DNA of 64,000 bases from a virus. The stretch is from IMG/VR virus record IMGVR_UViG_3300023251_000001, positions 1 through 64,000 of that record; one strand, given 5' to 3'. Made by a program: the position numbers and the translations under genes. Position 1 is the stretch's first letter. The number at the start of each line of letters is the position of its first letter. The notes below the pieces were generated by a model. The model saw only the letters and a list, made by a program, of their open reading frames with translations. It was not told the origin of the DNA and made no database searches. Shown piece after piece: positions 1 through 64,000 of the stretch.

Positions 1-935
1 CTGCAGCAGGTTCTGCGTCTTGGTAGAAGCCGACAATCTTGCCGTCTGCGGTTGACTGTGCCTGCGCTGCATCTGCCAACGCCTGCAGGGCGTCAGCGGA
101 TGACGTTGCCACCCAAGCAGCACCTGAGTAGACGTACACTTTGTTCCCGTCGTTTGTATCGACCCAGAAGTCTCCCTCGCTCTCGCCAACGCCGGAAGGT
201 TCGGCGTCTTGGTAGAAGGTAGTTACCTTTCCATCAGCCGTAGCTTGAGCGGCAACGGCGTTTAAGAACACCAACCCGATTGCACTCGTAGGTTCGTTGA
301 CCCACGTCATTGCGCCGGATGTGTAGCCACCCGTGGCATCTTGGTAGCGGTAAATGTCTGCCGTGGTGTTCGGCGTATGCCCGTCAGTGTCTATCCAAAT
401 GTCGCCGTAAGCCATGCCTGCAGCAGGTTCTGCGTCTTGGTAGAAGCCGACAATCTTGCCGTCTGCGGTTGACTGTGCCTGCGCTGCATCTGCCAACGCC
501 TGCAGGGCGTCAGCGGATGACGTTGCCACCCAAGCAGCACCTGATGAGTAGACGTACACTTTGTTCCCGTCGTTTGTATCGACCCAGAAGTCTCCCTCGC
601 TCTCGCCAACGCCGGAAGGTTCGGCGTCTTGGTAGAAGGTAGTTACCTTTCCATCAGCCGTAGCTTGGGCAGAAGCCGCGTTAAGGAAGACAAGCCCTAT
701 CGCACTCGTAGGTTCGTTGACCCACGTCATCGCGCCAGACGTGTATCCACCCGTGGCATCTTGGTAGCGGTAAATGTCTGCCGTGGTGTTCGGCGTATGC
801 CCGTTAGTGTCTATCCAAATGTCGCCGTAAGCCATACCTGATCCAGGCTGCGCGTTTTGATAGAAGCCGACAATCTTGCCGTCTGCGGTTGACTGTGCCT
901 GCGCTGCATCTGCCAACGCCTGTAGGGCGTCAGCA
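1..935 (-). repeat. Tandem 139/140-codon repeats in the tail-tip gene
   Basis: Near-identical units start at 1, 418 and 838, so the periods are 417 and 420 bases. The difference is one in-frame codon (YSSGA against YSGA). The third unit is partial. Each full unit carries ADALQALADAAQAQSTADGK and later GDIWIDT. Recombination between copies would change fibre length without breaking the frame. Confidence 0.9.
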
Positions 936-2869
936 CTTGTAGAGGTAGGAATTGCGTCGTCTATCGAGGACAGCACACCTTCATTCCCCCAAATATCTAC
1001 AGCTGCAGCTTTGAAATAAGTCCTAACAGATGCTGGAAAAGGATACTGTGTTGACTTTGTCGTTATGAAAGAATCTGCAGTAGTAACCGTAGCATTAGTG
1101 TCATAATATACCTTGAAATAATCGAAGTCTGTGTTAGCACTGCCATCAGAATCAGTAGCTGGTTTTGTAAGAGTCAGCACACATTGTTGATTGCCGACAT
1201 TAGCGACTAGCGTAGGCGCAGCTGGAGCAATTCCATCACTCGCTGTGACAGCTGTTTGGTCAGCACACCATGCAGTAAAATTGCTATCTGAACCATCCTC
1301 AGAGACTAGCTTTACTCTGCAGGCCCATGTAATATTCGTAGATGGTGGTTGATTTGAAACTATGTAACTAGGTTCTGAAGTAGTTGCAGGCACCCACTCG
1401 CCGGAGGATTCTATCGAATATTTCCAGTCGTAATATTCAACCAACACGTCTGAAAACGCAGTTACATTTAGAGTTGTTCTAGTATAAGAACCATCGACAT
1501 CCTGGATAAATGAACTAGAATATCCCGTCGGACTCACCGTCGGCGCTACAGTTGTCCCAGGATCGTCTCCGCCTCCGGGGTTTATCGTTCCGCCAACGAC
1601 TGCGTCTCTTCTTCCGACAAATGTTGTCGATGATTTCTTCTTCCTCCCAGCGCCGCCGCCAGTAGCAAAGTTATGTGTAATCTTAGTGATTCCCACTTGA
1701 GCAGATCCAGTTGTTAATCTAGCCAGAGTAGTGCCTAACAAATCGTTAGGTTCTACATGATACAGAAGCTGAGTAGAAAATGCATCCGTCGCAGGTACAT
1801 CTTTTAACGCATTAAGAGCGACACTCATCAACGCTTCCATTTCAGCAGTCGTATCTATCCATGGATAGTCTTTCTGCCCGATAACCATTGTTCTTTTTCC
1901 ATAAGCAGCGATTGACGTGGCGTCTTGGACATTTATCTCTGTTCTTTCTTTGGTAGTCCTTGCGTAAAAGACTCCATAAATATCATTCCTGATTGTATCA
2001 TCGTATACGTTGATCTTATACTGAGATATTGAATCAGTCCCAGCTACTATGTTGTCATCTGAAACAGTTTGTGTTTGGTCAATCTCAAGCAACGTTAAGT
2101 AGAATCCATCGGCACTAATAGTGATAGTATTGCCTTCATTATCTGTCGTTGACGTATCATTTTTAGGAAGGAACTTATACCTCAACTCATATCCTATGTC
2201 GTCAGATGCAGTCGTCCCAATTACTTTATTGATTGCATCCCACACAGAACAGTTACCTACCTTGATAGGAGTAACAACGAATGGACACCCATCGATGTCA
2301 TAATTTCCATCGAGAGTTGGTTTGACGTGCAGTGTCTCAGTAACATTATCGTCAAGTATTCCTTGGATTACGGCTACAACAGGTGACCCAGCTGCCTCTC
2401 CATACACAAACTCGCCTTTTATAAATGCGTCTTGTAATGTTTTAGCTTGGTCGCGAATTGTTAGACTCACAGTCTTTTTCCCAGAGGAAGAAGATCCAGG
2501 AACAATGGCGTCGCCAAGTATCCCGTGGAAGAGCATCTTGAATGTATTCGCCGTAGAGCCTAATGTATTTACAGCAACGTATACTTTAATTTCATTTCCA
2601 GGCCATAACAATTGATCAGGAGTATTGTACGAAGATCCAGTGAGATAAGGCGATACGCCATCTGTATTGCAAACAGGATACTTGTCTTCTATGTTTATAC
2701 TGCACGTAGAAACACGGTTATCAGATGATAGCGTAACAGACCCGCTCATTACCAAATCGGTAATATCAACGATTGCATCATTAGACTTCCTGATAATCTC
2801 AACCTTATACCCTTCAGAGCGGATTGGATTATGCAGTAATATTAGTTCGCCAGCTGTAGTGTCTCTCAT
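1..2869 (-). CDS. Tail tip / baseplate hub-like protein (3' end beyond window)
   Basis: The leftward reading frame is open from the ATG at 2869 to the window edge, giving about 956 residues without the C-terminus. A GAGG site lies 7 bases before the start, and the start is 2 bases after the tape-measure stop. The first ~450 residues look like a hub or host-specificity protein. Next come a basic hinge (GRKKKS near residue 405) and about 160 residues that look like fibronectin-type domains. The rest is long tandem repeats (separate entry) of the kind found in tail-tip proteins (AQSTADGKI.GFYQ, GDIWIDT). Position after the tape measure fits a tail-tip role. The exact family is inferred. Confidence 0.7.
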   Translation of the reverse strand, partial: MRDTTAGELILLHNPIRSEGYKVEIIRKSNDAIVDITDLVMSGSVTLSSDNRVSTCSINIEDKYPVCNTDGVSPYLTGSSYNTPDQLLWPGNEIKVYVAVNTLGSTANTFKMLFHGILGDAIVPGSSSSGKKTVSLTIRDQAKTLQDAFIKGEFVYGEAAGSPVVAVIQGILDDNVTETLHVKPTLDGNYDIDGCPFVVTPIKVGNCSVWDAINKVIGTTASDDIGYELRYKFLPKNDTSTTDNEGNTITISADGFYLTLLEIDQTQTVSDDNIVAGTDSISQYKINVYDDTIRNDIYGVFYARTTKERTEINVQDATSIAAYGKRTMVIGQKDYPWIDTTAEMEALMSVALNALKDVPATDAFSTQLLYHVEPNDLLGTTLARLTTGSAQVGITKITHNFATGGGAGRKKKSSTTFVGRRDAVVGGTINPGGGDDPGTTVAPTVSPTGYSSSFIQDVDGSYTRTTLNVTAFSDVLVEYYDWKYSIESSGEWVPATTSEPSYIVSNQPPSTNITWACRVKLVSEDGSDSNFTAWCADQTAVTASDGIAPAAPTLVANVGNQQCVLTLTKPATDSDGSANTDFDYFKVYYDTNATVTTADSFITTKSTQYPFPASVRTYFKAAAVDIWGNEGVLSSIDDAIPTSTSADALQALADAAQAQSTADGKIVGFYQNAQPGSGMAYGDIWIDTNGHTPNTTADIYRYQDATGGYTSGAMTWVNEPTSAIGLVFLNAASAQATADGKVTTFYQDAEPSGVGESEGDFWVDTNDGNKVYVYSSGAAWVATSSADALQALADAAQAQSTADGKIVGFYQDAEPAAGMAYGDIWIDTDGHTPNTTADIYRYQDATGGYTSGAMTWVNEPTSAIGLVFLNAVAAQATADGKVTTFYQDAEPSGVGESEGDFWVDTNDGNKVYVYSGAAWVATSSADALQALADAAQAQSTADGKIVGFYQDAEPAA

Positions 2870-2871
2870 AG

Positions 2872-5800
2872 TTATGCCTCGTAAGGACCGTATCTATTAC
2901 CAGTCTCGTGTAGATTCTTCATCTGAGTAACTCTTTCCATTTCTTCAGCAAATTCTTCTGCGTTTGTTACGTTTGGAAGGGTTACGAAATACTGATATGT
3001 GTTCCCATAACCAGTCATAGGTGGTGTTCCAACCACCTCTCCTTTATGTATCGTAGCAGACCCAGTAGATAATACAGAGTGGAATTGCCCAGGCAAAGAA
3101 TAAGCAGACGGGTCTGATCTTCCGTCTTCAAGCGCCGCAACAGCGCCAATAATTGTGCCAGCGGCTAACCCTAACCATGCCCCGACATTCCCGCCAAGAA
3201 AATATCCCATCATGGCACCAAGTAATGCCCCTCCAAATATACCGGACAGATCGGCAAGAAATTCAGTAGACTCTTCACTTAGGCCTATCAATTCCCCAAA
3301 CCAATAACCAAAATCTCTTGCTGCATCTACGCCAAGCGTTACAGCTGTAGCCCATAAAGCAACATCTCCAACGGTTATCCCGTCTAGTATTTCTGCACCT
3401 ATTATATTCTCCCAAACCCATTGTGTAGGGCCTTCAAGGACATTCTCCCAGACCCACATAGCCGGGCCTTCAATGAGGTTTTCCCATACCCACATGGCCG
3501 GTCCTACGATAAGATTTTCCCAAACCCACATAGCTGGGCCTTTGATAACATTCTCCCAGACCCAATTTGCCGGTCCCTCAAGGATGTTCTCCCAGACCCA
3601 CATAGCTGGTCCTTCAATGAATGTTTCCCACATCCATGAAAGTAAAGGACTGATGTAGTCGGCCCAGATAACTTTGGCTATTACCTCAGACCAGATAATG
3701 TTTCCAAGCAACAGCGCGACTGCGTCAAATATTCCATTGGCTATTCTCTCCCAAGCAGTCGTGTCTTCTTCACCGCCGCCTGCGTCATATGATTGTCCAG
3801 GAATAGCCGCACCCCAAGCAGCGCGTGTAAGCTTCATCAGCTTAGGTATGTTGAATGAATTTGCAGCCTCTCCGGCTTCATCGTTCATGCCAAAGATGTT
3901 GCCGAGCAAATCTCTTATCGCTGTTACAAGTTCGCCTTTAAGAAGATCGTTTATCGTGCTTGTGAAATTATCTATCGCCTCTTGGAAAGTGATAACAGAT
4001 GGATCAAGATCTATTTCCTCTAAATCTCTGATAAGATCTTCGAAGTATACCTTAGCCTCTTCAGAAGCAGACAACAACGAGATAAGGTTAGTGAATAATT
4101 CTAACACCGCACCTGTGTCTTGTGCGTTAGCTGAAAAGAATTTAGATATTGGGCCTAATACATTCTGAGTTGTTGTGTCTAATTTGCTAATAAGTTTGTC
4201 TAGATGATTCTGGACGCCTTCTGCGTTGAAAGATCCAGCGCCGCCGGAAGCCGCAAAGCCAGCAGGTCCACCACTCGCCATCTTTTTGCCATTAGACCAT
4301 ACTCTAGCTATCTCATCGCCAAATCCTGTTTCCATCATCCATTTAGGGATAACGAATTCTCCAGGCTCAAGCATCGCTGGTATTGTGTCGCCTGATCCGA
4401 ATCCAGGGACACTTCCACCGCTGTTGTACATTTTTGGACCCTCGCGCAAGATCCGCTGCACAGTAGCCTCTGTAGTTGTTAACGCCTCTATAGACGGCAG
4501 TCCTTCGACATCCCCAAGACCATTGCCAACATCCCATACAACATCCATAAACATCTTAACGCCTAAGCCTAATACATATCCAGCAGCAGCAATAGGAACG
4601 ATCCAACCTACACTCATCCCTGCGATTACAGCAGCGGACACTCCTAATATAGCGCCAAGAACAGCGCCGAACACCCCACTAGTCAAACTTCCTGCGACTC
4701 CAGGCTCTTCTATATTTCCAATCTTGTTTTTTATGTCCCAAGCCATCGCAGCGACAAGGCCTATGTTTAACATTGTTAATCCACTAGCTCCTGTGAAGAA
4801 ACCGCCTTTGCCTACCTTGAACAAAGCGCTTATCAAGAACCTTGAAAGACCTAATCCAGCACCGGCAAGCATAGCAACTTTGAGTCCGTTGCTCCAACCT
4901 TTTACAGACTCAGTCATTGCGCCTAAGCCGACCATGTCAAGACCCCAGGTTATTACAGCATCTAATGATTCCCCGACGCTGTCTACGATATCTCTGATAC
5001 CGTATAGGTTTGTTTCCCACACAGCATATAGCAGTCCAGCTGCGGCAATCAACCAGATAATCGGCTTGGTTAGAAGCCAGAAACCTTTGGACAATCCGTA
5101 GATCATCATTACTACGCCAATAACTTTCGCCGCACCTTTTATGAAGTAATTCAACTCTTCTCTGTTCATAGCTATGTAGAACGCGAGAGTCTTCACAATA
5201 GGCACAAGGTTGTCCTTGATATAGATAGCCATGTCATGCATGAATACTTCAGCAGCTATTGCGCCAAGATCTTTAAGTCCTGTGCTTAATACGCCTAACT
5301 GGAACCAGATAGCTTCAGTCTGTTTCCTAAACGCCTCAGCAGCAGCGCCTTCAACGTCTGCAAATCTCTCCAAGTTTTCTGCATAATCTTTTGCAGCTGT
5401 TGTTCCTAAAGGCAGCACAGCCATAACTGCACGTATATTAGCAAACAATACTTCCAAACCAGTCCCTGATTTTTTTGCTTCTTGATTGATCATGTTTAGA
5501 GATTCTGCAAAACCATGCGCTTTCAACATCTGTGTTCCAGTGGTATATCCTAGTTTTTTAATAACTGCTTCTAATTTAGTGCTAGGACGCATGATTTGCA
5601 TGATTGACTGACGTAAAGCCGTGATTGCCCAATCTGTAGTTATTCCACGCTTCGTAAGCGTTGCTATTGCTGCTGATAATTCTTCTATCCCGGCACCCAT
5701 AGGTGCTGCAACACCAGCAAGACGCCCGAATTGCATTGCAAGTTCGTGCATCGTCGTTTTTCCATATTTGATTGTTGTGAATAGTACATCGTTTATATGG

Positions 5801-6360
5801 GCCACTTCGGATGCTTCCATATTGTAAGCATTCAAAACAGTAGTCATCATGTCTGCTACTGTGAAAACATCAGAAAGTCCAGCGGCTGCACCCTTAAGCG
5901 ATTCTTCTAGAATCAAGAATGCAGATTCTCCGTAGAATGTAGCAGAATAAATCTGGTACATTGCCTTCAAGCTTTCTGAAGCAGTAACGTTGAAATCCAT
6001 TGCTAGGTGTCTTACTCTAGTACCTAGTTGGCCTAGCTTCTCACCTGTGTAATCAGTCAACGTCCATACGTTATGGAGTTGCTTGTTGTATTCTACGTAT
6101 TCTTTAGTCGCTGCACGAACTCCCCTAACCATTGCGTACATGACAGAAGCGCCAGCGACCGCCGTAATCATACGTCGGGTACTAGCTGCCATTGAGTTAA
6201 TGCCTTTGCTCGCTGTAAGCGCAGATCTTCCGACCGCTTTGTTAGCTGCAGTTGCTGTCTTAGTTACGGTAACTGTTTGTTTTACATTCACTTGAAGAGT
6301 TTTAAGTACTTGAGACGCTCTATCTTCAGCGCGAACAATAAGGGTTAGTTCCTGAGCCAT
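2872..6360 (-). CDS. Tail tape measure protein
   Basis: This 1162-residue protein sets tail length and fills the tail tube. It lies between the chaperone pair and the tail-tip gene, the usual order. The N-terminal ~330 residues match the TP901-type tape-measure core (KYGKTTMHELA, AAPMGAGIEELSAA). Next come long hydrophobic stretches (about 390-470 and 520-620) that could enter the host membrane. A Trp-rich 12-residue repeat lies at about 905-985, followed by a Gly/Ala-rich hydrophobic segment. The start has AGGAGAAAGAG just upstream. Confidence 0.92.
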   Translation of the reverse strand: MAQELTLIVRAEDRASQVLKTLQVNVKQTVTVTKTATAANKAVGRSALTASKGINSMAASTRRMITAVAGASVMYAMVRGVRAATKEYVEYNKQLHNVWTLTDYTGEKLGQLGTRVRHLAMDFNVTASESLKAMYQIYSATFYGESAFLILEESLKGAAAGLSDVFTVADMMTTVLNAYNMEASEVAHINDVLFTTIKYGKTTMHELAMQFGRLAGVAAPMGAGIEELSAAIATLTKRGITTDWAITALRQSIMQIMRPSTKLEAVIKKLGYTTGTQMLKAHGFAESLNMINQEAKKSGTGLEVLFANIRAVMAVLPLGTTAAKDYAENLERFADVEGAAAEAFRKQTEAIWFQLGVLSTGLKDLGAIAAEVFMHDMAIYIKDNLVPIVKTLAFYIAMNREELNYFIKGAAKVIGVVMMIYGLSKGFWLLTKPIIWLIAAAGLLYAVWETNLYGIRDIVDSVGESLDAVITWGLDMVGLGAMTESVKGWSNGLKVAMLAGAGLGLSRFLISALFKVGKGGFFTGASGLTMLNIGLVAAMAWDIKNKIGNIEEPGVAGSLTSGVFGAVLGAILGVSAAVIAGMSVGWIVPIAAAGYVLGLGVKMFMDVVWDVGNGLGDVEGLPSIEALTTTEATVQRILREGPKMYNSGGSVPGFGSGDTIPAMLEPGEFVIPKWMMETGFGDEIARVWSNGKKMASGGPAGFAASGGAGSFNAEGVQNHLDKLISKLDTTTQNVLGPISKFFSANAQDTGAVLELFTNLISLLSASEEAKVYFEDLIRDLEEIDLDPSVITFQEAIDNFTSTINDLLKGELVTAIRDLLGNIFGMNDEAGEAANSFNIPKLMKLTRAAWGAAIPGQSYDAGGGEEDTTAWERIANGIFDAVALLLGNIIWSEVIAKVIWADYISPLLSWMWETFIEGPAMWVWENILEGPANWVWENVIKGPAMWVWENLIVGPAMWVWENLIEGPAMWVWENVLEGPTQWVWENIIGAEILDGITVGDVALWATAVTLGVDAARDFGYWFGELIGLSEESTEFLADLSGIFGGALLGAMMGYFLGGNVGAWLGLAAGTIIGAVAALEDGRSDPSAYSLPGQFHSVLSTGSATIHKGEVVGTPPMTGYGNTYQYFVTLPNVTNAEEFAEEMERVTQMKNLHETGNRYGPYEA
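3402..3636 (-). repeat. 36-bp repeat encoding a Trp-rich 12-mer (about 7 copies)
   Basis: About seven in-tandem units encode the pattern MWVWEN(I/V/L)(I/L)xGPA with only conservative changes. Each unit places two Trp on one side and ends in Gly-Pro, so a helical or hairpin solenoid is likely. It is unlike the rest of the tape measure. Confidence 0.9.
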
Positions 6361-6369
6361 CTCTTTCTC

Positions 6370-6624
6370 CTAGATAACACTCGTTCTTAGCTTGACTAAT
6401 CTTGGAAACTTTGACTGTATCTTTAATGTCTTTGTTTTACTCTTTAATACCCCTTCTTCGTCTATAAAAGAAAACCCAAGAACAACCTTAGCCCCGTCCC
6501 AATTTGCCTTTATAGTCCTAACCCAAACATTTTTCAGGCCTTCAGGTTGTTCTTTCCATATCCTTACTTTTCTATAGTTCCATGAATTATATGGAACATA
6601 CTCAAGATGGTATTCTCTTCCCAT
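6370..6624 (-). CDS. Small conserved-position protein between chaperone and tape measure
   Basis: An 84-residue basic protein with no recognised family. Its ATG overlaps the previous stop (TAATG at 6624), so translation is coupled to the chaperone frame. The tape measure starts 9 bases after its stop. A tail-assembly role is inferred from position only. Confidence 0.7.
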   Translation of the reverse strand: MGREYHLEYVPYNSWNYRKVRIWKEQPEGLKNVWVRTIKANWDGAKVVLGFSFIDEEGVLKSKTKTLKIQSKFPRLVKLRTSVI

Positions 6625-7016
6625 TATCGTGTCCTGCCTGGAGACTTTCTAGTTTTCTTATCGTGTTTCTCTTGTTCTATTCTAGAAATCTCTCCCTTAA
6701 TTATGTTCATTGCCTGAACATAAATTGCTGGTTGTGATAATATCCCACCTGATTTAGGAAGAAAGCCTTCTTTGTAATGATTGTACAGAGAGTACAAGAA
6801 GAAATGATCCTGTGTTAAGTAATTAGCTGGACACATTTCTAATTCTATTACTCGCTGATTAGCACCTGCTCTGCCTATCTTGAAAGGACGTTTGTACTCC
6901 AATTTGGTAGAGCAATGGCGGGTATCGAAGAGACTCCGACACCCGCCTTTCGCCATGCATTCTGATGTATGAAATTTGCCATCATTCTGATGGAGAGTGT
7001 CAACCAGCAGAATTAG
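6624..7016 (-). CDS. Tail assembly chaperone, T-type part (made by -1 frameshift)
   Basis: This frame is open from the slippery site at 7022-7016 down to 6624 and adds about 130 residues to the 151-residue upstream protein, giving a fusion of about 281 residues. An internal ATG at 6956 exists but has no clear ribosome site, which supports expression mainly by frameshifting. The C-terminus is Lys/Arg-rich. In lambda and many siphophages the G and GT proteins arise this way and chaperone the tape measure. Confidence 0.8.
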   Translation of the reverse strand, partial: LILLVDTLHQNDGKFHTSECMAKGGCRSLFDTRHCSTKLEYKRPFKIGRAGANQRVIELEMCPANYLTQDHFFLYSLYNHYKEGFLPKSGGILSQPAIYVQAMNIIKGEISRIEQEKHDKKTRKSPGRTR

Positions 7017-7468
7017 TTTTTTGCGTCTTCTTCTGTCACCGTTGATCCTTCAATGATGACATTAGCTAATTCAGTTCTGACTTCAGATCCAATCCATTGA
7101 GCAAACCAATTCTTAAGCTTCAATGGAGGTGACTTTGGTCCTGGGTATGCTACCTCTTTTCCTTCGCTGTCTAACAAATTGGAAACAGACACAATACCCT
7201 GTCGCAAGATGTCAAACTGCAGCGCAGTACGACCACCAGCAACATCTACTGACACACTAGCAGTGTTCAAAGCTTCTCTGTAGCCTTCTTCGCCATCTGC
7301 TAACGTATTACCCTTCATGTTAATCTTAGGCGATACACGGGCCTCTAGAGCCTGCTGTATGTCATATGGTAGACCTTGAAGAACCCACGTTGTTTGTTCT
7401 TCTGCCACCAACTCGATGTCTTCTTTCAGGATGTACTCAAATTCAGCTAGTCTATCTACTACTCTCAT
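7013..7468 (-). CDS. Tail assembly chaperone, G-type
   Basis: A 151-residue acidic protein encoded just after the tail tube gene and before the tape measure, the standard place of lambda G-like chaperones. The gene ends GCA-AAA-AAC-TAA, so a canonical A-AAA-AAC slippery heptamer lies directly on the stop. Family assignment rests on position, size and the frameshift signal rather than on a recognised sequence motif. Confidence 0.8.
   Translation of the reverse strand: MRVVDRLAEFEYILKEDIELVAEEQTTWVLQGLPYDIQQALEARVSPKINMKGNTLADGEEGYREALNTASVSVDVAGGRTALQFDILRQGIVSVSNLLDSEGKEVAYPGPKSPPLKLKNWFAQWIGSEVRTELANVIIEGSTVTEEDAKN
7016..7022 (-). promoter_or_regulatory. Programmed -1 ribosomal frameshift site (A AAA AAC)
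   Basis: On the minus strand the zero-frame codons are GCA AAA AAC TAA. After a -1 slip, reading resumes CTA ATT CTG and runs in frame into the protein beginning MAKGGC at 6956. A possible stimulator follows: CTGCTGG pairs with CCATCAG around a 10-base loop (6 of 7 pairs). Confidence 0.85.
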
Positions 7469-7489
7469 CGTTCCCTCCTCTAAGGGTTA

Positions 7490-8437
7490 CTATTCTGGTG
7501 TTGCCGTATAGGTAAGTGTGATTTCGTCATTGCCACCGGAGCGTGCCGCCCTGAATGGCAGATCAAAGATTCTTGTTCCGGACCTGTCCCCAGGTGTGAT
7601 ATTCATAATTTGGCACTTAGGCAGAGTGAAGGTAATCGTGGTGACCGCATCTGCGATTACATACGACAAAGCAGTAGCCGTTCCAGCTTGGAATTGTGTC
7701 AGAAACGGAATACTTGCATTAAGAGCCGACAAAGGATTAAATGATCCTTCTGCATTTCTTGCGGTAATATCAATTCCTGCGATACCATACGCTCCACCAG
7801 TTGAGTCAAGAGTTGGTCGCGCATAAAGTGTATTCTTCAAACCGAACGACAGTGATTCAACTTCTGGAAGAGTGCCGCCCCAAGAAAGAGCCTGATTGAT
7901 ACAGACAAAAGGCTTGCTAATGTCCCCGCCGCAAGGCCCAACTGGGAATACGAGAGGAGCATAAGGCGTGAAGAGTGATTGGAATGTGAATGATGCCTTT
8001 GCGGGTTTTCCAGCTTCTAGAGTAAATTCAACATCTCCTCTAGCTCCGCTCGCTTTCCAAACCTGTCCGTCTAGATGCACCCACAAAGTAACAGAACTTG
8101 CCCCGGCGGGATAAGTTGTATACGGAGTGTAAGCACCCGCTAAATATGCGTACCCGCATGCTTTAAGCAGCGCGTCGCACGGCGCGATTAACGGAGTCGC
8201 GGGAGTTGCTCCTGTGCCAGTTAGTTCATGATCGAATGTAATGTCGAGATACTGCTTGCCTAACGTACCTTCTCTTGCAGACATAGAACAGTCCTGCGTT
8301 TCAGTGTCATTCCACTCAGTATTAGGACTTACGCTTACGTTGTATGCGCCAACCATGTCTGTAGCCGCTGCAGGAGTGGTATCAGCGCCATACGTAGTTT
8401 CTAGCTTAGCCAGCACCATAGTTTTTTCAGTTAGCAT
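7490..8437 (-). CDS. Major tail (tube) protein
   Basis: A 315-residue, Thr/Ala-rich, beta-predicted protein beginning MLTEKTMVLAKLETTYGAD, the usual opening of phage tail tube subunits. It sits directly before the chaperone pair. The ATG overlaps the stop of the small gene upstream (TAATG at 8437). Confidence 0.8.
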   Translation of the reverse strand: MLTEKTMVLAKLETTYGADTTPAAATDMVGAYNVSVSPNTEWNDTETQDCSMSAREGTLGKQYLDITFDHELTGTGATPATPLIAPCDALLKACGYAYLAGAYTPYTTYPAGASSVTLWVHLDGQVWKASGARGDVEFTLEAGKPAKASFTFQSLFTPYAPLVFPVGPCGGDISKPFVCINQALSWGGTLPEVESLSFGLKNTLYARPTLDSTGGAYGIAGIDITARNAEGSFNPLSALNASIPFLTQFQAGTATALSYVIADAVTTITFTLPKCQIMNITPGDRSGTRIFDLPFRAARSGGNDEITLTYTATPE

Positions 8438-8568
8438 TATTTGTTCTCCTCTACTTCAGCTGGCTTGTCTGTGGTCTTCACAACAGGCGCTTTAGTCTTT
8501 GTAACAGTTACCGGTTCCTTCTCTTTCTTAGGTGGTTTTGGTGGGCCACCATAAAATGTCTTTCCCAT
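8437..8568 (-). CDS. 43-residue Lys/Pro-rich protein
   Basis: A short frame with a good ribosome site (TAGGAGATAATC-ATG). The protein starts MGKTFYGGPPKPPKKEKEP and is disordered-looking and highly charged. It is translationally coupled to the tail tube gene. No function is recognised. Confidence 0.65.
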   Translation of the reverse strand: MGKTFYGGPPKPPKKEKEPVTVTKTKAPVVKTTDKPAEVEENK

Positions 8569-8577
8569 GATTATCTC

Positions 8578-9066
8578 CTATAGTGTTGTGTCAACCCTAG
8601 CTTTAGTGAAAACCCACACAGAACCAACGTAAGCTGCTTCTGTTTCGTCTCTGGTTGCTCTGGTATAATTGATGCTGAATTCTGGACCGAACATGGTTAT
8701 GTATTCTCTTCCGTAGTCGCCAGCATTGAATTTCTTCATGAATTTCACAAGTGCGTCTCCATACCTATGCTTCATTTTGTCAAGCTTTGTTGGATCTTGC
8801 TCAATCATTATGATTACTACTGCTATCTCGTTATCAGCAACTAGCTCGCACCCCAATGACAGAGTTGAATCAACATCTTGTTTAGCACCGAGGATTTGAC
8901 ATACTGGATACTTGTTATAGATTGTGAAATTAGGATCAAAGTCCCACGAATAACTAGCAGGGACAGGAAGTTCCAAAGTCTCTCCTAGTCTCGTTCTGTA
9001 GTCGTCAAGGACATCATCAAAGTTCACCTTTAACTTTCTCTCAAGTTCATATTTGATTGCTTCCAT
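8578..9066 (-). CDS. Probable tail terminator / completion protein
   Basis: 162 residues from the ATG at 9066, which follows GAGGAG and overlaps the preceding stop (TAATG). An upstream in-frame start at 9138 would lie inside the previous gene and is less likely. Position between the virion-morphogenesis gene and the tail tube fits a tail-completion role. This is positional inference. Confidence 0.6.
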   Translation of the reverse strand: MEAIKYELERKLKVNFDDVLDDYRTRLGETLELPVPASYSWDFDPNFTIYNKYPVCQILGAKQDVDSTLSLGCELVADNEIAVVIIMIEQDPTKLDKMKHRYGDALVKFMKKFNAGDYGREYITMFGPEFSINYTRATRDETEAAYVGSVWVFTKARVDTTL

Positions 9067-9596
9067 TATGACTCCTCGAAACCATAATCTTCCATCATTG
9101 CAGACTTCCAGTTGCCTTCTTGTCTTCCAATCTCCCACATTGCGTAGTCACGTATCATCCTAACCCACTTAGACGCAGTGCCAACAGGAACTTCGATTAC
9201 TTTCCTGACTGGGTTGTTCCCAAGTCCATGCTGATGAGCGTAAGGATAGTGATAACCATTCTTGCTAGTGGTGCTGGTTCCAATCTTCAATTCGCGAGGA
9301 GAGATATTATTTATGCTTCCACGCGCTGTTTGTGTGGTAAGAGAGTCTCTCATTCCTCCGAACAGAACCATTATTGGCTGACCTGGGGCAACACGCGCCT
9401 TCCAAGCTGCATACTTATCGGTCAATGGTTGCCATGGAGTATAGCCACCAATAGTAAACTGTTGCTTCATCAAACGATAAAAGTCTTGGCTAATATTTTC
9501 GAAAGCAGGAGAGAAGTCTTTCACTCTTTCGCCTATGCCATCTATCGTTTTAAGTATCTTGTCTTCACCAGCAATCTCAAACGAAAGCTGAAACAT
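9066..9596 (-). CDS. Phage virion morphogenesis / tail completion protein (Mu gpG-like)
   Basis: About 176 residues. The segment YTPWQPLTDKYAAWK followed by FGGMRDSLT is typical of the virion morphogenesis (tail completion S) family. I place the start at 9596, one base after the upstream stop. A start at 9620 is possible but has no ribosome site. Confidence 0.65.
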   Translation of the reverse strand: MFQLSFEIAGEDKILKTIDGIGERVKDFSPAFENISQDFYRLMKQQFTIGGYTPWQPLTDKYAAWKARVAPGQPIMVLFGGMRDSLTTQTARGSINNISPRELKIGTSTTSKNGYHYPYAHQHGLGNNPVRKVIEVPVGTASKWVRMIRDYAMWEIGRQEGNWKSAMMEDYGFEES

Positions 9597-9597
9597 G

Positions 9598-10047
9598 TTA
9601 GTAAACTTGCCCCATTTCATGCTTTAACGCATGTTGCAGCGGGTTTCCATCAAGAAACGTGCTTCTAATGTCAGTGTCTGCCTCGCTTGTTAAATCTATC
9701 GCGTCAACAAGAAAACGCGGTGAGTTTTCAATCCTATCCATGCCTTCTTTGTATCTTGCGTAGTACAATTCTTCGCGAGGCGACAAATTTAAGACGTTCC
9801 CACCGTAGGAACTTTGTGTCCTGGCACAAACGCCGTTCAGCACGATGTTGTGGAGAATTGAGTATGAGATTGGCTGTCCAGTTTTCGTCGGAACAGCTAA
9901 TCTTGCTACATTGACACACCCTTTTATTTCTGACTCCACATCTAGAATTATGCTCTCTACCTCGGCGCTTGAGGGCTGGCTTGTCTCGCTAAACTCTATG
10001 GAAAGCTCGCTTCCTACGTCCCTACGAACTAAGAATTGTCCAGCCAT
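9598..10047 (-). CDS. Probable head-tail connector / head completion protein
   Basis: 149 residues with a strong ribosome site (AAAGGAGTAACAG-ATG). It is predicted alpha/beta and unlike the homing endonuclease upstream. It is the first structural gene after that insertion. A connector role is inferred from order (capsid, connector, tail completion, tube). No diagnostic motif was seen. Confidence 0.5.
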   Translation of the reverse strand: MAGQFLVRRDVGSELSIEFSETSQPSSAEVESIILDVESEIKGCVNVARLAVPTKTGQPISYSILHNIVLNGVCARTQSSYGGNVLNLSPREELYYARYKEGMDRIENSPRFLVDAIDLTSEADTDIRSTFLDGNPLQHALKHEMGQVY

Positions 10048-10050
10048 CTG

Positions 10051-10740
10051 TTACTCCTTTTCCATCCATTCGTTGAAGGTTTCTTCAGTAGCAATATTTC
10101 CATACACATGGTGATAGTTCTTATGGCATTTTTTACATAACGTTATTCCGTTGCTGAGTAATGTTCTTTCGTTTTTGTTGTCAGCGTAACCAAGAATGTG
10201 ATGCGTGCGCAGCTTACCGCCTCTTTCACCACATTTTTGACATGTATAATCATCGCGCTCGAATACTGCTTTATGCCATTCTGAATATTCAGAGCAAGAC
10301 CTATCGTTCAGCCTTTCCTCATCAGTCTTATCAAACTTCCAGCTAGGGCTAAGCGGCCCTTTCCTGCCTGTGACAGCCTCTACTTGAAGACAACCGCAAG
10401 ATTTTGTGGATGCACTAATCAACGCGTCTGATCTAATATAACAAATATTTCCGCAACTGCACAAACACCGCCACATGACAGATCCATTGCTGCTTCTTCT
10501 GTCAGTCGCCTCTATGGCTACAAGCCTGCCAGATCTTAATCCAGAAAGATCTTTTTTCTTTGCACATCCACAAGAAATAATAGTTTTAGTTTTCAAACTG
10601 CTTGTATCTACGTAAGCGACACCGCCACACTCACATGAGCATTCCCAAACAATGTTGTGGCCCATCCTTTTTTCTGTCGGCCTAATAGCGGTCAATCTTC
10701 CGCACTTAAACCCTGTATAATCTTTAGCGCTCGGATGCAT
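10051..10740 (-). CDS. HNH homing endonuclease with two N-terminal zinc-ribbon repeats (copy 1)
   Basis: 229 residues. Two repeats of about 60 residues carry the pattern GxLxAIxPTxxR...W.C.C.CG...SCGC. A C-terminal HNH domain follows (CQKCG, THHILGY, LCKKCHKNYHH, about 165-215). It is a paralogue of the genes at 20638 and 35723. It lies between two structural genes without disrupting either, as expected for a free-standing homing endonuclease. Confidence 0.9.
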   Translation of the reverse strand: MHPSAKDYTGFKCGRLTAIRPTEKRMGHNIVWECSCECGGVAYVDTSSLKTKTIISCGCAKKKDLSGLRSGRLVAIEATDRRSSNGSVMWRCLCSCGNICYIRSDALISASTKSCGCLQVEAVTGRKGPLSPSWKFDKTDEERLNDRSCSEYSEWHKAVFERDDYTCQKCGERGGKLRTHHILGYADNKNERTLLSNGITLCKKCHKNYHHVYGNIATEETFNEWMEKE

Positions 10741-10745
10741 ATGAA

Positions 10746-11069
10746 TTAGCTTGAAACAAACTTTTCATAAAGATCCAAATCGTCAAGCGTGATTTGATTC
10801 GCTTCGTTCTTCTTAACGAATACCTGTTTCACTTTGTTGAAAATAATCTCATCGATGGTGAAGTTTCGCGTAGATTCAGAAGATTCTTTCCAATGGGTTT
10901 CCCCGGTATCGCTGTCGTACTCCATTCCAATCTCTTTTAGCTCGGCTGAATCGAAACCTATATCATCCATCACATTTTTCATAACACGCATTGTAATAAT
11001 ATCACTCTGCATGCCTTTAAGAATTTGTAATAGTATAATCCTCTCTTTAATTGCAAGTTCAATATTCAT
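10746..11069 (-). CDS. Unknown 107-residue acidic protein
   Basis: The start at 11069 is chosen because CAGGAGGGAAAA precedes it. The first helix (IKERIILLQILKGMQSD) and high Asp/Glu content are visible. It is the first gene after the promoter at 11098-11126 and leads the tail operon. No family is recognised. Confidence 0.7.
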   Translation of the reverse strand: MNIELAIKERIILLQILKGMQSDIITMRVMKNVMDDIGFDSAELKEIGMEYDSDTGETHWKESSESTRNFTIDEIIFNKVKQVFVKKNEANQITLDDLDLYEKFVSS

Positions 11070-11097
11070 TTTTCCCTCCTGGGGTTTTGTTTCATAC

Positions 11098-11126
11098 ATT
11101 ATAACATAAAAAGCATCGTTCGTCAA
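11098..11126 (-). promoter_or_regulatory. Sigma70-type promoter for the tail operon
   Basis: TTGACG (11126-11121), a 17-base spacer and TATAAT (11103-11098). It lies directly behind the terminator at 11140-11164 and fires leftward into the gene at 11069 and the tail genes. Confidence 0.85.
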
Positions 11127-11139
11127 GTCACTTAAAATA

Positions 11140-11164
11140 GGGGTGAGGCTATGAACCTCACCCC
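11140..11164 (-). terminator. Intrinsic terminator after the capsid operon
   Basis: A perfect 9-bp stem (GGGGTGAGG/CCTCACCCC) with a 7-base loop, followed on the minus strand by TATTTTAAG. It ends the head transcript just before the tail promoter begins. Confidence 0.85.
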
Positions 11165-11172
11165 GTTATTAT

Positions 11173-12054
11173 TTAAGCTGTGGCCGCAAAGTATTGTAGA
11201 TACTTCGGTGTCCCATCGATTGTGATTACAACTGATCCTTCTGCTGCAACTCCAGCACCCGTAGCCGCCGCTACAACTGGAGCTGTTCCTGCAGCTGGCA
11301 ACGCAAACAGGTTAGTGTGCGCGCCAACAACGGCCAGCACGTTAGTAGGCGTACTAGTCGTATTCTCAGAATGGAAAGCACTGGTTAGTGTGCCAGAAGC
11401 ATTGACCCGATAACCGGTATCAAGCTTTGATCCAGCTTGCACTCCCAGATAGATTCCACATGTATCAACTGTCATTGCGTTTGTTTCGCGCCAGTTGATG
11501 CGGATTCCACTTACCTTTCCGTAGAAAGGTGAGCCTGTTCCAGTGATGTCTTCTGTGCCGTGAACCATTACGCCAATACCGGCTATGTTGCCAGTTTCAG
11601 CCATATTGCAAGCAGCCGTTTCCAGCGTTGCGAATACACCATAAACCTGATTAACTTCCGGTATTTCACTTCCTACGGCACCGTCAATTGTGACAGCGCC
11701 ACGGATAGCATAAGAGTCAGTCAAATCATGCTTAATATCAATTCGACCATAAACTGCCTGAGCTACTGCATTCGTGCCAGAATCACCAGTTGTGGTGAAC
11801 TTGACGTGAAGTGGGATGATGTTTGAATCATCATCAGTGCTTCCAGAAATATGGATGCACTGACCAATTACATGCTCAGAGACTTCACCAAATGCGATAG
11901 CATTTGAATAATCACCCAAGGCAATGGCGGCACCGGTAATACCAGTCCCCCATGTACCTGAAATATCAATGTGATGGTCATCCACCACGCCTAACATCGT
12001 TAGAGTGTTAGCCCACAGAGGATATCGACCACGAATCTTTCTGTTAAACTTCAT
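11173..12054 (-). CDS. Probable head fibre / capsid accessory protein
   Basis: 293 residues, Gly/Thr/Ala-rich with many short beta repeats (GIxV, ISGTW, GAAIAL). The pattern suggests a beta-rich surface protein. A strong ribosome site (TAGGAGGCGACC) precedes it. Being last in the head transcript, right after the major capsid gene, suggests a decoration or fibre role. Confidence 0.5.
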   Translation of the reverse strand: MKFNRKIRGRYPLWANTLTMLGVVDDHHIDISGTWGTGITGAAIALGDYSNAIAFGEVSEHVIGQCIHISGSTDDDSNIIPLHVKFTTTGDSGTNAVAQAVYGRIDIKHDLTDSYAIRGAVTIDGAVGSEIPEVNQVYGVFATLETAACNMAETGNIAGIGVMVHGTEDITGTGSPFYGKVSGIRINWRETNAMTVDTCGIYLGVQAGSKLDTGYRVNASGTLTSAFHSENTTSTPTNVLAVVGAHTNLFALPAAGTAPVVAAATGAGVAAEGSVVITIDGTPKYLQYFAATA

Positions 12055-12063
12055 GGTCGCCTC

Positions 12064-12978
12064 CTAGGCTACGGCGATGGGGATGTAGTATCCGACGTCG
12101 GATGCTACGACCTTGAAGTCAAGGACGTTACCAGATTCGATATAGGTTGCCTCTTCAGGCTCATCGTACCATGTTCGGACTCTTGCATCGCGAGACATGA
12201 ACGTATACAACGCCGTTGGAGTCATGATGCCGGGACTAGGAGTAACATATGCGAAGAACGCATGCTTACCCCAGATCTGGGACATTGAAGCAGTTTGTGC
12301 CGGATTGGCTGTGTTCTTGATAGAACGACCAATTAGGATTCGCTCAATGTCGAACGCCGCAGCTAGAAGCTGAGGTGTAGCAATTGAACGCTCAACAGAT
12401 GAAAGAATGTCAAGGATATCAGGGTGGCGTCGAAGTTTCGACCATACCAAGCGTCCCATAACACCGGTGTTAAGTTCTTCTCCGGTAGCTGTACCAACGG
12501 TATCTTGAGCATCGATAATGTCTTCGATAGGCGTAGAGGCATCGCTGTCCCATGTAGTATCAAGAGTCTTATCAGTTCCCCAAGTTCCAGTAACATTTAC
12601 AAGCGTTGCCAATTCAATATCGCGAGCCATTTCAATCTTGTCTGCTACGTATGCTGCCTTAGCAGAACGTAGAGTAAGAGGGCTGTCTGTGTTCGCTAGA
12701 ACACGGTCAGCAATCTTGGTGGCAAGTGCGAATTCATCGCAGTTGTACGAATCAGTTGATACTGGGAAGCCACTTAGGCGAGCCTTAGTTCCAGGCGCAC
12801 GAAGTGCTGCTTCGTTAGTAAACCATCTGGCTTTAGGGAAAGTGTAGTACTTATCACTTTCAAACTTCACCGGAATAAACGGAGCAAGTTCGCGATAGAT
12901 GTACTTTTTGTTCCTGTAAGCGACGGCGATGTTGGTAAGAATCTTATCAACATGTACCTGTGATTTGGTAGGTTGCAT
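12064..12978 (-). CDS. Major capsid protein
   Basis: 304 residues of HK97-fold type as used by Mu-like heads. An N-arm (VDKILTNIAVAYRNKKYIYRE) is followed by a segment with conserved look (LTLRSAKAAYVADKIEMARD) and a C-terminal beta domain ending DVGYYIPIAVA. Order (protease/scaffold, decoration, capsid) supports the call. Confidence 0.8.
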   Translation of the reverse strand: MQPTKSQVHVDKILTNIAVAYRNKKYIYRELAPFIPVKFESDKYYTFPKARWFTNEAALRAPGTKARLSGFPVSTDSYNCDEFALATKIADRVLANTDSPLTLRSAKAAYVADKIEMARDIELATLVNVTGTWGTDKTLDTTWDSDASTPIEDIIDAQDTVGTATGEELNTGVMGRLVWSKLRRHPDILDILSSVERSIATPQLLAAAFDIERILIGRSIKNTANPAQTASMSQIWGKHAFFAYVTPSPGIMTPTALYTFMSRDARVRTWYDEPEEATYIESGNVLDFKVVASDVGYYIPIAVA

Positions 12979-12993
12979 TTTATTTCACCGTCC

Positions 12994-13374
12994 TTATGAT
13001 GTAGACATCTGACCGAACGGTCGCAAGAATACTTCAAACTCATCGCCGTCGGCAAGTGCCGCAGTCATTGCGATTCCAACAAAGTCATCAAGGTTTGTCG
13101 TAGTCGTCTGTAATTTTCCAGCAGAGTCAGGAGCTACATGATCAAACAGTGTAATAGCTGCTCCTGCTACGGCGATGGAAATGCCAATCATCCCAACTTC
13201 TGCCTCTTCGCCTTGAGCGTCAGGGCCATTCTGTAGGATTCCCAATGTTTCGCTTGTTGCATCTGCGAGTGCAACCTCTTCGTCTCCATTCAGCTGTACT
13301 GCGTAGCCGATGTAGTCGCTAAGGTCGCCGCTTGATGCCCAAGTATGTGAATAAATTATATATTCTAGGGCCAT
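12994..13374 (-). CDS. Capsid decoration / cement protein
   Basis: 126 residues, acidic and Gly/Ala-rich (GYAVQLNGDEEVALAD, GISIAVAGAAI), resembling small decoration proteins of the DUF2190 type. Its ATG abuts the protease stop at 13374, and the major capsid gene follows 16 bases later. Confidence 0.65.
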   Translation of the reverse strand: MALEYIIYSHTWASSGDLSDYIGYAVQLNGDEEVALADATSETLGILQNGPDAQGEEAEVGMIGISIAVAGAAITLFDHVAPDSAGKLQTTTTNLDDFVGIAMTAALADGDEFEVFLRPFGQMSTS

Positions 13375-13964
13375 TATTTCTCCTTGCCTATTCTAGATTC
13401 TGCTTTTAGAACGGCATCCATGTAGCCAAGGTCGCTGTCAGCGTCCTGTAGCTTGATGGCCTCATTGTGTAGTCGATCCTCATATTCTAGGGTTGTGTTG
13501 CCTTCTCCACCTAGCTCTTCTAGATTGACTACTGGACTACGCGCTTCAAGAACTGAAACGGTAGTTGCCTGATCTGCCTTATAAAGCAGCTTGAAGTTGT
13601 CCATTTCGGCAGGAAGCATCTTGCCTTGAGAAACCATGCTAGACAGGAATACATCTCTGTCTTTATCGAACAGCTGTACTTCAAGGGCGACACTCTTCGC
13701 TTGTTCAGCGACGAAGTCTGCGGATAGCTTAACAACCTTGTCGTTAAGTTCAGACAACTCAATCGTTGTCTCTGCGTCCGGTTCCTTGTCTTCTAGCTGT
13801 GTAGTCATTTCCGTAACCTTGCCGGTTAGTGTTGCAACCTGCTCGGTTAGAGTTGTGACTTCTTTGCCTTGGTCCTCAATGACCTGAAGGACTACATCCT
13901 CAATGTTCGAGGTGTCTTCCAACTTTACTCCTGCGTCCTGGAGGAACTTTTTCAATTTGTCCAT
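13374..13964 (-). CDS. Nested in-frame scaffold protein
   Basis: The ATG at 13964 lies in frame inside the protease gene and has its own AAGGAGAAACT ribosome site. The product is 196 residues and comprises the coiled-coil scaffold half (MDKLKKFLQDAGVKLED...). Mu encodes scaffold Z within gene I in the same way. Confidence 0.75.
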   Translation of the reverse strand: MDKLKKFLQDAGVKLEDTSNIEDVVLQVIEDQGKEVTTLTEQVATLTGKVTEMTTQLEDKEPDAETTIELSELNDKVVKLSADFVAEQAKSVALEVQLFDKDRDVFLSSMVSQGKMLPAEMDNFKLLYKADQATTVSVLEARSPVVNLEELGGEGNTTLEYEDRLHNEAIKLQDADSDLGYMDAVLKAESRIGKEK

Positions 13965-14630
13965 AGTTTCTCCTTGTACCTCTGTAAAAATTTCCACGTC
14001 TTCATTGATGATATTTAATTCACCAAATAAAGGGTGCGTATAATCCCCTTCTCTTAATATCTCTATTTCATCCGGGTTATCACTTACCGGTCGCATGCCC
14101 CTAACAAAGGGGCGGTTAGTTAAAGTCGCTGCCTTTAGTACGTTTTTGGTTTGTTTGTGCGATTCCGGATCTGTTGTCTTACCGTATTCAGACGAGATAT
14201 AGTCGTAACGAGGGACTTGTTCCTTTCCAAAGTTGGTCCAGTCTACGTTAGCAAACAATGCTTGCTTCCCTATCTTAGACGTCGATGGTTTGATAGACAA
14301 TCCCTTAATCCATCCTGCTGCTCCTTTTGATGGAGTGTGGGTTATGTCAATCGCTACTTTTGTTCCTAGTATTCCGCTGTCAAAGTTTTCTTTCATTTCC
14401 TGTAAGCTGGTTAGTCTCGCAAGCTTGACATCATCGTACACTAGCTTTTCGGCTTTTGTGTCTACGTTCTTAAGTGCAACTGCTATCGCTATCCTAGCCG
14501 CTTCTTCAACGGTCGCGCCGTCTTCAATGGCTTGAAGATTGATAGACTCTGCCTGCTTAATTGCTTTCCCTCTAGCCTCTTTGTCCAAAGACTTAAAAGC
14601 ATTTGGGTAATTCTTTGAATCCCAAGGCAT
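13374..14630 (-). CDS. Head maturation protease with scaffold domain (Mu gpI-like)
   Basis: 418 residues from the ATG at 14630, which has AAGGAGACACA before it. An in-frame extension to 14759 lacks a good site and crosses a hairpin. The N-terminal half resembles Mu I-type proteases (DYISSEYGK, LKAATLTNRPFVRGM). The C-terminal half is a coiled-coil scaffold (EVTTLTEQVATLTGKVTEM). An internal start makes the scaffold alone. Confidence 0.8.
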   Translation of the reverse strand: MPWDSKNYPNAFKSLDKEARGKAIKQAESINLQAIEDGATVEEAARIAIAVALKNVDTKAEKLVYDDVKLARLTSLQEMKENFDSGILGTKVAIDITHTPSKGAAGWIKGLSIKPSTSKIGKQALFANVDWTNFGKEQVPRYDYISSEYGKTTDPESHKQTKNVLKAATLTNRPFVRGMRPVSDNPDEIEILREGDYTHPLFGELNIINEDVEIFTEVQGETMDKLKKFLQDAGVKLEDTSNIEDVVLQVIEDQGKEVTTLTEQVATLTGKVTEMTTQLEDKEPDAETTIELSELNDKVVKLSADFVAEQAKSVALEVQLFDKDRDVFLSSMVSQGKMLPAEMDNFKLLYKADQATTVSVLEARSPVVNLEELGGEGNTTLEYEDRLHNEAIKLQDADSDLGYMDAVLKAESRIGKEK

Positions 14631-14639
14631 TGTGTCTCC

Positions 14640-14668
14640 TTGACATCTTCTGTGTTTTGTGCTATAGT
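14640..14668 (+). promoter_or_regulatory. Rightward sigma70-type promoter against the structural operon
   Basis: TTGACA (14640-14645), a 17-base spacer and TATAGT (14663-14668). It points away from the direction of every neighbouring gene and leads into the two-hairpin element at 14675-14751. Confidence 0.6.
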
Positions 14669-14674
14669 GGTGTC

Positions 14675-14751
14675 GATAAGGACGGATTGCCTTATCAACT
14701 CCTTTGATTTGGGGAAGAAGGGACGGCTGTTTAGGCTGTCCCTTTCTTCTT
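14675..14751 (+). ncRNA. Candidate small antisense-strand RNA with intrinsic terminator
   Basis: Starting about 7 bases after the -10 box, the RNA would open with a perfect hairpin (GATAAGG/CCTTATC, 14675-14696). A linker holding CUCCUUUG, complementary to ribosome sites, comes next. It ends in GGGACGGC/GCTGTCCC (14720-14742) followed by TTTCTTCTT. The product would be about 77 bases, opposite the leader of the protease gene. Confidence 0.5.
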
Positions 14752-14784
14752 GGTGACATTTGTCCTATATTACTTTATCCTTAT

Positions 14785-16965
14785 TTACATGAACTGTGAC
14801 ACGCTTACGCCTTGTCTTAGTACCCATATCGTAATACATCTGCAAGGATTGCCACCAGAACCGTATTGATTTCCTAAGCAATCTGGGTTAGGCGTCGTGA
14901 AGAAACCTTCCTCAGAACTTCTGCCGTGCATGTCAGAACATACGTAACATGTGTTCATGTCAAGTACTGCGCTGTAATATGAGACAGAGATTAGATTCAC
15001 GTACTCATTCGCGTATCCTTCTCTTCCAAAACCAAATGCCCAGTTAATGGATTGAGCCTCTTTATCTACATGAGTGTCGCTGATCGACCATGCTCGTCTT
15101 GAGACATCGTCCCATCTTGCTTCACCTTTAGATGCAATCTCTGTAGTTACGCTATCTATAATGCTTCTGTGGACTATCTCTGACAGTGAAGACGCAGCTG
15201 ACGATGCAGCTATCGCAAGGAGGATCATTCGATCTTCATCCTCTTGCTCTTCTTCATCCGGATATTCTGCTAAGGAAGTGTCAGTCTGTTTGATAAATTC
15301 TCTCCGGACAGACGCTCTTCCTTCTACATAAACATCATTCATTATCTCAAGAAATTCTCCTGACATCTCTTCGATGAAAGGCATCTTCAGCAACGATAAT
15401 TGTTTAGCTTCAGAACCTGTAACCGTTCCGCCAACAAAATCACCTAGTGCATCAAGCTGTTGCTTGAGATACTTTCTCCAAATAACTTTCCATTCAGAAG
15501 TAGCTGTGTCTAGGACTGACTCTATTCTCGCAAAGTCCACATTTTCTTCCCAAGGTAGGCGTTGAATTGCATTCTCTCCGAGTAGCGGCTGTTCAAGTTT
15601 GGTGTCTTCAGGCTTTGCAGGAGTTTCAGGAGTTGCAGGCTTTTCAGCTGGCAAGCCCTTGTTATCAGGAACACCGTTGTTGTCTTGATTAACCTCAGTC
15701 TCTAGCGGTTCAGTAGGAACAAGATTCTCAGTAGGTACGCCAACCAGTCTCCTAGTATGCTTCTCTAGCGACTCATCATGGATTAGTGCGCCTGACTGTA
15801 CGAGTTGTGCAATCGTAGCAAGAACTGCTGAGGAGTTGTCTTTCTTAATCTTCTCACACTTCCATACAGGATAACCTTCAACCTCGCCAAAGTTAACATC
15901 GACTAGATACTTAAGGCCTTCGTTCTCTCCGAAGTTTCCGAATGAGATTACCTGGCTGATGTATCTTACAAAGGCACCTAGAGACATAAGGAACAGTGAA
16001 GACATGTCCTCTGCTACGGCCCTTGCGCCTGTCTTTGTATCTCCTAAGTTGATGAATTGAGCTAGTACTGATCGTGCAATCTGAACATTGTGATGTTCGA
16101 TAGCTTCGATGAGTCCTGTAGCGCCAGCCTCTCCACCTTCCGGAACGAGAATCTTGATAGCTTTATCAATGTCCGTTCCTCTAGGAAGCAACAAGTATCC
16201 CAGTTCATTCGAACGCATATTCTTCATTGACTCAGCAAGCGCTTTCATCTGCTCGTCTGTAGCCATTGAGTCTAGCGTTCCGACTGGTACACCTATTCCG
16301 TATCGCTCGTGTCTGATGATAAGGACATTGTAGAGAGTATTCTTATGGTCCCAATGCTTATAAGCACCACGTAGAATTGATTGTCCTTCGAAGTTATATC
16401 CATTCTGCCAGTTAGTGAATCTAAGAATCTTGGTTCCAGGTATCTTGTACTCTTTGTACTTGTCAGCTTTGTAATCCCATGCATATTGGACGACTTCTTT
16501 AAGATAGCCGTCATCTGGAATCCAATCCTGTACAGTCCATGGTAAGCGAGGGGCTAACCTAGACCAGATGACTTTCCCATCAACAACTTCGTAAATAGGT
16601 TCGAATAACATGAAGCCATACAATAAACAGTTCAAGGCTTGACGTAAAATGTCAGGCCACATCGGACGAATCATTGTTTCTAAAAACTCTGCAATCTCTT
16701 TATCTTTTTTATCATCACTGAAGGGCACCATGTCCCAGTCAGCTTGTTGGATGGCTAGGCTAATCGCATTCCACACAGCAAAGACCTGACCATCACCGTT
16801 GACCATTTTATCGATCATGTCAATGGTAAATTTTGTATTGTAGTCTTCTCCTAGCGGTTGTGTAGGGATAAATGGACGCTGTACTTCTCCGCCTGAAATA
16901 TCAGAACCAGCAACACCCATAATAGACATCTTTGGTTTTTGTATCGTTAGTTTTTTGACAGCCAT
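14785..16965 (-). CDS. Portal protein fused to Mu F-type head morphogenesis domain
   Basis: 726 residues. The first ~440 match Mu gp29-like portal proteins (DUF935; GDGQVFAVWNAISLAIQQADWD). A Pro/Glu linker (about 440-470) leads to a Mu F-type C-terminal domain ending MNTCYVCSDMHG...NPDCLGN...NPCRC. In Mu these are two genes. The start overlaps the terminase stop. Confidence 0.85.
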   Translation of the reverse strand: MAVKKLTIQKPKMSIMGVAGSDISGGEVQRPFIPTQPLGEDYNTKFTIDMIDKMVNGDGQVFAVWNAISLAIQQADWDMVPFSDDKKDKEIAEFLETMIRPMWPDILRQALNCLLYGFMLFEPIYEVVDGKVIWSRLAPRLPWTVQDWIPDDGYLKEVVQYAWDYKADKYKEYKIPGTKILRFTNWQNGYNFEGQSILRGAYKHWDHKNTLYNVLIIRHERYGIGVPVGTLDSMATDEQMKALAESMKNMRSNELGYLLLPRGTDIDKAIKILVPEGGEAGATGLIEAIEHHNVQIARSVLAQFINLGDTKTGARAVAEDMSSLFLMSLGAFVRYISQVISFGNFGENEGLKYLVDVNFGEVEGYPVWKCEKIKKDNSSAVLATIAQLVQSGALIHDESLEKHTRRLVGVPTENLVPTEPLETEVNQDNNGVPDNKGLPAEKPATPETPAKPEDTKLEQPLLGENAIQRLPWEENVDFARIESVLDTATSEWKVIWRKYLKQQLDALGDFVGGTVTGSEAKQLSLLKMPFIEEMSGEFLEIMNDVYVEGRASVRREFIKQTDTSLAEYPDEEEQEDEDRMILLAIAASSAASSLSEIVHRSIIDSVTTEIASKGEARWDDVSRRAWSISDTHVDKEAQSINWAFGFGREGYANEYVNLISVSYYSAVLDMNTCYVCSDMHGRSSEEGFFTTPNPDCLGNQYGSGGNPCRCITIWVLRQGVSVSQFM

Positions 16966-18431
16966 TAGTATACCCTTTTTATGCTATGAGACATTGCCTT
17001 CTTTCCAGAGACAACTTCGTCGTTGGATGCGCCTCTTTTCTGTAGCCAATGAGCCATGATTAGCGCGTCTCCAAAATCTGGCGACCTGTCCGGATCGATG
17101 ATCTTAGTTTTGCCCTTCATGTCTGGTTCGACGCGATATCCAATCAGGTCATTCTTCAACTGGTCGCGATGTGGCCCTTTGGCTATTGCGATAGTTCCTT
17201 CTCTAAATCTTTCTCTTAACTCCCACCCGATCTGTGCTTTGAGGTTAGTAAATCTTTCTTTTACATTCTCATCTGGTTTGCGTTGTGATATCCATCCACG
17301 AACAGGTACGTGTAGCTCATACTTAAGTTTATCATATGGACCGCCGCCTAGTCCGTTTTCATCTATTACGGCAAAGCCACCCCAATCTGAGTAGGCTTCC
17401 TTAAACATCAAAGCCGCTTTCATAACGTTTGGCGTTCTTCCTGCTCTGATATTGCTAACAACGTCACCGTCTAACAGCATCATTACTGTTAGATCGTCAC
17501 CCGCTCTTGCAATATCCATGGCGCATACGCGCCTATCTTCATCTCTCATACATTTGGCTAGTCTGTCTTCAGTGCATGCTGCTTCGACCCATTCATATGG
17601 GATAAGTGCATCGTCAGAAGCTGTAGGCCACCGGCCTTCAATTCTAGCTTGATACATTGGGGATTCTACTCCCCACTCAATTTGCCGATTTTTCACCACT
17701 TTGTAGGACATGATGCCAGGAAGAATATCTTCCTTAAGCAAGTAGTTAGGTGTGTCTAGGCATGAAACCTGGATGACCTTCCTGATCTTCTTAGACTCAA
17801 GGTCAAGATTCTTAGCATCCGTGCAGGCTTCATACATCCATCCGGACAGTCTCATTGGGTTTGTGAATGCAACAATGTGCGAGTTGCTTGAAGTAGCACA
17901 GCCTTGGATTGCTTCTCTTACTACATCCGGTACTCCAGTAGCTTCTTCGATAATCGCAAGGAAGTTAGGTGCGTGGTATCCCTGAATCTTCTCTGGATTC
18001 TCTTTATCAACGGCAAAAATCCCGGCATACCAACCTGGGCCTAAGATAAGGTCATGCGCTTGTAACTTTCCTTCGCCTAAAGGTATCTTTTGTCCTAACT
18101 TATACCACGCCGCCTGTAATTCACCCCAAATTTGCTTGCGGATCTGCTCGAACTTCGGCCCGACTACAACCACTTTAGTGCTTCCTTCGGCATATCCATA
18201 CAGAGGTGAGTGTGCAAGCAAGAAAGCAAGTATTAATCTTCCGCCAATGAACGTCTTTCCGACTGCGTTTCCTGTGTAAACTAGAGTTTCGTCATACTCG
18301 AAAGCTGACTGAAGAATTTCAACTTGTTTGTCCCATACTTGTTCTTCTAGGATGTCCGTTACTAATCTTTCGGGATAGTTAGGTAGGTCTAGCTGGTGGA
18401 GTAACTTAGCTGCTTGTTCGATTTGGTTCAT
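16965..18431 (-). CDS. Terminase large subunit
   Basis: 488 residues from the ATG at 18431 (GGGCAGGACATA upstream). The ATPase domain has Walker A GNAVGKT (54-60) and a Walker B-like LAIIEEATG (158-166). The nuclease domain carries acidic residues in CAMDIARAGDD, AVIDENG and PDFGDALIMA. It packages DNA through the portal encoded next. It overlaps the upstream HTH gene by 26 bases. Confidence 0.92.
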   Translation of the reverse strand: MNQIEQAAKLLHQLDLPNYPERLVTDILEEQVWDKQVEILQSAFEYDETLVYTGNAVGKTFIGGRLILAFLLAHSPLYGYAEGSTKVVVVGPKFEQIRKQIWGELQAAWYKLGQKIPLGEGKLQAHDLILGPGWYAGIFAVDKENPEKIQGYHAPNFLAIIEEATGVPDVVREAIQGCATSSNSHIVAFTNPMRLSGWMYEACTDAKNLDLESKKIRKVIQVSCLDTPNYLLKEDILPGIMSYKVVKNRQIEWGVESPMYQARIEGRWPTASDDALIPYEWVEAACTEDRLAKCMRDEDRRVCAMDIARAGDDLTVMMLLDGDVVSNIRAGRTPNVMKAALMFKEAYSDWGGFAVIDENGLGGGPYDKLKYELHVPVRGWISQRKPDENVKERFTNLKAQIGWELRERFREGTIAIAKGPHRDQLKNDLIGYRVEPDMKGKTKIIDPDRSPDFGDALIMAHWLQKRGASNDEVVSGKKAMSHSIKRVY

Positions 18432-18639
18432 TATGTCCTGCCCAGCCTTGTTCTCGTATCGGTAGATTGTATTTATGAAGCCAGTTAAGTATGGTGTTCT
18501 GAGAACATCCAACGAAGTCAGCTATTTGCTGTGCCGTTTGTTTCTTGTTAATGTAATGAACTACCAAAAAAGTTCTATCTCTCCAAGTAAATCTCTTCTT
18601 AATGAACGGTTTCTTTGGTTTCTTCCTCTTCCCCGTCAT
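18406..18639 (-). CDS. Small HTH protein upstream of large terminase
   Basis: 77 residues, very basic N-terminus (TGKRKKPKKPFIKKRF), then a helix-turn-helix (TAQQIADFVGCSQNTILNWLHKY). It could be a minimal small terminase or a DNA-binding adaptor, but another small-terminase candidate lies at 52877. It starts one base after the upstream stop. Confidence 0.6.
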   Translation of the reverse strand: MTGKRKKPKKPFIKKRFTWRDRTFLVVHYINKKQTAQQIADFVGCSQNTILNWLHKYNLPIREQGWAGHNEPNRTSS

Positions 18640-18640
18640 G

Positions 18641-19102
18641 TTACTCGAACCACTCAGCAGACAATGAAACTTGCGTGTTAGCTGTCTGACTTGTGACAAG
18701 TAACAGATATTGCTCATTTTGTTTAAGAACGAATTCTCCAGAACCAATTGGGCCAGTCGCCATTCCAACACCAGACGATGGACCGATGAAGCCTTCGCTC
18801 AAGGCAGTACCGTTGCTACCGATTGTAGGCGTGTGTGTAGCGACAACAGTCGTAACAGCTGCGCTATTCCTATCGGTGTTTAGTTCTGCTAGTGCTGTGC
18901 CAACGCCAGTCAATGTAGGATTCTCAAACAACTGGACCTTTACAGCTAGAGTAGCGTTAACCGAAAAGGTAGCGTGACATCGCACAGCTGTGTCCGGAGT
19001 AGTAATAACGATAGCTGCAACTTCCGCAGCATCTAGGTCAGCATCAATGAAGTGCGTAAGGAAGTATTTCCCATCACCCTTGAAAGGAATTGTCTTTTGC
19101 AT
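18641..19102 (-). CDS. Unknown beta-rich 153-residue protein
   Basis: Thr/Val/Ala-rich, probably a jelly-roll-like virion protein (AVKVQLFENPTLTG, GSGEFVLKQNEQYLLLVTSQ). The ribosome site AGGAGATATTAAATT precedes the ATG. It heads the head operon before the terminase genes. A structural role is inferred. Confidence 0.6.
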   Translation of the reverse strand: MQKTIPFKGDGKYFLTHFIDADLDAAEVAAIVITTPDTAVRCHATFSVNATLAVKVQLFENPTLTGVGTALAELNTDRNSAAVTTVVATHTPTIGSNGTALSEGFIGPSSGVGMATGPIGSGEFVLKQNEQYLLLVTSQTANTQVSLSAEWFE

Positions 19103-19131
19103 AATTTAATATCTCCTGTTTTGATATATTG

Positions 19132-19168
19132 GAGAAAAAGGGCAGAAAACATCTCCGCCCTTTTTCTC
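19132..19168 (-). terminator. Hairpin terminator downstream of the tmRNA/tRNA unit
   Basis: A perfect 12-bp stem (GAGAAAAAGGGC/GCCCTTTTTCTC) with a 13-base loop and T-rich arms on both strands. It can trim or end the tmRNA transcript before the head operon. I see no separate promoter for the gene at 19102, so some read-through is likely. Confidence 0.7.
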
Positions 19169-19396
19169 GCGGGGAGGGAAGTTGCCAGAATTTCACTGGC
19201 CTTTTAGCCGAGGGCTAAAATCTTTATAGTGCTGTAGGCTTATAATGCGTGACTATAAGCCTGAAAGCTTATTTACACCTTGTGAGTAGTGGTCGGCTGG
19301 CAATTACCCAAGCCTCTTCCAGTCTTCGGGCCTTTGCCTGCTGGGCCTTTACCGTCTCTGTTTCTTTTGTTCATGTTGTCTCCCTTTTCTTCTCTG

Positions 19397-19471
19397 ACGG
19401 GCTAGTGGGAATTGAACCCACGACAACACAGCCTTTCTCGCGAGTTGCCGTGTAGCCCATGCTATAGCCCT
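19397..19471 (-). tRNA. tRNA-like element, anticodon not resolvable
   Basis: A good T arm (GTGGG-TTCAATT-CCCAC) and six acceptor pairs (GGGCTA/TAGCCC) are present. The middle folds as ACACGGC/GCTGTGT around a 14-base loop instead of D and anticodon arms. It begins one base after the tmRNA CCA. It may be a decayed tRNA. Confidence 0.35.
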
Positions 19472-19472
19472 G

Positions 19473-19797
19473 TGGTGTAGGTGGCGGGATTCGAACCCGC
19501 GTGTTGTTGCGTTCTTTGGCAGGATGCCACTAGGAATCTCCAGTCTTTAAGTCGCAGCCGGTTACTAGGACTGGCAAAGTTCGCCGCCTGCTATTCGCGG
19601 TTGTTAATCAGCTAGGTTATTGCGAAGCTTGCTAGTTGATATAGCTATAGTCGATACTTTTCTCGAAGGTAACTATCCCCGCAGAGAAAGCAGTTAAATA
19701 CTCGTCGTAAATAACGTTTGTTTGATTGTTCTCGGTTATTGTTAATGTTGCCTAGCACCTGAACATTTCTCGCACCAATCGATACCATGTCACCCAC
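19473..19797 (-). ncRNA. ssrA: Transfer-messenger RNA (tmRNA)
   Basis: About 325 bases. The 5' end GTGGGTG pairs with CACCTAC near the 3' end (7 pairs, one G-U), followed by A and an encoded CCA. The 3' part has a T arm (GCGGG-TTCGAAT-CCCGC), as in tmRNA. The 5' part (GACATGGTATCGATTGGTGCGA, then CAGGTGCTAGGC) resembles the conserved 5' domain. A promoter lies 12 bases upstream. tmRNA with SmpB rescues stalled ribosomes. I could not fix the tag reading frame. Confidence 0.82.
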
Positions 19798-19808
19798 ATG
19801 TTTGTTAC

Positions 19809-19837
19809 ATCATACCACAAAAATCCCAATCCGTCAA
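19809..19837 (-). promoter_or_regulatory. Promoter of the tmRNA
   Basis: TTGACG (19837-19832), 17 bases, TATGAT (19814-19809). The expected start is about 5 bases before the mature tmRNA end. It sits directly behind the terminator at 19851-19871. Confidence 0.8.
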
Positions 19838-19850
19838 GTCGTTAAAAAAT

Positions 19851-19871
19851 GGCGGGGTAGTTAGCCCCGCC
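19851..19871 (-). terminator. Intrinsic terminator after the fibre operon
   Basis: A perfect 7-bp GC stem (GGCGGGG/CCCCGCC) with a 7-base loop, then ATTTTTT on the minus strand. It ends the transcript through the gene at 19897. Confidence 0.88.
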
Positions 19872-19896
19872 GTAGTATTTCGTTTGCTATGCTACA

Positions 19897-20364
19897 CTAC
19901 ACACCGGCAGATGTGATGGTCCACGTTGCTGTAAGACTATCGCCTTCGGCTACGTTAATAGCTGCGAAGGTCTGATGAGCCAACAAGTCTCCTGCTGACG
20001 ACGCATTGAGCAGTCCAACTTCTGTGATAGCGAATGAAGCACCAGCCGTGAAATTAAACGTCACAGGGATAGTCGCTACTGCGGCAGCCGTGGATTCGCT
20101 TGTAGAATCAATGCGTGCGCCGCCAGCCGTGGTAATCTCTGACTCAAGCGTTGTGTCGCCAAGTACAGGTGTCGTAGTTCCAAGACCTATCGCAACAAAA
20201 GTAAAACCAACAGACTCTGCTCCGATAAGCATTTTTGCGACTTCTGTAAGACCCATCGTTGTGATGATGTTTAGTATTTCTCTAGTAGCAAATACCTCAC
20301 CATCTGAGTGTGCGGCAACCAGTTCAAACTCTCCGTGAAGGCCTAGGTTGTCCTTTTTTTTCAT
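19897..20364 (-). CDS. Probable virion-associated beta-rich protein
   Basis: 155 residues from the ATG at 20364 (GGAGGACAGA upstream). It contains the phrase FVAIGLGTTTPVLGDTTLESE, a pattern I associate with small fibre-linked structural proteins, and ends in a beta-rich half. It is last in the fibre operon. Confidence 0.6.
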   Translation of the reverse strand: MKKKDNLGLHGEFELVAAHSDGEVFATREILNIITTMGLTEVAKMLIGAESVGFTFVAIGLGTTTPVLGDTTLESEITTAGGARIDSTSESTAAAVATIPVTFNFTAGASFAITEVGLLNASSAGDLLAHQTFAAINVAEGDSLTATWTITSAGV

Positions 20365-20388
20365 TCTGTCCTCCATAGCAAGCGAGCT

Positions 20389-20586
20389 TTAACTTGTTTC
20401 TTTAGTACTCGCCGCAAGATCTGCGGCTTCTTTAACCTCTATTTTAATAGTAGATAAGTCCGCCCACTCCCCAGTTTTAAGACTTACCTCTTGATTCTTA
20501 AGAACTCCATCGACAACAGTGCGGCGCTTTCCACGCTTATCAACAGTTTCGCCTTCTGAATTCTTCTTAGTCATTTCCATTTGCAT
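20389..20586 (-). CDS. Unknown 65-residue charged protein
   Basis: The start at 20586 (MQMEMTKKN) has AGAGG 9 bases upstream. The protein is Lys/Glu-rich (VDKRGKRRTVVDG) and hydrophilic. It lies between a homing endonuclease gene and a virion gene. Nothing further can be said. Confidence 0.6.
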   Translation of the reverse strand: MQMEMTKKNSEGETVDKRGKRRTVVDGVLKNQEVSLKTGEWADLSTIKIEVKEAADLAASTKETS

Positions 20587-20637
20587 AAGATTTGCCTCTC
20601 TATATATAATCCTTATTTGTGAATACAATGACACGAA

Positions 20638-21333
20638 TTACGTTGAATCTAACCATTCTTCTACTTTTTCTCTTGTTGAATGATTGCCGTAAATATGATG
20701 GAAGTCTTTGTGGCATTCCTCGCAAAGAGTTACCCCGTTACTAATCTCAACGCGAGATTCTGGATTGTCAGCATAACTATCAATATGATGAGCGTTAAGA
20801 TTCCCGCCAGTGCTATCTCCGCATTTTTGGCACGTAAAGCCGTCACGTTCAAAAACTTCAAATCGCCATTTTGAGTAGCCAGGAACACAACGACCATGTA
20901 CTCTTTCTTCATCAGTCAATTTAGGGTTCCAGTTATTGTTAAGATGGCCTTTTTTAGCACTCATAATATCTTTACTAAGACAGCCACAAGACTTCGTGTG
21001 TTTTCTAGTTAAGTCTCTTCCTGCAACATACACAAAATTCCCGCAATCGCACTTTGCTAACCATATTACCTCTGAACAAGAATTTCTTCTTTCGGTTGGT
21101 TTAACCGCAACAAGCCTGCCAGACCTGATTCCAGTTATATCTCTAGCTTTTTCACATCCGCAAGATTTTTGCCCCCTAATAAGGTCGCTGCTAGCAACAT
21201 AGACAAAATTCCCACAATCACACTGGCATCTCCAAACAACATTGCCGGAAGAATTTCTTTTTTCTGTAAGATTAACGACAATTAACTTCCCGAATCTTTG
21301 TCCTGTCAAGTCAAGTATCCTACTGTCCATCAA
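20638..21333 (-). CDS. HNH homing endonuclease with two zinc-ribbon repeats (copy 2)
   Basis: 231 residues, same layout as the copy at 10051: two repeats (RFGKLIVVN, then SGRLVAVKPTERR) each ending near SCGC, then HNH (CQKCGD, NAHHIDSY, LCEECHKDFHH). It is inserted between fibre-region genes, which remain intact. Confidence 0.9.
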   Translation of the reverse strand: MMDSRILDLTGQRFGKLIVVNLTEKRNSSGNVVWRCQCDCGNFVYVASSDLIRGQKSCGCEKARDITGIRSGRLVAVKPTERRNSCSEVIWLAKCDCGNFVYVAGRDLTRKHTKSCGCLSKDIMSAKKGHLNNNWNPKLTDEERVHGRCVPGYSKWRFEVFERDGFTCQKCGDSTGGNLNAHHIDSYADNPESRVEISNGVTLCEECHKDFHHIYGNHSTREKVEEWLDST

Positions 21334-21345
21334 TTATCGCTCCCT

Positions 21346-21654
21346 CTACACAGTCGCAGAAAGAACACGAATCTGAATCCTGTTGTTGTTCTTATGAGCA
21401 TCCACAACACTAGGAGCGACAGCCAAATACGTATCAGTCTCCATTCCTGTAGTGTCCCACCAATAATCATAAACACCAAGACCTGTCTGGACCATGACCA
21501 CTTCAGCTAGAACAACAGTGTCAAACGCAGGCTCTCCTGAATAAACTGTAATGCTTGGGACTGAGTCTGCATTAGCGATACAGTCATCTGCATCATAAGT
21601 ACTCACTCTAAACCTAACTGAAGAACCGGCATTCACACTATCAATCTTAATCAT
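21346..21654 (-). CDS. Small beta-sandwich-like structural protein
   Basis: 102 residues beginning MIKIDSVNAGSSVRFRVST, with a central VYDYWWDT motif. It resembles short Ig-like modules found by fibre genes. It directly follows the 904-residue repeat gene in the operon. Confidence 0.6.
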   Translation of the reverse strand: MIKIDSVNAGSSVRFRVSTYDADDCIANADSVPSITVYSGEPAFDTVVLAEVVMVQTGLGVYDYWWDTTGMETDTYLAVAPSVVDAHKNNNRIQIRVLSATV

Positions 21655-21662
21655 TTTTACTC

Positions 21663-24377
21663 CTAGTTTTTGTATGCCTTAATCGCTGCCTTTAAGATTG
21701 AAACAGCTATGTTTGTTTCTGGAGAGTACACTAATCCGCTGAACTTTGCTCTTTCAGAAAGCACAATCGTATCTGTCAATATCCTAGCTATGCCAAATAA
21801 TGCATCACCGGATAATCCAAGCGCCTCTTCTTTTATCGAATCTATTGATTTGACAACAGCTTCAGCGATTTGGATAATTTCTGAAATATCTAGTGGAGGT
21901 AATGCCTTTCCAGCATAAGCAGCGAGAGAAAGGACTTCTGTGAATAATTTTACAGCGTCAAACGACACGCCGTCTGTAAAAGCAAGTTCTTCTGCGACAT
22001 CGAGAAGAACCCCTGTTAAGAAACTATCATCTATGTTAAGTATTTCTCCGAAAGCCATAGCTATGTCGAAGTACAAGATGTCATTGAAGTTAAGTGTTTC
22101 AGACATCTTCTTCTCTATAGCGGCTACAAGTGCAGATGCAATCTGCATCTCCTCAGCTGCCGCTAAACCAATACTCTCCGTCAATTCATCAGAGATTGAT
22201 AGAGTCTCTGACTTTTGCAGCAAGATAATAAATGCTGCTTGCTCAGAGATAGTCATCGTCTCTGAGATGCCTCTTACTATGTCGAATAGTTTGCTATCAT
22301 CTACAGAAAGAGTTTCCTCTTTGATAATGATAAGAGATATTATTCTGGTAAAAGAAGCCAATAGCGAGAGCGTTTCTGCTCTAGTAATATCTGTGCCAAA
22401 CAGCATATTGCCAGAAATACTAATTGCATCGATTATACTTCTAGCAATGCCAGAAGAGACTGAATCAGATAAATTGACTGCATCTGAATACGTGTATGCT
22501 CCTCCTTGAGAAACTACGCCTAGAAGATTTATCGTTTCAATGAAAAGCCTGTGAATATTTGCCGCGTCACCGTCTGAGAGAGTCAATTCATCTGTTAATA
22601 TTTTAACGATATCGATAACTCTAGTATAGGCTGCGTCTAATGAAACCGTTTCAGAAGTATTTTTTGCAGCATCAAATAGCTTGTTGTCATCAATGGAGAC
22701 AGATTCTTCCTTTATAAGAGAAGTAGCTCTAATGATCGAATCTGAGAGTGATAGCCCTTCCGCTTTATTAGCGAGGCTGATATTAGATGATACCCCATCA
22801 GATGCATTTATCACCTCTGAAATATCTCTCGCGACATCAAACGACTTACCATCATCAATAGAAAGAACCTCTCCCTTGATGAAAGACATCGCTTTAACAA
22901 AAGATCCTAACAGCGACAGCGTCTCTGTTTTCGTAATATCAACGCCATTCAATACATCGCTAGCGATACTAATCGCTTCTATTATACTTCTAGAAATCTC
23001 TGAAGAAATCGAGTCAGATAAATTCAACGCATCTGAATACGTATATGCTCCACCTTGAGAAGCCAAACCGGAAAGATTCATCGTCTCGATAAATATCCGA
23101 TATAGATTCGCCGCATCCCCGTCAGATAGATTTAGCTCTTCTGTCACCATTTTGACAATATCGATAATTCTAGAGAATCCAGCGTCTAACGAAATTGTTT
23201 CATCAACGTTAAGTTCTCTTCTCAAAGAGAAGGCATCCAATATGCTTAACTCATCTTCGAGCAAACGCGCAACATCTTTGACAATTGCGTCAGATAATCC
23301 TAACTCTTCTTCGAGGAAAGAAGTTACGGCCTTCACAATCGCGTCAGATAGGTCTATAGTCTCTGCGAATATTCTTCCGCATGATTTATCTATTGTATCA
23401 GCCAAACTGATTTCTTCGGCAATAGACCTCGCCATAGAGTATCTTGAAGAGTCCGACACATTCAATTCTTCAGTCTTAGTGATAAACAGGTCGTATATTT
23501 CTTCGGCCAAAGCGTCGATGTTTATCGTGTCAGAATACGTTGATGCTATCCCTTTGGTAATGTCGTCAGATATTCCTAAACTGTCAGAGAAGGGCTTTGA
23601 TGTTGAGCTGTATTCTTCGTCAGATATTGTTAAACTAGCTGACAGAGCTTTTGAAATAGCGCTAGCAATTGTGTACGACAATCCAAGATTCTCAATCAAC
23701 GCTCTTGAAATCGCATTCTGTTCATCGTCTGAGATATTGATGTCGTCTGTAAATATCTTATGCAGCAATACACCGATATGATACGTATCGTCAAAAGTCA
23801 ATTCCTCGGTTAGAAGATCTAATATTATCGAAGAGGTTGGCGAAGCGGTTATGCTTATCGTGTTAGAGAAGATCGTAGAAATGGCCTCAGACACTGACGT
23901 TGATAAATCAAGGTCTTCCTCAAAGATTCTAATAATATGAGCAATATCTCCGTCAGATAGTCCTAGCGTATCTGTGTACTCACGAACAAATGACTTGACA
24001 ATACTCTTATCTCCAGAGATATTCACTGTTTCTGGAGCAGATTTGCCAGCACCTTTGCCCGGTGAGCCGGTAACTCCCATGCTCTCTACGTAGCTAACGC
24101 CGACAGCCTTGGAGATTGTGTCAGATTTGTCGATTTCTTCCGAGTAAGTTACTCCAATATCTCTTGAAATATCATCGGATTTGTTAACAGTCTCTGAATA
24201 AATAGCCCCAATGGCTTTTTGCATTGCATCAGACTGACTTATCGTGTCGGCATATATTACTGCAACGGCTTTGGCGATAGCCGCAGCCGCGCTGATCGTC
24301 TCAGGCAGTTCTTTAGTGAACGCCGCTGTTCCTTCACCAGCATAGACTGTCTCTCCGTATAAATTAGATCCGTACAT
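21663..24377 (-). CDS. 904-residue SD-repeat fibre-like protein
   Basis: After an opening MYGSNLYGETVYAGEG, nearly the whole protein is degenerate repeats of about 20-25 residues built on the pattern ExLxLSDxIxKAI. It is Ser/Glu/Asp/Ile-rich and has no Cys except one. The regularity suggests a long fibre or solenoid. Its place among fibre genes supports a virion role. No enzymatic motif was seen. Confidence 0.75.
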   Translation of the reverse strand: MYGSNLYGETVYAGEGTAAFTKELPETISAAAAIAKAVAVIYADTISQSDAMQKAIGAIYSETVNKSDDISRDIGVTYSEEIDKSDTISKAVGVSYVESMGVTGSPGKGAGKSAPETVNISGDKSIVKSFVREYTDTLGLSDGDIAHIIRIFEEDLDLSTSVSEAISTIFSNTISITASPTSSIILDLLTEELTFDDTYHIGVLLHKIFTDDINISDDEQNAISRALIENLGLSYTIASAISKALSASLTISDEEYSSTSKPFSDSLGISDDITKGIASTYSDTINIDALAEEIYDLFITKTEELNVSDSSRYSMARSIAEEISLADTIDKSCGRIFAETIDLSDAIVKAVTSFLEEELGLSDAIVKDVARLLEDELSILDAFSLRRELNVDETISLDAGFSRIIDIVKMVTEELNLSDGDAANLYRIFIETMNLSGLASQGGAYTYSDALNLSDSISSEISRSIIEAISIASDVLNGVDITKTETLSLLGSFVKAMSFIKGEVLSIDDGKSFDVARDISEVINASDGVSSNISLANKAEGLSLSDSIIRATSLIKEESVSIDDNKLFDAAKNTSETVSLDAAYTRVIDIVKILTDELTLSDGDAANIHRLFIETINLLGVVSQGGAYTYSDAVNLSDSVSSGIARSIIDAISISGNMLFGTDITRAETLSLLASFTRIISLIIIKEETLSVDDSKLFDIVRGISETMTISEQAAFIILLQKSETLSISDELTESIGLAAAEEMQIASALVAAIEKKMSETLNFNDILYFDIAMAFGEILNIDDSFLTGVLLDVAEELAFTDGVSFDAVKLFTEVLSLAAYAGKALPPLDISEIIQIAEAVVKSIDSIKEEALGLSGDALFGIARILTDTIVLSERAKFSGLVYSPETNIAVSILKAAIKAYKN

Positions 24378-24398
24378 ATTATTTCCTTTTATCTTGCA

Positions 24399-25358
24399 TT
24401 ATGAGACGTTCGATACTCCATTGAATTGCTTGATGTCTCCGATTACTACTCCGTTGATTGACTTGATGTCTGCGATTGCTACTCCGTTGATTGATTTGAT
24501 GCTAGAGGTTATTGGCTCTTCAACGCTGAATGTCTTGATGAAGCCGTCATTGTCAGCGCCTGTATATGCCAGGATGAAGTGGGTGGCGTCAATCATTACG
24601 AGAGAGCTGTAGTACGCGTAAGCAGCATCATGTTCAATGCTGTCTATCTGCGTAATATTGTCGTAGCTTCCGTCTATGCTGAATGTCTTGATGAAACCGT
24701 CATAGTCAGTTCCTGCATATGCCAGGATGAAGTGGGTGGCGTCGATCATTACGAGAGAGTTGAAGGACCCATTAACAGTATCATGTTCAAGGCTGTCTAT
24801 CTGTGTAACGTCATAGTCAGCCCACTCATATATGTCGAATCCATCAACGGTTGGAAGCCACTCTACCTTTTCGCCAATCGCCGTCTCTGTGTAAATGCCG
24901 ATGGAAATGTCTTTGTGCGGTAGGTCACTTAATTTTTTGAACGTAATGGCATTATTCCAATCAGGCCGAACTACGTCAAAACTAAACTCCTTGCCGTTCC
25001 CGTCTGGTATTGGTTCGGTTACAGTTACAGTTTTGTCCTCAGCGTACTTCAGAGTGAACGCCTTAGACATCTTGCTACGCTTGCCTTTTCTGTTGTAGAA
25101 ACCAAGTACATCAAACAGGTCTTGTTTCCCAGTCCAGTCGTTCAATCGTATCTCTGCCACCCTGACGGATTTCCCAGCCCCAACCATCATCTTGTACGAA
25201 GACTTCAGAGACATGTCGATCATTGAGCTTTTGTCGCTTTTTTCAATTACTACAGATCTAGTTTCGTGTTTATAGTTCTTTACGAAACCATCTTTTGTAA
25301 TCGCACTATCTTTAGTACGTAAGGTATCTATAAAACTTCTTGATTTTAGTTCTTGCAC
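24399..25358 (-). CDS. Structural protein with propeller-like and short C-terminal repeats
   Basis: 319 residues. A ~165-residue N-terminal domain is followed by two copies of a ~45-residue unit (IDATHFILAY.G.D.DGFIKTFS) that look like beta-propeller blades. Three copies of IKSINGV.I.D follow at the C-terminus. Two blades alone cannot close a propeller, so oligomerisation is likely. Probably tail fibre-associated. Confidence 0.65.
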   Translation of the reverse strand: MQELKSRSFIDTLRTKDSAITKDGFVKNYKHETRSVVIEKSDKSSMIDMSLKSSYKMMVGAGKSVRVAEIRLNDWTGKQDLFDVLGFYNRKGKRSKMSKAFTLKYAEDKTVTVTEPIPDGNGKEFSFDVVRPDWNNAITFKKLSDLPHKDISIGIYTETAIGEKVEWLPTVDGFDIYEWADYDVTQIDSLEHDTVNGSFNSLVMIDATHFILAYAGTDYDGFIKTFSIDGSYDNITQIDSIEHDAAYAYYSSLVMIDATHFILAYTGADNDGFIKTFSVEEPITSSIKSINGVAIADIKSINGVVIGDIKQFNGVSNVS

Positions 25359-25370
25359 ATTACACCTCAG

Positions 25371-27542
25371 CTAAACGTATTCAACGTATGCCCCATCAGG
25401 CTTAAAGAACAGCACGTTCCCGGTGACAGCTTCTCCGATAATCCTGACAACAACATCTGTTGCCTTGGTAGGTATCGTTGATGTTGCGTCCCCAGCAGTT
25501 TCGCTAACGAATACAGGCGCACCAATTGTGAACGTCGGGAAAGCAGTATCTGCTCTAACTTTTCCATACGTTAGCATCGTAGTTGCTTCGGCATCTCCAG
25601 TTGCCGCTAAGACACAAATACCTAGCCTTCCTTTCGAAGTTGCAACTACAGTGGCATCAGCAAGTTCCCATCTGCTATCAGCGACTGCAAAATAGCACAA
25701 GTCTCCAAAGGCAAGCGTAGCGCCAGCCGTTCCCGTTTCAGTAATTCCAGAGTATTTACCGTCGGCGCTTAGGGCTGGGTCTAGTTGTATAGATGTATTC
25801 TCAGGCAACGCAGCACCTAACAATGCTGTAATTGCCTCAGCTACTGTCAAACCTTCTAATCCCGCTGCTGTGAATCTAGCAAACTCATCGTCATTCGGAG
25901 AGCCATCAATAGTTACAATATGGTTATCTGTAATCGCATGAATAATTGCATGAATATGGTCAGCCCTTGCCAGTGAACTAGAAGTGCCAACACCAGCGGC
26001 AACAACAGCAGATATTTCTGCAGCAGCAGCTGTGTCTAGTGCGTCTCCTCCGTCTTCTGGGTCGTGAGAATCTTTATGCGCTTGTGGTGCGTTATCTCCT
26101 GTTACATCCGCTCCGTCAGCGACCCCTATCAATGTTCTAACTTCAGTAGCAGTAAGAGCATCAATTGTGCCAGCTGTTATTCGCCCTACAAGCGTTTGCT
26201 CTGGTACAGTTAGCGCAATTGGCGTATCGTCAGACGTAGCCATTATTAGCGTGTACGCATCCCACAGTGACTTCAATGTGTACTGAGTGTGGTCGTCTCC
26301 TTCTGTTAGCCCCGAAAGGCTGCTATGAGAAGAAGCGCCGCTACCAACAAATTCAGTATCTGTTGACATTTGGACAGCATCGAATGCATCCGTTTCTCCT
26401 TCTTGGAGAATGATCTTACCAATAAGGATTCCGAAGTCTGAAATAAGTGGTGGTAAGTCACCTGGAGGATTGGCAAGGTTCGCTTCAGCTAGAGAGTAAG
26501 AATCTCTGCCATAAACAATGTAGACATGCTCGTCGTCCGGATGAAGATAAACCCAATGGACTCCATAAGCTTTGTTGGCTAAGTCTCCGCCTGGGTGGCC
26601 CGTACCATCAGTGTTATCATCATAGTACAAATTACTGATTACAGTAGAATCGGCTGTGTATTGCCACACATCAGAAATTCTCCAGCAATAAGTAAACTTA
26701 CCCACTGATGAATCATAAGCGCCAGCTGAAAATGGTGTATGCCTTTCGATTCCTACATAGGCTACGCCAGCAGCCATTGTTAATTCATTTGTAGCTTGCC
26801 ATGCAATAGTACAACCTGAAGCAAGAATGAGTTTGTTGATATCTCGGTTACGTCGAGACAGCTTTAATGCAGCATTCTGGAATCTGAATCCACCGTTATT
26901 AAAGTGGACGTTGTCAGATGCATCTTTTCTCACATTGCCAAGTTGAATCTGTCTATTGTCCCCGGCATAGGTTACAGCTAAAGAAACAGTTGGAGTAGAA
27001 TCTCCATCGTAGGACAAGACAACGAAGTACGTTGTATCAGCAGCTGTTATTGCTTGGTTGTCCTGTTCTGTAATACTATTCAAATGAAGAGGCGATGTAG
27101 GATCAAGTTCTGTATCCCGGAACGCTAGTGTGCCAGCTGATATTTTGTATGTTCCTGCGTTAGTACCTTCGGATATCTCACATCCGGTAATAACCATTGG
27201 GCTTAGTCCGTAGTCTTGGAAGTTTCTTGTGTCTTGCAGATCTTCGGCAACGGCTGATCGTTTAACAGTTGTAAGCGCAGGCCATTCTTTCTCCGTGTCT
27301 GCTGAACTGACAACAACGCCTAACGTACAGGCAATAACGCCGGTGAGTGTGTTGGTTGTAATTCCAGTGTATTCTACAAGCGCGAAGCTTTCCCTTCCGC
27401 CAATTCTTGCGTACCCGCCACCGGAATCGAAGTCCGCTGCACTAGTAAGGACGACATCTGATTGTTCAGACTGGTCCTGTCTGGTCCAAGCGCTAGCCAA
27501 TGTTGACTGCACCTCATTTGTAATTGCGTAAGGTTTGGGCAT
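25371..27542 (-). CDS. Tail fibre / receptor-binding-region protein
   Basis: 723 residues. Mid-protein motifs typical of tail fibres are visible (SSHSSLSGLTEGDDHTQY, then AHKDSHDPEDGGDALD near 505). The C-terminus is a beta-rich domain (APVFVSETAGDATS). It starts the fibre operon. The ribosome site is AAGAGGAGTAGTTAG and an extended -10 (TGCTATATT) lies just upstream at about 27565. Confidence 0.75.
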   Translation of the reverse strand: MPKPYAITNEVQSTLASAWTRQDQSEQSDVVLTSAADFDSGGGYARIGGRESFALVEYTGITTNTLTGVIACTLGVVVSSADTEKEWPALTTVKRSAVAEDLQDTRNFQDYGLSPMVITGCEISEGTNAGTYKISAGTLAFRDTELDPTSPLHLNSITEQDNQAITAADTTYFVVLSYDGDSTPTVSLAVTYAGDNRQIQLGNVRKDASDNVHFNNGGFRFQNAALKLSRRNRDINKLILASGCTIAWQATNELTMAAGVAYVGIERHTPFSAGAYDSSVGKFTYCWRISDVWQYTADSTVISNLYYDDNTDGTGHPGGDLANKAYGVHWVYLHPDDEHVYIVYGRDSYSLAEANLANPPGDLPPLISDFGILIGKIILQEGETDAFDAVQMSTDTEFVGSGASSHSSLSGLTEGDDHTQYTLKSLWDAYTLIMATSDDTPIALTVPEQTLVGRITAGTIDALTATEVRTLIGVADGADVTGDNAPQAHKDSHDPEDGGDALDTAAAAEISAVVAAGVGTSSSLARADHIHAIIHAITDNHIVTIDGSPNDDEFARFTAAGLEGLTVAEAITALLGAALPENTSIQLDPALSADGKYSGITETGTAGATLAFGDLCYFAVADSRWELADATVVATSKGRLGICVLAATGDAEATTMLTYGKVRADTAFPTFTIGAPVFVSETAGDATSTIPTKATDVVVRIIGEAVTGNVLFFKPDGAYVEYV

Positions 27543-27583
27543 CTAACTACTCCTCTTAAATTATAATATAGCATAAATCGATG

Positions 27584-27655
27584 AGACGGCGGTGGGAGTT
27601 GAACCCACCTAGTGAAGTTTTGCAGACTACAGCATGGCCGATATGCTACGCCGTC
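27584..27655 (-). tRNA. tRNA-Cys (GCA)
   Basis: Acceptor GACGGCG/CGCCGTC is perfect. D arm is GCAT..ATGC, anticodon loop CTGCAAA and T arm GTGGG-TTCAACT-CCCAC. 72 bases, no encoded CCA. Confidence 0.92.
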
Positions 27656-27661
27656 TTATTG

Positions 27662-28288
27662 TTACTTAAGCGCAATCTGGTATGAATGTACCGGCATGCG
27701 CTTGTCTCTAATGAATTTCCTGTGCTTCTTCAGCATCTTGTTTCTCTTGTATTCTCTCAGATGGTCCACCATCATTACTCCATCAAGATGGTCAATCTCA
27801 TGTTGTGCGATATGGGCAATCATTCCAGACCATTCGTAACGCACTTCTCTCATATCTGCGTCAAGGCCTTCCACGACAACCCTGTCAGATCTTTCGACGT
27901 CCTCAGTCGCTCCTAGGATACTCATACACCCTTCGGCTATAGAGGATTCTTCCTGAGAAAATTCAACTATCTTCGGGTTAATGATCGGGATTATCTCTGC
28001 AATCGTGTTAACGATAATGATTCTTACGTTACGCCCTAACTGTGTCGCAGCAATTCCTAGGGCGGGGAATGAGGCTACTGCCTTCATCATGTCATCGATT
28101 AAGATGTCATCGAAAGGACTAAGCTCGGTAACTTCATTCGCAACCTCGCGCAGTTTTGGGTGGCCGTAATTCAGAATCTTTACAAGCTTGGGTTTTTCAA
28201 CATCTCCAAACGTTTTTCCGGTTTTAGGTTTAGGCGTAACGCATAAACCACTTCCCAAAGCGGTTGGTTGGTTCTTTTCCTCGTCCAT
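27662..28288 (-). CDS. def: Peptide deformylase
   Basis: 208 residues. It removes the formyl group from nascent protein N-termini using a bound metal. All three motifs are present: LGIAATQ (77-83), EGCMS (119-123) and HEIDH (163-167). The Cys and two His bind the metal and the Glu is catalytic. An N-terminal extension of about 35 residues and a basic C-terminal helix distinguish it from minimal phage enzymes. Start at 28288 follows GGGGAGATAT. Flanked by tRNA-Cys and tRNA-Arg. Confidence 0.93.
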   Translation of the reverse strand: MDEEKNQPTALGSGLCVTPKPKTGKTFGDVEKPKLVKILNYGHPKLREVANEVTELSPFDDILIDDMMKAVASFPALGIAATQLGRNVRIIIVNTIAEIIPIINPKIVEFSQEESSIAEGCMSILGATEDVERSDRVVVEGLDADMREVRYEWSGMIAHIAQHEIDHLDGVMMVDHLREYKRNKMLKKHRKFIRDKRMPVHSYQIALK

Positions 28289-28304
28289 ATATCTCCCCTT
28301 TCTG

Positions 28305-28376
28305 AGTCCTCGACAGGATTTGAACCTGCATTGGCCGGTGTCGAAAACCGGTGCATCTCCATTCTGCCACAAGGAC
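28305..28376 (-). tRNA. tRNA-Arg (TCG)
   Basis: Acceptor GTCCTTG/CGAGGAC (one G-U), anticodon stem CCGGT/ACCGG with loop TTTCGAC, T arm GCAGG-TTCAAAT-CCTGT. 72 bases. Confidence 0.85.
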
Positions 28377-28383
28377 ATATTTA

Positions 28384-29052
28384 TTATCCTAAATTTTCTA
28401 CTTCGACCTTCTCGGCTGACGTATCTTCATCATGCACTTCGCTAAGGTGGAAACCCTTCTGATACCACTCAACGAAGGCATGACCTGCTAGCGCATTCCA
28501 CATAACATGATTAGACTTATGGACATCGTTCCTTGCCTCAGCAATATCCATTGCGATGTGATTCATCACAGAGATGTTGTAAATCGCATCGAACTTAGCC
28601 ATGATGTCTAGCGCATTGTAATTCTGTTTTCCTACAACGACGATTGAAGATTTGCTGATCCACGTTGCTGTCTCAGCCATAAACGTCATGAAATGTTCAG
28701 ACTTAACCGCTACTGTTGTCGAATAAAGTTTCGTGTTAGGGAAGTCTTTGTTATGGCATCCGTCCTGAAGCCAGCCGATAAAAGTATACGTGAAGATCTT
28801 AATCAAATCTCTCTCTCGACCGAAGATCTTCAACCGACCGCAATATTTAGAAACTGTTGCTGGAAGCCAAGCAGGTGCCATTCCAGTTAATACATCGGTC
28901 CATTCAGAGTTATCATCAAATGCATATTTCGTTCCGCCATGCTCAAATTGTTTCTTGATGACGTCTTCGAAATCATACCAAGCCTCTTTCCAGTCTACTG
29001 TTCCGAGGCATTCAATTCCTTCTCGGTTGTTAGCCCCATTTTCAATTCCCAT
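28384..29052 (-). CDS. Unknown 222-residue protein, possibly nucleotide-related
   Basis: The stretch FEHGGTKYAFDDNSEWTDVL and the later RERDLIKIFTYTFIGWL recall phage dNTP-diphosphohydrolase-like domains, but I cannot assign the metal ligands. It overlaps the upstream gene by 58 bases. Ends just before tRNA-Arg(TCG). Confidence 0.6.
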   Translation of the reverse strand: MGIENGANNREGIECLGTVDWKEAWYDFEDVIKKQFEHGGTKYAFDDNSEWTDVLTGMAPAWLPATVSKYCGRLKIFGRERDLIKIFTYTFIGWLQDGCHNKDFPNTKLYSTTVAVKSEHFMTFMAETATWISKSSIVVVGKQNYNALDIMAKFDAIYNISVMNHIAMDIAEARNDVHKSNHVMWNALAGHAFVEWYQKGFHLSEVHDEDTSAEKVEVENLG

Positions 29053-29231
29053 TCTCTTCCCACCCTTTCTAAATGTTCTTCCAGAATTGGATAATCTCCC
29101 TCAGCAAAATAATCGAACTGTTTCATAAGTTCTTGCACTACACTTATTTCTGATATAGTAAGATTCCTAAAAGGCACAAGTCCATTGAACGTATCAATTA
29201 TTACTTTCGCCTGCTTTAAGATTAGAATCAT
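28995..29231 (-). CDS. Unknown 78-residue helical protein
   Basis: The start at 29231 has AAGGAGGGAAT upstream. Two amphipathic helices (KQAKVIIDTFNGL, VVQELMKQFDYF) are visible. It lies between tRNA-Thr and the 222-residue gene. Confidence 0.65.
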   Translation of the reverse strand: MILILKQAKVIIDTFNGLVPFRNLTISEISVVQELMKQFDYFAEGDYPILEEHLERVGREWELKMGLTTEKELNASEQ

Positions 29232-29248
29232 ATTCCCTCCTTCCCTGG

Positions 29249-29320
29249 AGCCAGTGGTCGGAATCGGACCAACACAAAGTCGTTTACAGGACGACCGCAC
29301 TGCCATTATGCTACACTGGC
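29249..29320 (-). tRNA. tRNA-Thr (TGT), with C33
   Basis: Perfect acceptor GCCAGTG/CACTGGC and anticodon stem GTCGT/ACGAC. The loop is CCTGTAA, so position 33 is C instead of the near-universal U. The T loop is TCCGATT. Confidence 0.8.
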
Positions 29321-29324
29321 ATGT

Positions 29325-29393
29325 TGCAGGAGACGGGAGTTAAACCCGCATCCGGTCAATACAATTCGACCTCTCTATTTGAGCTACTCCTGC
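29325..29393 (-). tRNA. tRNA with 8-base anticodon loop (Tyr GTA or Thr TGT)
   Basis: Perfect acceptor GCAGGAG/CTCCTGC. The anticodon stem GGTCG/TGACC leaves an 8-base loop AATTGTAT, so the anticodon is ambiguous. The T loop TTTAACT lacks C56. It may be a variant or decaying gene. Confidence 0.55.
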
Positions 29394-29533
29394 ATTTGTA
29401 ATTCTTTAGCTTTGCTCGCGCTACAACCACAGACTAGCCATGAATAACCATCGAGTACTTCTTGCGACATCTCAATGCCATCTCTCTCAATGGTCTCTAA
29501 CAGTCTTTCTACACATCTAAGTTTGTCTTCCAT
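29384..29533 (-). CDS. Possible 49-residue protein
   Basis: Frame MEDKLRCVERLLETIERDG... with GAGGA five bases upstream, which is the 3' end of tRNA-Arg. Its stop lies inside the next tRNA (TAG of the D region). Cys-rich middle (LVCGCSAS). Coding is plausible but unproven. Confidence 0.45.
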   Translation of the reverse strand: MEDKLRCVERLLETIERDGIEMSQEVLDGYSWLVCGCSASKAKELQMQE

Positions 29534-29535
29534 TG

Positions 29536-29608
29536 GGTCCTCGGTCAGACTTGAACTGACATCAACAGATTCAGAAAATCTGCGCCTTATCCATTAGGCT
29601 ACAAGGAC
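29536..29608 (-). tRNA. tRNA-Arg (TCT)
   Basis: Acceptor GTCCTTG/CGAGGAC, D arm GCCT..AGGC, anticodon stem CAGAT/ATCTG with loop TTTCTGA, T arm GTCAG-TTCAAGT-CTGAC. 73 bases. Confidence 0.9.
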
Positions 29609-29667
29609 AGTTGTCGCTCTCTCACGACAGTCGCGCACTCATTTGGCGGTGTACGTTTAGCCATAAT

Positions 29668-29937
29668 TTAATTAAGCTTGAGGAACTCTCGCGAGTATCC
29701 AGTAAGCTCAAGTTCAGAGTCATCAAGTGTGGCATGAATATCATGATGTTTCCCTGAGCTGCCATAACATCGGATTCTGCCATTACACACAGAATCAACA
29801 ACGCCTCTCATTCCGTCGCCACACATGCTAGGTCCGTATTCATCAATATCATCTTGATCTGCAACTACTAGAACTTTATCCCCAACGAACAAACGTTTCC
29901 CGATACGATCAAAAACCTTGCAAACCTTGTCATTCAT
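29668..29937 (-). CDS. Small SH3-like-barrel protein (paralogue family A)
   Basis: 89 residues from the ATG at 29937 (GGAGGGAAT upstream). The pattern RLFVGDKVLVV...GMRGVVDSV resembles KOW/SH3-like barrels. A similar layout is seen in the genes at 31249 and 37422. Function unknown. Confidence 0.65.
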   Translation of the reverse strand: MNDKVCKVFDRIGKRLFVGDKVLVVADQDDIDEYGPSMCGDGMRGVVDSVCNGRIRCYGSSGKHHDIHATLDDSELELTGYSREFLKLN

Positions 29938-29957
29938 ATTCCCTCCTCGGAATCTGG

Positions 29958-30029
29958 TTACGGGGACTGGATTCGAACCAGCATATAGATGCTTATGAGA
30001 CACCCCAGTTACCAATACTGTACCCCGTT
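29958..30029 (-). tRNA. tRNA-Met or tRNA-Ile2 (CAT) with A1-A72 mismatch
   Basis: Acceptor ACGGGG/CCCCGT pairs but positions 1 and 72 are A and A. The D arm CAGT..ACTG is perfect. Anticodon loop CTCATAA. A73 and CCA are encoded (to 29955). Which amino acid is charged cannot be told from sequence alone. Confidence 0.82.
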
Positions 30030-30037
30030 GTATGTTT

Positions 30038-30235
30038 CTAAACCTCGCTAATCCTTACCCGATATTTCTTTCCTGGCTTCAACATTCTTGATAGATGAGT
30101 AGGGTTAGATACACCATCGCCAATAGCAACAATTTGCTTGCCAATATATACAGTAGGTGCATAGATTCCTTCCTCCTCGTAATATCCAGGTCCTTCTGTC
30201 ATAAATCCCGTTACTTCGTGGATTACATTTTCCAT
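30038..30235 (-). CDS. Unknown 65-residue protein
   Basis: Starts after GGAGGTCGGCGG. Contains GPGYYEEEGIYAPTVYIGK and a basic end (MLKPGKKYRVRI), likely a small beta barrel. Located between tRNA-Met and a non-coding stretch. Confidence 0.65.
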   Translation of the reverse strand: MENVIHEVTGFMTEGPGYYEEEGIYAPTVYIGKQIVAIGDGVSNPTHLSRMLKPGKKYRVRISEV

Positions 30236-30573
30236 CCGCCGACCTCCACCAAATTATTTGCAATGTAGCCGACATTGCCACATTGCGCTACGCCGTTCAA
30301 AATTTTCCGTGACTGTTGGGCCTATTCATATATAGGCACCCGAATCAACAGGTGTATGCAAACAACCACGCTCCGCACATACCGCAGAATCTGTAGGCCA
30401 CCAATACCCGTCGTCAACCCCGTGGGTTTCATAGACGCTCCACTCTCGGTGGCAACTAATGGAGTAGGTTTTCTTACATAATTTTGCAAGATTGTTGCCC
30501 GTTCCTTAAATGAACGAGACGCAGCAAGAGGCGCATATGCAAACAATCAAGATCCGTGCATATCACGGGCTGG
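30236..30573. other. Non-coding stretch with a tRNA-like fragment
   Basis: No convincing gene. On the minus strand 30298-30241 resembles a tRNA 5' half (GTAGCGCAATGTGGC, then CAATG/CATTG stem) but lacks T and acceptor 3' arms. Hairpins GCCTAT/ATAGGC (30320-30337) and CGTTC/GAACG (about 30510-30530) are present. Confidence 0.5.
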
Positions 30574-30646
30574 CGGTCAAGACGAGATTCGAACTCGCAT
30601 AGCATCGGTAGACAGCCGACTGAGATAACCATTCCTCTACATGACC
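30574..30646 (-). tRNA. tRNA-Asp (GTC)
   Basis: Acceptor GGTCATG/CTTGACC (one T-T mismatch), anticodon stem GTCGG/CCGAT with loop CTGTCTA, T arm GCGAG-TTCGAAT-CTCGT, G73 and encoded CCA (to 30571). Confidence 0.9.
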
Positions 30647-30718
30647 GTGAAGCCCAGTAACTTTTACTCCACCTTTCGGTTCGTGCTATTCGCTGGGCAA
30701 GCCGAATAGAAGTTTTGG

Positions 30719-30793
30719 CGACAACGGTTGGACTCGAACCAACATAAATCCTTGTTAACGGCAAGGGCATGGGCCTATTCATGTTACGTTGTC
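30719..30793 (-). tRNA. tRNA-Asn (GTT), with C33
   Basis: Perfect acceptor GACAACG/CGTTGTC and anticodon stem CCTTG/CAAGG. The loop CCGTTAA gives anticodon GTT with C at position 33. G73 and CCA are encoded. T arm GTTGG-TTCGAGT-CCAAC. Confidence 0.88.
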
Positions 30794-30900
30794 ATAAGTT
30801 GCGGCTTACTCTGAATCCGCTAAAGTCAAGCCTATAGTAGGCAGCACGGCTTTCTGCTGTAACCTCGTAAGGTTAATCGTGGCCTAGGACCACAATCTGA

Positions 30901-30961
30901 GGCAAGAGGCTGGAATCGAACCAGCGCATGAAAAACGCTCTACCACTGAGATACTCTTGCC
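30901..30961 (-). tRNA. Shortened tRNA-like element (61 bases)
   Basis: An 8-bp acceptor (GGCAAGAG/CTCTTGCC), a D-like arm (CTC AGTGGTA GAG) and a perfect T arm (GCTGG-TTCGATT-CCAGC) surround a reduced middle. The hairpin AGCGT-TTTTCAT-GCGCT shares bases with the T stem, so a full anticodon arm and variable region cannot both form. Confidence 0.5.
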
Positions 30962-30993
30962 AATCCGCATTATTGGTTTCCCTCATGCAGCTG

Positions 30994-31065
30994 GGGCATC
31001 AGCGAGAATTGAACTCGCGTCACTGACGTGAAAAGACAGCATCCTGACCACTAGACGATGATGCC
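30994..31065 (-). tRNA. tRNA-Glu (TTC)
   Basis: Perfect acceptor GGCATCA/TGATGCC, D arm TCGTCTAGTGGTCAGGAT typical of Glu, anticodon loop TTTTCAC, T arm GCGAG-TTCAATT-CTCGC. Confidence 0.9.
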
Positions 31066-31163
31066 ATGTTGGGCCTAGTTTAAGTCCAGACCCAAGACTG
31101 GAGCATCGTCATGAAAGAAGGAGCAATCATGAAAAACAAGTCTGTTACGACATCTCAAAAAAC

Positions 31164-31192
31164 ATTATACCACAAAACATGTCATCCGTCAA
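31164..31192 (-). promoter_or_regulatory. Promoter for the tRNA cluster
   Basis: TTGACG (31192-31187), 17 bases, TATAAT (31169-31164). The 13-base motif GGTGACGAATGTC (31218-31206) ends exactly 13 bases before the -35 box. It reads into tRNA-Glu and the genes beyond. Confidence 0.85.
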
Positions 31193-31205
31193 GTCATTTG
31201 AGCGG

Positions 31206-31218
31206 GACATTCGTCACC
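31206..31218 (-). promoter_or_regulatory. Conserved upstream motif GGTGACGAATGTC
   Basis: Identical to 35752-35740 and 37976-37964, each exactly 13 bases from a TTGACG box. A fourth copy on the other strand is at 38254-38266. Confidence 0.75.
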
Positions 31219-31248
31219 TGAGTAATTTTACGAGTTGTATTGAGTACT

Positions 31249-31551
31249 TTATATCAGTTCTTCTCTTATGTCAAACAATTCCTGGAACTGTTCTATCTCA
31301 GGTATCACAAACTGGCCGAGAACGATTGAGTTTTTCTCATCCCTAATGTAAGTATCGTATCGTTTAGCCCTGCCTTCGAAACCAGATGGCATCGTGATAA
31401 GAACCTTTTTATTATCGCTTACCCCTCTGACTACACCACGTTGCATTCCGCACGTTTTATAGCTGCTATTGATAGCTTTGACTTCATTGCACGCGAAGAC
31501 AACAATATCGCCAATGCTAAAATTCCTTCCCACCATATCAACTGGATTCAT
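31249..31551 (-). CDS. Small SH3-like-barrel protein (paralogue family A)
   Basis: 100 residues. NFSIGDIVVFACNEV...MQRGVVRGVSDNKKVLI shares the layout of the gene at 29668. The C-terminus is acidic. Start overlaps the end of the 57-residue gene upstream. Confidence 0.7.
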   Translation of the reverse strand: MNPVDMVGRNFSIGDIVVFACNEVKAINSSYKTCGMQRGVVRGVSDNKKVLITMPSGFEGRAKRYDTYIRDEKNSIVLGQFVIPEIEQFQELFDIREELI

Positions 31552-31711
31552 CGATTTCCTTTACAAACTTCCTGTATGATTTACGTAATCGTTTTCTGTA
31601 CCCTCGTTTAATCTTCTTCCTCTCTCCTGGTTGCCAGAAACAATATCTCTTCCATCCAGTCAACGCATCATATTCGTCCCCGGATTTTAGTGGTATCCTA
31701 GCTTCTTTCAT
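31538..31711 (-). CDS. 57-residue basic protein
   Basis: Starts MKEARIPLKSGDEYDALTGW with AGAAGG five bases upstream. The second half is a Lys/Arg-rich helix (ERKKIKRGYRKRLRKSYRKF), probably nucleic-acid binding. It overlaps the next gene by 14 bases in another frame. Confidence 0.65.
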   Translation of the reverse strand: MKEARIPLKSGDEYDALTGWKRYCFWQPGERKKIKRGYRKRLRKSYRKFVKEIDESS

Positions 31712-31731
31712 AGCAACCTTCTACTCCTAAA

Positions 31732-32052
31732 TCATCGATTATCGCCAGAACCTTTAATAACTCCTCTCGCCCTGCGGTCAAACAGTTTCTCGATGTTCTC
31801 TCTGGCAACATCTTCAAGCGAGACCCCTAAGTCTGAAGCGATTGCGGCTAGGTACCACAGAACGTCTCCTAGTTCATCTGGGACGCCACTGAAGTCTGCT
31901 CCTGGATCGCCGCGCATCACTTTCTTCACCTTATTCGCTATCTCACCACTTTCTCCCGATAATCCCAAGGTAGGATAGAACACAGCTTGAGACTCAGGAT
32001 AAGAAACTGTTTCTGTAGCAAGTTTTTGATATTCTTCAAACGTAAAATCCAT
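31732..32052 (-). CDS. mazG: MazG-type nucleoside triphosphate pyrophosphohydrolase
   Basis: 106 residues. The metal-binding EXXE (ESGE) and EXXD (ELGD) motifs are present in LGLSGESGEIANKVKK and DELGDVLWYLAAIASDLG. It hydrolyses NTPs or dNTPs to monophosphates. Phage versions may clean the nucleotide pool or alter host alarmone signalling. Confidence 0.88.
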   Translation of the reverse strand: MDFTFEEYQKLATETVSYPESQAVFYPTLGLSGESGEIANKVKKVMRGDPGADFSGVPDELGDVLWYLAAIASDLGVSLEDVARENIEKLFDRRARGVIKGSGDNR

Positions 32053-32264
32053 TTCACTCCCTTGTTTTCATCAACTGCTTTCCCGATTCTTTCGTAGAAA
32101 TCAACAGGCACCAGTGTATAATTTAGCGACCTAACACACATAGCAACTTCAAATTCGACCCACTCTCTACGCATGATAGCAGAATGTTTTTCTTCAGACG
32201 GCTTATGATACCACTCGTCAGAAATATCAATAATCGCTTTTTCAATTACTTCGCTTGTCTTCAT
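31938..32264 (-). CDS. Unknown 108-residue protein with long overlap into mazG
   Basis: Starts at 32264 after GGAGGCCTA. The first ~70 residues look like a real protein (RREWVEFEVAMCVRSLNYTLVPVDFYERIG). The last ~38 are read out of frame through the mazG 5' end. The overlap of 115 bases is unusual here, so a lost stop or a base error is possible. Confidence 0.55.
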   Translation of the reverse strand: MKTSEVIEKAIIDISDEWYHKPSEEKHSAIMRREWVEFEVAMCVRSLNYTLVPVDFYERIGKAVDENKGVKWILRLKNIKNLLQKQFLILSLKLCSILPWDYREKVVR

Positions 32265-32368
32265 TAGGCCTCCAGATAGAAAAAGCACCGACTTTCCCAA
32301 GATGAATTCATCGGCATTCGCGACTGCCTCATGTCTGTCAGGTTCTCAGTATTCATCGGTGCCTCTGG

Positions 32369-32439
32369 TTGGCGAGCTAGGAATCGAACCTAGTCAAGCA
32401 GAATATCAGTCTGCCACGCAGCCTTTACATCACTCGCCA
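32369..32439 (-). tRNA. tRNA-Ile (GAT)
   Basis: Acceptor TGGCGAG/CTCGCCA perfect, anticodon stem GCAGA/TCTGC with loop CTGATAT, T arm CTAGG-TTCGATT-CCTAG, A73 and encoded CCA. The D stem is weak. Confidence 0.85.
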
Positions 32440-32442
32440 ATG

Positions 32443-32513
32443 TGGGGCTGACCGGAATCGAACCGACTCAGAAAGCTTAAAAGGCTCATATGCAGCCACT
32501 ACATCACAACCCC
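32443..32513 (-). tRNA. tRNA-Lys (TTT)
   Basis: Acceptor GGGGTTG/CAGCCCC (one G-U), anticodon loop CTTTTAA, T arm GTCGG-TTCGATT-CCGGT. It starts 3 bases after tRNA-Ile in the same orientation. Confidence 0.85.
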
Positions 32514-32526
32514 ATTTTTATCTTTT

Positions 32527-32787
32527 CTACTGCTTGTTTTTCCCGTAACTGAATCCGGCAAGATCTGCCATTAACATTGCCGCAAGCAGCTTGTCTTCTT
32601 CATCGAAGAAATCAAGGATTTCTACATATTCGTCGTCAGGTAGATCGTAAACCATATCACCATCATTCATCATCGTAACAATCTTTGCAGAGGCAGCCAC
32701 TCTGTCGAGTACATCAACAAACTGTTCTTCATCAATATCTTTTCCTGAAATCTTTTCTGCTAACAGATGTGTCTTAGATTTACTCAT
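32527..32787 (-). CDS. Unknown 86-residue acidic protein (paralogue family B)
   Basis: Start at 32787 follows GGGAGGAAGT. Asp/Glu-rich and helical (FVDVLDRVAASAKIVTMM, LLAAMLMADLAGFSYG). The C-terminal ...A.M.AD.AGFSYG recalls LMALMLAEAEGYTSA in the next gene. Confidence 0.7.
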   Translation of the reverse strand: MSKSKTHLLAEKISGKDIDEEQFVDVLDRVAASAKIVTMMNDGDMVYDLPDDEYVEILDFFDEEDKLLAAMLMADLAGFSYGKNKQ

Positions 32788-32808
32788 ACTTCCTCCCTTT
32801 AACTCTAA

Positions 32809-32882
32809 TTGATCCGGCTGGCTTCGAACCAGCATCATCTTGCTTATGAGACAAGTGCCTTGACCAGTTAGACCACGGATCG
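32809..32882 (-). tRNA. tRNA-Met (CAT) with C1-A72 mismatch
   Basis: Acceptor GATCCG/CGGATC pairs with C1 opposite A72. Anticodon stem CTTGT/GCAAG, loop CTCATAA, T arm GCTGG-TTCGAAG-CCAGC. C1-A72 is an initiator feature but the anticodon stem lacks the three G-C pairs, so the type is open. Confidence 0.82.
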
Positions 32883-32889
32883 TTGTATT

Positions 32890-33156
32890 TTACTCTTCGA
32901 ATGCAGACGTATAACCCTCTGCCTCAGCCAACATAAGAGCCATTAGCACAATGTCTTCGCCATCTTCCAGTGCGTCAAGCAACGCCTCGGTATTAACTAC
33001 CTCTGGAGAGTCATAACCAACCATAGCCTTTGTTATGACGCGAGTCATTCTTATGGCAATACGAGTCACGTCTTCTAATGTAAATGTAGACAACGGACTT
33101 TTGATTGCCTTGTACATCGGCATCATGTGTTCTACAACTGCTTCTGCTTTATTCAT
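32890..33156 (-). CDS. Unknown 88-residue helical protein (paralogue family B)
   Basis: MNKAEAVVEHMMPMYKAI... continues as an all-alpha protein ending LMALMLAEAEGYTSAFEE. A good GGAGGGAC site precedes the start. Similar end to the gene at 32527 and to IIKYIGFTEGYDE at 33174. Confidence 0.7.
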   Translation of the reverse strand: MNKAEAVVEHMMPMYKAIKSPLSTFTLEDVTRIAIRMTRVITKAMVGYDSPEVVNTEALLDALEDGEDIVLMALMLAEAEGYTSAFEE

Positions 33157-33173
33157 ACTGTCCCTCCTTAGAA

Positions 33174-33509
33174 CTATAAATCGTACTCATCAATCATATC
33201 AGAAAGGTTCTCACTTGTCAAGGCCTCTGCAATTTCTGGAGGCAGCTCTTCAAAAATTTCGTCATATCCTTCAGTGAATCCGATGTACTTGATAATCATG
33301 AAACAAACAGCCGGTAAGTGTTTCTGATACTTCAGAACGTATTTATTGAAACATTCGATCCATTCTTCTTCAGTGCTGTTATTAGCAGCTAACTCAATGA
33401 ATTCTGGAATGAAGTCGTCTATCATCTGATCAAGTTCATCTTCTGGCGGCATCAATATGTTGAGAACTTTTTTTATCGCTTCATTCGCTTCTGTTGTAGT
33501 CTCGCTCAT
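33174..33509 (-). CDS. Unknown 111-residue acidic helical protein
   Basis: Start at 33509 has AGGGGTGATGAA upstream. Very acidic (PPEDELDQMIDDFIPEF). The segment YVLKYQKHLPAVCFMIIKYIG may be a buried helix pair. It follows tRNA-His. Confidence 0.7.
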   Translation of the reverse strand: MSETTTEANEAIKKVLNILMPPEDELDQMIDDFIPEFIELAANNSTEEEWIECFNKYVLKYQKHLPAVCFMIIKYIGFTEGYDEIFEELPPEIAEALTSENLSDMIDEYDL

Positions 33510-33522
33510 TTCATCACCCCTG

Positions 33523-33595
33523 GTTATGGGACGAGATTCGAACTCGCATTGAGCCAGGACCACAACCTGGTGCCTTGCCAATCGGCCACCCACAA
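33523..33595 (-). tRNA. tRNA-His (GTG)
   Basis: Acceptor TTGTGGG/CCCATAA, anticodon stem CCAGG/CCTGG with loop TTGTGGT. A G lies at -1 (33596) and C at 73, the His identity pair. T arm GCGAG-TTCGAAT-CTCGT. Confidence 0.9.
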
Positions 33596-33639
33596 CATGT
33601 ATATAAAGTTGGTGGCAGGTCGCAACCCGCCACCTAATT

Positions 33640-34977
33640 TTAACTCAATCCTTGTTCGTACTCTACCATCCACTTAAGAGCCGAAGCTGAGAAGCCACAA
33701 ATATTAACCCATGGGCCATATCCGATAGAATTCTCGTAGGACGCGACATCCATCATATAGCCTCTTCCATCTGGAGCAGGAACATTCGACCGGGACTGCA
33801 TGTCAGAGACAAAGATCGTCCTGTCAAATCCTGGAGCAGCTTTCTTAGCAAATCTGTAAGCTTGCTGAAAGTCAGTCCCGTGTCCAACTTGCCCAGAACT
33901 GAATGAATCTACAAACGCGAAACCTCTACGTGCAGGAACTTCAATCGTAGTAGAAGCAAACGAGAAGGCTCTTACCTCTTCTCCTAACTCCCTGATCATA
34001 GAACCAAACACAGCGCCAGCTTCTTGTGCGGTAACCACCGACCTTCCGGAGATGGTCGTCTGCATAGATCCAGACGTGTCAACGAGCAGTCTAGTCTTGC
34101 CTTTCAACTTAGGCTGCGACTCCAAAGCCCTAAGCATCAAGGTTTCTAGCTCAGTTTCGAAAACTGGCTCAATCTTTGCCGCAACGTAGAAACGGAAAGG
34201 CAAAACTCTACTAACGTTCAACGACAGTAGGTATTCCTTGATCTTGTAAGTATCAATGCCTGCTTCTGTCATGTTACGCAGGTTTCTGATGGCGGCCATC
34301 GCACCAAGCTTGTTCTCTGCCATTAGCCTCTCGAAGGTTTCCCTCTTGCTGGCTCCACCTGACAATGCGACTTCCCAGGTGTCCGGAGACTCAAGAGTGT
34401 CGTCTGCTAACCTCTTGAAGACAGCTGCTTGCTCTTCATCCTTTGGCTTTGGCCTAGAGATAAACATAGCGTCTCGAAGCGTTACAGCACGATCCTTGCG
34501 GTTATACTTGCCTAGCCTGTAGGCGTCAAACTTGGTGAACGCATCAGCAATACCAAGTCTTAATTGCCTAGGGATAGACTTATTCTTATGCGGGTCGCTC
34601 GCGGAATCACCAAGGAACATAGCAAGAATCTCGCCTAGCTCGTCAGGACGCTGGATTACGTTGTAAACCAAGTCCCTGATAAGGCTGTTGTTCTTCTTGT
34701 CCTTAAGCAATGAGGCGATCAACCAGAGAGGCGCATGCCTCAAATTGTAATCAGTCCTCGCTGTTACAGCAAGATTGGCAGCAAACTCAGGCTCGACATT
34801 CTTGACTAAACTGGTAATTCTCTCAGCAATGCTTTCTCCTGACTCATAGAACGTGTCTTCGAATAGCATGCATGAAAGGACAGACCTAACCAAGTCCTGT
34901 TCTGCTGTAGTTCTATTTACCACAGCGCCTTCGTGAGTCCTTGGCGCAAAACCTGTAACCTTTCTGTTCGTCTGCAT
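33640..34977 (-). CDS. rsr: Ro60 / TROVE-domain RNA-binding ring protein
   Basis: 445 residues. Residues 1-285 are a HEAT-like TROVE domain (RTDYNLRHAPLWLIASLL, IPRQLRLGIADAF, GAMAAIRNLRNMTEAGID). Residues 296-445 are a von Willebrand A domain with an intact metal site (DTSGSM, 300-305). Ro60 rings bind Y RNAs and the ends of misfolded RNAs. The start at 34977 follows AGGAGGGAATT. Four structured RNAs lie directly upstream, as bacterial Y-RNA genes lie next to rsr. Confidence 0.93.
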   Translation of the reverse strand: MQTNRKVTGFAPRTHEGAVVNRTTAEQDLVRSVLSCMLFEDTFYESGESIAERITSLVKNVEPEFAANLAVTARTDYNLRHAPLWLIASLLKDKKNNSLIRDLVYNVIQRPDELGEILAMFLGDSASDPHKNKSIPRQLRLGIADAFTKFDAYRLGKYNRKDRAVTLRDAMFISRPKPKDEEQAAVFKRLADDTLESPDTWEVALSGGASKRETFERLMAENKLGAMAAIRNLRNMTEAGIDTYKIKEYLLSLNVSRVLPFRFYVAAKIEPVFETELETLMLRALESQPKLKGKTRLLVDTSGSMQTTISGRSVVTAQEAGAVFGSMIRELGEEVRAFSFASTTIEVPARRGFAFVDSFSSGQVGHGTDFQQAYRFAKKAAPGFDRTIFVSDMQSRSNVPAPDGRGYMMDVASYENSIGYGPWVNICGFSASALKWMVEYEQGLS

Positions 34978-35027
34978 AATTCCCTCCTTTTCAGCTTGCA
35001 CATAATTGTGCAGCAACTACATCTTTA

Positions 35028-35098
35028 GCTCCTGCAACACGCGAGAACGGTGTTTTTTTATCCAATATAAGAAGTAACCGTACTCTTCAGCTAGGAGC
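35028..35098 (-). ncRNA. Y-RNA-like structured RNA, unit 4
   Basis: Closing stem GCTCCT/AGGAGC. Internal loop AGCU-GAA against GCGUGU-UGC. Inner helix GAGTACGG/CCGTTCTC (7 of 8 pairs). The apical part begins TTACTTCTT. 71 bases, 51 bases upstream of the Ro60 start. Confidence 0.7.
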
Positions 35099-35105
35099 AT
35101 AATTT

Positions 35106-35189
35106 GAGACACTGTAACATTCGACCACGGTTATTGGCTTGTAGCCAGTTTCATTAGAAGAAGTATCCGTAATCTACAACTAGTGTCTC
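35106..35189 (-). ncRNA. Y-RNA-like structured RNA, unit 3
   Basis: Closing stem GAGACACT/AGTGTCTC (8 perfect pairs), then AGUU-GUA against GAAUGU-UAC, then inner helix GATTACGG/CCGTGGTC (8 pairs, two G-U). An apical hairpin GGCT/AGCC is possible. 84 bases. Confidence 0.75.
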
Positions 35190-35196
35190 GCATGTT

Positions 35197-35300
35197 TCAA
35201 GGACTGCAATATTCGATATCTGGATGTCAGGCTCGGCCAAGAGTTTCCACCAAACATCCAGATTTCTTAGGAGTATCCGCAATCTGCAGCTAGTCCCTAA
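35197..35300 (-). ncRNA. Y-RNA-like structured RNA, unit 2
   Basis: Closing stem TTAGGGACT/AGTCCTTGA (9 pairs with two G-U), AGCU-GCA against GAAUAU-UGC, short GAT/ATC helix, then a separate perfect 10-bp hairpin ATCTGGATGT/ACATCCAGAT. The shared core GATTGCGGATACTCC is bulged. 104 bases. Confidence 0.7.
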
Positions 35301-35307
35301 TCTTAAA

Positions 35308-35387
35308 GCACCGCAACGAGCGGAGACGGGTATGCCAATTAAGGCGTTCTGTAAGATAGAAGTAACCGTCATTCCTGCAGCTGGTGC
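35308..35387 (-). ncRNA. Y-RNA-like structured RNA, unit 1
   Basis: Closing stem GCACC/GGTGC, AGCU-GCA against GCUCGU-UGC, inner helix GGAATGACGG/CCGTCTCC (8 pairs with a 2-base bulge), then TTACTTCTA. An alternative pairing AAGATAG/CTATCTT competes. A hairpin CTTGGCA/TGCCAAG lies just upstream at 35420-35396. Confidence 0.7.
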
Positions 35388-35433
35388 CTATCTTTCTTGG
35401 CAGAAGTACACTATGCCAAGTTTTTAATCTTTT

Positions 35434-35676
35434 CTAATCGCTATCAATTTCGAACAAAGACATAGGTTCTTCTCTAGCTAAATTCACAGAGTGGAGATAG
35501 CCAGCGCAATACATTAGCATCGCCATCTCAACATCGTTGATAATGCCATCAAATCTGGCCGTAGTGACGATGTTTGCAATATCAAACGCATTCGAATCGC
35601 CTTCTCTGATACCAGCACGTTCAGCTGTATCTACAAAGTTGTCAATTCCAAAAAGCAATCGCATCGTTTCTTTCAT
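35434..35676 (-). CDS. Unknown 80-residue acidic protein in the Ro60 transcript
   Basis: Start at 35676 after GAGGAGGCAAAA. MRLLFGIDNFVDTAER... then EMAMLMYCAGYLHSVNLA, resembling the family-B helical proteins at 32.5-33.5 kb. It is the first gene after the promoter at 35698-35726. Confidence 0.7.
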   Translation of the reverse strand: MKETMRLLFGIDNFVDTAERAGIREGDSNAFDIANIVTTARFDGIINDVEMAMLMYCAGYLHSVNLAREEPMSLFEIDSD

Positions 35677-35697
35677 TTTTGCCTCCTCGATATTTAC

Positions 35698-35726
35698 AGT
35701 ATAGCACATTTCCACCCTTCCGTCAA
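35698..35726 (-). promoter_or_regulatory. Promoter of the Ro60 / structured-RNA unit
   Basis: TTGACG (35726-35721), 17 bases, TATACT (35703-35698). The motif GGTGACGAATGTC (35752-35740) is 13 bases upstream. The promoter overlaps the stop codon of the endonuclease gene at 35723. Confidence 0.82.
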
Positions 35727-36436
35727 GTCGTGCCAGAAAGACATTCGTCACCTATCCACTCTAGGAACATTTCTTCTGTTGAATGTCTCCCGTAAATACG
35801 GTGGAATTTCTTATGGCACTCATCGCAGAGCGTCACGCCATTATTTAATTCAAAGCGCAATCCTGGGTTGTCTGTGAATCCTAGAATGTGATGCGCGTTT
35901 AGTTTTCCACGTAATTTTCCACATTTTTGGCACACAAACAAATCTCTTTCATAAACCATTTGACGCCACTCATAGTATTTTGGACTGCTTCGATCAGAAT
36001 GCCTATCGTCGTCTGTTTTATTTGGGTTCCAATTAGGATTTAGCGGACCTTTCCTAGTACTCATAACGTCTTTATGCAGACACCCACATGATTTTGTAAG
36101 CTCGGCAACAAGACTAGCCACAGGGATATATGCAAAATTTCCGCAATCACACCTACACTTCCAAACAACGCTACCATTAACCCTCTTGTCGGTAGGCTCT
36201 ATGGCTACCAATCTTCCAAACCTCATCCCAGTTAAGTCTCGTTTACGCAACTCTCCTCTAAGGCACCCGCATGATCTTGTCCCACCTGTGGTAAGATGCG
36301 GGCTAGTGACGAGAGCGAGTGCGCCGCAGTCGCATCGACATCTCCATACAACGCCACAATCTTTTCTCATGTTAGTAGGCTCTATAACGACTAACCTTCC
36401 AAATCGCTGGCCGGTTAAATCTCTAATCTCGCTCAT
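35723..36436 (-). CDS. HNH homing endonuclease with two zinc-ribbon repeats (copy 3)
   Basis: 237 residues, same architecture as copies 1 and 2 (SGCGCL-type zinc knuckles, then CQKCGK, NAHHILGF, LCDECHKKFH). Its last codons contain the GGTGACGAATGTC promoter motif and its TGA stop overlaps the -35 box, so the gene end and the promoter are shared DNA. Confidence 0.9.
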   Translation of the reverse strand: MSEIRDLTGQRFGRLVVIEPTNMRKDCGVVWRCRCDCGALALVTSPHLTTGGTRSCGCLRGELRKRDLTGMRFGRLVAIEPTDKRVNGSVVWKCRCDCGNFAYIPVASLVAELTKSCGCLHKDVMSTRKGPLNPNWNPNKTDDDRHSDRSSPKYYEWRQMVYERDLFVCQKCGKLRGKLNAHHILGFTDNPGLRFELNNGVTLCDECHKKFHRIYGRHSTEEMFLEWIGDECLSGTT

Positions 36437-36464
36437 AGATACCTCTTAGTCGTTGATGTAGCTG

Positions 36465-36547
36465 CGGAAGGTGAGTGACTCGAACACTCATAACCTCTCG
36501 GTCATATCCGCTTTCAAAACGGATTGCTTTCCATTCGCCTACCTTCC
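36465..36547 (-). tRNA. tRNA-Ser (TGA)
   Basis: Acceptor GGAAGGT/ACCTTCC perfect, anticodon stem TCCGT/GCGGA with loop TTTGAAA, long variable arm (ACC..GGT), T arm GAGTG-TTCGAGT-CACTC, G73. 83 bases. Confidence 0.9.
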
Positions 36548-36565
36548 GTTATTTCGCTCGCTTGA

Positions 36566-36835
36566 TTATCGCGGGAATATCCCAATTCTAACTGGAATAA
36601 CATCGCAGCTAAGAGCACGAGACTTCAGAGAAGCGGCCTGATTATCTGCCCCCGCCAACGTCTTGAATGTCCTGAGAGTATCGCTTGAGAATCTCACACG
36701 ATCTTCCAGAAGCATTGGCTCCAACTTCCCGCGTTTATTTCTTTTCCAACAACTGTCAACCCCATTGTAGAAACTTCCATCGATGAACTGAATCGCGAAT
36801 TCGTCTGTTTCAATCACGCTAAACATTTTCTTCAT
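36566..36835 (-). CDS. Unknown 89-residue protein
   Basis: MKKMFSVIETDEFAIQFIDG..., basic middle (CWKRNKRGKLEPM). Ribosome site GGGAGGTTAAC before the ATG. It follows the 154-residue gene by one base. No family recognised. Confidence 0.7.
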   Translation of the reverse strand: MKKMFSVIETDEFAIQFIDGSFYNGVDSCWKRNKRGKLEPMLLEDRVRFSSDTLRTFKTLAGADNQAASLKSRALSCDVIPVRIGIFPR

Positions 36836-36836
36836 G

Positions 36837-37301
36837 TTAACCTCCCAAATTCACAGTGACTTGAACAACATTGCCGGACATCTTCTTCGCCGTCTTAATG
36901 GCTGATGCCTCGATCTTGTAGATCGTTGGCAGCGTCCCGCTTTTCTTTGAAGTGAGTTGCGCTCTGCTTTGATAGCCAGTATTGTACGTATAAGACGGTT
37001 CCCAGCAATGGAACCAATGTTTGCCGTCTTTTGTTTCAACTACCCAGGCCGAACCAACTTCCTCGCCAAGATCAATGTCGCTTTCTACCTTGGCTGTACT
37101 TTCAACCGTCAACACAGCATCAATTTCTCCATATGAAGAAACCTTATCCGTTTTGACGATTAGACCAGTGTCAATGTTGAGAAGACCGGCCTCAGTGGCA
37201 ATTAACAGAACATCTTTGCTCCCAACCTTTGCGGCTACTGGAATTCCCAGTGGGATATTCCCAGCCCTTGACGCTTTGAACACTTCTGCGCTAATCTTCA
37301 T
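36837..37301 (-). CDS. Unknown 154-residue beta-rich protein
   Basis: Start at 37301 with GGGAGGGTGATTATT upstream. The N-terminal half has a double-psi or barrel look (GIPVAAKVGSKDVLLIATEAG). The C-terminal half has KHWFHCWEPSY. Located after tRNA-Tyr. Confidence 0.65.
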   Translation of the reverse strand: MKISAEVFKASRAGNIPLGIPVAAKVGSKDVLLIATEAGLLNIDTGLIVKTDKVSSYGEIDAVLTVESTAKVESDIDLGEEVGSAWVVETKDGKHWFHCWEPSYTYNTGYQSRAQLTSKKSGTLPTIYKIEASAIKTAKKMSGNVVQVTVNLGG

Positions 37302-37330
37302 AATAATCACCCTCCCAGATGTTATTTTGG

Positions 37331-37413
37331 TGGGTTGTGTAGGAATCGAACCTACGAAGTCCTTCGGACGCCGGATCTACAATCCAGAGCAATTGCCGCT
37401 ATGCGAACAACCC
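37331..37413 (-). tRNA. tRNA-Tyr (GTA)
   Basis: Acceptor GGGTTGT/ACAACCC, anticodon stem CTGGA/TCCGG with loop TTGTAGA, long variable arm (GTCC..GGAC), T arm GTAGG-TTCGATT-CCTAC, A73 and encoded CCA. Confidence 0.93.
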
Positions 37414-37421
37414 ATTATGTG

Positions 37422-37733
37422 TTAAAATGCAAACTTCTTATTCCATGTTTCAAGTATCACGTCTAACTCTTCCCTGTATTCTGCATTCTCAGTTGATGCC
37501 GCAGCAAGCTTCACTTTGTTCAGGTCAACTTTTATGCATCTGTCAGGCCGATAAATACGCCTCGTAAACAAAACGACTTCGCCTCTTCGTCTAGTAGGAA
37601 TCGTTACCCGTAGGTAATTTCCTCCAACTTCCACGATGAAAGCTACCGCTGAATCCAGTGAGCCTTGACGCATCGTAGGATAACATACGAAGTCCCCGAT
37701 GTCAAGTTTCCTGTTAAGTTTATCTCTAGCCAT
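37422..37733 (-). CDS. Small barrel protein (paralogue family A)
   Basis: 103 residues, KLDIGDFVCYPTMRQGSLDSAVAFIVEVGGNYLRVTIP as in the genes at 29668 and 31249. The C-terminal third is helical. It overlaps the upstream zinc-ribbon gene by 8 bases. Confidence 0.7.
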   Translation of the reverse strand: MARDKLNRKLDIGDFVCYPTMRQGSLDSAVAFIVEVGGNYLRVTIPTRRRGEVVLFTRRIYRPDRCIKVDLNKVKLAAASTENAEYREELDVILETWNKKFAF

Positions 37734-37911
37734 TTCCCCACCCTAGCGCATTTTTAAGAGGCGCATATTCTTCTACGTCATCTGTAGCGTCTTCCCTGTA
37801 GGCTTCACTTCCGCAGTGAGGGCAATAAATCTCTTCGCCGTCGTCCAGAAAGAATCCCGAAATAGTCCATTTTGTCCCGCAATCCTCGCACTCAAGCATG
37901 TGAATTTTCAT
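37726..37911 (-). CDS. 61-residue zinc-ribbon protein, possibly leaderless
   Basis: CEDCG and CPHCG pairs bracket a short loop, forming a rubredoxin-like knuckle. The ATG at 37911 is only about 6 bases from the predicted transcript start and has no ribosome site, so leaderless translation is likely. Confidence 0.65.
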   Translation of the reverse strand: MKIHMLECEDCGTKWTISGFFLDDGEEIYCPHCGSEAYREDATDDVEEYAPLKNALGWGNG

Positions 37912-37921
37912 CTTGAAAAAC

Positions 37922-37950
37922 ATTATACCCGAAAAACATGACGCCGTCAA
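37922..37950 (-). promoter_or_regulatory. Promoter with conserved upstream motif (proximal)
   Basis: TTGACG (37950-37945), 17 bases, TATAAT (37927-37922). GGTGACGAATGTC (37976-37964) lies 13 bases upstream. Confidence 0.85.
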
Positions 37951-37976
37951 GTTTATTGAGGTGGACATTCGTCACC

Positions 37977-38357
37977 TTTTTGCTCCTTATGCCCGTTTAT
38001 GCCCGTTGCTTTTCTCTCCTAAACACATTGTACGATATTCAGCGGCTATTTGTCAAGGGCTGAAATTCTCCCCCTATATACATCACGCGCACGTACGCGA
38101 GTTTGATCTATGAATCTACTAGTATTATCATTCTACTGTTCTTGACTTTGAACTATAAACCTATACTAACATCATACCCGTCTCCGAGGGTGCTTTGATA
38201 ACTTACGGTCTAGTAGTGTTTGTAGTCTTTTAGTCCTGTAGTAAGTTATACAGAAAAGGTGACGAATGTCTTCTTTTTTTCACAGACAATCTTCCCCTCT
38301 AAAAACGAAGATGATCAGCTTTTTTGGTGTATAATGGTGTTCAGGAGGAAAGAAAAT
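37977..38357. other. Divergent control region
   Basis: About 380 bases without genes between leftward and rightward transcription. The GGTGACGAATGTC motif is present at both ends in opposite orientation (37976-37964 and 38254-38266). A doubled TTATGCCCG lies at 37988-38006, and one further leftward promoter is listed separately. A -10-like TATAAT (38330-38335) serves the rightward gene. Confidence 0.6.
38027..38056 (-). promoter_or_regulatory. Distal leftward promoter
   Basis: TTGACA (38056-38051), an 18-base spacer and TACAAT (38032-38027). It reads through the doubled TTATGCCCG and the proximal promoter. Confidence 0.65.
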
Positions 38358-38528
38358 ATGGAAAATCTAGTACGCATTGAAGCAGTCGAGGGCAGTCCGT
38401 TGGAGATTCAGTTGGTCGTTGATGCACTTGTCATTATGCAGGAAGAGGCCTGTCATCGTGCCAAGCTTGAAACAATTGCTAATCACCTGAAAGGCGTGAT
38501 TAGACGCGGACCCAACGTAGAACTATAA
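38358..38528 (+). CDS. 56-residue protein, lone rightward gene
   Basis: MENLVRIEAVEGSPLEIQ..., alpha/beta, preceded by AGGAGGAAAGAAAAT. It has its own -10 and a strong terminator 40 bases after the stop, so it is a monocistronic unit inside a leftward region. This arrangement suits a regulator, but no DNA-binding motif is seen. Confidence 0.75.
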   Translation: MENLVRIEAVEGSPLEIQLVVDALVIMQEEACHRAKLETIANHLKGVIRRGPNVEL

Positions 38529-38569
38529 CTGGAATACCCGTATTCTCGTTTCGAACCCGCGAATACAAA

Positions 38570-38610
38570 GCCAGGACGAGACACCTCCCGTTTCGTCCTG
38601 GCTCATTTTT
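38570..38610 (+). terminator. Intrinsic terminator of the rightward unit
   Basis: A 14-bp stem (AGCCAGGACGAGAC/GTTTCGTCCTGGCT, one G-U), 7-base loop, then CATTTTT. Confidence 0.92.
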
Positions 38611-38704
38611 AATACGCAAATGGAGGCCACTTATCTTCAGGCCAGATCATAATAGCAATCGTCATGACGATACAGACATACAACAACACTAATCGCCAGT
38701 CCAT
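38609..38704 (-). CDS. 31-residue single-pass membrane peptide
   Basis: MDWRLVLLYVCIVMTIAIMIW spans a membrane and is followed by a short polar tail. Its ATG overlaps the lipoprotein stop (TAATG at 38704), which supports expression. Confidence 0.55.
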   Translation of the reverse strand: MDWRLVLLYVCIVMTIAIMIWPEDKWPPFAY

Positions 38705-39129
38705 TATCGTTCGATCCGCCATAGTCCATCAGGCGCTGGAACGAATGTAGTAGATCCTCCATCATTGTCGAATGCAGTTACTGAGATGGGATACCATCCG
38801 ACACCAGGAAATTGGTATGTAATCATCTCCGACTCATCGGCCATACGGTCTGTGTTCTGGTTATTGCCGATCCTAAACGTATGGCCATCAACACGAATAA
38901 CCCATGAGACAATATAGCCGTCTGGATCATAACCCTTGCCGTAAATGTCGTATTCGAAAGGAGCATGCTGTTGTATCCCGTTTGGTGAATGGATAGCCCC
39001 GAAACCGATGACTGGTAGTTGGTTTGACCCGGTTTGAGACAAAACCGGATCATCGATTATCAAACAACCAGACAACGCCATCGGAAGCAAAAACGCTACT
39101 GCAATCGCTACAAAAATTCTCTTATTCAT
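38704..39129 (-). CDS. Lipoprotein with PKD/Ig-like domain
   Basis: 141 residues from 39129 (GGGAGGTTTGAG upstream). A signal peptide ends in the lipobox ALSGC (C22). The exported part has a PKD-like sandwich (FGAIHSPNGIQQH, GYDPDGYIVSWVIRVDG, PISVTAFDNDGG). Phage surface lipoproteins can block superinfection, but that role is inference. Confidence 0.8.
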   Translation of the reverse strand: MNKRIFVAIAVAFLLPMALSGCLIIDDPVLSQTGSNQLPVIGFGAIHSPNGIQQHAPFEYDIYGKGYDPDGYIVSWVIRVDGHTFRIGNNQNTDRMADESEMITYQFPGVGWYPISVTAFDNDGGSTTFVPAPDGLWRIER

Positions 39130-39130
39130 C

Positions 39131-39307
39131 TCAAACCTCCCACTCCATTCTTGCTTTAGCAAACATCTTCAGAGCATGCCAAACCTGCGAGTCAATGAAG
39201 ATTGGATCTGACTCACTGATTCCATCGAACGTATAAAGCTCGATCATACCGGCATCTTTCTCAGCATACACTCCATCACCGAGATACATTCTACCGTTTT
39301 CTTCCAT
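39131..39307 (-). CDS. Unknown 58-residue protein
   Basis: MEENGRMYLGDGVYAEKDAG..., start after AAGGAGGTTTAAC. Its stop is one base before the lipoprotein ATG. First gene after the promoter at 39351-39379. Confidence 0.7.
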   Translation of the reverse strand: MEENGRMYLGDGVYAEKDAGMIELYTFDGISESDPIFIDSQVWHALKMFAKARMEWEV

Positions 39308-39320
39308 GTTAAACCTCCTT

Positions 39321-39344
39321 GCAAAGGCCGGTTAAGGCCTTTGC
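39321..39344 (-). promoter_or_regulatory. 5' leader hairpin at the transcript start
   Basis: A perfect 9-bp stem (GCAAAGGCC/GGCCTTTGC) with a 6-base loop. It begins at the expected start site (about 7 bases after the -10 box) and ends against the AAGGAGG ribosome site, a layout that protects mRNA 5' ends. Confidence 0.7.
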
Positions 39345-39350
39345 GCCATT

Positions 39351-39379
39351 ACTATAACCGATATCACTGCGCTTGTCAA
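39351..39379 (-). promoter_or_regulatory. Promoter of the lipoprotein unit
   Basis: TTGACA (39379-39374), 17 bases, TATAGT (39356-39351). Confidence 0.82.
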
Positions 39380-39380
39380 G

Positions 39381-39689
39381 CTATGCCTGATCTTCGTCCA
39401 CCCAATAGTATTTACGGCCTTCTACTTCTGGCAGTAGAATGTAAGGCCTGTCCTCAAAAACAACATTTCCATCGATGTCCTCCAAATCCATGTTGATAAA
39501 CAGGCTGAGTATATCTCCGTAGTGTCCGTTGATATTTATCATGCCAACACTCTTTCGGCTAAAAAACCTACGCTTAGTCCCTTTAAGAGCGATCTTGTAT
39601 TTACCGTACCATACATCTTCATTGAACACCAGAGTAGTTTGTTCATTCAAATCTTTCTTACGCAAACGCCTTCGTTTTCCTTTGTACAT
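39381..39689 (-). CDS. Unknown 102-residue basic protein
   Basis: N-terminus MYKGKRRRLRKKDLNEQ is strongly basic. The rest is beta-rich (ILSLFINMDLEDIDGNVVFED). Ribosome site TAGGAGGACAT. Its stop lies 2 bases from the promoter at 39379. Confidence 0.7.
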   Translation of the reverse strand: MYKGKRRRLRKKDLNEQTTLVFNEDVWYGKYKIALKGTKRRFFSRKSVGMININGHYGDILSLFINMDLEDIDGNVVFEDRPYILLPEVEGRKYYWVDEDQA

Positions 39690-39710
39690 ATGTCCTCCTA
39701 TTTTAGGCGA

Positions 39711-40253
39711 CTAAGTTGATTCGCTAAGTTCATCTTCCAACTGTTTCATGTCTCTTTGTTTCATAAGCAACGAAATTTCATCTAGCGATATTGGCCTTCC
39801 AAATACATCCCATCCTACATCCATCGACAACCCGAAGTCTGGTTGAGTACCATGCCAGTGTCCGTACAGATGAATCGATCCATATTCCCTCTGCTTCCAC
39901 GTCCTATGCGCGTAATGGGATAGGAAGAAACCCTTCGATGTCTTCAATTCCTTCGAACCAAGCCACTTAACGTCCTGTACAGACGAGAACATCTCTTTTT
40001 GCCATAGTTTAAGACTGTCATGGTTGCCTAGGATCAAATGAATGCGTCCGTTAAGCCTGTCAACGAAGTCTTCTGGATGATACCAAGCAAAGTCGCCCAA
40101 ATGGTAAACCGTGTCGCCTGGACGAACGGTCTGATTCCATCTTGCTACGATGCCATTGTTCATGTCTTGAACAGTCTCATATTCAGGTCGATACTTATGA
40201 GCTAGTACAGCATGCTCAAAGTGCGTGTCAGCTGTGAACCATGTGTTGTGCAT
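39711..40253 (-). CDS. Calcineurin-type metallophosphoesterase
   Basis: 180 residues from the ATG at 40253. The metal ligands are visible in order: DTH (9-11), GDFAW, GNHD, SHYAHR and GHWHG. The family cleaves phosphodiesters or phosphomonoesters. The phage substrate is unknown. Preceded by AGGAGTGGTAGC. Confidence 0.88.
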   Translation of the reverse strand: MHNTWFTADTHFEHAVLAHKYRPEYETVQDMNNGIVARWNQTVRPGDTVYHLGDFAWYHPEDFVDRLNGRIHLILGNHDSLKLWQKEMFSSVQDVKWLGSKELKTSKGFFLSHYAHRTWKQREYGSIHLYGHWHGTQPDFGLSMDVGWDVFGRPISLDEISLLMKQRDMKQLEDELSEST

Positions 40254-40254
40254 G

Positions 40255-40491
40255 CTACCACTCCTTGTTGTGATTGTGATCCTCTTTTTTCTCAAACTCG
40301 ACGGACGAAGCCAAGAAGTTAAGTAGAGAGAAAGGCTGGGCATCATCCACGTCGCCTGTATCTTCTATTGACTCCGCAAGACGCAATAGCAACCGGTTTG
40401 TCAGTGCCTGTCCGTCTGCAATACGCTCAAGAGCATTTGCGATTGCTACAAGAGAATCAGCTATAACAATTTCTGGACTTTTTCCGTCCAT
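40255..40491 (-). CDS. Unknown 78-residue helical protein
   Basis: Begins MDGKSPEIVIADSLVAIANAL, a long amphipathic helix, and ends KEDHNHNKEW. Its ATG overlaps the stop of the rubredoxin-like gene. Confidence 0.65.
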   Translation of the reverse strand: MDGKSPEIVIADSLVAIANALERIADGQALTNRLLLRLAESIEDTGDVDDAQPFSLLNFLASSVEFEKKEDHNHNKEW

Positions 40492-40628
40492 TATTTCTCC
40501 CCTGCTATAATTGGAGTATCATCCTTTGGCGCAAACGCACCGCATACAGGGCATTCCAGCATACTTGAGTCTCCTTCAACTTCCTGCATGTCTCGATAAC
40601 CACAGTTAATGCAAAAATACTTCTTCAT
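40491..40628 (-). CDS. 45-residue rubredoxin-like protein
   Basis: Two CxxC knuckles (CINCGYRD, CPVCGAFAP) in the rubredoxin order, with GAGGTAGAATA upstream. It could carry iron or only zinc. It overlaps the lipoprotein stop at 40628. Confidence 0.72.
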   Translation of the reverse strand: MKKYFCINCGYRDMQEVEGDSSMLECPVCGAFAPKDDTPIIAGEK

Positions 40629-40879
40629 TATTCTACCTCCACGCTTACGATTACTTCCAGAGGATTTAAGTTCAAATCTCCTCCACGAACATATCTGACC
40701 AGTAGTATTTCATTCTCCTGTGATACGAGCCATAGGACATCAGAGCCATCTACAGAAGTCAACGTTGCTTCTGGATATCTCTGAGCAACAAAATTCCTTA
40801 TACTCACCTGTCCTTGGCATCCGGATATGAGCAAACCAATGAACAGGACTGCCAACGCGATGACTATTCTTTTCTTCAT
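40628..40879 (-). CDS. Small lipoprotein
   Basis: 83 residues. Signal peptide MKKRIVIALAVLFIGLLISGC has lipobox LISGC (C21). The mature domain is about 60 residues with a small alpha/beta fold. It overlaps neighbours at both ends by 1-4 bases. Confidence 0.78.
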   Translation of the reverse strand: MKKRIVIALAVLFIGLLISGCQGQVSIRNFVAQRYPEATLTSVDGSDVLWLVSQENEILLVRYVRGGDLNLNPLEVIVSVEVE

Positions 40880-41175
40880 AAGTGCTTCCTTAGTGTATTT
40901 TCAGCATTTTCCTGACCTACGAAAAGATGTCCGACGAACTTACCTTCCAATAACTGATAACTGTCTAGGTATTGCCAATTACGGACATGCGCCGACTCTA
41001 ATCCAGTGCCAACTGTCATGAATTGTCTGGTGACAAATGGGTTGCTTAGATCTACGTGCCACCACATAACTAACTTACCATGCTGCCAATCCATCTTGAG
41101 AAACTTAGCCCCACTTGGCATAGCTAGAGAGAAGTCGCGTACTTCAGTCACTGGGTACTTGTACACTGTCATCAT
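40876..41175 (-). CDS. DUF7352-like small protein
   Basis: 99 residues: VYKYPVTEVRDFSLAMPSGA, then VMWWHVDLSN and FMTVGTG, the order seen in a small phage family of unknown function annotated as DUF7352. Confidence 0.6.
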   Translation of the reverse strand: MMTVYKYPVTEVRDFSLAMPSGAKFLKMDWQHGKLVMWWHVDLSNPFVTRQFMTVGTGLESAHVRNWQYLDSYQLLEGKFVGHLFVGQENAENTLRKHL

Positions 41176-41302
41176 TTTCTATCTCCTTGAATTTTTTCTC
41201 AATAGCTTCAAGCTCCAGTATAGCCTGTTCGACTACCCCAACATTAAATTCGTCATCGCCGTCAACTCTTTTGATGCACTCACGAATCCATCTTGTTTTC
41301 AT
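41144..41302 (-). CDS. 52-residue helical protein
   Basis: MKTRWIRECIKRVDGDDEF then a coiled-coil-like stretch (AILELEAIEKKFKEIE). GGAGGTGG precedes the start. It overlaps the next gene by 32 bases in another frame. Confidence 0.6.
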   Translation of the reverse strand: MKTRWIRECIKRVDGDDEFNVGVVEQAILELEAIEKKFKEIENDDSVQVPSD

Positions 41303-41427
41303 CATCCACCTCCTGCTACTTGTGGGCCACAGGCCATGAAAAGCACTGCCATAAACGCAATGATAAACGCTAGTCCTAAACTTGTCAAGACATACTGCTT
41401 AATCATCTTCTTCTTCGCTAGTTTCAC
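41302..41427 (-). CDS. 41-residue membrane or lipoprotein-like peptide (GTG start)
   Basis: GTG at 41427 follows AAGGAGAAAGC. Basic start (KLAKKKMIKQ), a 22-residue hydrophobic helix and CGPQVAGGG at the end. LFMAC could be a lipobox with a very short mature part. Confidence 0.55.
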   Translation of the reverse strand: MKLAKKKMIKQYVLTSLGLAFIIAFMAVLFMACGPQVAGGG

Positions 41428-41599
41428 GCTTTCTCCTTCCGAGCCTCTTATTAAAGCTAGTTGAAGCCGAATGCGGAGAAGGTGCATCTCCCCCACATAG
41501 GCCGCATTCAGCGCATTGAGCATAGAACCACACGCCTTCATTATTCTTAGAATGAACAATCAGATGATCGTGTGGACATTTGTCCGTCTTTCTAACCAC
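41399..41599 (-). CDS. Zinc-ribbon protein resembling restriction-alleviation (Lar) proteins
   Basis: 66 residues from a GTG at 41599. CPHDHLIV, then WFYAQCAECGLCGGDAPS, follows the Lar layout (first knuckle, aromatic strand, CxxCG). The first knuckle has HDH in place of FCG. Anti-restriction is a guess. Confidence 0.5.
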   Translation of the reverse strand: MVRKTDKCPHDHLIVHSKNNEGVWFYAQCAECGLCGGDAPSPHSASTSFNKRLGRRKRETSEEEDD

Positions 41600-41807
41600 T
41601 TTTAGAATTCACTGACGTAGACTTGAACAGAATCGAACAGAGCCAAGTCAATCCCCATGCCTGCCAGAATGTGATAACGCCCAGCCCTAGGATACCGGGG
41701 ATTAGCCAGTTCCACAGGAGCATCACGAATAATCCACCGAGCAGAGAAAAACCTGCACCTGTGAACAAACCACCAATTAACGCTAACAGAATCAAGAATC
41801 CTCTCAT
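41592..41807 (-). CDS. Small integral membrane protein
   Basis: 71 residues with two or three membrane helices (FLILLALIGGLFTGAG, LLGGLFVMLLWNW, TFWQAWGLTWLCSIL). Ribosome site AAGGAGGCAAA. It could be holin-like, but no lysis gene is adjacent. Confidence 0.65.
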   Translation of the reverse strand: MRGFLILLALIGGLFTGAGFSLLGGLFVMLLWNWLIPGILGLGVITFWQAWGLTWLCSILFKSTSVNSKSG

Positions 41808-41816
41808 TTTGCCTCC

Positions 41817-42035
41817 TTAGTTCATTACGGTTTTCCACGAGATAACGTAGTCTCGGCCTACTTTCTTAACCCCATATCCGTCATCTCGAAGCATGTTTAT
41901 CGCTTCTTGCCACAAATTGCTGGATATCACAGCAACGAGGCGTCCTTGACCAGACATGGACCGAATTAACTTCTTCGCCCTCTTGAACTGTTTGTTATGT
42001 CTCTTAGCTCTTTCAAACGCTTCGTGTCTATACAT
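41817..42035 (-). CDS. Unknown 72-residue basic protein
   Basis: Basic helix (FERAKRHNKQFKRAKKLIR) followed by a beta-alpha segment (GRLVAVISSNLWQEAINMLRDDGY). It overlaps the upstream gene by 8 bases. Confidence 0.65.
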   Translation of the reverse strand: MYRHEAFERAKRHNKQFKRAKKLIRSMSGQGRLVAVISSNLWQEAINMLRDDGYGVKKVGRDYVISWKTVMN

Positions 42036-42273
42036 CTTTATCCCTCTTTGCCTTTATAAGCATATGTACTTCTCCCGGATAGGCGGCAGCATAATCCTTT
42101 GCATCTTTCACGTAATCTGACAAACCCCATCCAGACCAGCAATGATTCGCATTTTCTCCAGTAATATCCATGTATGCACGTTGGACAGCCATCCGCATCG
42201 GAAAATCACATCCGTGTGGAAGTTTATCTCTTGTGGTAGGGCCGATTGTACAACTCCAGTATTCCTTTTCCAT
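42028..42273 (-). CDS. Unknown 81-residue protein
   Basis: Start at 42273 after AAGGAGGGAAT. MEKEYWSCTIGPTTRDKLPHG... with a Trp/His-rich middle (ANHCWSGWGLSDY). This N-terminus resembles small phage proteins of unknown role. Confidence 0.65.
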   Translation of the reverse strand: MEKEYWSCTIGPTTRDKLPHGCDFPMRMAVQRAYMDITGENANHCWSGWGLSDYVKDAKDYAAAYPGEVHMLIKAKRDKDV

Positions 42274-42297
42274 ATTCCCTCCTTGCCACAAATATTA

Positions 42298-42498
42298 CTA
42301 ACTTGTTGGGGTAGCTTCTTCCTCGCTATCTAAGTTCCAGTCTAGTAAAAAGTGTTCACAACTATCCTCGATAAACGGGGCAGTCACGAAGAACGATTGC
42401 CGTCTTGAAGCGACTGCCATAAACCTGTAGCACCGGTCACGCTGACAGCAAACTTCTTCATCTCTCTTCCCGTTACACATTGTGATATCTGGCATCAT
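42298..42498 (-). CDS. 66-residue Cys-rich protein
   Basis: Five Cys, including CNGKRDEEVCCQRDRC, could bind metal. Acidic C-terminus. GGGAGGAATG precedes the start. Overlaps the upstream stop. Confidence 0.6.
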   Translation of the reverse strand: MMPDITMCNGKRDEEVCCQRDRCYRFMAVASRRQSFFVTAPFIEDSCEHFLLDWNLDSEEEATPTS

Positions 42499-42707
42499 TC
42501 CTCCCTGCTAATTTCAGTCAACTCGTAGAATGGATCATCGAAGTCAATATCGATGTTTTTTCCCCGCTTAGGCAAGAATTCTGACCTATCGCTCCAGTTT
42601 ATGAATTCAACTCGGCCATGTTCATAAAGAAATACGACATATTCCCTTGGTTTGACAATAGCCTTGATGAAATTACTCTTGGTTTGATTAAGATCTGTGT
42701 AGATCAT
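42495..42707 (-). CDS. Unknown 70-residue protein
   Basis: MIYTDLNQTKSNFIKAIV then VVFLYEHGRVEFINW, a small beta sheet with an acidic tail. It overlaps both neighbours by 4 bases. Confidence 0.62.
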   Translation of the reverse strand: MIYTDLNQTKSNFIKAIVKPREYVVFLYEHGRVEFINWSDRSEFLPKRGKNIDIDFDDPFYELTEISREE

Positions 42708-42964
42708 TCTACTTCACGCATCGATAAGTCGCACCACCGTATAATGACAGCTGTTTCTCTGCCTAGTGAATCTACGCCAAAGAATACAGTTGCATCGCTT
42801 AGAGAGACAGCGCCAGCCCAACTTACATACCAATAGCCCTCGTTGTAACATCCATCTTCACCACAAGATCCGTAAAAAGTAGCCCCTCTATGATTACGGA
42901 CTAAATTTTCAATCGTCAGACATTCTGTATTGCATTTTGCTTCAGTTTTCTCAAATTTAATCAT
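42704..42964 (-). CDS. Unknown 86-residue protein
   Basis: Contains paired Cys (CNTEC, CGEDGC) and aromatic beta strands (GYWYVSWAGAVSL, ETAVIIRWCDL). The final IIRWCDLxxRE phrase recurs in the gene at 43633 (VIIRKWVDLDIYWRE), so the two may be related. Confidence 0.65.
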   Translation of the reverse strand: MIKFEKTEAKCNTECLTIENLVRNHRGATFYGSCGEDGCYNEGYWYVSWAGAVSLSDATVFFGVDSLGRETAVIIRWCDLSMREVE

Positions 42965-43137
42965 CCCAACAACACCTCCATTATTTTCACCGCTTCTTCG
43001 TAAGTCTCCGCTTCAAACATATTAGTACACTTCGCAACGAAAGGAGATGAAGAGGCTTCATCAACATCTCCTTGATCGAAGAACCTACGTAAGAACAGCT
43101 TCCCGTTTGAGTGTTTGTAAGCGTACCATTCTAACAT
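42961..43137 (-). CDS. Unknown 58-residue protein
   Basis: MLEWYAYKHSNGKLFLRRFFDQG then FEAETYEEAVKIMEVL, a YcfA/WGR-like alpha-beta order. GAGGAG is 9 bases upstream. Overlaps neighbours by 4-7 bases. Confidence 0.65.
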   Translation of the reverse strand: MLEWYAYKHSNGKLFLRRFFDQGDVDEASSSPFVAKCTNMFEAETYEEAVKIMEVLLG

Positions 43138-43370
43138 AAGGCACTCTCCTCGATAACGAACTGTCTGGTATTGCTCAACATCTCTAAGACAAACTTCTCA
43201 TCGAAATCTAGACCATCATAGTCACTGTTGCTTATTTCGCGAACAGCAGATACGTAAGCAACCAGAGAGGCTCTTTCATGATTCATCCCTTCGCCAATAA
43301 GCTTTCCTGCTTCGAATGCCAGAGCAATAGAAATCCCGGTACCTACTGCTATGCTGTCAGTATGATTCAT
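43131..43370 (-). CDS. Unknown 79-residue helical protein
   Basis: MNHTDSIAVGTGISIALAFEAGKLIGEG contains a Gly-rich hydrophobic helix. The rest is acidic helical. Overlaps neighbours. Confidence 0.62.
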   Translation of the reverse strand: MNHTDSIAVGTGISIALAFEAGKLIGEGMNHERASLVAYVSAVREISNSDYDGLDFDEKFVLEMLSNTRQFVIEESALC

Positions 43371-43639
43371 CGTTTCTCCTCAAAGTAGATAGTTACGTCG
43401 CAATCCAATACTTGGATTCTTGTCTTTTTGCTAGAAAGGGAAGTGATAACTGTCCCTTTGAACATGCCTAACACTTCAATCCCTTTGTCAAGTAGATTCA
43501 TGATGAATAAAACTTGAACCCAGTCACCCATCCCGTCAATGCGGATAAGAAGAGGAGTTCCCGGCTTAAGCATCGCCTTAGAAGCTTCCAAAGGAGACAT
43601 CGTCTTCTCTGCATATGTACCATTCTCGAATTTTAGCAT
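43367..43639 (-). CDS. Unknown 90-residue protein
   Basis: Start at 43639 follows GGAGGGAAAT. Beta-rich barrel look (GTPLLIRIDGMGDWVQVLFI, VLGMFKGTVITSL). Overlaps the upstream gene by 7 bases. Confidence 0.65.
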   Translation of the reverse strand: MLKFENGTYAEKTMSPLEASKAMLKPGTPLLIRIDGMGDWVQVLFIMNLLDKGIEVLGMFKGTVITSLSSKKTRIQVLDCDVTIYFEEKR

Positions 43640-43911
43640 ATTTCCCTCCAATAGATGTCAAGATCGACCCATTTGCGTATAATGACCGTTGTGCTGGTAC
43701 TTTTGCCGTCAACATATTTGAAATTAAAGTATCTGTCTAAGTCCCCCGACTCCGAATCATAAAGGATAGCAATACCTGTCCTCGTTATCAGGAAAAGGCC
43801 TTCTGCTGTGCCTACGCGACCGAAGAATGTCCTACCCGCTTTTCCTTCGAGCGTATGAATCTTAACTACGTCTTCGCATACTTCTTCTCTCTCATCAAAT
43901 ACGTTAATCAT
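43633..43911 (-). CDS. Unknown 92-residue protein
   Basis: First gene after the promoter at 43939. GLFLITRTGIAILYDSESG and STTVIIRKWVDLDIYWRE mirror the order in the gene at 42704, suggesting paralogues. Confidence 0.65.
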   Translation of the reverse strand: MINVFDEREEVCEDVVKIHTLEGKAGRTFFGRVGTAEGLFLITRTGIAILYDSESGDLDRYFNFKYVDGKSTSTTVIIRKWVDLDIYWREIC

Positions 43912-43938
43912 GTGAACCTCCTAATTTCGATTAACTAT

Positions 43939-43967
43939 AGTATACAGCCTTTTAACGCTGCCGTCAA
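43939..43967 (-). promoter_or_regulatory. Promoter for the 42-44 kb gene string
   Basis: TTGACG (43967-43962), 17 bases, TATACT (43944-43939). The GGTGACGAATGTC motif is absent here. Confidence 0.8.
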
Positions 43968-43978
43968 GTCGGTTTTGT

Positions 43979-44260
43979 CTATTTTACCTCTTTCCACGTC
44001 CGTTTCGCCCTGCCTACAGGTTTGATGTATTCGAACACCACAGAAAAATAGCCAGACTGGTAGAAGCTGATCTTCTTATACACTCCTTTCAATGTCTCAC
44101 AGAATACGTGATGACCATCCGGATAGACGCCTCTCGGACCATGTCCAGTACCACCGCCTTCGAAAGCCGTCTTTACTACAACATACCTACCGCACGGCAA
44201 AGGTGCATGCTCTTCAGTTAAGACAATTACATCGCCTTCTTTTAGTTTTTCATATCTCAT
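43979..44260 (-). CDS. Unknown 93-residue barrel-like protein
   Basis: KLKEGDVIVLTEEHAPLPCGRYVVV is an SH3-like opening. A Gly/His loop follows (GGGTGHGPRGVYPDGHH). Its stop lies 12 bases before the promoter at 43967. Confidence 0.65.
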   Translation of the reverse strand: MRYEKLKEGDVIVLTEEHAPLPCGRYVVVKTAFEGGGTGHGPRGVYPDGHHVFCETLKGVYKKISFYQSGYFSVVFEYIKPVGRAKRTWKEVK

Positions 44261-44269
44261 ATTGTCTCC

Positions 44270-44497
44270 TTAGATCTTTGTTTGAAGATGAGTTATTGGT
44301 GAGTACAAAACATTGTAGACTTCTGTGTTTCCTTCTAACCAATCGCACCTAAGTTTATTTATGCTCTTCGGATCGATTCTAATCAACAATGTTCCATTTT
44401 TGTAACAAAACCATTCTTTTCCGTTAATCTCTCCCCAGAAAAACTTCTCTAGATCGATGTCTTGAAGCAGCATGCGTTTCTTAGTTATTTCCGCCAT
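44270..44497 (-). CDS. Unknown 75-residue protein
   Basis: MAEITKKRMLLQDIDLEKFFWGEI..., alpha/beta, overlapping the upstream gene by 13 bases. No family recognised. Confidence 0.62.
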   Translation of the reverse strand: MAEITKKRMLLQDIDLEKFFWGEINGKEWFCYKNGTLLIRIDPKSINKLRCDWLEGNTEVYNVLYSPITHLQTKI

Positions 44498-44688
44498 CGT
44501 AGCCTCCTACATATTTCCTTCATCAGCCTTTCTGTCGCTAGAGAAACCTCGATTAAGGCAGCGGCCCAGCTTTCTCCTGCCAAGTCGTACACAAACTTGT
44601 CGCTCCTGCCCTCTGACATGAAGAATACATAACGAAGTCTCTTCATGTATTCTGGATCGTTTAATCGTCTCTCGCGTTTATTTACCAT
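44485..44688 (-). CDS. Unknown 67-residue basic protein
   Basis: The ATG at 44688 overlaps the upstream stop (ATGGTAA), so it is translationally coupled. Contains RRLNDPEYMKRLRYVFFMSEG, part of which recurs in a fragment at 45062-45124. Confidence 0.6.
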   Translation of the reverse strand: MVNKRERRLNDPEYMKRLRYVFFMSEGRSDKFVYDLAGESWAAALIEVSLATERLMKEICRRLRWRK

Positions 44689-44945
44689 GAGATTTTGTAG
44701 TAGTTGTTTTGCAACTTGTAGTCGTAATAATAACCACTCGCACTTACGTATAGAGGAGGCGAGATGCACTCAACCTTGTAACCTAATGCTTCTAGGACGA
44801 TCTTTATTGATGAGATATATCCCTTCACGTTAAGAGTATCAAACCCCGCTTTAGACCGCACCTTGATCATTCTTAGAATTTTCTTCAGCTTTTCATCATG
44901 CTTGTTCGCAATCTTTCTAGCTGCTGTTGCTCCGAACCATTTCAT
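44682..44945 (-). CDS. Unknown 87-residue protein
   Basis: Start at 44945 after AGGGAGGCTAAC. Basic helical half (ATAARKIANKHDEKLKKIL) and a Tyr-rich end (SGYYYDYKLQNNYYKISW). Confidence 0.65.
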   Translation of the reverse strand: MKWFGATAARKIANKHDEKLKKILRMIKVRSKAGFDTLNVKGYISSIKIVLEALGYKVECISPPLYVSASGYYYDYKLQNNYYKISW

Positions 44946-44946
44946 G

Positions 44947-45066
44947 TTAGCCTCCCTTATTTGTTCTGGACTTCTCACAGGCTTCCAGTTTTCTTAAAGC
45001 TTCATTACGTTCTTGTCTAAGCCTGTTAATCTTATTCTTCAAAGCTTGTTCGTTTCTACTACTCAT
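44947..45066 (-). CDS. 39-residue coiled-coil peptide
   Basis: MSSRNEQALKNKINRLRQER is one long charged helix. Ribosome site GAGGTGGTTGG. It ends next to the following gene's ribosome site. Confidence 0.55.
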   Translation of the reverse strand: MSSRNEQALKNKINRLRQERNEALRKLEACEKSRTNKGG

Positions 45067-45124
45067 CCAACCACCTCGTAACTACTGTATTCTGGATCAT
45101 TTAAGCGCCTAGTCTTTTTGTCCA
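45062..45124 (-). pseudogene. 20-codon remnant related to the gene at 44485
   Basis: ATG then DKKTRRLNDPEY, sharing RRLNDPEY with residues 8-15 of the protein at 44485. It stops after about 20 codons at the start of the coiled-coil gene. It looks like the end of a tandem duplication that was deleted. Confidence 0.45.
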
Positions 45125-45297
45125 TGTTCAATCACTCCTTCAACAATCTTCTTGCCACAGTAGCAACAGAATAACATACCATTCTCAGACGGACTCCCTT
45201 CAATGATCGTAAAAAGGTTACCGCAAGCTGTCTTCCACATATCAGAGCAATCATCCCATGGGTCGTTCTTCCACTCGCATTCGTTCATCTCAATCAC
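45109..45297 (-). CDS. 62-residue zinc-ribbon protein
   Basis: CSDMWKTACG near the start and CCYCGKKIVEG near the end can form one zinc site. First gene after the promoter at 45307. Function unknown. Confidence 0.65.
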   Translation of the reverse strand: MIEMNECEWKNDPWDDCSDMWKTACGNLFTIIEGSPSENGMLFCCYCGKKIVEGVIEHGQKD

Positions 45298-45306
45298 CTC
45301 GCAATC

Positions 45307-45335
45307 ACTTTACCACGAAACAACCGTAAAGTCAA
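45307..45335 (-). promoter_or_regulatory. Promoter with GGACAAATGTC upstream
   Basis: TTGACT (45335-45330), 17 bases, TAAAGT (45312-45307). A related dyad GGACAAATGTCC (45358-45347) lies 11-12 bases before the -35 box. Confidence 0.7.
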
Positions 45336-45370
45336 GGTTCTAGATAGGACATTTGTCCAAGATTATGTAA

Positions 45371-45401
45371 GCAAAAATCCCCTCGATATTTCGAAGGGAT
45401 T
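45371..45401 (-). terminator. Intrinsic terminator after the HTH gene
   Basis: An 11-bp stem (AATCCCTTCGA/TCGAGGGGATT, one G-U), loop AATA, then TTTTTGC on the minus strand. Another promoter follows within 35 bases. Confidence 0.88.
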
Positions 45402-45432
45402 AACGCTAGGTTGAGGTGCCACTAGATTGTAA

Positions 45433-45618
45433 TTATGTGAGACTGGGACGGTCAATCCTCATCCCTGGTATTGGTCCTGTCTTACGAAGTACATATCCAG
45501 CCCTTTCCAGCCTACGCTTGATAGTAGTTTTATGTACCTTCCTCGTCGTGGCTAGATCTTCCAACGAAGCACCTTTGTAATACAGCATTGCGAGTCTGTC
45601 TATCGCTCTCATTCTCAT
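45433..45618 (-). CDS. HTH-only paralogue of the endonuclease VII gene
   Basis: 61 residues. LATTRKVHKTTIKRRLERAGYVLRKTGP matches the N-terminal HTH of the next gene (IEGVHKTTIKRRLERNGYKVRKMGP) but the nuclease domain is absent. It could be a free DNA-binding regulator. Own promoter and terminator. Confidence 0.75.
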   Translation of the reverse strand: MRMRAIDRLAMLYYKGASLEDLATTRKVHKTTIKRRLERAGYVLRKTGPIPGMRIDRPSLT

Positions 45619-45639
45619 ATTGGCCTCCCTTTAATCTGT

Positions 45640-45668
45640 ATTGTAGCATAGAACTGACGGTTTGTCAA
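45640..45668 (-). promoter_or_regulatory. Promoter of the HTH gene
   Basis: TTGACA (45668-45663), 17 bases, TACAAT (45645-45640). The -35 overlaps the endonuclease stop. Confidence 0.8.
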
Positions 45669-46120
45669 CGATCAAGATATTCCCATGCTGATAATAAAGT
45701 ATTCCCGTTGTCGTTGAAATTTCCGAGGCCGTGATTGCATGCCCTGCATAGCAAACCACGAACCTTGCCAGTTTTATGATCATGGTCAATGTGGACTCCC
45801 ATTTTCCAAGTAGATGGAATCTCTTTGCCGCAAATAGCGCAACCTCCTAGTTGTTCCTTGTACATTCTATCGTAATCGTCAAACGTCATACCGTAAAGAT
45901 ACTTCAGCGTCTCTGCCCTCTCCTTCAAGCTGAGAGGCAATTTGGACTTTCTTCCTCGCATTGGACCCATTTTACGAACCTTGTATCCGTTGCGTTCCAA
46001 CCTACGTTTAATGGTAGTTTTATGAACGCCCTCAATAGCACCTAGCTCTCTCAGTGATGCCTTCTCATCTCCGTAGTATAATTCTGCTAGTTCTTCAATC
46101 GGCATGCTTTTCTTGGTCAT
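45665..46120 (-). CDS. Endonuclease VII-type recombination/homing endonuclease
   Basis: 151 residues. N-terminal HTH (LRELGAIEGVHKTTIKRRLE, about 22-42). The C-terminal domain has CAICGK, HIDHDHKTGKVRGLLCRACN and LGNFNDN, the zinc-HNH signature of phage T4 endonuclease VII relatives. These cut branched DNA or act as homing enzymes. Confidence 0.88.
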   Translation of the reverse strand: MTKKSMPIEELAELYYGDEKASLRELGAIEGVHKTTIKRRLERNGYKVRKMGPMRGRKSKLPLSLKERAETLKYLYGMTFDDYDRMYKEQLGGCAICGKEIPSTWKMGVHIDHDHKTGKVRGLLCRACNHGLGNFNDNGNTLLSAWEYLDR

Positions 46121-46140
46121 TGTAATTCCTCCTAACTGCT

Positions 46141-46169
46141 ATTATAGCACAAGTTGTTGCAACCGTCAA
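46141..46169 (-). promoter_or_regulatory. Promoter of the endonuclease VII gene
   Basis: TTGACG (46169-46164), 17 bases, TATAAT (46146-46141). Confidence 0.85.
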
Positions 46170-46179
46170 GTCGGTTTAC

Positions 46180-47640
46180 TGTGTTATAGGAGATGGAATG
46201 GGTAGAGAGTCTGAGAATCCTCAAAATTATATTTTCCTGCAGGTCTATGGATGCGAGATTACGACTCCGTAAAGTACTGACAGATTTTTAACTTTGATTG
46301 AATGTTTATGGTAAAGCTTAATGGGTGAAGAGTCGGGAAAATGGGAGATGTGACGTAAGTGTAGGGTAGCTCGCGTTATCGTATGGGAGGGGATGCCCAG
46401 GGGCGGCCTATTCAATCACAATTAACTACAATCAATTAGAATATAGGAAAGAAACAGCCGATAATGGGCCTATTATCGGGAGTTGTTGCGTCTTGTTCGT
46501 GCTATTTGGAGTTGTTCAATCGCTAAAGCGCTATTCTGATCTATGTTATAGCGATTTTATTTTAGCGCTCGCAACATTCCTCATACTTATGATGCGAGTA
46601 CTATTGGTCGATTTCTCCTATGTTTCAATAGTTTCAGTTATGATTGAACTGATTGAACTAACTTAGGTGTGACGTGATGGCACTGTATGCATTTGGTATA
46701 CAGTGTACTCAAGTCAATGAGCGTATCCCTTATCCTATCTAGAGAAATTGACTTCTACTCTACTTAGTCCACTGCTTAGCTAACCTATCGCCTCATTTCT
46801 CCTAGTTTATAATAGAAACTCCCAGCGCCTCCCTCTCTCCACTAGTACTAACCACAGTGTAATATAAATGAGGGGATATAGGGACATCGTCCCAGATCTA
46901 TATAGATTCAAGCAAAGTTAGGTGGATCATGCTCACCTATATAGGACGGCGTTATTGTACTGCCCACACGTACAGGATCAAGGACAACTGTCCTCTCTAG
47001 CATGGACACATGTCTCCTCTGTATAGGACAGCTGACCATTGAGATGTCTTCGTTAAGATGGATACTCTTATCGGTTCATTGACAAGTTGACTTGCTCATG
47101 AGTATCGCGTGGACAGTGTATAACCGCCCTAACAGGTCCATAAGTACACCGGTTACAGTGCGTCAATCAAACGCCCTCAATGCCAGAGTAAACGGTCTTA
47201 AGTCACTACTGGCAGCCTAACACGTGCGGATAAAATCATGAGACGGTTAACAGGTTAACGGTCATTTACAGCAGAAACTATGAGCTTCCCCTAGAAAACG
47301 GGGATTATGCCCATTATATGAACAACGTCCACTGAAAAGGTGGATTCCTCCTAGAAAAGAGGAGATGAGACGCAACTATCGTTGTTCCTGCACATAATAG
47401 AGGGGTTTCCATAGCTCCTCGCTTGTTCTCAGATGTTTGGGGCAAGCTACTCAGAACATATTCAACAATCTGTATTTCAGCTGGAGAATCCGGCTTTATA
47501 GGATAATCCACTTAGATATAGCCTTCTAGATGATAGTGGTCTACAATGAATGATTCGCAGGTAGAATCAATCAAAGTTAACGAAACGTCGTCAACATGAG
47601 GGCTATCTCATGAAACTAACTAGATTGTAGTAGAAACACT
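46180..47640. other. 1.46-kb non-coding region with many hairpins
   Basis: No frame has a convincing gene on either strand. Perfect dyads include CCGATAAT/ATTATCGG (46458-46479), AATCGCTA/TAGCGATT (46518-46556), CACTGTAT/ATACAGTG (46681-46705) and GGGAC/GTCCC (46881-46893). Three similar hairpins occur at 47288-47364. It lies between leftward and rightward blocks and could be an origin or control region. Confidence 0.7.
47288..47364 (+). repeat. Three similar hairpins with A-rich loops
   Basis: CCCC-TAGAAAAC-GGGG (47288-47303), TCCAC-TGAAAAG-GTGGA (47328-47344) and CTCCT-AGAAAAG-AGGAG (47348-47364). Stems differ while the loop (TAGAAAA-like) stays similar, which suggests selected RNA structure. 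Confidence 0.6.
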
Positions 47641-47653
47641 GAGAAATTAGTTA

Positions 47654-47677
47654 GGTTTCCCATCTTGCCCTATATCC
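47654..47677 (+). repeat. Cassette 0 left end (E0R)
   Basis: 24 bases beginning GGTTTCCCATCTTGCC. Its reverse complement matches 48633-48656 with 21 Watson-Crick pairs, two G-U and one A-C. Confidence 0.75.
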
Positions 47678-47695
47678 TAATAGGAGGTAGGAGCA

Positions 47696-47893
47696 ATGAC
47701 TCTTTTACAGTACAAAACCGGCAAACGCAGTAAGATTCAGTCGAAAGTATTCATTAACCAGTACTTCGCAGAGAAGTGGGTTGATTCATGCAGAGACTAC
47801 TTACAATGGTGGAGTTATAGCAACTCCAACAAGATTGTATCAATTGCTGGTGAAATCTTGTTTGATTTCGTAGAATCTGAACGAACATACTAG
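47696..47893 (+). CDS. Small W-W domain protein (paralogue family C), cassette 0
   Basis: 65 residues. FINQYFAEKWVDSCRDYLQWWSYS shows the family pattern: aromatic strand, A.KW helix, then paired Trp. AGGAGGTAGGAGCA precedes the ATG. The first of five genes in cassette 0. Confidence 0.7.
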   Translation: MTLLQYKTGKRSKIQSKVFINQYFAEKWVDSCRDYLQWWSYSNSNKIVSIAGEILFDFVESERTY

Positions 47894-47905
47894 GAGTGAT
47901 GGGAA

Positions 47906-48103
47906 ATGCATATGTTAATCTACAGGCTAATGGAAGATAATGATTCTAAGGTACTTACGTTCGTTTCTGCGAGTTGTGCATACAAGTTCCTAGTTAAACT
48001 GCAAAGTAAGCCGATTTGGTGGACTTTGTGGGAGATTGGGGAGGTTTGCACAAAAGATGGTAGTCATTCACATATCTTCGTAGATTCGGAGGGAATATCA
48101 TGA
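47906..48103 (+). CDS. Small W-W domain protein (family C), cassette 0
   Basis: 65 residues: TFVSASCAYKFLVKLQSKPIWWTLWEI repeats the family pattern. Its stop overlaps the next ATG (ATGA). Confidence 0.7.
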   Translation: MHMLIYRLMEDNDSKVLTFVSASCAYKFLVKLQSKPIWWTLWEIGEVCTKDGSHSHIFVDSEGIS

Positions 48104-48303
48104 AACATTACATAGTCTGGTTCAAACTGATAGATCATGAGACAATTCAAGCAATGGAATGTGATTCTACGAGCGAAGCCTACAATCTCCTACTTTTCTA
48201 TGCAAAGTCCTTGGAATGGTGGGAATTGTATGACAACGAATATAAACTCACAGAAGAAAGTAAAGCTGTGCAGTTTAGAATCGCTTCTAGGAAGTACTCA
48301 TGA
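48100..48303 (+). CDS. Small W-W domain protein (family C), cassette 0
   Basis: 67 residues: ECDSTSEAYNLLLFYAKSLEWWELYD. Overlaps both neighbours by 4 bases. Confidence 0.7.
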   Translation: MKHYIVWFKLIDHETIQAMECDSTSEAYNLLLFYAKSLEWWELYDNEYKLTEESKAVQFRIASRKYS

Positions 48304-48509
48304 TTACTCACGTAGTCTGCTACAAAACACGCAATTCAAGGTGCGTCTATGTAGAGCTATTTCATTCTCTGGTCTTTGCGGAGAAATGGATAACTTCTCA
48401 TGGTCGTCACCATGTTTACTGGATTTTGAAGGAAATTACAGGATTTCATGCCGAAAAAGGGTGTGCCACCTATAAAATCCTCAAAACAGATGAAAGTGAG
48501 GAGAAGTGA
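48300..48509 (+). CDS. Small W-W domain protein (family C), cassette 0
   Basis: 69 residues: ELFHSLVFAEKWITSHGRHHVYWILKEI. Overlaps the previous gene by 4 bases. Confidence 0.7.
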   Translation: MITHVVCYKTRNSRCVYVELFHSLVFAEKWITSHGRHHVYWILKEITGFHAEKGCATYKILKTDESEEK

Positions 48510-48620
48510 ATGAAACGTATTGAAATCAACGAGATTCAACCGATAGGTAGCAAAACCTGCAAGTTTATCCGCAAGATGCTTGTAAAATGGGGTATCCTGC
48601 AGCAAGTTATAGGATACTAG
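48510..48620 (+). CDS. 36-residue basic peptide, end of cassette 0
   Basis: MKRIEINEIQPIGSKTCKFI... with GAGGAGAAGTGA before the ATG. It ends 12 bases before the cassette's right end repeat. Confidence 0.55.
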   Translation: MKRIEINEIQPIGSKTCKFIRKMLVKWGILQQVIGY

Positions 48621-48632
48621 GACAAACAAGGC

Positions 48633-48656
48633 GGATATAGGGCAAAATGGGGAATC
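48633..48656 (+). repeat. Cassette 0 right end (E1L)
   Basis: 24 bases (GGATATAGGGCAAAATGG...), inverted match to 47654-47677. Confidence 0.75.
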
Positions 48657-48680
48657 TAACTGATAACTATGGAAAAGACG

Positions 48681-48710
48681 TATAATTTGCATCATTCTGC
48701 CCTTTTGTAG
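48681..48710 (+). promoter_or_regulatory. Junction -10 box and cassette 1 left end (E1R)
   Basis: TATAAT (48681-48686), one base, then the 23-base end repeat (48688-48710, TGCATCATTCTGCCC...). The repeat is the inverted match of 49290-49312 (22 of 23). Confidence 0.75.
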
Positions 48711-48729
48711 GATAAAAGAGGAGCAAAGA

Positions 48730-49020
48730 ATGAGAGTGTTCATATTAAGATATGAAATGTTCAAAGATGAGGTAAAATGCTCAAAGTGCTTCAATACTCC
48801 TTATTCCGCCTACTTCTGGGTCGATAAGAACAGGTTAGGCATGAAATGGGTAAGTTGCCATCAATTATGCACAACTGTATCAACTGTTGGCATGATTGAT
48901 GAGAAACTCTGTTTTTCTAGGGGTTTCAATGAAGATGGCAGTCTTTCTACTAGAACTCCGTGGGGAATCCCATATTATGAGGAAATCTGCGAGAAACTAG
49001 GAGAAGCTAATGCTTCATGA
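48730..49020 (+). CDS. Unknown 96-residue protein (family C-like), cassette 1
   Basis: CSKCFNTPYSAYFWVDKNRLGMKWVSC carries a zinc knuckle and a KW motif like its neighbours. AGAGGAGCAAAGA precedes the ATG. Confidence 0.65.
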   Translation: MRVFILRYEMFKDEVKCSKCFNTPYSAYFWVDKNRLGMKWVSCHQLCTTVSTVGMIDEKLCFSRGFNEDGSLSTRTPWGIPYYEEICEKLGEANAS

Positions 49021-49273
49021 TGGAAGGTTGTATATTGTAACATCTTTGGCTAGAAATGCACCGATTCGCCCCAATTCTGGCGATTTCAAGGTGAAAACAT
49101 TTGCGACTGCCGAACTTGCGGATAAATGGTTCGAAGCTAATCAATCCTACTTAGAGTGGGCCGAATTTAGCAGAACCTCTCCAGTTAGGCACAGAGATGG
49201 CAGTTTCATACGGTTTATCAGCAAAACCTTTAAGTTCGATGAAGAGCAAGGTTTTTGTGTGAGAAGGTCGTAA
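49010..49273 (+). CDS. Small W-W domain protein (family C), cassette 1
   Basis: 87 residues: TFATAELADKWFEANQSYLEWAEFSR keeps the family pattern with Trp-Ala for Trp-Trp. Overlaps the previous gene by 11 bases. Right end repeat begins 16 bases after the stop. Confidence 0.68.
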   Translation: MLHDGRLYIVTSLARNAPIRPNSGDFKVKTFATAELADKWFEANQSYLEWAEFSRTSPVRHRDGSFIRFISKTFKFDEEQGFCVRRS

Positions 49274-49289
49274 AACATAGGACAAATAG

Positions 49290-49312
49290 CTACAAATGGG
49301 CAGAATGATGCA
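49290..49312 (+). repeat. Cassette 1 right end (E2L)
   Basis: CTACAAATGGGCAGAATGATG..., inverted match of 48688-48710 with one mismatch in 23. Confidence 0.8.
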
Positions 49313-49330
49313 CTTTATACGTCGAACGCC

Positions 49331-49358
49331 TATAATCTGCATCATCCTACTCATTATG
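49331..49358 (+). promoter_or_regulatory. Junction -10 box and cassette 2 left end (E2R)
   Basis: TATAAT (49331-49336), one base, then the 21-base end repeat (49338-49358). Inverted match of 50171-50191 (20 of 21, one A-C). Confidence 0.8.
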
Positions 49359-49395
49359 CTTAAGAACTGCAGCAATTGCTGCAAAAAGGAGCAAA

Positions 49396-50148
49396 ATGAG
49401 TACAAGATGCCAAGTTCAACTAGTTTTTGAAGGAAATGATTGGAATACCGGCGAAGCCAAGACATTCTGGGATAAATCCATTGTTTTGTATCATCATTGT
49501 GATGGTTACCCAGAAAACATGATACCTGTGCTGATTAGAGCATATGGTAGTGGAATGGCTGGTATTGTAGGAGATTACCTCAGCTATCATGAGGATCTAA
49601 GTGGATTCAGCGGACACTACTATGATTCATTGTTTAGTAGTGCAAAAGCGGTGAATTACATAGTTGCTGCTGATCCTAAGCATTTTGAAATAGAACCTAA
49701 TGGTTGTAGGGAGTTTCTGCATGGAGATATTGAATTCTTTTATAGAGTATTCATTTCTCCTACAAAGTGGGAGATTCAAGTATTTACCCCTGATAACCGC
49801 AAAGATTTCTGGGAAACTGCTTCAATCCACTCGCTTGTAGCAATTACTCCTAGAATGTCCTTAAAGCTAGCAGCCCAATGGGTCGTGAATACGCTAGGAC
49901 AGAAGCTAATGGTTTCTCCTATAAAGAAGGCGAAACCAGCAGTTTCTCCTACAAATGATGCACTTCTCACAGAAAACTATATGATTGCATATGCTTCAGT
50001 GGATTTCGGTGAAGATGGTTCAATCATGTTTGAAACAAGGGAAGAAGCGGATGTTTGGATAGAAGAACATAAAAGCGAAGTGCTTTTCGCTGATTTGTAC
50101 GTAAGAGATTGGAAACACATTGTTTGGATCAGACCTACAGTGAAGTAA
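49396..50148 (+). CDS. MSTR-type protein with C-terminal family C domain, cassette 2
   Basis: 250 residues. MSTRCQVQL and LYHHCDGYPENM belong to a phage family with this N-terminus, of unknown role. The last ~60 residues (FETREEADVWIEEHKSEVLFADLYVRDW) repeat the family C fold. This is a fusion of two modules. AAAGGAGCAAA precedes the ATG. Confidence 0.72.
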   Translation: MSTRCQVQLVFEGNDWNTGEAKTFWDKSIVLYHHCDGYPENMIPVLIRAYGSGMAGIVGDYLSYHEDLSGFSGHYYDSLFSSAKAVNYIVAADPKHFEIEPNGCREFLHGDIEFFYRVFISPTKWEIQVFTPDNRKDFWETASIHSLVAITPRMSLKLAAQWVVNTLGQKLMVSPIKKAKPAVSPTNDALLTENYMIAYASVDFGEDGSIMFETREEADVWIEEHKSEVLFADLYVRDWKHIVWIRPTVK

Positions 50149-50170
50149 GCACAACCTGAGCAAAGTATAG

Positions 50171-50191
50171 CATAATGAGTAGAATGATGCA
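50171..50191 (+). repeat. Cassette 2 right end (E3L)
   Basis: CATAATGAGTAGAATGATGC..., inverted match of 49338-49358. Confidence 0.8.
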
Positions 50192-50209
50192 TTTTATAGG
50201 CAAATACCT

Positions 50210-50238
50210 TACAACCTGCATAATCCTGCCAATTACCA
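50210..50238 (+). promoter_or_regulatory. Junction -10-like box and cassette 3 left end (E3R)
   Basis: TACAAC (50210-50215), one base, then a 22-base end repeat (50217-50238), inverted match of 50720-50741 (20 pairs, one G-U, one A-C). Confidence 0.72.
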
Positions 50239-50252
50239 ACAGGAGTTGCGAT

Positions 50253-50699
50253 ATGTTGATAGCACATCCTACAACTGAAGATCATTACAGGAAATATGCT
50301 GAACTTGCAGAGCTTACCGGATTTACCCCTACATCTCATCATCCTATGGGAGAATATGAGTATCTTCTGGAGAAATACCTAGAAGATCATCTACTCAACA
50401 ATATTCCATTGAAAGAATGGGATTCATGGGGAGTTTGGCTACAATGTAGCACAAAACGCCTAAGTACAGCAGAACTGTGCTGCTTAGGCAAACACCTAGT
50501 CATTTACCGTGTTTTAGGTGCATTTCCCATCTTTTACAAGAGAATTCATGGGAATTGTCTAACAACTACTGGATTCATAGAGCTTTCAAGGATTTCTCAG
50601 AGAGTATATGAGGATCTGGACAAGAATCAGGAAAAGTATGAAGTTTGGGCAGAACAGACTAGAAACCGCTTTATTGAAGCGAATGTTAAGATAGTCTAG
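50253..50699 (+). CDS. Unknown 148-residue protein, cassette 3
   Basis: MLIAHPTTEDHYRKYAELAEL..., helical, with a Cys pair (ELCCLGKHLVIYRVL) and a long C-terminal helix. ACAGGAGTTGCGAT precedes the ATG. Confidence 0.7.
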   Translation: MLIAHPTTEDHYRKYAELAELTGFTPTSHHPMGEYEYLLEKYLEDHLLNNIPLKEWDSWGVWLQCSTKRLSTAELCCLGKHLVIYRVLGAFPIFYKRIHGNCLTTTGFIELSRISQRVYEDLDKNQEKYEVWAEQTRNRFIEANVKIV

Positions 50700-50719
50700 C
50701 TTTAACTGTTACAAAAAGC

Positions 50720-50741
50720 TGGTAGTTGGCAGAATTATGCA
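50720..50741 (+). repeat. Cassette 3 right end (E4L)
   Basis: TGGTAGTTGGCAGAATTATG..., inverted match of 50217-50238. Confidence 0.75.
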
Positions 50742-50786
50742 GATTGTAAGGGCAATACACATCTTACCACAGATTGAAGGAGAATT

Positions 50787-51023
50787 ATGTACAAGTCAAT
50801 CGAATTGGTGATTTCCTTAGAGAATGATGCATTTAATGCAAACTTCTCGGATGTTCGCAGTGAAATGAGTGGAATGTGTGAGAGAATCATAGATTACACT
50901 GAAACTGCGGCAATGTTAGGGACTGATGGTGAAAGATGCTGGCCTATAGTAGATTCCAATGGAATTGAGGTAGGTTACATCAAAACTGTTGATCTTAAGG
51001 AGGAACCCACATGTTCTTACTAA
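50787..51023 (+). CDS. Unknown 78-residue protein
   Basis: MYKSIELVISLENDAFNANF..., alpha/beta. GAAGGAGAATT upstream. First gene of the last rightward group. Confidence 0.68.
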   Translation: MYKSIELVISLENDAFNANFSDVRSEMSGMCERIIDYTETAAMLGTDGERCWPIVDSNGIEVGYIKTVDLKEEPTCSY

Positions 51024-51232
51024 TCTTCCGATTTGTCGGTGAAACTGCGTGGAATTACAGAGAAGTTGATGAGATATATGAAGAACAGCAACTTCTTATT
51101 CATTACTCGCGGATTGCAGGGAAAGTTATTGAAGAATCCCAGCGTCTAGGAGGAAATGATGAAATCTGTGCATTCTTAGGAGTAGATGTGGAAAGTACTG
51201 AGATTAAGCATGAAAAGGTGGTATGGTCATGA
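51011..51232 (+). CDS. Unknown 73-residue helical protein
   Basis: Overlaps the previous gene by 13 bases. AAGGAGGAACCCAC serves as ribosome site. VDEIYEEQQLLIHYSRIAGKVI is a long helix. Confidence 0.66.
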   Translation: MFLLIFRFVGETAWNYREVDEIYEEQQLLIHYSRIAGKVIEESQRLGGNDEICAFLGVDVESTEIKHEKVVWS

Positions 51233-51549
51233 AAATGCCTGAATCCATAGTGAATAAACTACATCCTGCTAGATTTAGCGAGATGTCACCTAAAATGGCT
51301 GCATTTGTGGGGTTTATATGCGATGTTGCTTATACTGACCCAAAAATCACAAGTGTTAGCGTAACATCAGATGGTTTCCTACTTTGTCAGAGAAATCATG
51401 ATGTTTGGCATAGTTCATTTGAAGGTTCCTATCTTGACCTAGAAAACAATATGTTGCGCTTGTTTGATGCAGCTTTGCTGACAGATGACGAGCAATACAC
51501 GGCTTCTAGTGTAATGAGAGGAAAAATCACAGATTGGAGGATAAATTAG
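51229..51549 (+). CDS. Unknown 106-residue protein
   Basis: ATG at 51229 overlaps the upstream stop (ATGA). Contains ITSVSVTSDGFLLCQRNHDVW, a small beta hairpin domain. Its TAG overlaps the next GTG (TAGTG). Confidence 0.68.
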   Translation: MKMPESIVNKLHPARFSEMSPKMAAFVGFICDVAYTDPKITSVSVTSDGFLLCQRNHDVWHSSFEGSYLDLENNMLRLFDAALLTDDEQYTASSVMRGKITDWRIN

Positions 51550-52169
51550 TGACACATGTTAAAATCTCGGAGAAAAACAGCAAGTTAGGTCGAATTGCCA
51601 ATATTTCGGTAGTTCCTGTTGAAAGCTGCCCAAACTCAGGGTTTTGTCATGAGTTGTGCTATGCTCGACCTATTTATAATAGGTTTCCTCATACTAAAGC
51701 AGCTTGGGATAGGAACTGGGAGATGTTCAAACAATCTCCTAGAACCTATCGGGATTCCATCATTTATATGCTAAATCATGGAAAGCTCGGCACTTCTGGG
51801 CTTTTCAGGTGGCATGTAGGAGGAGATATTCCAAACCAGGAGTATCTAGGCATTATGGCTGAAATTGCTGAGTCTTTCCCAGAAACTGAGTTTATGGCCT
51901 TCACTAAGGCATATTCTCTTGACTTCTGTGGAGTTCCAAGTAACTTCCATACAATCATGTCTGCTTGGGCAGGAATGCCCATAAACACTGACTTTCCAAT
52001 AGCTTATGTGAAAGAATTGGATAATCGGTGGGAAGATCATGAGATTGTTTATGATTGTGCAGGAGATTGCAGAAGTTGCCGAAAGTGCTGGGAAGCTGAG
52101 AAAGGTTCAGCTATTACCTTGCATTTACATGGAACTAAGGCAAAATCAATACTTTCCGCATTAAACTAG
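51549..52169 (+). CDS. GP88-family phage protein
   Basis: 206 residues from a GTG at 51549 (GGAGGATAAATTA upstream). NSKLGRIANISVVPVESCPNS, CHELCYARPIYNRFP, AAWDRNWEMFK and FRWHVGGDIPNQEYL are the hallmarks of the GP88 family. Cys clusters at both ends (including CRSCRKCW) suggest a metal or Fe-S site. The biochemical role is unknown to me. Confidence 0.82.
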   Translation: MTHVKISEKNSKLGRIANISVVPVESCPNSGFCHELCYARPIYNRFPHTKAAWDRNWEMFKQSPRTYRDSIIYMLNHGKLGTSGLFRWHVGGDIPNQEYLGIMAEIAESFPETEFMAFTKAYSLDFCGVPSNFHTIMSAWAGMPINTDFPIAYVKELDNRWEDHEIVYDCAGDCRSCRKCWEAEKGSAITLHLHGTKAKSILSALN

Positions 52170-52177
52170 GAGGAAAC

Positions 52178-52402
52178 ATGTACACACACGTAAACTTCCC
52201 AACAAAGAAGAGTTTGAAGCAGGCTGTAGCAGCTTTCAATGAAACCGGTGAGAATCCAGTTACTTTCTATCAACCTGGGCCATTTGGAGGTAAAGAAACT
52301 CAAAATGGGTCATTTTGCGTAGAAGGTCCGCATTATCCACAACCTCACCGGTTTTATGCTAGTTGTAGGGCGAAAGACGGTGTAATTGTGAAGGTGTCCT
52401 AG
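52178..52402 (+). CDS. Unknown 74-residue protein
   Basis: MYTHVNFPTKKSLKQAVAAF..., then a Gly/Pro/His-rich half. Ribosome site AGGAGGAAAC. Confidence 0.68.
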   Translation: MYTHVNFPTKKSLKQAVAAFNETGENPVTFYQPGPFGGKETQNGSFCVEGPHYPQPHRFYASCRAKDGVIVKVS

Positions 52403-52429
52403 ATTGACGTATCTTCTAGGAGGGTATAG

Positions 52430-52534
52430 TTGATTATCCGCAAAGGTCGGACAAAGACATGGGTTTCCCGCAAATCTCCGATAGAGTATGCAATTATCAG
52501 AGAACGTATGGGAATCCCCACAAGATGGATGTAA
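52430..52534 (+). CDS. 34-residue basic peptide (TTG start)
   Basis: TTG at 52430 after AGGAGGGTATAG. IIRKGRTKTWVSRKSPIEY is strongly basic. The terminator stem begins 15 bases after the stop. Confidence 0.5.
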   Translation: MIIRKGRTKTWVSRKSPIEYAIIRERMGIPTRWM

Positions 52535-52548
52535 GTTAGCACATTTGA

Positions 52549-52585
52549 GGGTAAGTCACCTGAAACTAGGTGGCTTGCCCTTTTT
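52549..52585 (+). terminator. Intrinsic terminator of the rightward group
   Basis: A 13-bp stem (GGGTAAGTCACCT/AGGTGGCTTGCCC, two G-U), 6-base loop and TTTTT. Confidence 0.93.
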
Positions 52586-52607
52586 CTATGCCTTCCTGAT
52601 CTATTTG

Positions 52608-52650
52608 AATATGTTCTAGGAGAAGCTATGATCTTCTCATAGAATATGTT
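52608..52650. repeat. 18-bp near-perfect inverted repeat
   Basis: Arms 52608-52625 and 52633-52650 pair at 17 of 18 positions (two G-U) around a 7-base loop. No T-run on either strand. Confidence 0.75.
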
Positions 52651-52680
52651 AGACTTAAGCATAATCTATTTCAATCTGTG

Positions 52681-52873
52681 GTAACATGTTGTAACATGAG
52701 ATGATGTAACATAGGATCACATGTCAGGATATGACAGGCGAAAATATGTTGGAATAAAAAATCCTGGGCGAAAATATACTTCAAGTGAAGTCAAGCGAAT
52801 TCGGGCGAAACTAGGCAAGCGAAAATTAGGCGAAAATCTCAAGCGAATTTAGCCAAGCGAATCCTGGGCGAAA
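52681..52873. repeat. Direct-repeat array: 3 x GTAACAT and 9 x GCGAA
   Basis: GTAACAT occurs at 52681, 52691 and 52706. Nine copies of (A/G)GCGAA(A/T) begin near 52737, 52767, 52793, 52803, 52817, 52828, 52840, 52855 and 52867, many about one helical turn apart. The array ends 3 bases before the small-terminase-like stop and could be a packaging site or origin. Confidence 0.75.
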
Positions 52874-52876
52874 AAC

Positions 52877-53359
52877 TTATTGCGGCTTCGCTCTGCTCAA
52901 TAACTCCACCAAATTATAATTGGTCAAATTCTCCGTAGGTCCACCTTGCAGCAATGACATCGTCTTCAGTATACGATCAAGACTGTTAGTCAAAGTACTC
53001 AACACATCCAATATCTTAGCTGAGTTGATGCTGTTGATATCATCGGCAAATCCTTGACTCAAAATTCTGATGGAGATTTTCAAAATAGTGTCGATCAAAA
53101 TCTTAGCGCTCATTTGAGCCGAACTCACTAAGTCTAACTCTCCAACTATCTGTTCCGTTAGTTGATTCTCGAACTGCTTGTCCGACAACCTATCTTGTAT
53201 TGCTGCCCTCTTATCGACCCACCCCATCTTTCTGCCATGATGCGCTACTGTCTCTGGCTTTACGCCCAGTTCCCTAGCAATCGCTGAATAAGACTTCTTA
53301 GGACTCGCATAAACGTATGTTCTTTCTACTGCTGTCCAGTCTGCTTTTGATTTTGGCAT
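52877..53359 (-). CDS. Probable terminase small subunit (HTH plus oligomerisation domain)
   Basis: 160 residues. N-terminal HTH (YSAIARELGVKPETVAHHGRKMGW, about 24-47) preceded by WTAVERTYVYAS. A helical oligomerisation region and a C-terminal acidic tail follow. This is the small-terminase layout, with the repeat array next to it as a possible binding site. It lies 34 kb from the large subunit, so the assignment is not firm. Confidence 0.6.
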   Translation of the reverse strand: MPKSKADWTAVERTYVYASPKKSYSAIARELGVKPETVAHHGRKMGWVDKRAAIQDRLSDKQFENQLTEQIVGELDLVSSAQMSAKILIDTILKISIRILSQGFADDINSINSAKILDVLSTLTNSLDRILKTMSLLQGGPTENLTNYNLVELLSRAKPQ

Positions 53360-53446
53360 TTCATTACCTCCTCTTACTTATCCTTTTCGGGACAAATGTC
53401 CACACAAATTTAGACAAATGGCTTGAACATCTCAAGTTTTTCGAGT

Positions 53447-53504
53447 ATGATCTGGAAGTATCCGGAAGTTAACAAGCTTCCGAATAGTTCCTGATACTTC
53501 CAGA
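53447..53504. repeat. Nested perfect inverted repeat (possible cruciform)
   Basis: GATCTGGAAGTATC (53447-53460) pairs perfectly with 53491-53504. Inside, CGGAAG/CTTCCG (53461-53480) forms a second hairpin. It sits in the divergent region between the small-terminase-like gene and the rightward genes, followed by TTGACA (53506). Confidence 0.8.
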
Positions 53505-53563
53505 TCCTTGACAATTTAACTGACACAGGCCGCTCGGTAAAGTTCCGAGCAAAGGAGACTACT

Positions 53564-53677
53564 ATGGCATCAGATGAAATCACGACCGTTCTTGAGAACT
53601 CATGTGGTTACGTATACGCTATCATTGGAGGAGTTACGTACTACTGGGTACACGAAGATCATTACGTTGACTACTAG
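53564..53677 (+). CDS. 37-residue acidic peptide
   Basis: MASDEITTVLENSCGYVYAI..., start after AAAGGAGACTACT. A leader hairpin GCTCGG/CCGAGC is at 53532-53550. Confidence 0.55.
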   Translation: MASDEITTVLENSCGYVYAIIGGVTYYWVHEDHYVDY

Positions 53678-53686
53678 GAGGCAATA

Positions 53687-53869
53687 ATGGCATTCAAGCC
53701 GAACACTGAACCAGAGAATGTGGAAGAACGGAGAGCATCTATCAGGGCATTCCATAAGCATGCTGATTCACTTGGCAAGGAAGATCTTCGTAAGCTTGTC
53801 ACTCGACTCGCTGACAATCTGACACCGGAGACACTAGATATCATCATAGGAGGCCAGAATGAAAATTAG
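53687..53869 (+). CDS. Unknown 60-residue helical protein
   Basis: ERRASIRAFHKHADSLGKEDLRKLV is a helical segment. Start follows AGGAGGCAATA. Overlaps the next gene by 11 bases. Confidence 0.66.
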   Translation: MAFKPNTEPENVEERRASIRAFHKHADSLGKEDLRKLVTRLADNLTPETLDIIIGGQNEN

Positions 53870-54080
53870 CATTGGCAATAACATTGTGATTGCTAGATTC
53901 GGGAATAAGCGTGGTCTGTTGCCACGTTTCGAAAGATATAAAAATGATCCGTTCGTAGATGGTTGGACTCTTAGGTTGGGAGGAACTGTCATCGACTATT
54001 CTCCTAGTGGATTCGGGAGGGTCGGCAGTGTAATTGACATGGACGAGATTAAGCTTTCGCCGTGGTGGAAGAAATGGTAA
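53859..54080 (+). CDS. Unknown 73-residue protein
   Basis: MKISIGNNIVIARFGNKRGL..., beta-rich, ending LSPWWKKW. Ribosome site AGGAGGCCAGA. Confidence 0.66.
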   Translation: MKISIGNNIVIARFGNKRGLLPRFERYKNDPFVDGWTLRLGGTVIDYSPSGFGRVGSVIDMDEIKLSPWWKKW

Positions 54081-54301
54081 TCAATTGGTGTCTAACGTGG
54101 CTTCCACATTTGATGGTAGCTGCGTTAGCTTCCAGAGTTTTAATGTGGATCGTTCTTAAGTTGCGGCAAAATAACATTACTGCTATACTTATGGTATTGC
54201 TTGGCTCTGTGTGCTTATTTACATGGGCTGCGTCGGTAATTGGCTTAGGTGCGTTCTTATGGCTGGCTGGTGATGCATGCAGATCAGTCTTATCTTATTA
54301 G
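54074..54301 (+). CDS. Small membrane protein
   Basis: 75 residues with two or three hydrophobic helices (HLMVAALASRVLMWIVL, ILMVLLGSVCLFTWAASVIG). The ATG overlaps the upstream stop (ATGGTAA). Confidence 0.62.
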   Translation: MVINWCLTWLPHLMVAALASRVLMWIVLKLRQNNITAILMVLLGSVCLFTWAASVIGLGAFLWLAGDACRSVLSY

Positions 54302-54309
54302 GAGGCAAC

Positions 54310-54552
54310 ATGACTAGACTAGTACTGAACAGGTTTCCAGATAATACAATTGTTCGAAATGGCCTTGGTTGCTACATTGCTGACGTCTTCTGGAGTGTTT
54401 CGAAAAGCAGTTGGGTTCACGACGATCTGAGAGGAGGACAAACCAGTTTTGGTATCAGGAAGAAGGCTGAACTCGATACGATTCCAGACGGCATCAAGTT
54501 CAAAGTGATTAACCGAAAAAGGAGAGCAGTATGCAGAACTTCGAGGCGATAA
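54310..54552 (+). CDS. Unknown 80-residue protein
   Basis: ATG at 54310 after TAGGAGGCAAC. LNRFPDNTIVRNGLGCYIADV, basic C-terminus. Overlaps the next gene by 22 bases. Confidence 0.65.
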   Translation: MTRLVLNRFPDNTIVRNGLGCYIADVFWSVSKSSWVHDDLRGGQTSFGIRKKAELDTIPDGIKFKVINRKRRAVCRTSRR

Positions 54553-54848
54553 GGGGAGAGGTTGAATCTGAGATTGGTAGATTAGTACCAGTTTTCGTCG
54601 ATGCTAAGTATGAGAAGTTGATACTATTGGCTCATCAAGCCGGTGGGCCTTTCAGAGTACAGTTACTGCCTATACTGTTGGCTAATGTAGTTGCAGCACA
54701 GTCAGCACTGGCTATCCAACTAAGCGCAATGGGGAACGCAATCGGAATAGACATGGCTCAATTCAAAACAAACCAATTGCCAATCGAAGAGAAGTTGAGA
54801 GGCTTCATGAGCAAACTTTCTGAGGAGGATAAAGATGCAACAGCCTAA
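54531..54848 (+). CDS. Unknown 105-residue helical protein
   Basis: MQNFEAIRGEVESEIGRLVP..., then an Ala/Leu-rich helix pair (LLANVVAAQSALAIQLSAMG). AAAGGAGAGCAGT upstream. Confidence 0.66.
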   Translation: MQNFEAIRGEVESEIGRLVPVFVDAKYEKLILLAHQAGGPFRVQLLPILLANVVAAQSALAIQLSAMGNAIGIDMAQFKTNQLPIEEKLRGFMSKLSEEDKDATA

Positions 54849-55071
54849 CATAGTTAAGAGATATGAATTCGCTGAAGGACCATTGCCGTGGGGATACCTT
54901 AAATACGTTTCGTTCGACGTGGACGGAAACTGTTTCTACGAAAATGTAGACGGGAGCATAGACCCTGATACAACAGACGAAGGAAAGCAATACTGGACTG
55001 TGGCAATGGCAAATGATAACGTAGTAGACGGTATTTGGAAAAAGGTGGAGGTGGAGAATGTCAAAAGATAA
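54835..55071 (+). CDS. Tandem paralogue family D, copy 1
   Basis: 78 residues. VKRYEFAEGPLPWGYLKYVSFDVDGNCFYENVDGS aligns with the next two genes. GAGGATAAAG precedes the ATG. Successive starts are exactly 223 bases apart. Confidence 0.72.
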   Translation: MQQPNIVKRYEFAEGPLPWGYLKYVSFDVDGNCFYENVDGSIDPDTTDEGKQYWTVAMANDNVVDGIWKKVEVENVKR

Positions 55072-55297
55072 GGTAGCAACGCGCAAGTTCGAACATTTTA
55101 CAGGCGAGTGGGGCGCTGTTTCGCAGAACGTGAACCTCAAGTATGTCGTATTTATCGACGGTGAATGTTACTTTGAATATCATGACGGGCGCACTGTAAT
55201 CAAGCCAATGCTTCAATGGACTCTAGGAACAGCAGCATTTGCCGTCAAAGCAAAACAGTGGAAAGAAGTGGAGGTGGAAGATGGAAACAAAGGCTAA
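55058..55297 (+). CDS. Tandem paralogue family D, copy 2
   Basis: 79 residues: KVATRKFEHFTGEWGAV then LKYVVFIDGECYFEYHDGR. Overlaps copies 1 and 3. The ribosome site GTGGAGGTGGAG is inside copy 1. Confidence 0.74.
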   Translation: MSKDKVATRKFEHFTGEWGAVSQNVNLKYVVFIDGECYFEYHDGRTVIKPMLQWTLGTAAFAVKAKQWKEVEVEDGNKG

Positions 55298-55532
55298 GGT
55301 AGCAACGCGCAAGTTTGAGGATTTCACAGGCAAGTGGGGTGCTTACTCTACAGCAACTGGACTTAAGTACGTTGTCCTTGTCGATGGTGTCTGTTATTTC
55401 GAGTATAACGACGGGCGTATTGAGAAAGACGAAGACGATTCCTGCCCTGGATATAAATCTACTTGGACTACAGAAGAAGTGGAGTTTTGTATCGCAGCAA
55501 AAATATGGCGGGAGGTATTCGAATCAGAATGA
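55281..55532 (+). CDS. Tandem paralogue family D, copy 3
   Basis: 83 residues from 55281: KVATRKFEDFTGKWGAY then LKYVVLVDGVCYFEYNDGR, closest to copy 2. Ends just before the shared terminator. Confidence 0.74.
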   Translation: METKAKVATRKFEDFTGKWGAYSTATGLKYVVLVDGVCYFEYNDGRIEKDEDDSCPGYKSTWTTEEVEFCIAAKIWREVFESE

Positions 55533-55540
55533 ACAAAAGA

Positions 55541-55572
55541 AAAGCAGCGGGGATTTTACTCCTCGCTGCTTT
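55541..55572. terminator. Bidirectional hairpin between convergent genes
   Basis: A 13-bp stem (AAAGCAGCGGGGA/TCCTCGCTGCTTT, one G-U) with a TTTTAC loop. A- and T-rich arm ends allow termination from both sides. It overlaps the 3' end of the leftward gene. Confidence 0.75.
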
Positions 55573-55909
55573 CTGCACTCATATCAAGTGTCTCATTGAA
55601 CTCCATAGTTATATCTCTCGACCCATCATCCTCGGCAATCGATTCTAAGGCACCTGTAGTCCCATGGGTTAATGACCTTAGTAAACGAACCGCATCTATA
55701 CCAGCCACTCGGCTTACACGCCTCTTGAGCGGACCCTGAAGGTAACGTATCAATTGATTACGGTGTGTAAATCCCCATTCCCGTGCTAACTGTACCATCG
55801 AATCAGCTTCTATCAACTCGATAAGTTGGAATCTAAGAGCAGGAACCGCTTCCATTTTCTCCCAGAATAACTCTTTGTAGACTGCTTCATCAAATGAATT
55901 TGTCTTCAT
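55556..55909 (-). CDS. HTH protein, possible sigma region-4-like partner
   Basis: 117 residues from 55909. FQLIELIEADSMVQLAREWGFTHRNQLIRYL contains a helix-turn-helix. Acidic C-terminal tail. It overlaps the sigma-region-2-like gene by 20 bases, which suggests the two act together. Confidence 0.55.
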   Translation of the reverse strand: MKTNSFDEAVYKELFWEKMEAVPALRFQLIELIEADSMVQLAREWGFTHRNQLIRYLQGPLKRRVSRVAGIDAVRLLRSLTHGTTGALESIAEDDGSRDITMEFNETLDMSAESSEE

Positions 55910-56288
55910 CAAACATATTCTCCAGATCCTCAATCGTTGTTTCTTCACCAAACGCCTGAGTGAAAGGTATTTCTCTCTGTGAGTATGCTGGGTACAGTAG
56001 TTGTCTCCGTCGCCCAGCTGCATACTCTCCGCTTTTATGTCTCTTGATAAACTGTCTCGCAGTTTGTGTTATGAACGCATCAAGGCTACTGATTAACCCG
56101 TCGTCTAATTTACTGGTGAGGATTATTAGTATCTCTTGCACGATGTCATCTGCATCAGCTATTGAGCGAATGTGTGACCTTACAAAGTCGTCTAGAAATT
56201 CGATTGAGTAACCACATACCGCCTCGATGGCACTGTCATTGCCAGAGTTGGCTTCATTTAGTAATCGTTGACTAATCACTTTAATCAT
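55890..56288 (-). CDS. ECF-type sigma region-2-like protein
   Basis: 132 residues. IRSIADADDIVQEILIILTSKL and FITQTARQFIKRHK match sigma region 2 (core binding and -10 recognition). No region 4 follows in the same protein. It could redirect host RNA polymerase to late promoters. Confidence 0.62.
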   Translation of the reverse strand: MIKVISQRLLNEANSGNDSAIEAVCGYSIEFLDDFVRSHIRSIADADDIVQEILIILTSKLDDGLISSLDAFITQTARQFIKRHKSGEYAAGRRRQLLYPAYSQREIPFTQAFGEETTIEDLENMFDEDKFI

Positions 56289-56485
56289 CTTACCCGTGGA
56301 GTCGAATTAGACTTAGTGAATCCACGGCCTTTGTATTTTCTACTGAAGTGAGGTGGCAATACACGCAAGAAAGATTTCTTGCATTCAGGACACCTTATCT
56401 TCGTTATATCGCCAGATTCTAAACTAGTAACCGTTGTTTCTTCATGATCACATTTCTCGCACTTAATCCTTCGTCGTCGTTCCAT
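56285..56485 (-). CDS. 66-residue zinc-ribbon protein
   Basis: CEKCDHEETTV and CPECKKSFLRV form one zinc site, flanked by basic residues (MERRRRIK, RKYKGRGFTK). AAAGGACAAC precedes the ATG at 56485. Likely nucleic-acid binding. Confidence 0.72.
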   Translation of the reverse strand: MERRRRIKCEKCDHEETTVTSLESGDITKIRCPECKKSFLRVLPPHFSRKYKGRGFTKSNSTPRVR

Positions 56486-56636
56486 GTTGTCCTTTCGGCT
56501 TGAGGAAACCATCGCTACATTTCCAGCATTTAGTCTTACCTACCTTCTTAGCGTATGACGAACTTACCTCTGAGATAGCACCACACTTATTACATACTAG
56601 CGTGACATTAGTAAACAGTTTGGGCTTCTTAGCCAT
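56463..56636 (-). CDS. 57-residue zinc-ribbon protein
   Basis: CNKCGAISEV and CWKCSDGFLKP with a Lys-rich surround. GAGGTGCTAA upstream. Overlaps the neighbouring zinc-ribbon gene by 23 bases. Confidence 0.66.
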   Translation of the reverse strand: MAKKPKLFTNVTLVCNKCGAISEVSSSYAKKVGKTKCWKCSDGFLKPKGQHGTTTKD

Positions 56637-56815
56637 TTAGCACCTCTTTTATTTGTCCAGCGATTTCTTTCGGTCGCTTATTGACATGTTCGATAGTGTA
56701 CCTCAAAAGGGTCCAACCGTCAAGTGATATCTGGTTATATTTGTCACAATCGTTAATAAATCCAAGAGGGCTAGTGTGTCTGCTTTTTACAAACACACCA
56801 CTCCTCTCTCTTTTT
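56629..56815 (-). pseudogene. C-terminal fragment of a phage nuclease
   Basis: An open frame of about 60 codons without a proper start: SGVFVKSRHTSPLGFINDCD then KYNQISLDGWTLLRYTIEHV. This is the C-terminal signature of VRR-type nucleases. The N-terminal part is missing and the endonuclease gene abuts it, so the host gene was probably replaced by insertion. Confidence 0.6.
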
Positions 56816-57727
56816 TTAATGTTCCCACCCAGGAATCATGCTTCCGAACATCTCGTCTATCTTTCTATATGCTTTCGCATCGATCAACTTCAATGATTCG
56901 CCTTTGTGGTGGATACCCATTCTCTTCAACTTAGTCTTGCTTTTTGGGTCCATATACCCCTTCACTTCGTGATACTCATAACTGCCATCAGCAGCCCATA
57001 CCTTGAAATCTGGCGTGTAGAACTTTGATCCTCGCTTAACTGGAAACTCGAATGTGTCAGGCTCATATTCCCACCTGTCTATCTGGCCTTTTTCTTTCAT
57101 CCAGTTTAGCAATCTAGCGTAGTTAGCTTCCCACGATGACCGAACGTAAATCCCAATATCGTCACGTTTGCCGCCTTTATACTTAGACTTTCGCATAACA
57201 CCTCCAGTTGTTCTAGGATTACTGGACATATACCTTGCCTTGCACTCTATTGAGCAAAACGACCCGCCTCCTTTCCTCTTTTTATCAGATAAAACATTTG
57301 GTTTCACATGGAATTCAATACCACATACGATGCATGTGCAATTATTCTTCGGCGTTCTTCCAATTTTTGCACACTCTATCGAACAGTATTTGCGTTTATC
57401 ATCTACATTTAATGACGAATATATCCAAAACTCATTCTTGCACACTGGGCATATCTTGCTCGTTCCTTTGTAGTCGTGCTTACACTTCGCGGAACAGAAT
57501 ATCCCTTCGCCTCTTGCAACGGCAAACGGCTTCTTTCTGAACTGTTTGCCGCAGTTTTTACAAATTCTATCTGGCACACTGCTGTCATATCTCGGATTAT
57601 TCTCGCCAGTCATAGCCTTAGAACGGCACAACATAGAACAATACTTCCCCCATCCTTGTCGCTTGTGGCCTGGGCTTGCGTAAAACTCTTTGCCGCATAC
57701 GATACACCGTGTATTAGCTTTCGGCAT
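56816..57727 (-). CDS. Zinc-finger PD-(D/E)XK nuclease, probable homing endonuclease
   Basis: 303 residues. Four zinc-finger-like repeats (CIVCGKEF, CKNCGKQF, CPVCKNEF, CIVCGIEF, each followed by FCS..C) fill residues 8-165. A nuclease core follows: SSWEANYARLL, YTPDFKVW and YHEVKGYMDPKSK, giving the PD...ExK motif. The combination is typical of phage homing enzymes. Confidence 0.82.
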   Translation of the reverse strand: MPKANTRCIVCGKEFYASPGHKRQGWGKYCSMLCRSKAMTGENNPRYDSSVPDRICKNCGKQFRKKPFAVARGEGIFCSAKCKHDYKGTSKICPVCKNEFWIYSSLNVDDKRKYCSIECAKIGRTPKNNCTCIVCGIEFHVKPNVLSDKKRKGGGSFCSIECKARYMSSNPRTTGGVMRKSKYKGGKRDDIGIYVRSSWEANYARLLNWMKEKGQIDRWEYEPDTFEFPVKRGSKFYTPDFKVWAADGSYEYHEVKGYMDPKSKTKLKRMGIHHKGESLKLIDAKAYRKIDEMFGSMIPGWEH

Positions 57728-58337
57728 TGCCCATCACTTCAATTCCTGTTTGTTCATACAATTCACTTAATTCGATGGGATACGTTCCGTCAACTACGGT
57801 TACGAGTGGGTTATTCATAAGCCACTCGTCGTGAAGATCTTCAAGGTCTTGCAGATATCCTAGTGGAATCGTATTCTTTTCCTCGAATCTCCCCCGTGCT
57901 TCGATACGTTCGAAGCATACCTCAGCAGGTGTACGCAAGTAGATTATTTGATCTGGCTTGCTCGCCCATCGTTCCTCTAACCAATCCCACATTCTGCAGT
58001 ACAACTGATATTCAGTCTTACTTAATAATCCTGATTGATAGCAGTTCTTAGCAAATACATACCTATCACAATAGATAGATCGTTCTAGCAAAACGTTGGT
58101 GTGGTCTGTCATTTCGAGTACTTCTGTCCATGTTTTAGCGCGAGTTACAAACGCTGCTAACTGGAATGTGAAAGCCCACCTTTCTTGGTCCTTATAGAAC
58201 AGGTCTAAGAGATTCTCTTCAAAGTCATGTTGCCATGCCCCTACTGGCTCTTCAATGAAACCCATTGCGTTTGTTTCAGCTATCGCTCTTCCTAGAGTTG
58301 ACTTGCCCGCACCTATATTTCCTTCGAGTAGGATCAT
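57714..58337 (-). CDS. Deoxynucleoside kinase
   Basis: 207 residues from 58337. P-loop GNIGAGKS (6-13), EEPVGAW, ERSIYCDRYVFA (ERS motif) and RIEARGRFEE lid. It phosphorylates deoxynucleosides for DNA synthesis. It starts a few bases after the small gene upstream and lies next to NrdD. Confidence 0.9.
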   Translation of the reverse strand: MILLEGNIGAGKSTLGRAIAETNAMGFIEEPVGAWQHDFEENLLDLFYKDQERWAFTFQLAAFVTRAKTWTEVLEMTDHTNVLLERSIYCDRYVFAKNCYQSGLLSKTEYQLYCRMWDWLEERWASKPDQIIYLRTPAEVCFERIEARGRFEEKNTIPLGYLQDLEDLHDEWLMNNPLVTVVDGTYPIELSELYEQTGIEVMGNAES

Positions 58338-58339
58338 AT

Positions 58340-58492
58340 TCAACTTTCTCTCCTATCTTGTCCGTGATATGCTCGTATTTCAAAAGCTATACGCTTGGAT
58401 ATGCTTTCCTTAACAAGTTCTGGAAGTTCAACCAGGCACAGATAATTAGCGATAACTCTCTCTCCATGCTCTTCTGGCGTCATTTCAGCCAT
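58340..58492 (-). CDS. 50-residue helical protein
   Basis: MAEMTPEEHGERVIANYLCL..., start after AAAGGAGTATATT. Its TGA is 2 bases before the kinase ATG. Located between NrdD and the kinase. Confidence 0.6.
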   Translation of the reverse strand: MAEMTPEEHGERVIANYLCLVELPELVKESISKRIAFEIRAYHGQDRRES

Positions 58493-58570
58493 AATATACT
58501 CCTTTATTCAACGAAAACCACTTTTTGTTTAATAGCGCATCTGCTTATTATACGATTGTAAACAAAAGCG

Positions 58571-60328
58571 CTACACATTGTAAACTACACGGTCAGCATA
58601 CTCATCTTTTTTGCCATCATTCCACGTAGAAGTCGGTCGTAAGTATCCAACTATCCTAGTGTAGACTTCGCACCTGGACCCGCATTCAGGACATACATCG
58701 TGATTACCGCCTAGGTATCCGTGTTTCGGACATATAGAATAAGTTGGAGTAATGGTATAGTACGGAAGCTTAGACCCTATGGCTATTTTCTTCACTAACA
58801 GCCTAGCTTGTTGCCAATCTGCAATAGGTTCGCCTATAAACGAGTGGAATACTGTACCTCCTGTGTAAGCCGACTGTAAATCTTCTTGGTGTCTGATAGC
58901 TGTAAACAAATCGTCTGTATGACCTACTGGCAGTTGAGTACTATTCGTGTAGTAAGTATGCTGAGGAACGCCTTCCATCGTCTCAGAATCGATCTTAGCT
59001 AGTCTATGAGCAGCACCCTCAGCAGGAGTAGCTTCTAGATTCCACATCAATCCAGTTTCTACCTGCCATTCTCGCAGGGTTTCTCGTATATAGGTTAAAA
59101 CCTCCATAGCGAATGCTTTGGCAGGCACTTGATCAATTCCCATATCTAAGAGGATTCGTGTCGCCTCATCCATGCCAATAACTCCAATAGTCGAGAAATG
59201 ATTCGCCCAATATTTGCCTGTCTCTCTCTTAATGCCTTCAAGGTAGACGGAAGAATAGGGGTACAATCCTTGATCAGTCCAGTCTTCGAGAACTTGTCGC
59301 TTGACGATGAGAGAGTCTTTGGCAATGGCGAGGATATCATCGAGTAATCTGTAAAATGTCTCTGTGTCCTTTCTGGCATCATAGGCGAGCCTCGGAAGGT
59401 TAAGAGTGACAACTCCAATAGATCCTGTGAGTGGCGCGGAACCGAATAGTCCTCCTCCACGATACATCAACTCCCTGTTATCGATTCTAAGACGGCAACA
59501 CATCGATCTTGCATCCTCTGCAGACATGTCAGAGTTGACATAATTGGCGAAGTAAGGAGTACCATACTTAGCTGTCATTTCCCACAAAGGTTTCAAGTCT
59601 TCGTTGTCCCAGTCAAAATCTTTGGTTATATTATACGTAGGGATGGGGAATGTAAATGGTCTGCCATCAGCATCGCCGTCCATCATGATTTCTGAAAATG
59701 CCCTATTGAACACATCCATTTCTGGCTGAACCTCAGAGTAGTTGTACTTCAATGGCACTCCACCAACTACTACAGGGTTATCAGCGAATGACTTAGGCAC
59801 CGATAGATCCATAGTCAAGTTTGTGAATGGTGTCTGGAATCCTACCCTTGTTGGCACATTCATATTGAATATGAATTCCTGCATCACTTGCTTGACTTCC
59901 TCGTAACTTAGTCCATCTTCACGGATAAATGGTGCCATTAGCGTATCAATATGACTAAACGCGATAGCTCCAGCCGCTTCCCCTTGTAGCGTATACATGA
60001 AGTTAACTACGTGCATCAGAGCAGTTCGTAGGTGTTTCGCAGGCTTTGACGCTAGTTTAGAACTAACTCCGCCAAAGCCTTTAATCAGTAGGTCGGTCAA
60101 ATCCCAACCAACACAGTATGGTCCTAGAGTCCCCAAGTCATGAATATGGAGTCTCCCAGTGCGGTGCGCGTTTGAGACTTCCTCCTTGTATATGTCGTCC
60201 ATCCAGTAATTCGCGATAGCTTTGGATGTAATATGCGTATTAAGTCCTTGCAGTGAAAAATGTTGATTTGAATTCTCCTTTACTCGCCAGTCCGCTTTGC
60301 TTAGATAGTTCGTAATTCCTGAGTGCAA
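58571..60328 (-). CDS. nrdD: Anaerobic (class III) ribonucleotide reductase
   Basis: 585 residues from a TTG at 60328 (AAAGGAA upstream). It reduces ribonucleotides to deoxyribonucleotides by a glycyl radical. Active-site SMCCRLRIDN lies near 285. A C-terminal zinc site has CPKHG and CPECGSRC, and the radical loop is RIVGYL. There is no ATP-cone at the N-terminus. The activase NrdG is not in this window. Confidence 0.92.
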   Translation of the reverse strand: MHSGITNYLSKADWRVKENSNQHFSLQGLNTHITSKAIANYWMDDIYKEEVSNAHRTGRLHIHDLGTLGPYCVGWDLTDLLIKGFGGVSSKLASKPAKHLRTALMHVVNFMYTLQGEAAGAIAFSHIDTLMAPFIREDGLSYEEVKQVMQEFIFNMNVPTRVGFQTPFTNLTMDLSVPKSFADNPVVVGGVPLKYNYSEVQPEMDVFNRAFSEIMMDGDADGRPFTFPIPTYNITKDFDWDNEDLKPLWEMTAKYGTPYFANYVNSDMSAEDARSMCCRLRIDNRELMYRGGGLFGSAPLTGSIGVVTLNLPRLAYDARKDTETFYRLLDDILAIAKDSLIVKRQVLEDWTDQGLYPYSSVYLEGIKRETGKYWANHFSTIGVIGMDEATRILLDMGIDQVPAKAFAMEVLTYIRETLREWQVETGLMWNLEATPAEGAAHRLAKIDSETMEGVPQHTYYTNSTQLPVGHTDDLFTAIRHQEDLQSAYTGGTVFHSFIGEPIADWQQARLLVKKIAIGSKLPYYTITPTYSICPKHGYLGGNHDVCPECGSRCEVYTRIVGYLRPTSTWNDGKKDEYADRVVYNV

Positions 60329-60337
60329 TTTATTCCT

Positions 60338-60820
60338 TTATTCGAAGAGACTATGTTCGATTCCAACAACATCTCCTCTTTTGTTTTTCCAAACTCTATC
60401 TGATCCGTCGTCTTCTAAAGTTATGCCCTTTATCTTCGTTTTGACTATTGCCTTCTCTATCTGATCCTTTTCGCTTCCGCTCGCTCCTTTCTTCTCTTCT
60501 CTTTTCCTTTTTCTCTCATCTGCTTTCTTAACCTTTTCAGCTAGCATAACTTCTGTCCTGACTATATGGTCAGTAGTTGGAGTAAAATATCCGTTAGTTT
60601 CACCGATAACCTTCCAACTATTAGTGCCTCTAACCTTAACAGGAGTCTCCATGCACTCAGCGTAAGAGATATCTGCAATTGGCCTGAATAGAACAGTTGG
60701 CGAACCGTCCATGTAATAGGTCCCCTTGGCTGAGAATGCCATGCACCTGCTTCTTCCTAATTGGAATAGACACATGCCACTTCCAGTCTCGCAAGGTTTC
60801 TTTTTGATTCGCTTCGCCAT
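60338..60820 (-). CDS. Unknown 160-residue basic protein
   Basis: N-terminal ~100 residues alpha/beta with Cys (CETGSGMCLFQLGRSRC), then a charged helix (KADERKRKREEKKG). Located between the ThyX-like gene and nrdD. Nucleotide-metabolism link is by neighbourhood only. Confidence 0.62.
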   Translation of the reverse strand: MAKRIKKKPCETGSGMCLFQLGRSRCMAFSAKGTYYMDGSPTVLFRPIADISYAECMETPVKVRGTNSWKVIGETNGYFTPTTDHIVRTEVMLAEKVKKADERKRKREEKKGASGSEKDQIEKAIVKTKIKGITLEDDGSDRVWKNKRGDVVGIEHSLFE

Positions 60821-60838
60821 ACTGTCCTCCCTCCCAGG

Positions 60839-61417
60839 TTACGGTACTACGTGTTGTATATCTTCTAGTGATGCAACAAACAGAGCATCATCTTGTTCTT
60901 CAACTAAAAAATAAGGGTAATCAACTTGCTCAAGCACTTGCTTAATGAACAACTGCCATTCGACAAGCCTGTGACTAATCCTCTGCTCTATTATATGCTG
61001 TAGCGACTTATAATTCAAGCACATGATTCTTCGCTGCAGGAACGACTCTGGGAGATTCCACTTCACAGTGTCCCATTTTCCTTGATCAATCCAAAGGTTC
61101 AAAAGATCTAGGTGTGCAATCGGCATTCTGTGGCTGAAATCGTCTTGTGTCAAGTTTCTCTCAGTCATGGTATGCATCGTAGATTCGCTCTGTTTAGTCA
61201 TGCCGGTTCTGTAAGTGTCGAATTGTTGCCACCAATATCTAGGAGCATCGACGTCTAACCAAACAGCTATGGACTCAAGAAATTTTGAATGACCACTGCC
61301 TTTATGCGCCAACGCCTTAGCTACTCTGTCCATCTCCTTGATATCGGTATTGTAAGACAACGAGATGCCTATCTTAGCTGATTCGTACCCATGCTCTTCC
61401 ATTACTGTAACTTTCAC
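60839..61417 (-). CDS. ThyX-like (flavin-dependent thymidylate synthase-type) protein
   Basis: 192 residues from a GTG at 61417. LAHKGSGHSKFLESIAVWLD, RYWWQQFDTYRTG, KQSESTMHT and LPESFLQRRIMCLNY resemble a divergent ThyX branch. The classical RHRxxSxNExSxR motif is not intact, so activity is uncertain. Confidence 0.55.
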   Translation of the reverse strand: MKVTVMEEHGYESAKIGISLSYNTDIKEMDRVAKALAHKGSGHSKFLESIAVWLDVDAPRYWWQQFDTYRTGMTKQSESTMHTMTERNLTQDDFSHRMPIAHLDLLNLWIDQGKWDTVKWNLPESFLQRRIMCLNYKSLQHIIEQRISHRLVEWQLFIKQVLEQVDYPYFLVEEQDDALFVASLEDIQHVVP

Positions 61418-61710
61418 CTAATGTCTCCTTCATGAAATTTGGCAGATAACTTCAAGATATTCTTACCGAGAGTTACGCTATCTTCGCAGACTGAATACTC
61501 AGCGCCAAGTATCTCATAGCTTTTAACGGTTATTAGTTTCGCCAACCTGAAAATCTCAATATACTCATCAATTTCCTTTATTGGAATATGTAAATCAACA
61601 CTGAGAGAGAAAGTTGCCCCAAACCCTGTTTTGCTTATCCGTTTCCAAACCCTATAAAAATCCCTTTCAGCCATCATTGTGTATACAACATCTGTAATTG
61701 GGATAAACAT
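61414..61710 (-). CDS. Unknown 98-residue winged-helix-like protein
   Basis: RVWKRISKTGFGATFSLSVDLHIP then IDEYIEIFRLAKLITVKSYE gives a wHTH-like order. Overlaps the ThyX-like gene by 4 bases. Confidence 0.6.
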   Translation of the reverse strand: MFIPITDVVYTMMAERDFYRVWKRISKTGFGATFSLSVDLHIPIKEIDEYIEIFRLAKLITVKSYEILGAEYSVCEDSVTLGKNILKLSAKFHEGDIR

Positions 61711-62639
61711 TACTCCTTAACCTCATTACGAATATCCCTTTTTACTACACCGTCTACGATAATCTCGCCCTTCACGCCTTGTATATTCGGCGCTTCAACT
61801 AGTCTTTTCTCATTTCCGTCAATTACGAAATACGTTCGCATATTCACAGTTCTTGGTTTCTTGTTTTCGTCAATCAAATCAGTGAAGGATCGTTTATCAA
61901 CTAATCCTTTTGCTTCAGATAGCACGAATTCTATCTTTTCTGGCTTGATTTGCCTCAGAATCTTCTCAGCCCTTTCCGGATGGAGATGTAAGGCACTCTC
62001 CAGTACGCCTAGTTCATTTGACTTGAAGTATGTCCTTCTGAGAGGATCGGCAAACGCCGTATCCAAGCCTATTTCAGCGATTAGCGAATTGTACGAACTA
62101 CACCCGATTATCGCATGCCCGTCGTTCCTTTTCAGCCAATCTAGCGCTTTTGCAGCTTCCCACATGTTATTAATTCTGGCCTTTACAAAACCTTCAAGTG
62201 TCGCTCTATGTTTGTCAGCGACTACAGCCATTCCAGGAGAAGTGACATTATAGAAATGGATTCTGCTTTTCTGCATTAGTCGGTCGTTCATATTAACGAG
62301 AAGTCCATCTTTGCTATCGAGCGGATCGAACTTGATTATCTTAGACTTACCGGCATGCAAGAGACTATGGTTAGCCCTGGTAACTGTAATCATGTTCCAT
62401 GGAGCTAAGGCCTTCAACCCCATCCCGCCTCTAGCAACTATCTCATGGACTTCTCCAAATTCGCCTGAGATTTGGCATACATTACCATCTCTTTCTGAAA
62501 TCCAAAGCTTCCTGGCTATTTCATGTAACTCTACCCAATTCTCCACACCAAACGGAAAATAGTCGGAGTGCGGCATAGATAATTTTCCGGTTGGTGCTAC
62601 AAACTCATGTCCCTCAACCCACACTGTTCCGTGCATCAT
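61710..62639 (-). CDS. HNH-domain protein
   Basis: 309 residues. VCQISGEFGEVHEIVARGG then NMITVTRANHSLLH gives an HNH nuclease core (about 52-95). The C-terminal ~200 residues are alpha/beta and helical and unassigned. It is not related to the zinc-ribbon HNH trio. Confidence 0.7.
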   Translation of the reverse strand: MMHGTVWVEGHEFVAPTGKLSMPHSDYFPFGVENWVELHEIARKLWISERDGNVCQISGEFGEVHEIVARGGMGLKALAPWNMITVTRANHSLLHAGKSKIIKFDPLDSKDGLLVNMNDRLMQKSRIHFYNVTSPGMAVVADKHRATLEGFVKARINNMWEAAKALDWLKRNDGHAIIGCSSYNSLIAEIGLDTAFADPLRRTYFKSNELGVLESALHLHPERAEKILRQIKPEKIEFVLSEAKGLVDKRSFTDLIDENKKPRTVNMRTYFVIDGNEKRLVEAPNIQGVKGEIIVDGVVKRDIRNEVKE

Positions 62640-63036
62640 CCCTCCATTTTTTTGCTCTGATGATTGCTAATATCATCTCAGGTGTTATCATTGAGGCTGA
62701 TTTCTGACAGCCTCCCGACTCAATCTCTATCTGTCTCCATGAGAGACATTGTATGTATTCCTCTGCCTCTTCTAATGTTTTAGGAGGATGAGATATGTAA
62801 TCAAGCTCCTCGATTAGTCCAGGTAAACACATTACATTAGGTACAATATCATTAGGCTCGCCAGTGTTGCCAAACTTCCTGGCATCACTTTTGTTCCTCG
62901 ACTCTACTCCGTATTCTTCCATCAACTTTCTCAAAGCTCCAACTGTTATGTCAAATATCTCCGCTGCTTCAGTTTGAGTACACCCTTCTCCTTCATACAA
63001 TACACAATACAATTGATCTTTAGTAGGATTTCCCAT
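62614..63036 (-). CDS. HTH protein
   Basis: 140 residues from 63036. TQTEAAEIFDITVGALRKLMEEYGV is a helix-turn-helix. The C-terminal half is helical (EEAEEYIQCLSWRQIEIE). GGAGGGAGCAGACTA upstream. The start overlaps the methylase-like stop. Confidence 0.7.
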   Translation of the reverse strand: MGNPTKDQLYCVLYEGEGCTQTEAAEIFDITVGALRKLMEEYGVESRNKSDARKFGNTGEPNDIVPNVMCLPGLIEELDYISHPPKTLEEAEEYIQCLSWRQIEIESGGCQKSASMITPEMILAIIRAKKWRDDARNSVG

Positions 63037-63665
63037 TAGTCTGCTCCCTCCAAATCCAACAACGGTTTTCCCCACTGTTGAGCCATCGCGCCTGCGATAC
63101 CTTCGAATGTTTTAGACCTTACTCTCGCCCTTTCTTTAGGTGATAATCCAAATGAATCCGACATCCATTTTGACATTGATTTTCCGCTTGCGAATGTAAC
63201 TTGCTCCCCTTTATCAACTATTTTTGTTGGCACAAGATCTGGCAGCCCTTTAAGCCACAAACATGTTTTCTTTGAGAAGTTGTCTCCAAATTGGAACGGT
63301 TGAATTATTTGATCCGGCTTTCTCCAGGAGGTACTCATAATACCAACTGGATTTTCTATTGCAACTCGCTCACATCCTGTATCGGTAAAAAGCATGAAGA
63401 AATCAATACATTGCTGTTGTCTCCCGTCCTTTCTTTTTTGCTCAAACCACCTAGCCCCACTAACGGAAATATGGGTACACGGAGGAAATGCTATAATCAT
63501 ATCCCATTCTTGTTCAAGCAGAGGAGTTACGTCTTGTTGTAAATGCCATTCTGGACGGCCTCCAGAACAAGGTTCTATGTCGCAAGAGTACGCCTCGATG
63601 CCTAATTCCCTCATCTTTATCGTCACTGCTTGTGACTCTTCACAGGCTACTAATATTTTCCCCAT
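63036..63665 (-). CDS. DNA cytosine methylase-like protein
   Basis: 209 residues. VACEESQAVTIKMRELG resembles an AdoMet loop. AFPPCTHISVSG contains the PC of motif IV and VAIENPVG the ENx of motif VI. It is short for a C5-methylase, with the target domain reduced. Host-restriction evasion or marking is likely. Confidence 0.72.
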   Translation of the reverse strand: MGKILVACEESQAVTIKMRELGIEAYSCDIEPCSGGRPEWHLQQDVTPLLEQEWDMIIAFPPCTHISVSGARWFEQKRKDGRQQQCIDFFMLFTDTGCERVAIENPVGIMSTSWRKPDQIIQPFQFGDNFSKKTCLWLKGLPDLVPTKIVDKGEQVTFASGKSMSKWMSDSFGLSPKERARVRSKTFEGIAGAMAQQWGKPLLDLEGAD

Positions 63666-64000
63666 TAAAATTTAACCTCCCCTTGTTCGAATCTTTGCGC
63701 TGGCTTATCAAAGTAGAACTGTAATGCACCGTCTCCCATTGCTAATGGACCATTTCTATCCTTAGCTATAATCAATTCGAACGCAGCATTAGCTTCACTC
63801 CATTGATCAGGGTCGAATACAAACATCACCACGTCCGCATCTTCTTCGAAGCTTCCAGAACCTTTAAGATCAGTTAAGACAGGTCGATGTCCTTTCCTGT
63901 CTCTAACTTCTCGATTGATCTGTGCTAGAACAACAATAGCAATGCCTAAATCTTTCTTGAGAGCATTTATCATGTGTGATATTCTAGCTAGATCTTCAGG
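63665..64000 (-). CDS. Replicative DNA helicase DnaB-type, C-terminal part (5' end beyond window)
   Basis: The frame is open to the right edge. DLGIAIVVLAQINREVRDR, DLKGSGSFEEDADVVMFVFDP and IIAKDRNGP are the C-terminal RecA-fold motifs of DnaB. It unwinds DNA at the fork. Only about 111 residues are visible. Confidence 0.88.
   Translation of the reverse strand, partial: PEDLARISHMINALKKDLGIAIVVLAQINREVRDRKGHRPVLTDLKGSGSFEEDADVVMFVFDPDQWSEANAAFELIIAKDRNGPLAMGDGALQFYFDKPAQRFEQGEVKF

Follow-up and report, generated by a model that had tools for sequence, protein, structure and literature searches.

An uncultivated phage carries four successive gene modules (C1–C4), each bracketed by its own private, self-matching pair of sequences of about 33 bases, and this arrangement, together with the unusual RNA folding of the genes inside, suggests that its messages are built as separate closed RNA domains in a layout that was not found in the other sequences examined. 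The window analysed here comprises bases 1–64000 of the 71,605-bp phage record, which encodes a Mu-type/P23-45-like portal, tape measure, TerL, DnaB, NrdD, SSB, YqaJ recombinase and TROVE protein and has one tRNA cluster. Most phage genes run leftward; the small genes at 47.7–52.4 kb form a rightward block. Contig IMGVR_UViG_3300025697_000031 contains a 10.75-kb stretch identical to the phage. An assembly artefact is less likely for that reason, although these records are perhaps not independent of each other. The arms, genes and terminator of the block are as follows.

47646–47677, plus strand: left arm of C1, pairs with 48633–48664
47696–48620, plus strand: C1 genes, four related small proteins (65, 65, 67 and 69 aa) and a 36-aa ORF, several of which overlap
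48633–48664, plus strand: right arm of C1, starts 12 nt past the last stop codon
48677–48710, plus strand: left arm of C2, pairs with 49290–49323, TATAAT at 48681–48686
48730–49273, plus strand: C2 genes, 96 and 87 aa, of the small-protein family of C1
49290–49323, plus strand: right arm of C2, starts 16 nt past the stop codon
49328–49360, plus strand: left arm of C3, pairs with 50169–50201, TATAAT at 49331–49336
49396–50148, plus strand: C3 gene, 250 aa, no database relative
50169–50201, plus strand: right arm of C3, starts 20 nt past the stop codon
50207–50238, plus strand: left arm of C4, pairs with 50720–50751, TACAAC at 50210–50215
50253–50699, plus strand: C4 gene, 148 aa, no relative
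50720–50751, plus strand: right arm of C4, starts 20 nt past the stop codon
50759–50783, plus strand: left arm of a fifth, shorter pair (C5), pairs with 52665–52689, runs into a ribosome-binding site
50787–52402, plus strand: C5 genes, 78, 73, 108, about 206 (GP88 family) and 74 aa
52547–52586, plus strand: intrinsic terminator, the only strong one seen on this strand at 46–53.7 kb, before the C5 right arm
52665–52689, plus strand: right arm of C5, about 80 nt past the terminator

Arms of C1–C4 pair without gaps over 32 nt in C1 (28 Watson-Crick and 3 G-U pairs), 34 nt in C2 (31 pairs), 33 nt in C3 (30 pairs) and 32 nt in C4 (29 pairs and one G-U). Matched ends of 21–24 bases had been described at these four places in an earlier note; all of them exist, and they represent the inner part of full arms of 32–34 nt. 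Left arms of C1–C4 end before the ribosome-binding sites, which are thus left outside the helix, and right arms begin 12–20 nt after the last stop codon. The fifth pair, which the earlier note missed, is 25 nt long and lies directly after C4. C5 is probably a further member of the cassette series, and its pair may be a looser relative of those of C1–C4 with a differing geometry; its right arm lies beyond the terminator and would therefore be present in RNA only on read-through. Linkers between consecutive cassettes, calculated from the coordinates, are 12, 4, 5 and 7 nt from C1 to C5.

Pairs of this quality are exceptional within the genome. An ungapped inverted-repeat scan of the whole 71,605-bp record, with partners within 3.5 kb, places the C1–C4 pairs at ranks 1–4 among all inverted repeats, with C5 tied for fifth. 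The C1–C4 pairs score 20–25, and no score of at least 17, nor any pair as good as C5, occurred in 40 random (Markov-1) sequences of 64 kb. The picture is unchanged when G-U or A-C pairs are allowed. A 14-nt perfect inverted repeat at 46288–46301/47567–47580 surrounds a non-coding region and is within chance expectation for the window.

All four arm pairs follow one plan when they are aligned on a C-A site: an outer 8–9 bp, a weak spot one or two positions long, a further 8 bp, the C-A site and an inner 13–14 bp. A left arm has 30–31 paired positions against the right arm of its own cassette, compared with 14–25 against other right arms. Own pairs have duplex energies of −45 to −49 kcal/mol, compared with −7 to −28 kcal/mol for cross pairs among C1–C4 and −8 to −21 kcal/mol for junction hairpins with the neighbouring arm; the earlier observation that outer halves match only within a cassette is thereby borne out. 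So is the report of a mismatch kept at the same place in three of the four cassettes: C-A occupies arm position 19 in C1, C3 and C4, with T-A there in C2. Between cassettes, 23 of 34 arm columns have changed on both sides with pairing kept; because one genome alone carries the array, this covariation is between paralogous cassettes rather than orthologues. Together with the fixed geometry, these two-sided changes agree with the earlier proposal that pairing itself is selected; pairing looks maintained. The minimum free energy (MFE) fold of the 3.1-kb RNA contains the closing helices. The minus strand, when folded, forms them too, and G-U and A-C mismatches are equally frequent in the arms (4 versus 4), and the arms by themselves therefore favour neither strand.

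Coding RNA between the arms is also folded more strongly than expected, in a selection-like manner. In 480-nt windows compared with dinucleotide shuffles, cassettes without their arms have a mean z of −2.99, against −1.18 for other phage genes (p=1.8e-4). With synonymous-codon shuffles, which preserve protein and codon use, the coding parts of C1–C5 have a mean z of −3.0 (n=15), against −0.56 for 45 other genes (p=7.5e-6) and +0.48 for the neighbouring rightward operon. The 111 ORFs outside the block average −0.35, and only two of them fall below −3 (6624–6956 and 11173–12054, both in the leftward virion-gene region). The MFE of cassette RNAs lies between about −0.31 and −0.33 kcal/mol per nt. 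The fold is stronger in the sense than in the antisense strand (z −2.97 versus −1.98, p=0.036), shrinks to −2.1 in the sense strand without G-U pairs (p=0.018), and has a strand asymmetry that exceeds that of controls (p=0.037) and is modest in size. The sense-strand excess and G-U dependence therefore modestly favour RNA over DNA as the level involved. Coding RNA folded beyond expectation is known from the genome-scale ordered RNA structure of RNA viruses; in contrast, the signal here covers only about 5 kb, and the genome is that of a double-stranded DNA phage.

No strong terminator was found from C1 through the last of the C5 genes, and full arms would therefore share one read-through RNA; a promoter that drives the rightward block was not identified. 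We propose that every cassette forms a closed RNA domain, which resembles the leader-trailer helices of pre-rRNA and is possibly cut by RNase III, a reading that we consider, on balance, to be slightly favoured. The 47.6–52.6 kb block would be transcribed rightward into one read-through RNA in which each cassette folds as a separate domain. The two arms of a cassette would pair across 500–1000 nt to form a 32–34-bp helix, or about three turns of A-form RNA, and the cassette genes enclosed by it would also fold tightly. Privacy of the arms would prevent mispairing with the neighbouring domain, whose arm lies only 4–12 nt away, and is expected because adjacent arms at that spacing would otherwise form perfect local hairpins first. 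The closing helix would probably act in processing and protection, like its counterpart in pre-rRNA: RNase III of the host, or a similar enzyme, may cut the helix, and each cassette would then be freed as an mRNA whose ends are base-paired. Alternatively, an uncut helix may insulate and stabilise each module. The proteins searched in the phage include no RNase III gene, and a host enzyme is assumed. Read-through transcription, pairing in the cell, cleavage and stability are all inferred steps.

The earlier note had linked the arms to promoters, with a −10-like box that at three junctions ends one base before the new left end and would start a message that pairs with its own 3′ end as a panhandle. 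C2 and C3 do have TATAAT at equivalent positions, and the inner 21–24 bp would be mostly transcribed from such starts. The box, however, sits inside the paired arm, and the perfectly paired, private outer 8–9 bp span it and extend further upstream. RNA begun at the box would lack these outer pairs, and selection on such RNA therefore cannot explain their pairing; a transcript that reads through the junctions includes them and can. C4 has TACAAC, with the copy in its right arm closer to consensus, and C1 has no box. None of the three boxes has a −35 hexamer 16–18 nt upstream, as a sigma-70 promoter would, whereas minus-strand promoters of the phage have TTGACR-N17-TATAAT. Panhandle messages that start at their own boxes are thus quite unlikely; what survives of that idea is the closed RNA domain itself, with a folding signal that extends into the coding sequences. 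The junctions could instead be inward-facing, divergent protein-binding or promoter sites in which a core, TGCATNATNCTGCC, is present in both orientations and matching is a by-product. This core is common to the C2–C4 arms and nothing similar occurs at full strength elsewhere in the genome, but a shared site cannot account for private bases that match within one cassette only, and we regard this as the most improbable of the explanations considered.

The strongest competitor to closed RNA domains acts on DNA, although we consider it unlikely: the arms could be ends of gene cassettes whose movement or rearrangement passes through a single-stranded or circular DNA form. Circularisation would join the right arm to the left arm in a private, near-perfect hairpin of about 33 bp that could be recognised by shape and not by sequence, like integron attC sites. 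Integron gene cassettes share one orientation, and their sites are recognised by folded shape and have private sequences; attC sites act as folded single strands. Phage arms differ in lying at both cassette ends, in their length of 32–34 bases and in including the region before the genes. Cassettes abut with linkers of 4–12 nt, their ends are private yet structurally uniform, C2–C4 arms have a common core although their cargo is partly unrelated, the C5 pair encloses a terminator, and the phage encodes YqaJ recombinase, SSB and endonuclease VII, all of which would suit mobile modules. Against this, no tyrosine recombinase (including an IntI in cis), transposase or Y1 enzyme was found among the phage proteins searched against Pfam and PHROGs, a set that leaves out the smallest ORFs; no attC core sites (RYYYAAC/GTTRRRY) were seen at the junctions by eye; and the linkers of 12, 4, 5 and 7 nt contain no target-site duplications by eye, as a transposon with terminal inverted repeats would leave. 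No empty site or second arrangement was found, with the sole overlapping contig identical, and the stronger sense-RNA fold of the coding sequence would be left unexplained. The alternative offered in the earlier note, modular elements with private terminal repeats, is a possible reading of this kind, for which no transposase, integrase or empty site was found. Short inverted repeats within one molecule can be corrected to match, and gene conversion or quasi-palindrome template switching might maintain the likeness of arms whose pairing has no function. Arm identity of about 90% within a cassette accords with this. Yet the C-A mismatch column is kept in three cassettes while columns 1–3 nt away on both sides have changed in concert, which argues against conversion; the arm of the adjacent cassette, 4–12 nt away, should convert first and is not alike, and fixed arm length is unexplained. 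This makes such correction very improbable.

Closed RNA domains of the proposed kind have their nearest parallels in bacterial RNA. In pre-16S and pre-23S rRNA of E. coli, structure outweighs sequence in the leader-trailer region and RNase III cuts within the helix (PMC10250234). There, as proposed here, complementary flanks of a long RNA segment in a polycistronic transcript form an extended long-range helix (PMC10250234), and the C1–C4 arms are complementary flanks with compensatory changes. The phage segments differ in that they are protein-coding, occur four to five in a row, and have private sequences and a fixed helix length; cleavage is only proposed for them. Pairing between the 5′-UTR and 3′-UTR of the icaR mRNA of Staphylococcus aureus makes an RNase III substrate, which indicates that 5′–3′ pairing in a bacterial mRNA can feed this enzyme (PMC3868564). 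The icaR message is a single gene in which the paired part includes the Shine-Dalgarno region, with repression of translation as the result, whereas the phage has a modular array in which the C1–C4 helices end before the ribosome-binding sites and overlap occurs only in C5. Bacterial operon mRNAs have been described as ORF-wide secondary-structure units (PMC5318159); in the parts of that account considered here, a dedicated closing helix is not described, in contrast to the phage units, each of which would have its own private helix as a seal.

Between them, C1 and C2 code for six divergent proteins of a single small-protein family, and a hand-guided alignment indicates that the C-terminal part of the C3 protein may be a seventh copy. 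The predicted model of the family (pLDDT 80) has a beta-beta-alpha-beta-beta-beta fold and only weak matches, all to uncharacterised phage proteins; the predicted structure of the 250-aa C3 protein has a pLDDT of 34 and is unusable. Protein searches of viral contigs, genome contigs and INPHARED phages found no cassette homologues, and neither did DNA searches. The GP88-type protein of C5 has only distant phage relatives, and NrdD and nuclease searches likewise returned distant phages only. TerL relatives at 80–100% identity exist, and the cassette core is absent from their contigs. A pattern search with the arm core returned 106 stretches, all of which were a coding motif or single matches except for the phage itself. 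The same scan applied to about 3.9 Mb of DNA from other phages revealed no array of private flanking pairs; long inverted repeats there are single, or belong to shared sets of dispersed palindromes or of promoter copies (L200/L033, L219, L231, L267). Rfam searches over 46.1–53.7 kb gave sub-threshold noise only.

More broadly, and tentatively, the array could represent an undescribed modular mRNA architecture. Consecutive coding modules of a DNA phage would fold globally, each as an autonomous RNA domain with a private helix of three turns and fixed design as its seal, and modules might thus be added or swapped without mispairing; we rate this wider claim as possible but doubtful. If the arms do close each message, phages would apply an rRNA-style leader-trailer design to protein-coding genes, and orthogonal helices would serve as address labels. 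The array would then offer a direct test of whether sealed ends and a folded coding region stabilise bacterial mRNA, and its four orthogonal closing helices would provide a ready set for the design of stable transcripts.

The stretch of ~1.5 kb at 46120-47640 in the window contains no convincing genes. Numerous small hairpins occur within it, 961 nt of it folded with z -2.96 (20 shuffles), and an Rfam search of the interval gave no match. Lying immediately 5' of the cassettes, which are rightward gene modules with private inverted-repeat arms, it is possibly a large non-coding RNA. Other features of the window include:

6624-6956 and 11173-12054, leftward: genes in the virion-gene region
33640-35016: gene for a TROVE (Ro60-like) RNA-binding protein, amid phage tRNA genes
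35738-35753, 37964-37980 and 38254-38270: three copies of GACATTCGTCACCT, close to an HNH-type endonuclease gene

Coding RNA of the two leftward genes (z -5.4 and -5.0, respectively, against synonymous-codon shuffles) equals that of the cassettes in folding strength. A minus-strand tmRNA match occurs at 19473-19797 (Rfam, 54.6 bits; cut-off 47), and ARAGORN did not report a tmRNA there.

Paralogues of the endonuclease gene occupy differing positions in related contigs L014 and L017, and the GACATTCGTCACCT copies are likely homing traces. Palindromes (AACAAGCTTATTxAGCTTGTTG) are dispersed across 7000-10800 of L219, another phage with NrdD; unlike the cassette arms, these are shared rather than private. 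Downstream of the fifth arm, 52760-52875 is densely packed with GCGAAAAT/GCGAATT-like repeats, possibly iterons.

Consensus promoters are absent from the rightward block of small genes (47.6-52.6 kb). A candidate sigma-70 region 2 protein is encoded at 55890-56288 (borderline Pfam score of 24.8 bits; cut-off 24); this putative phage sigma factor could serve that block.
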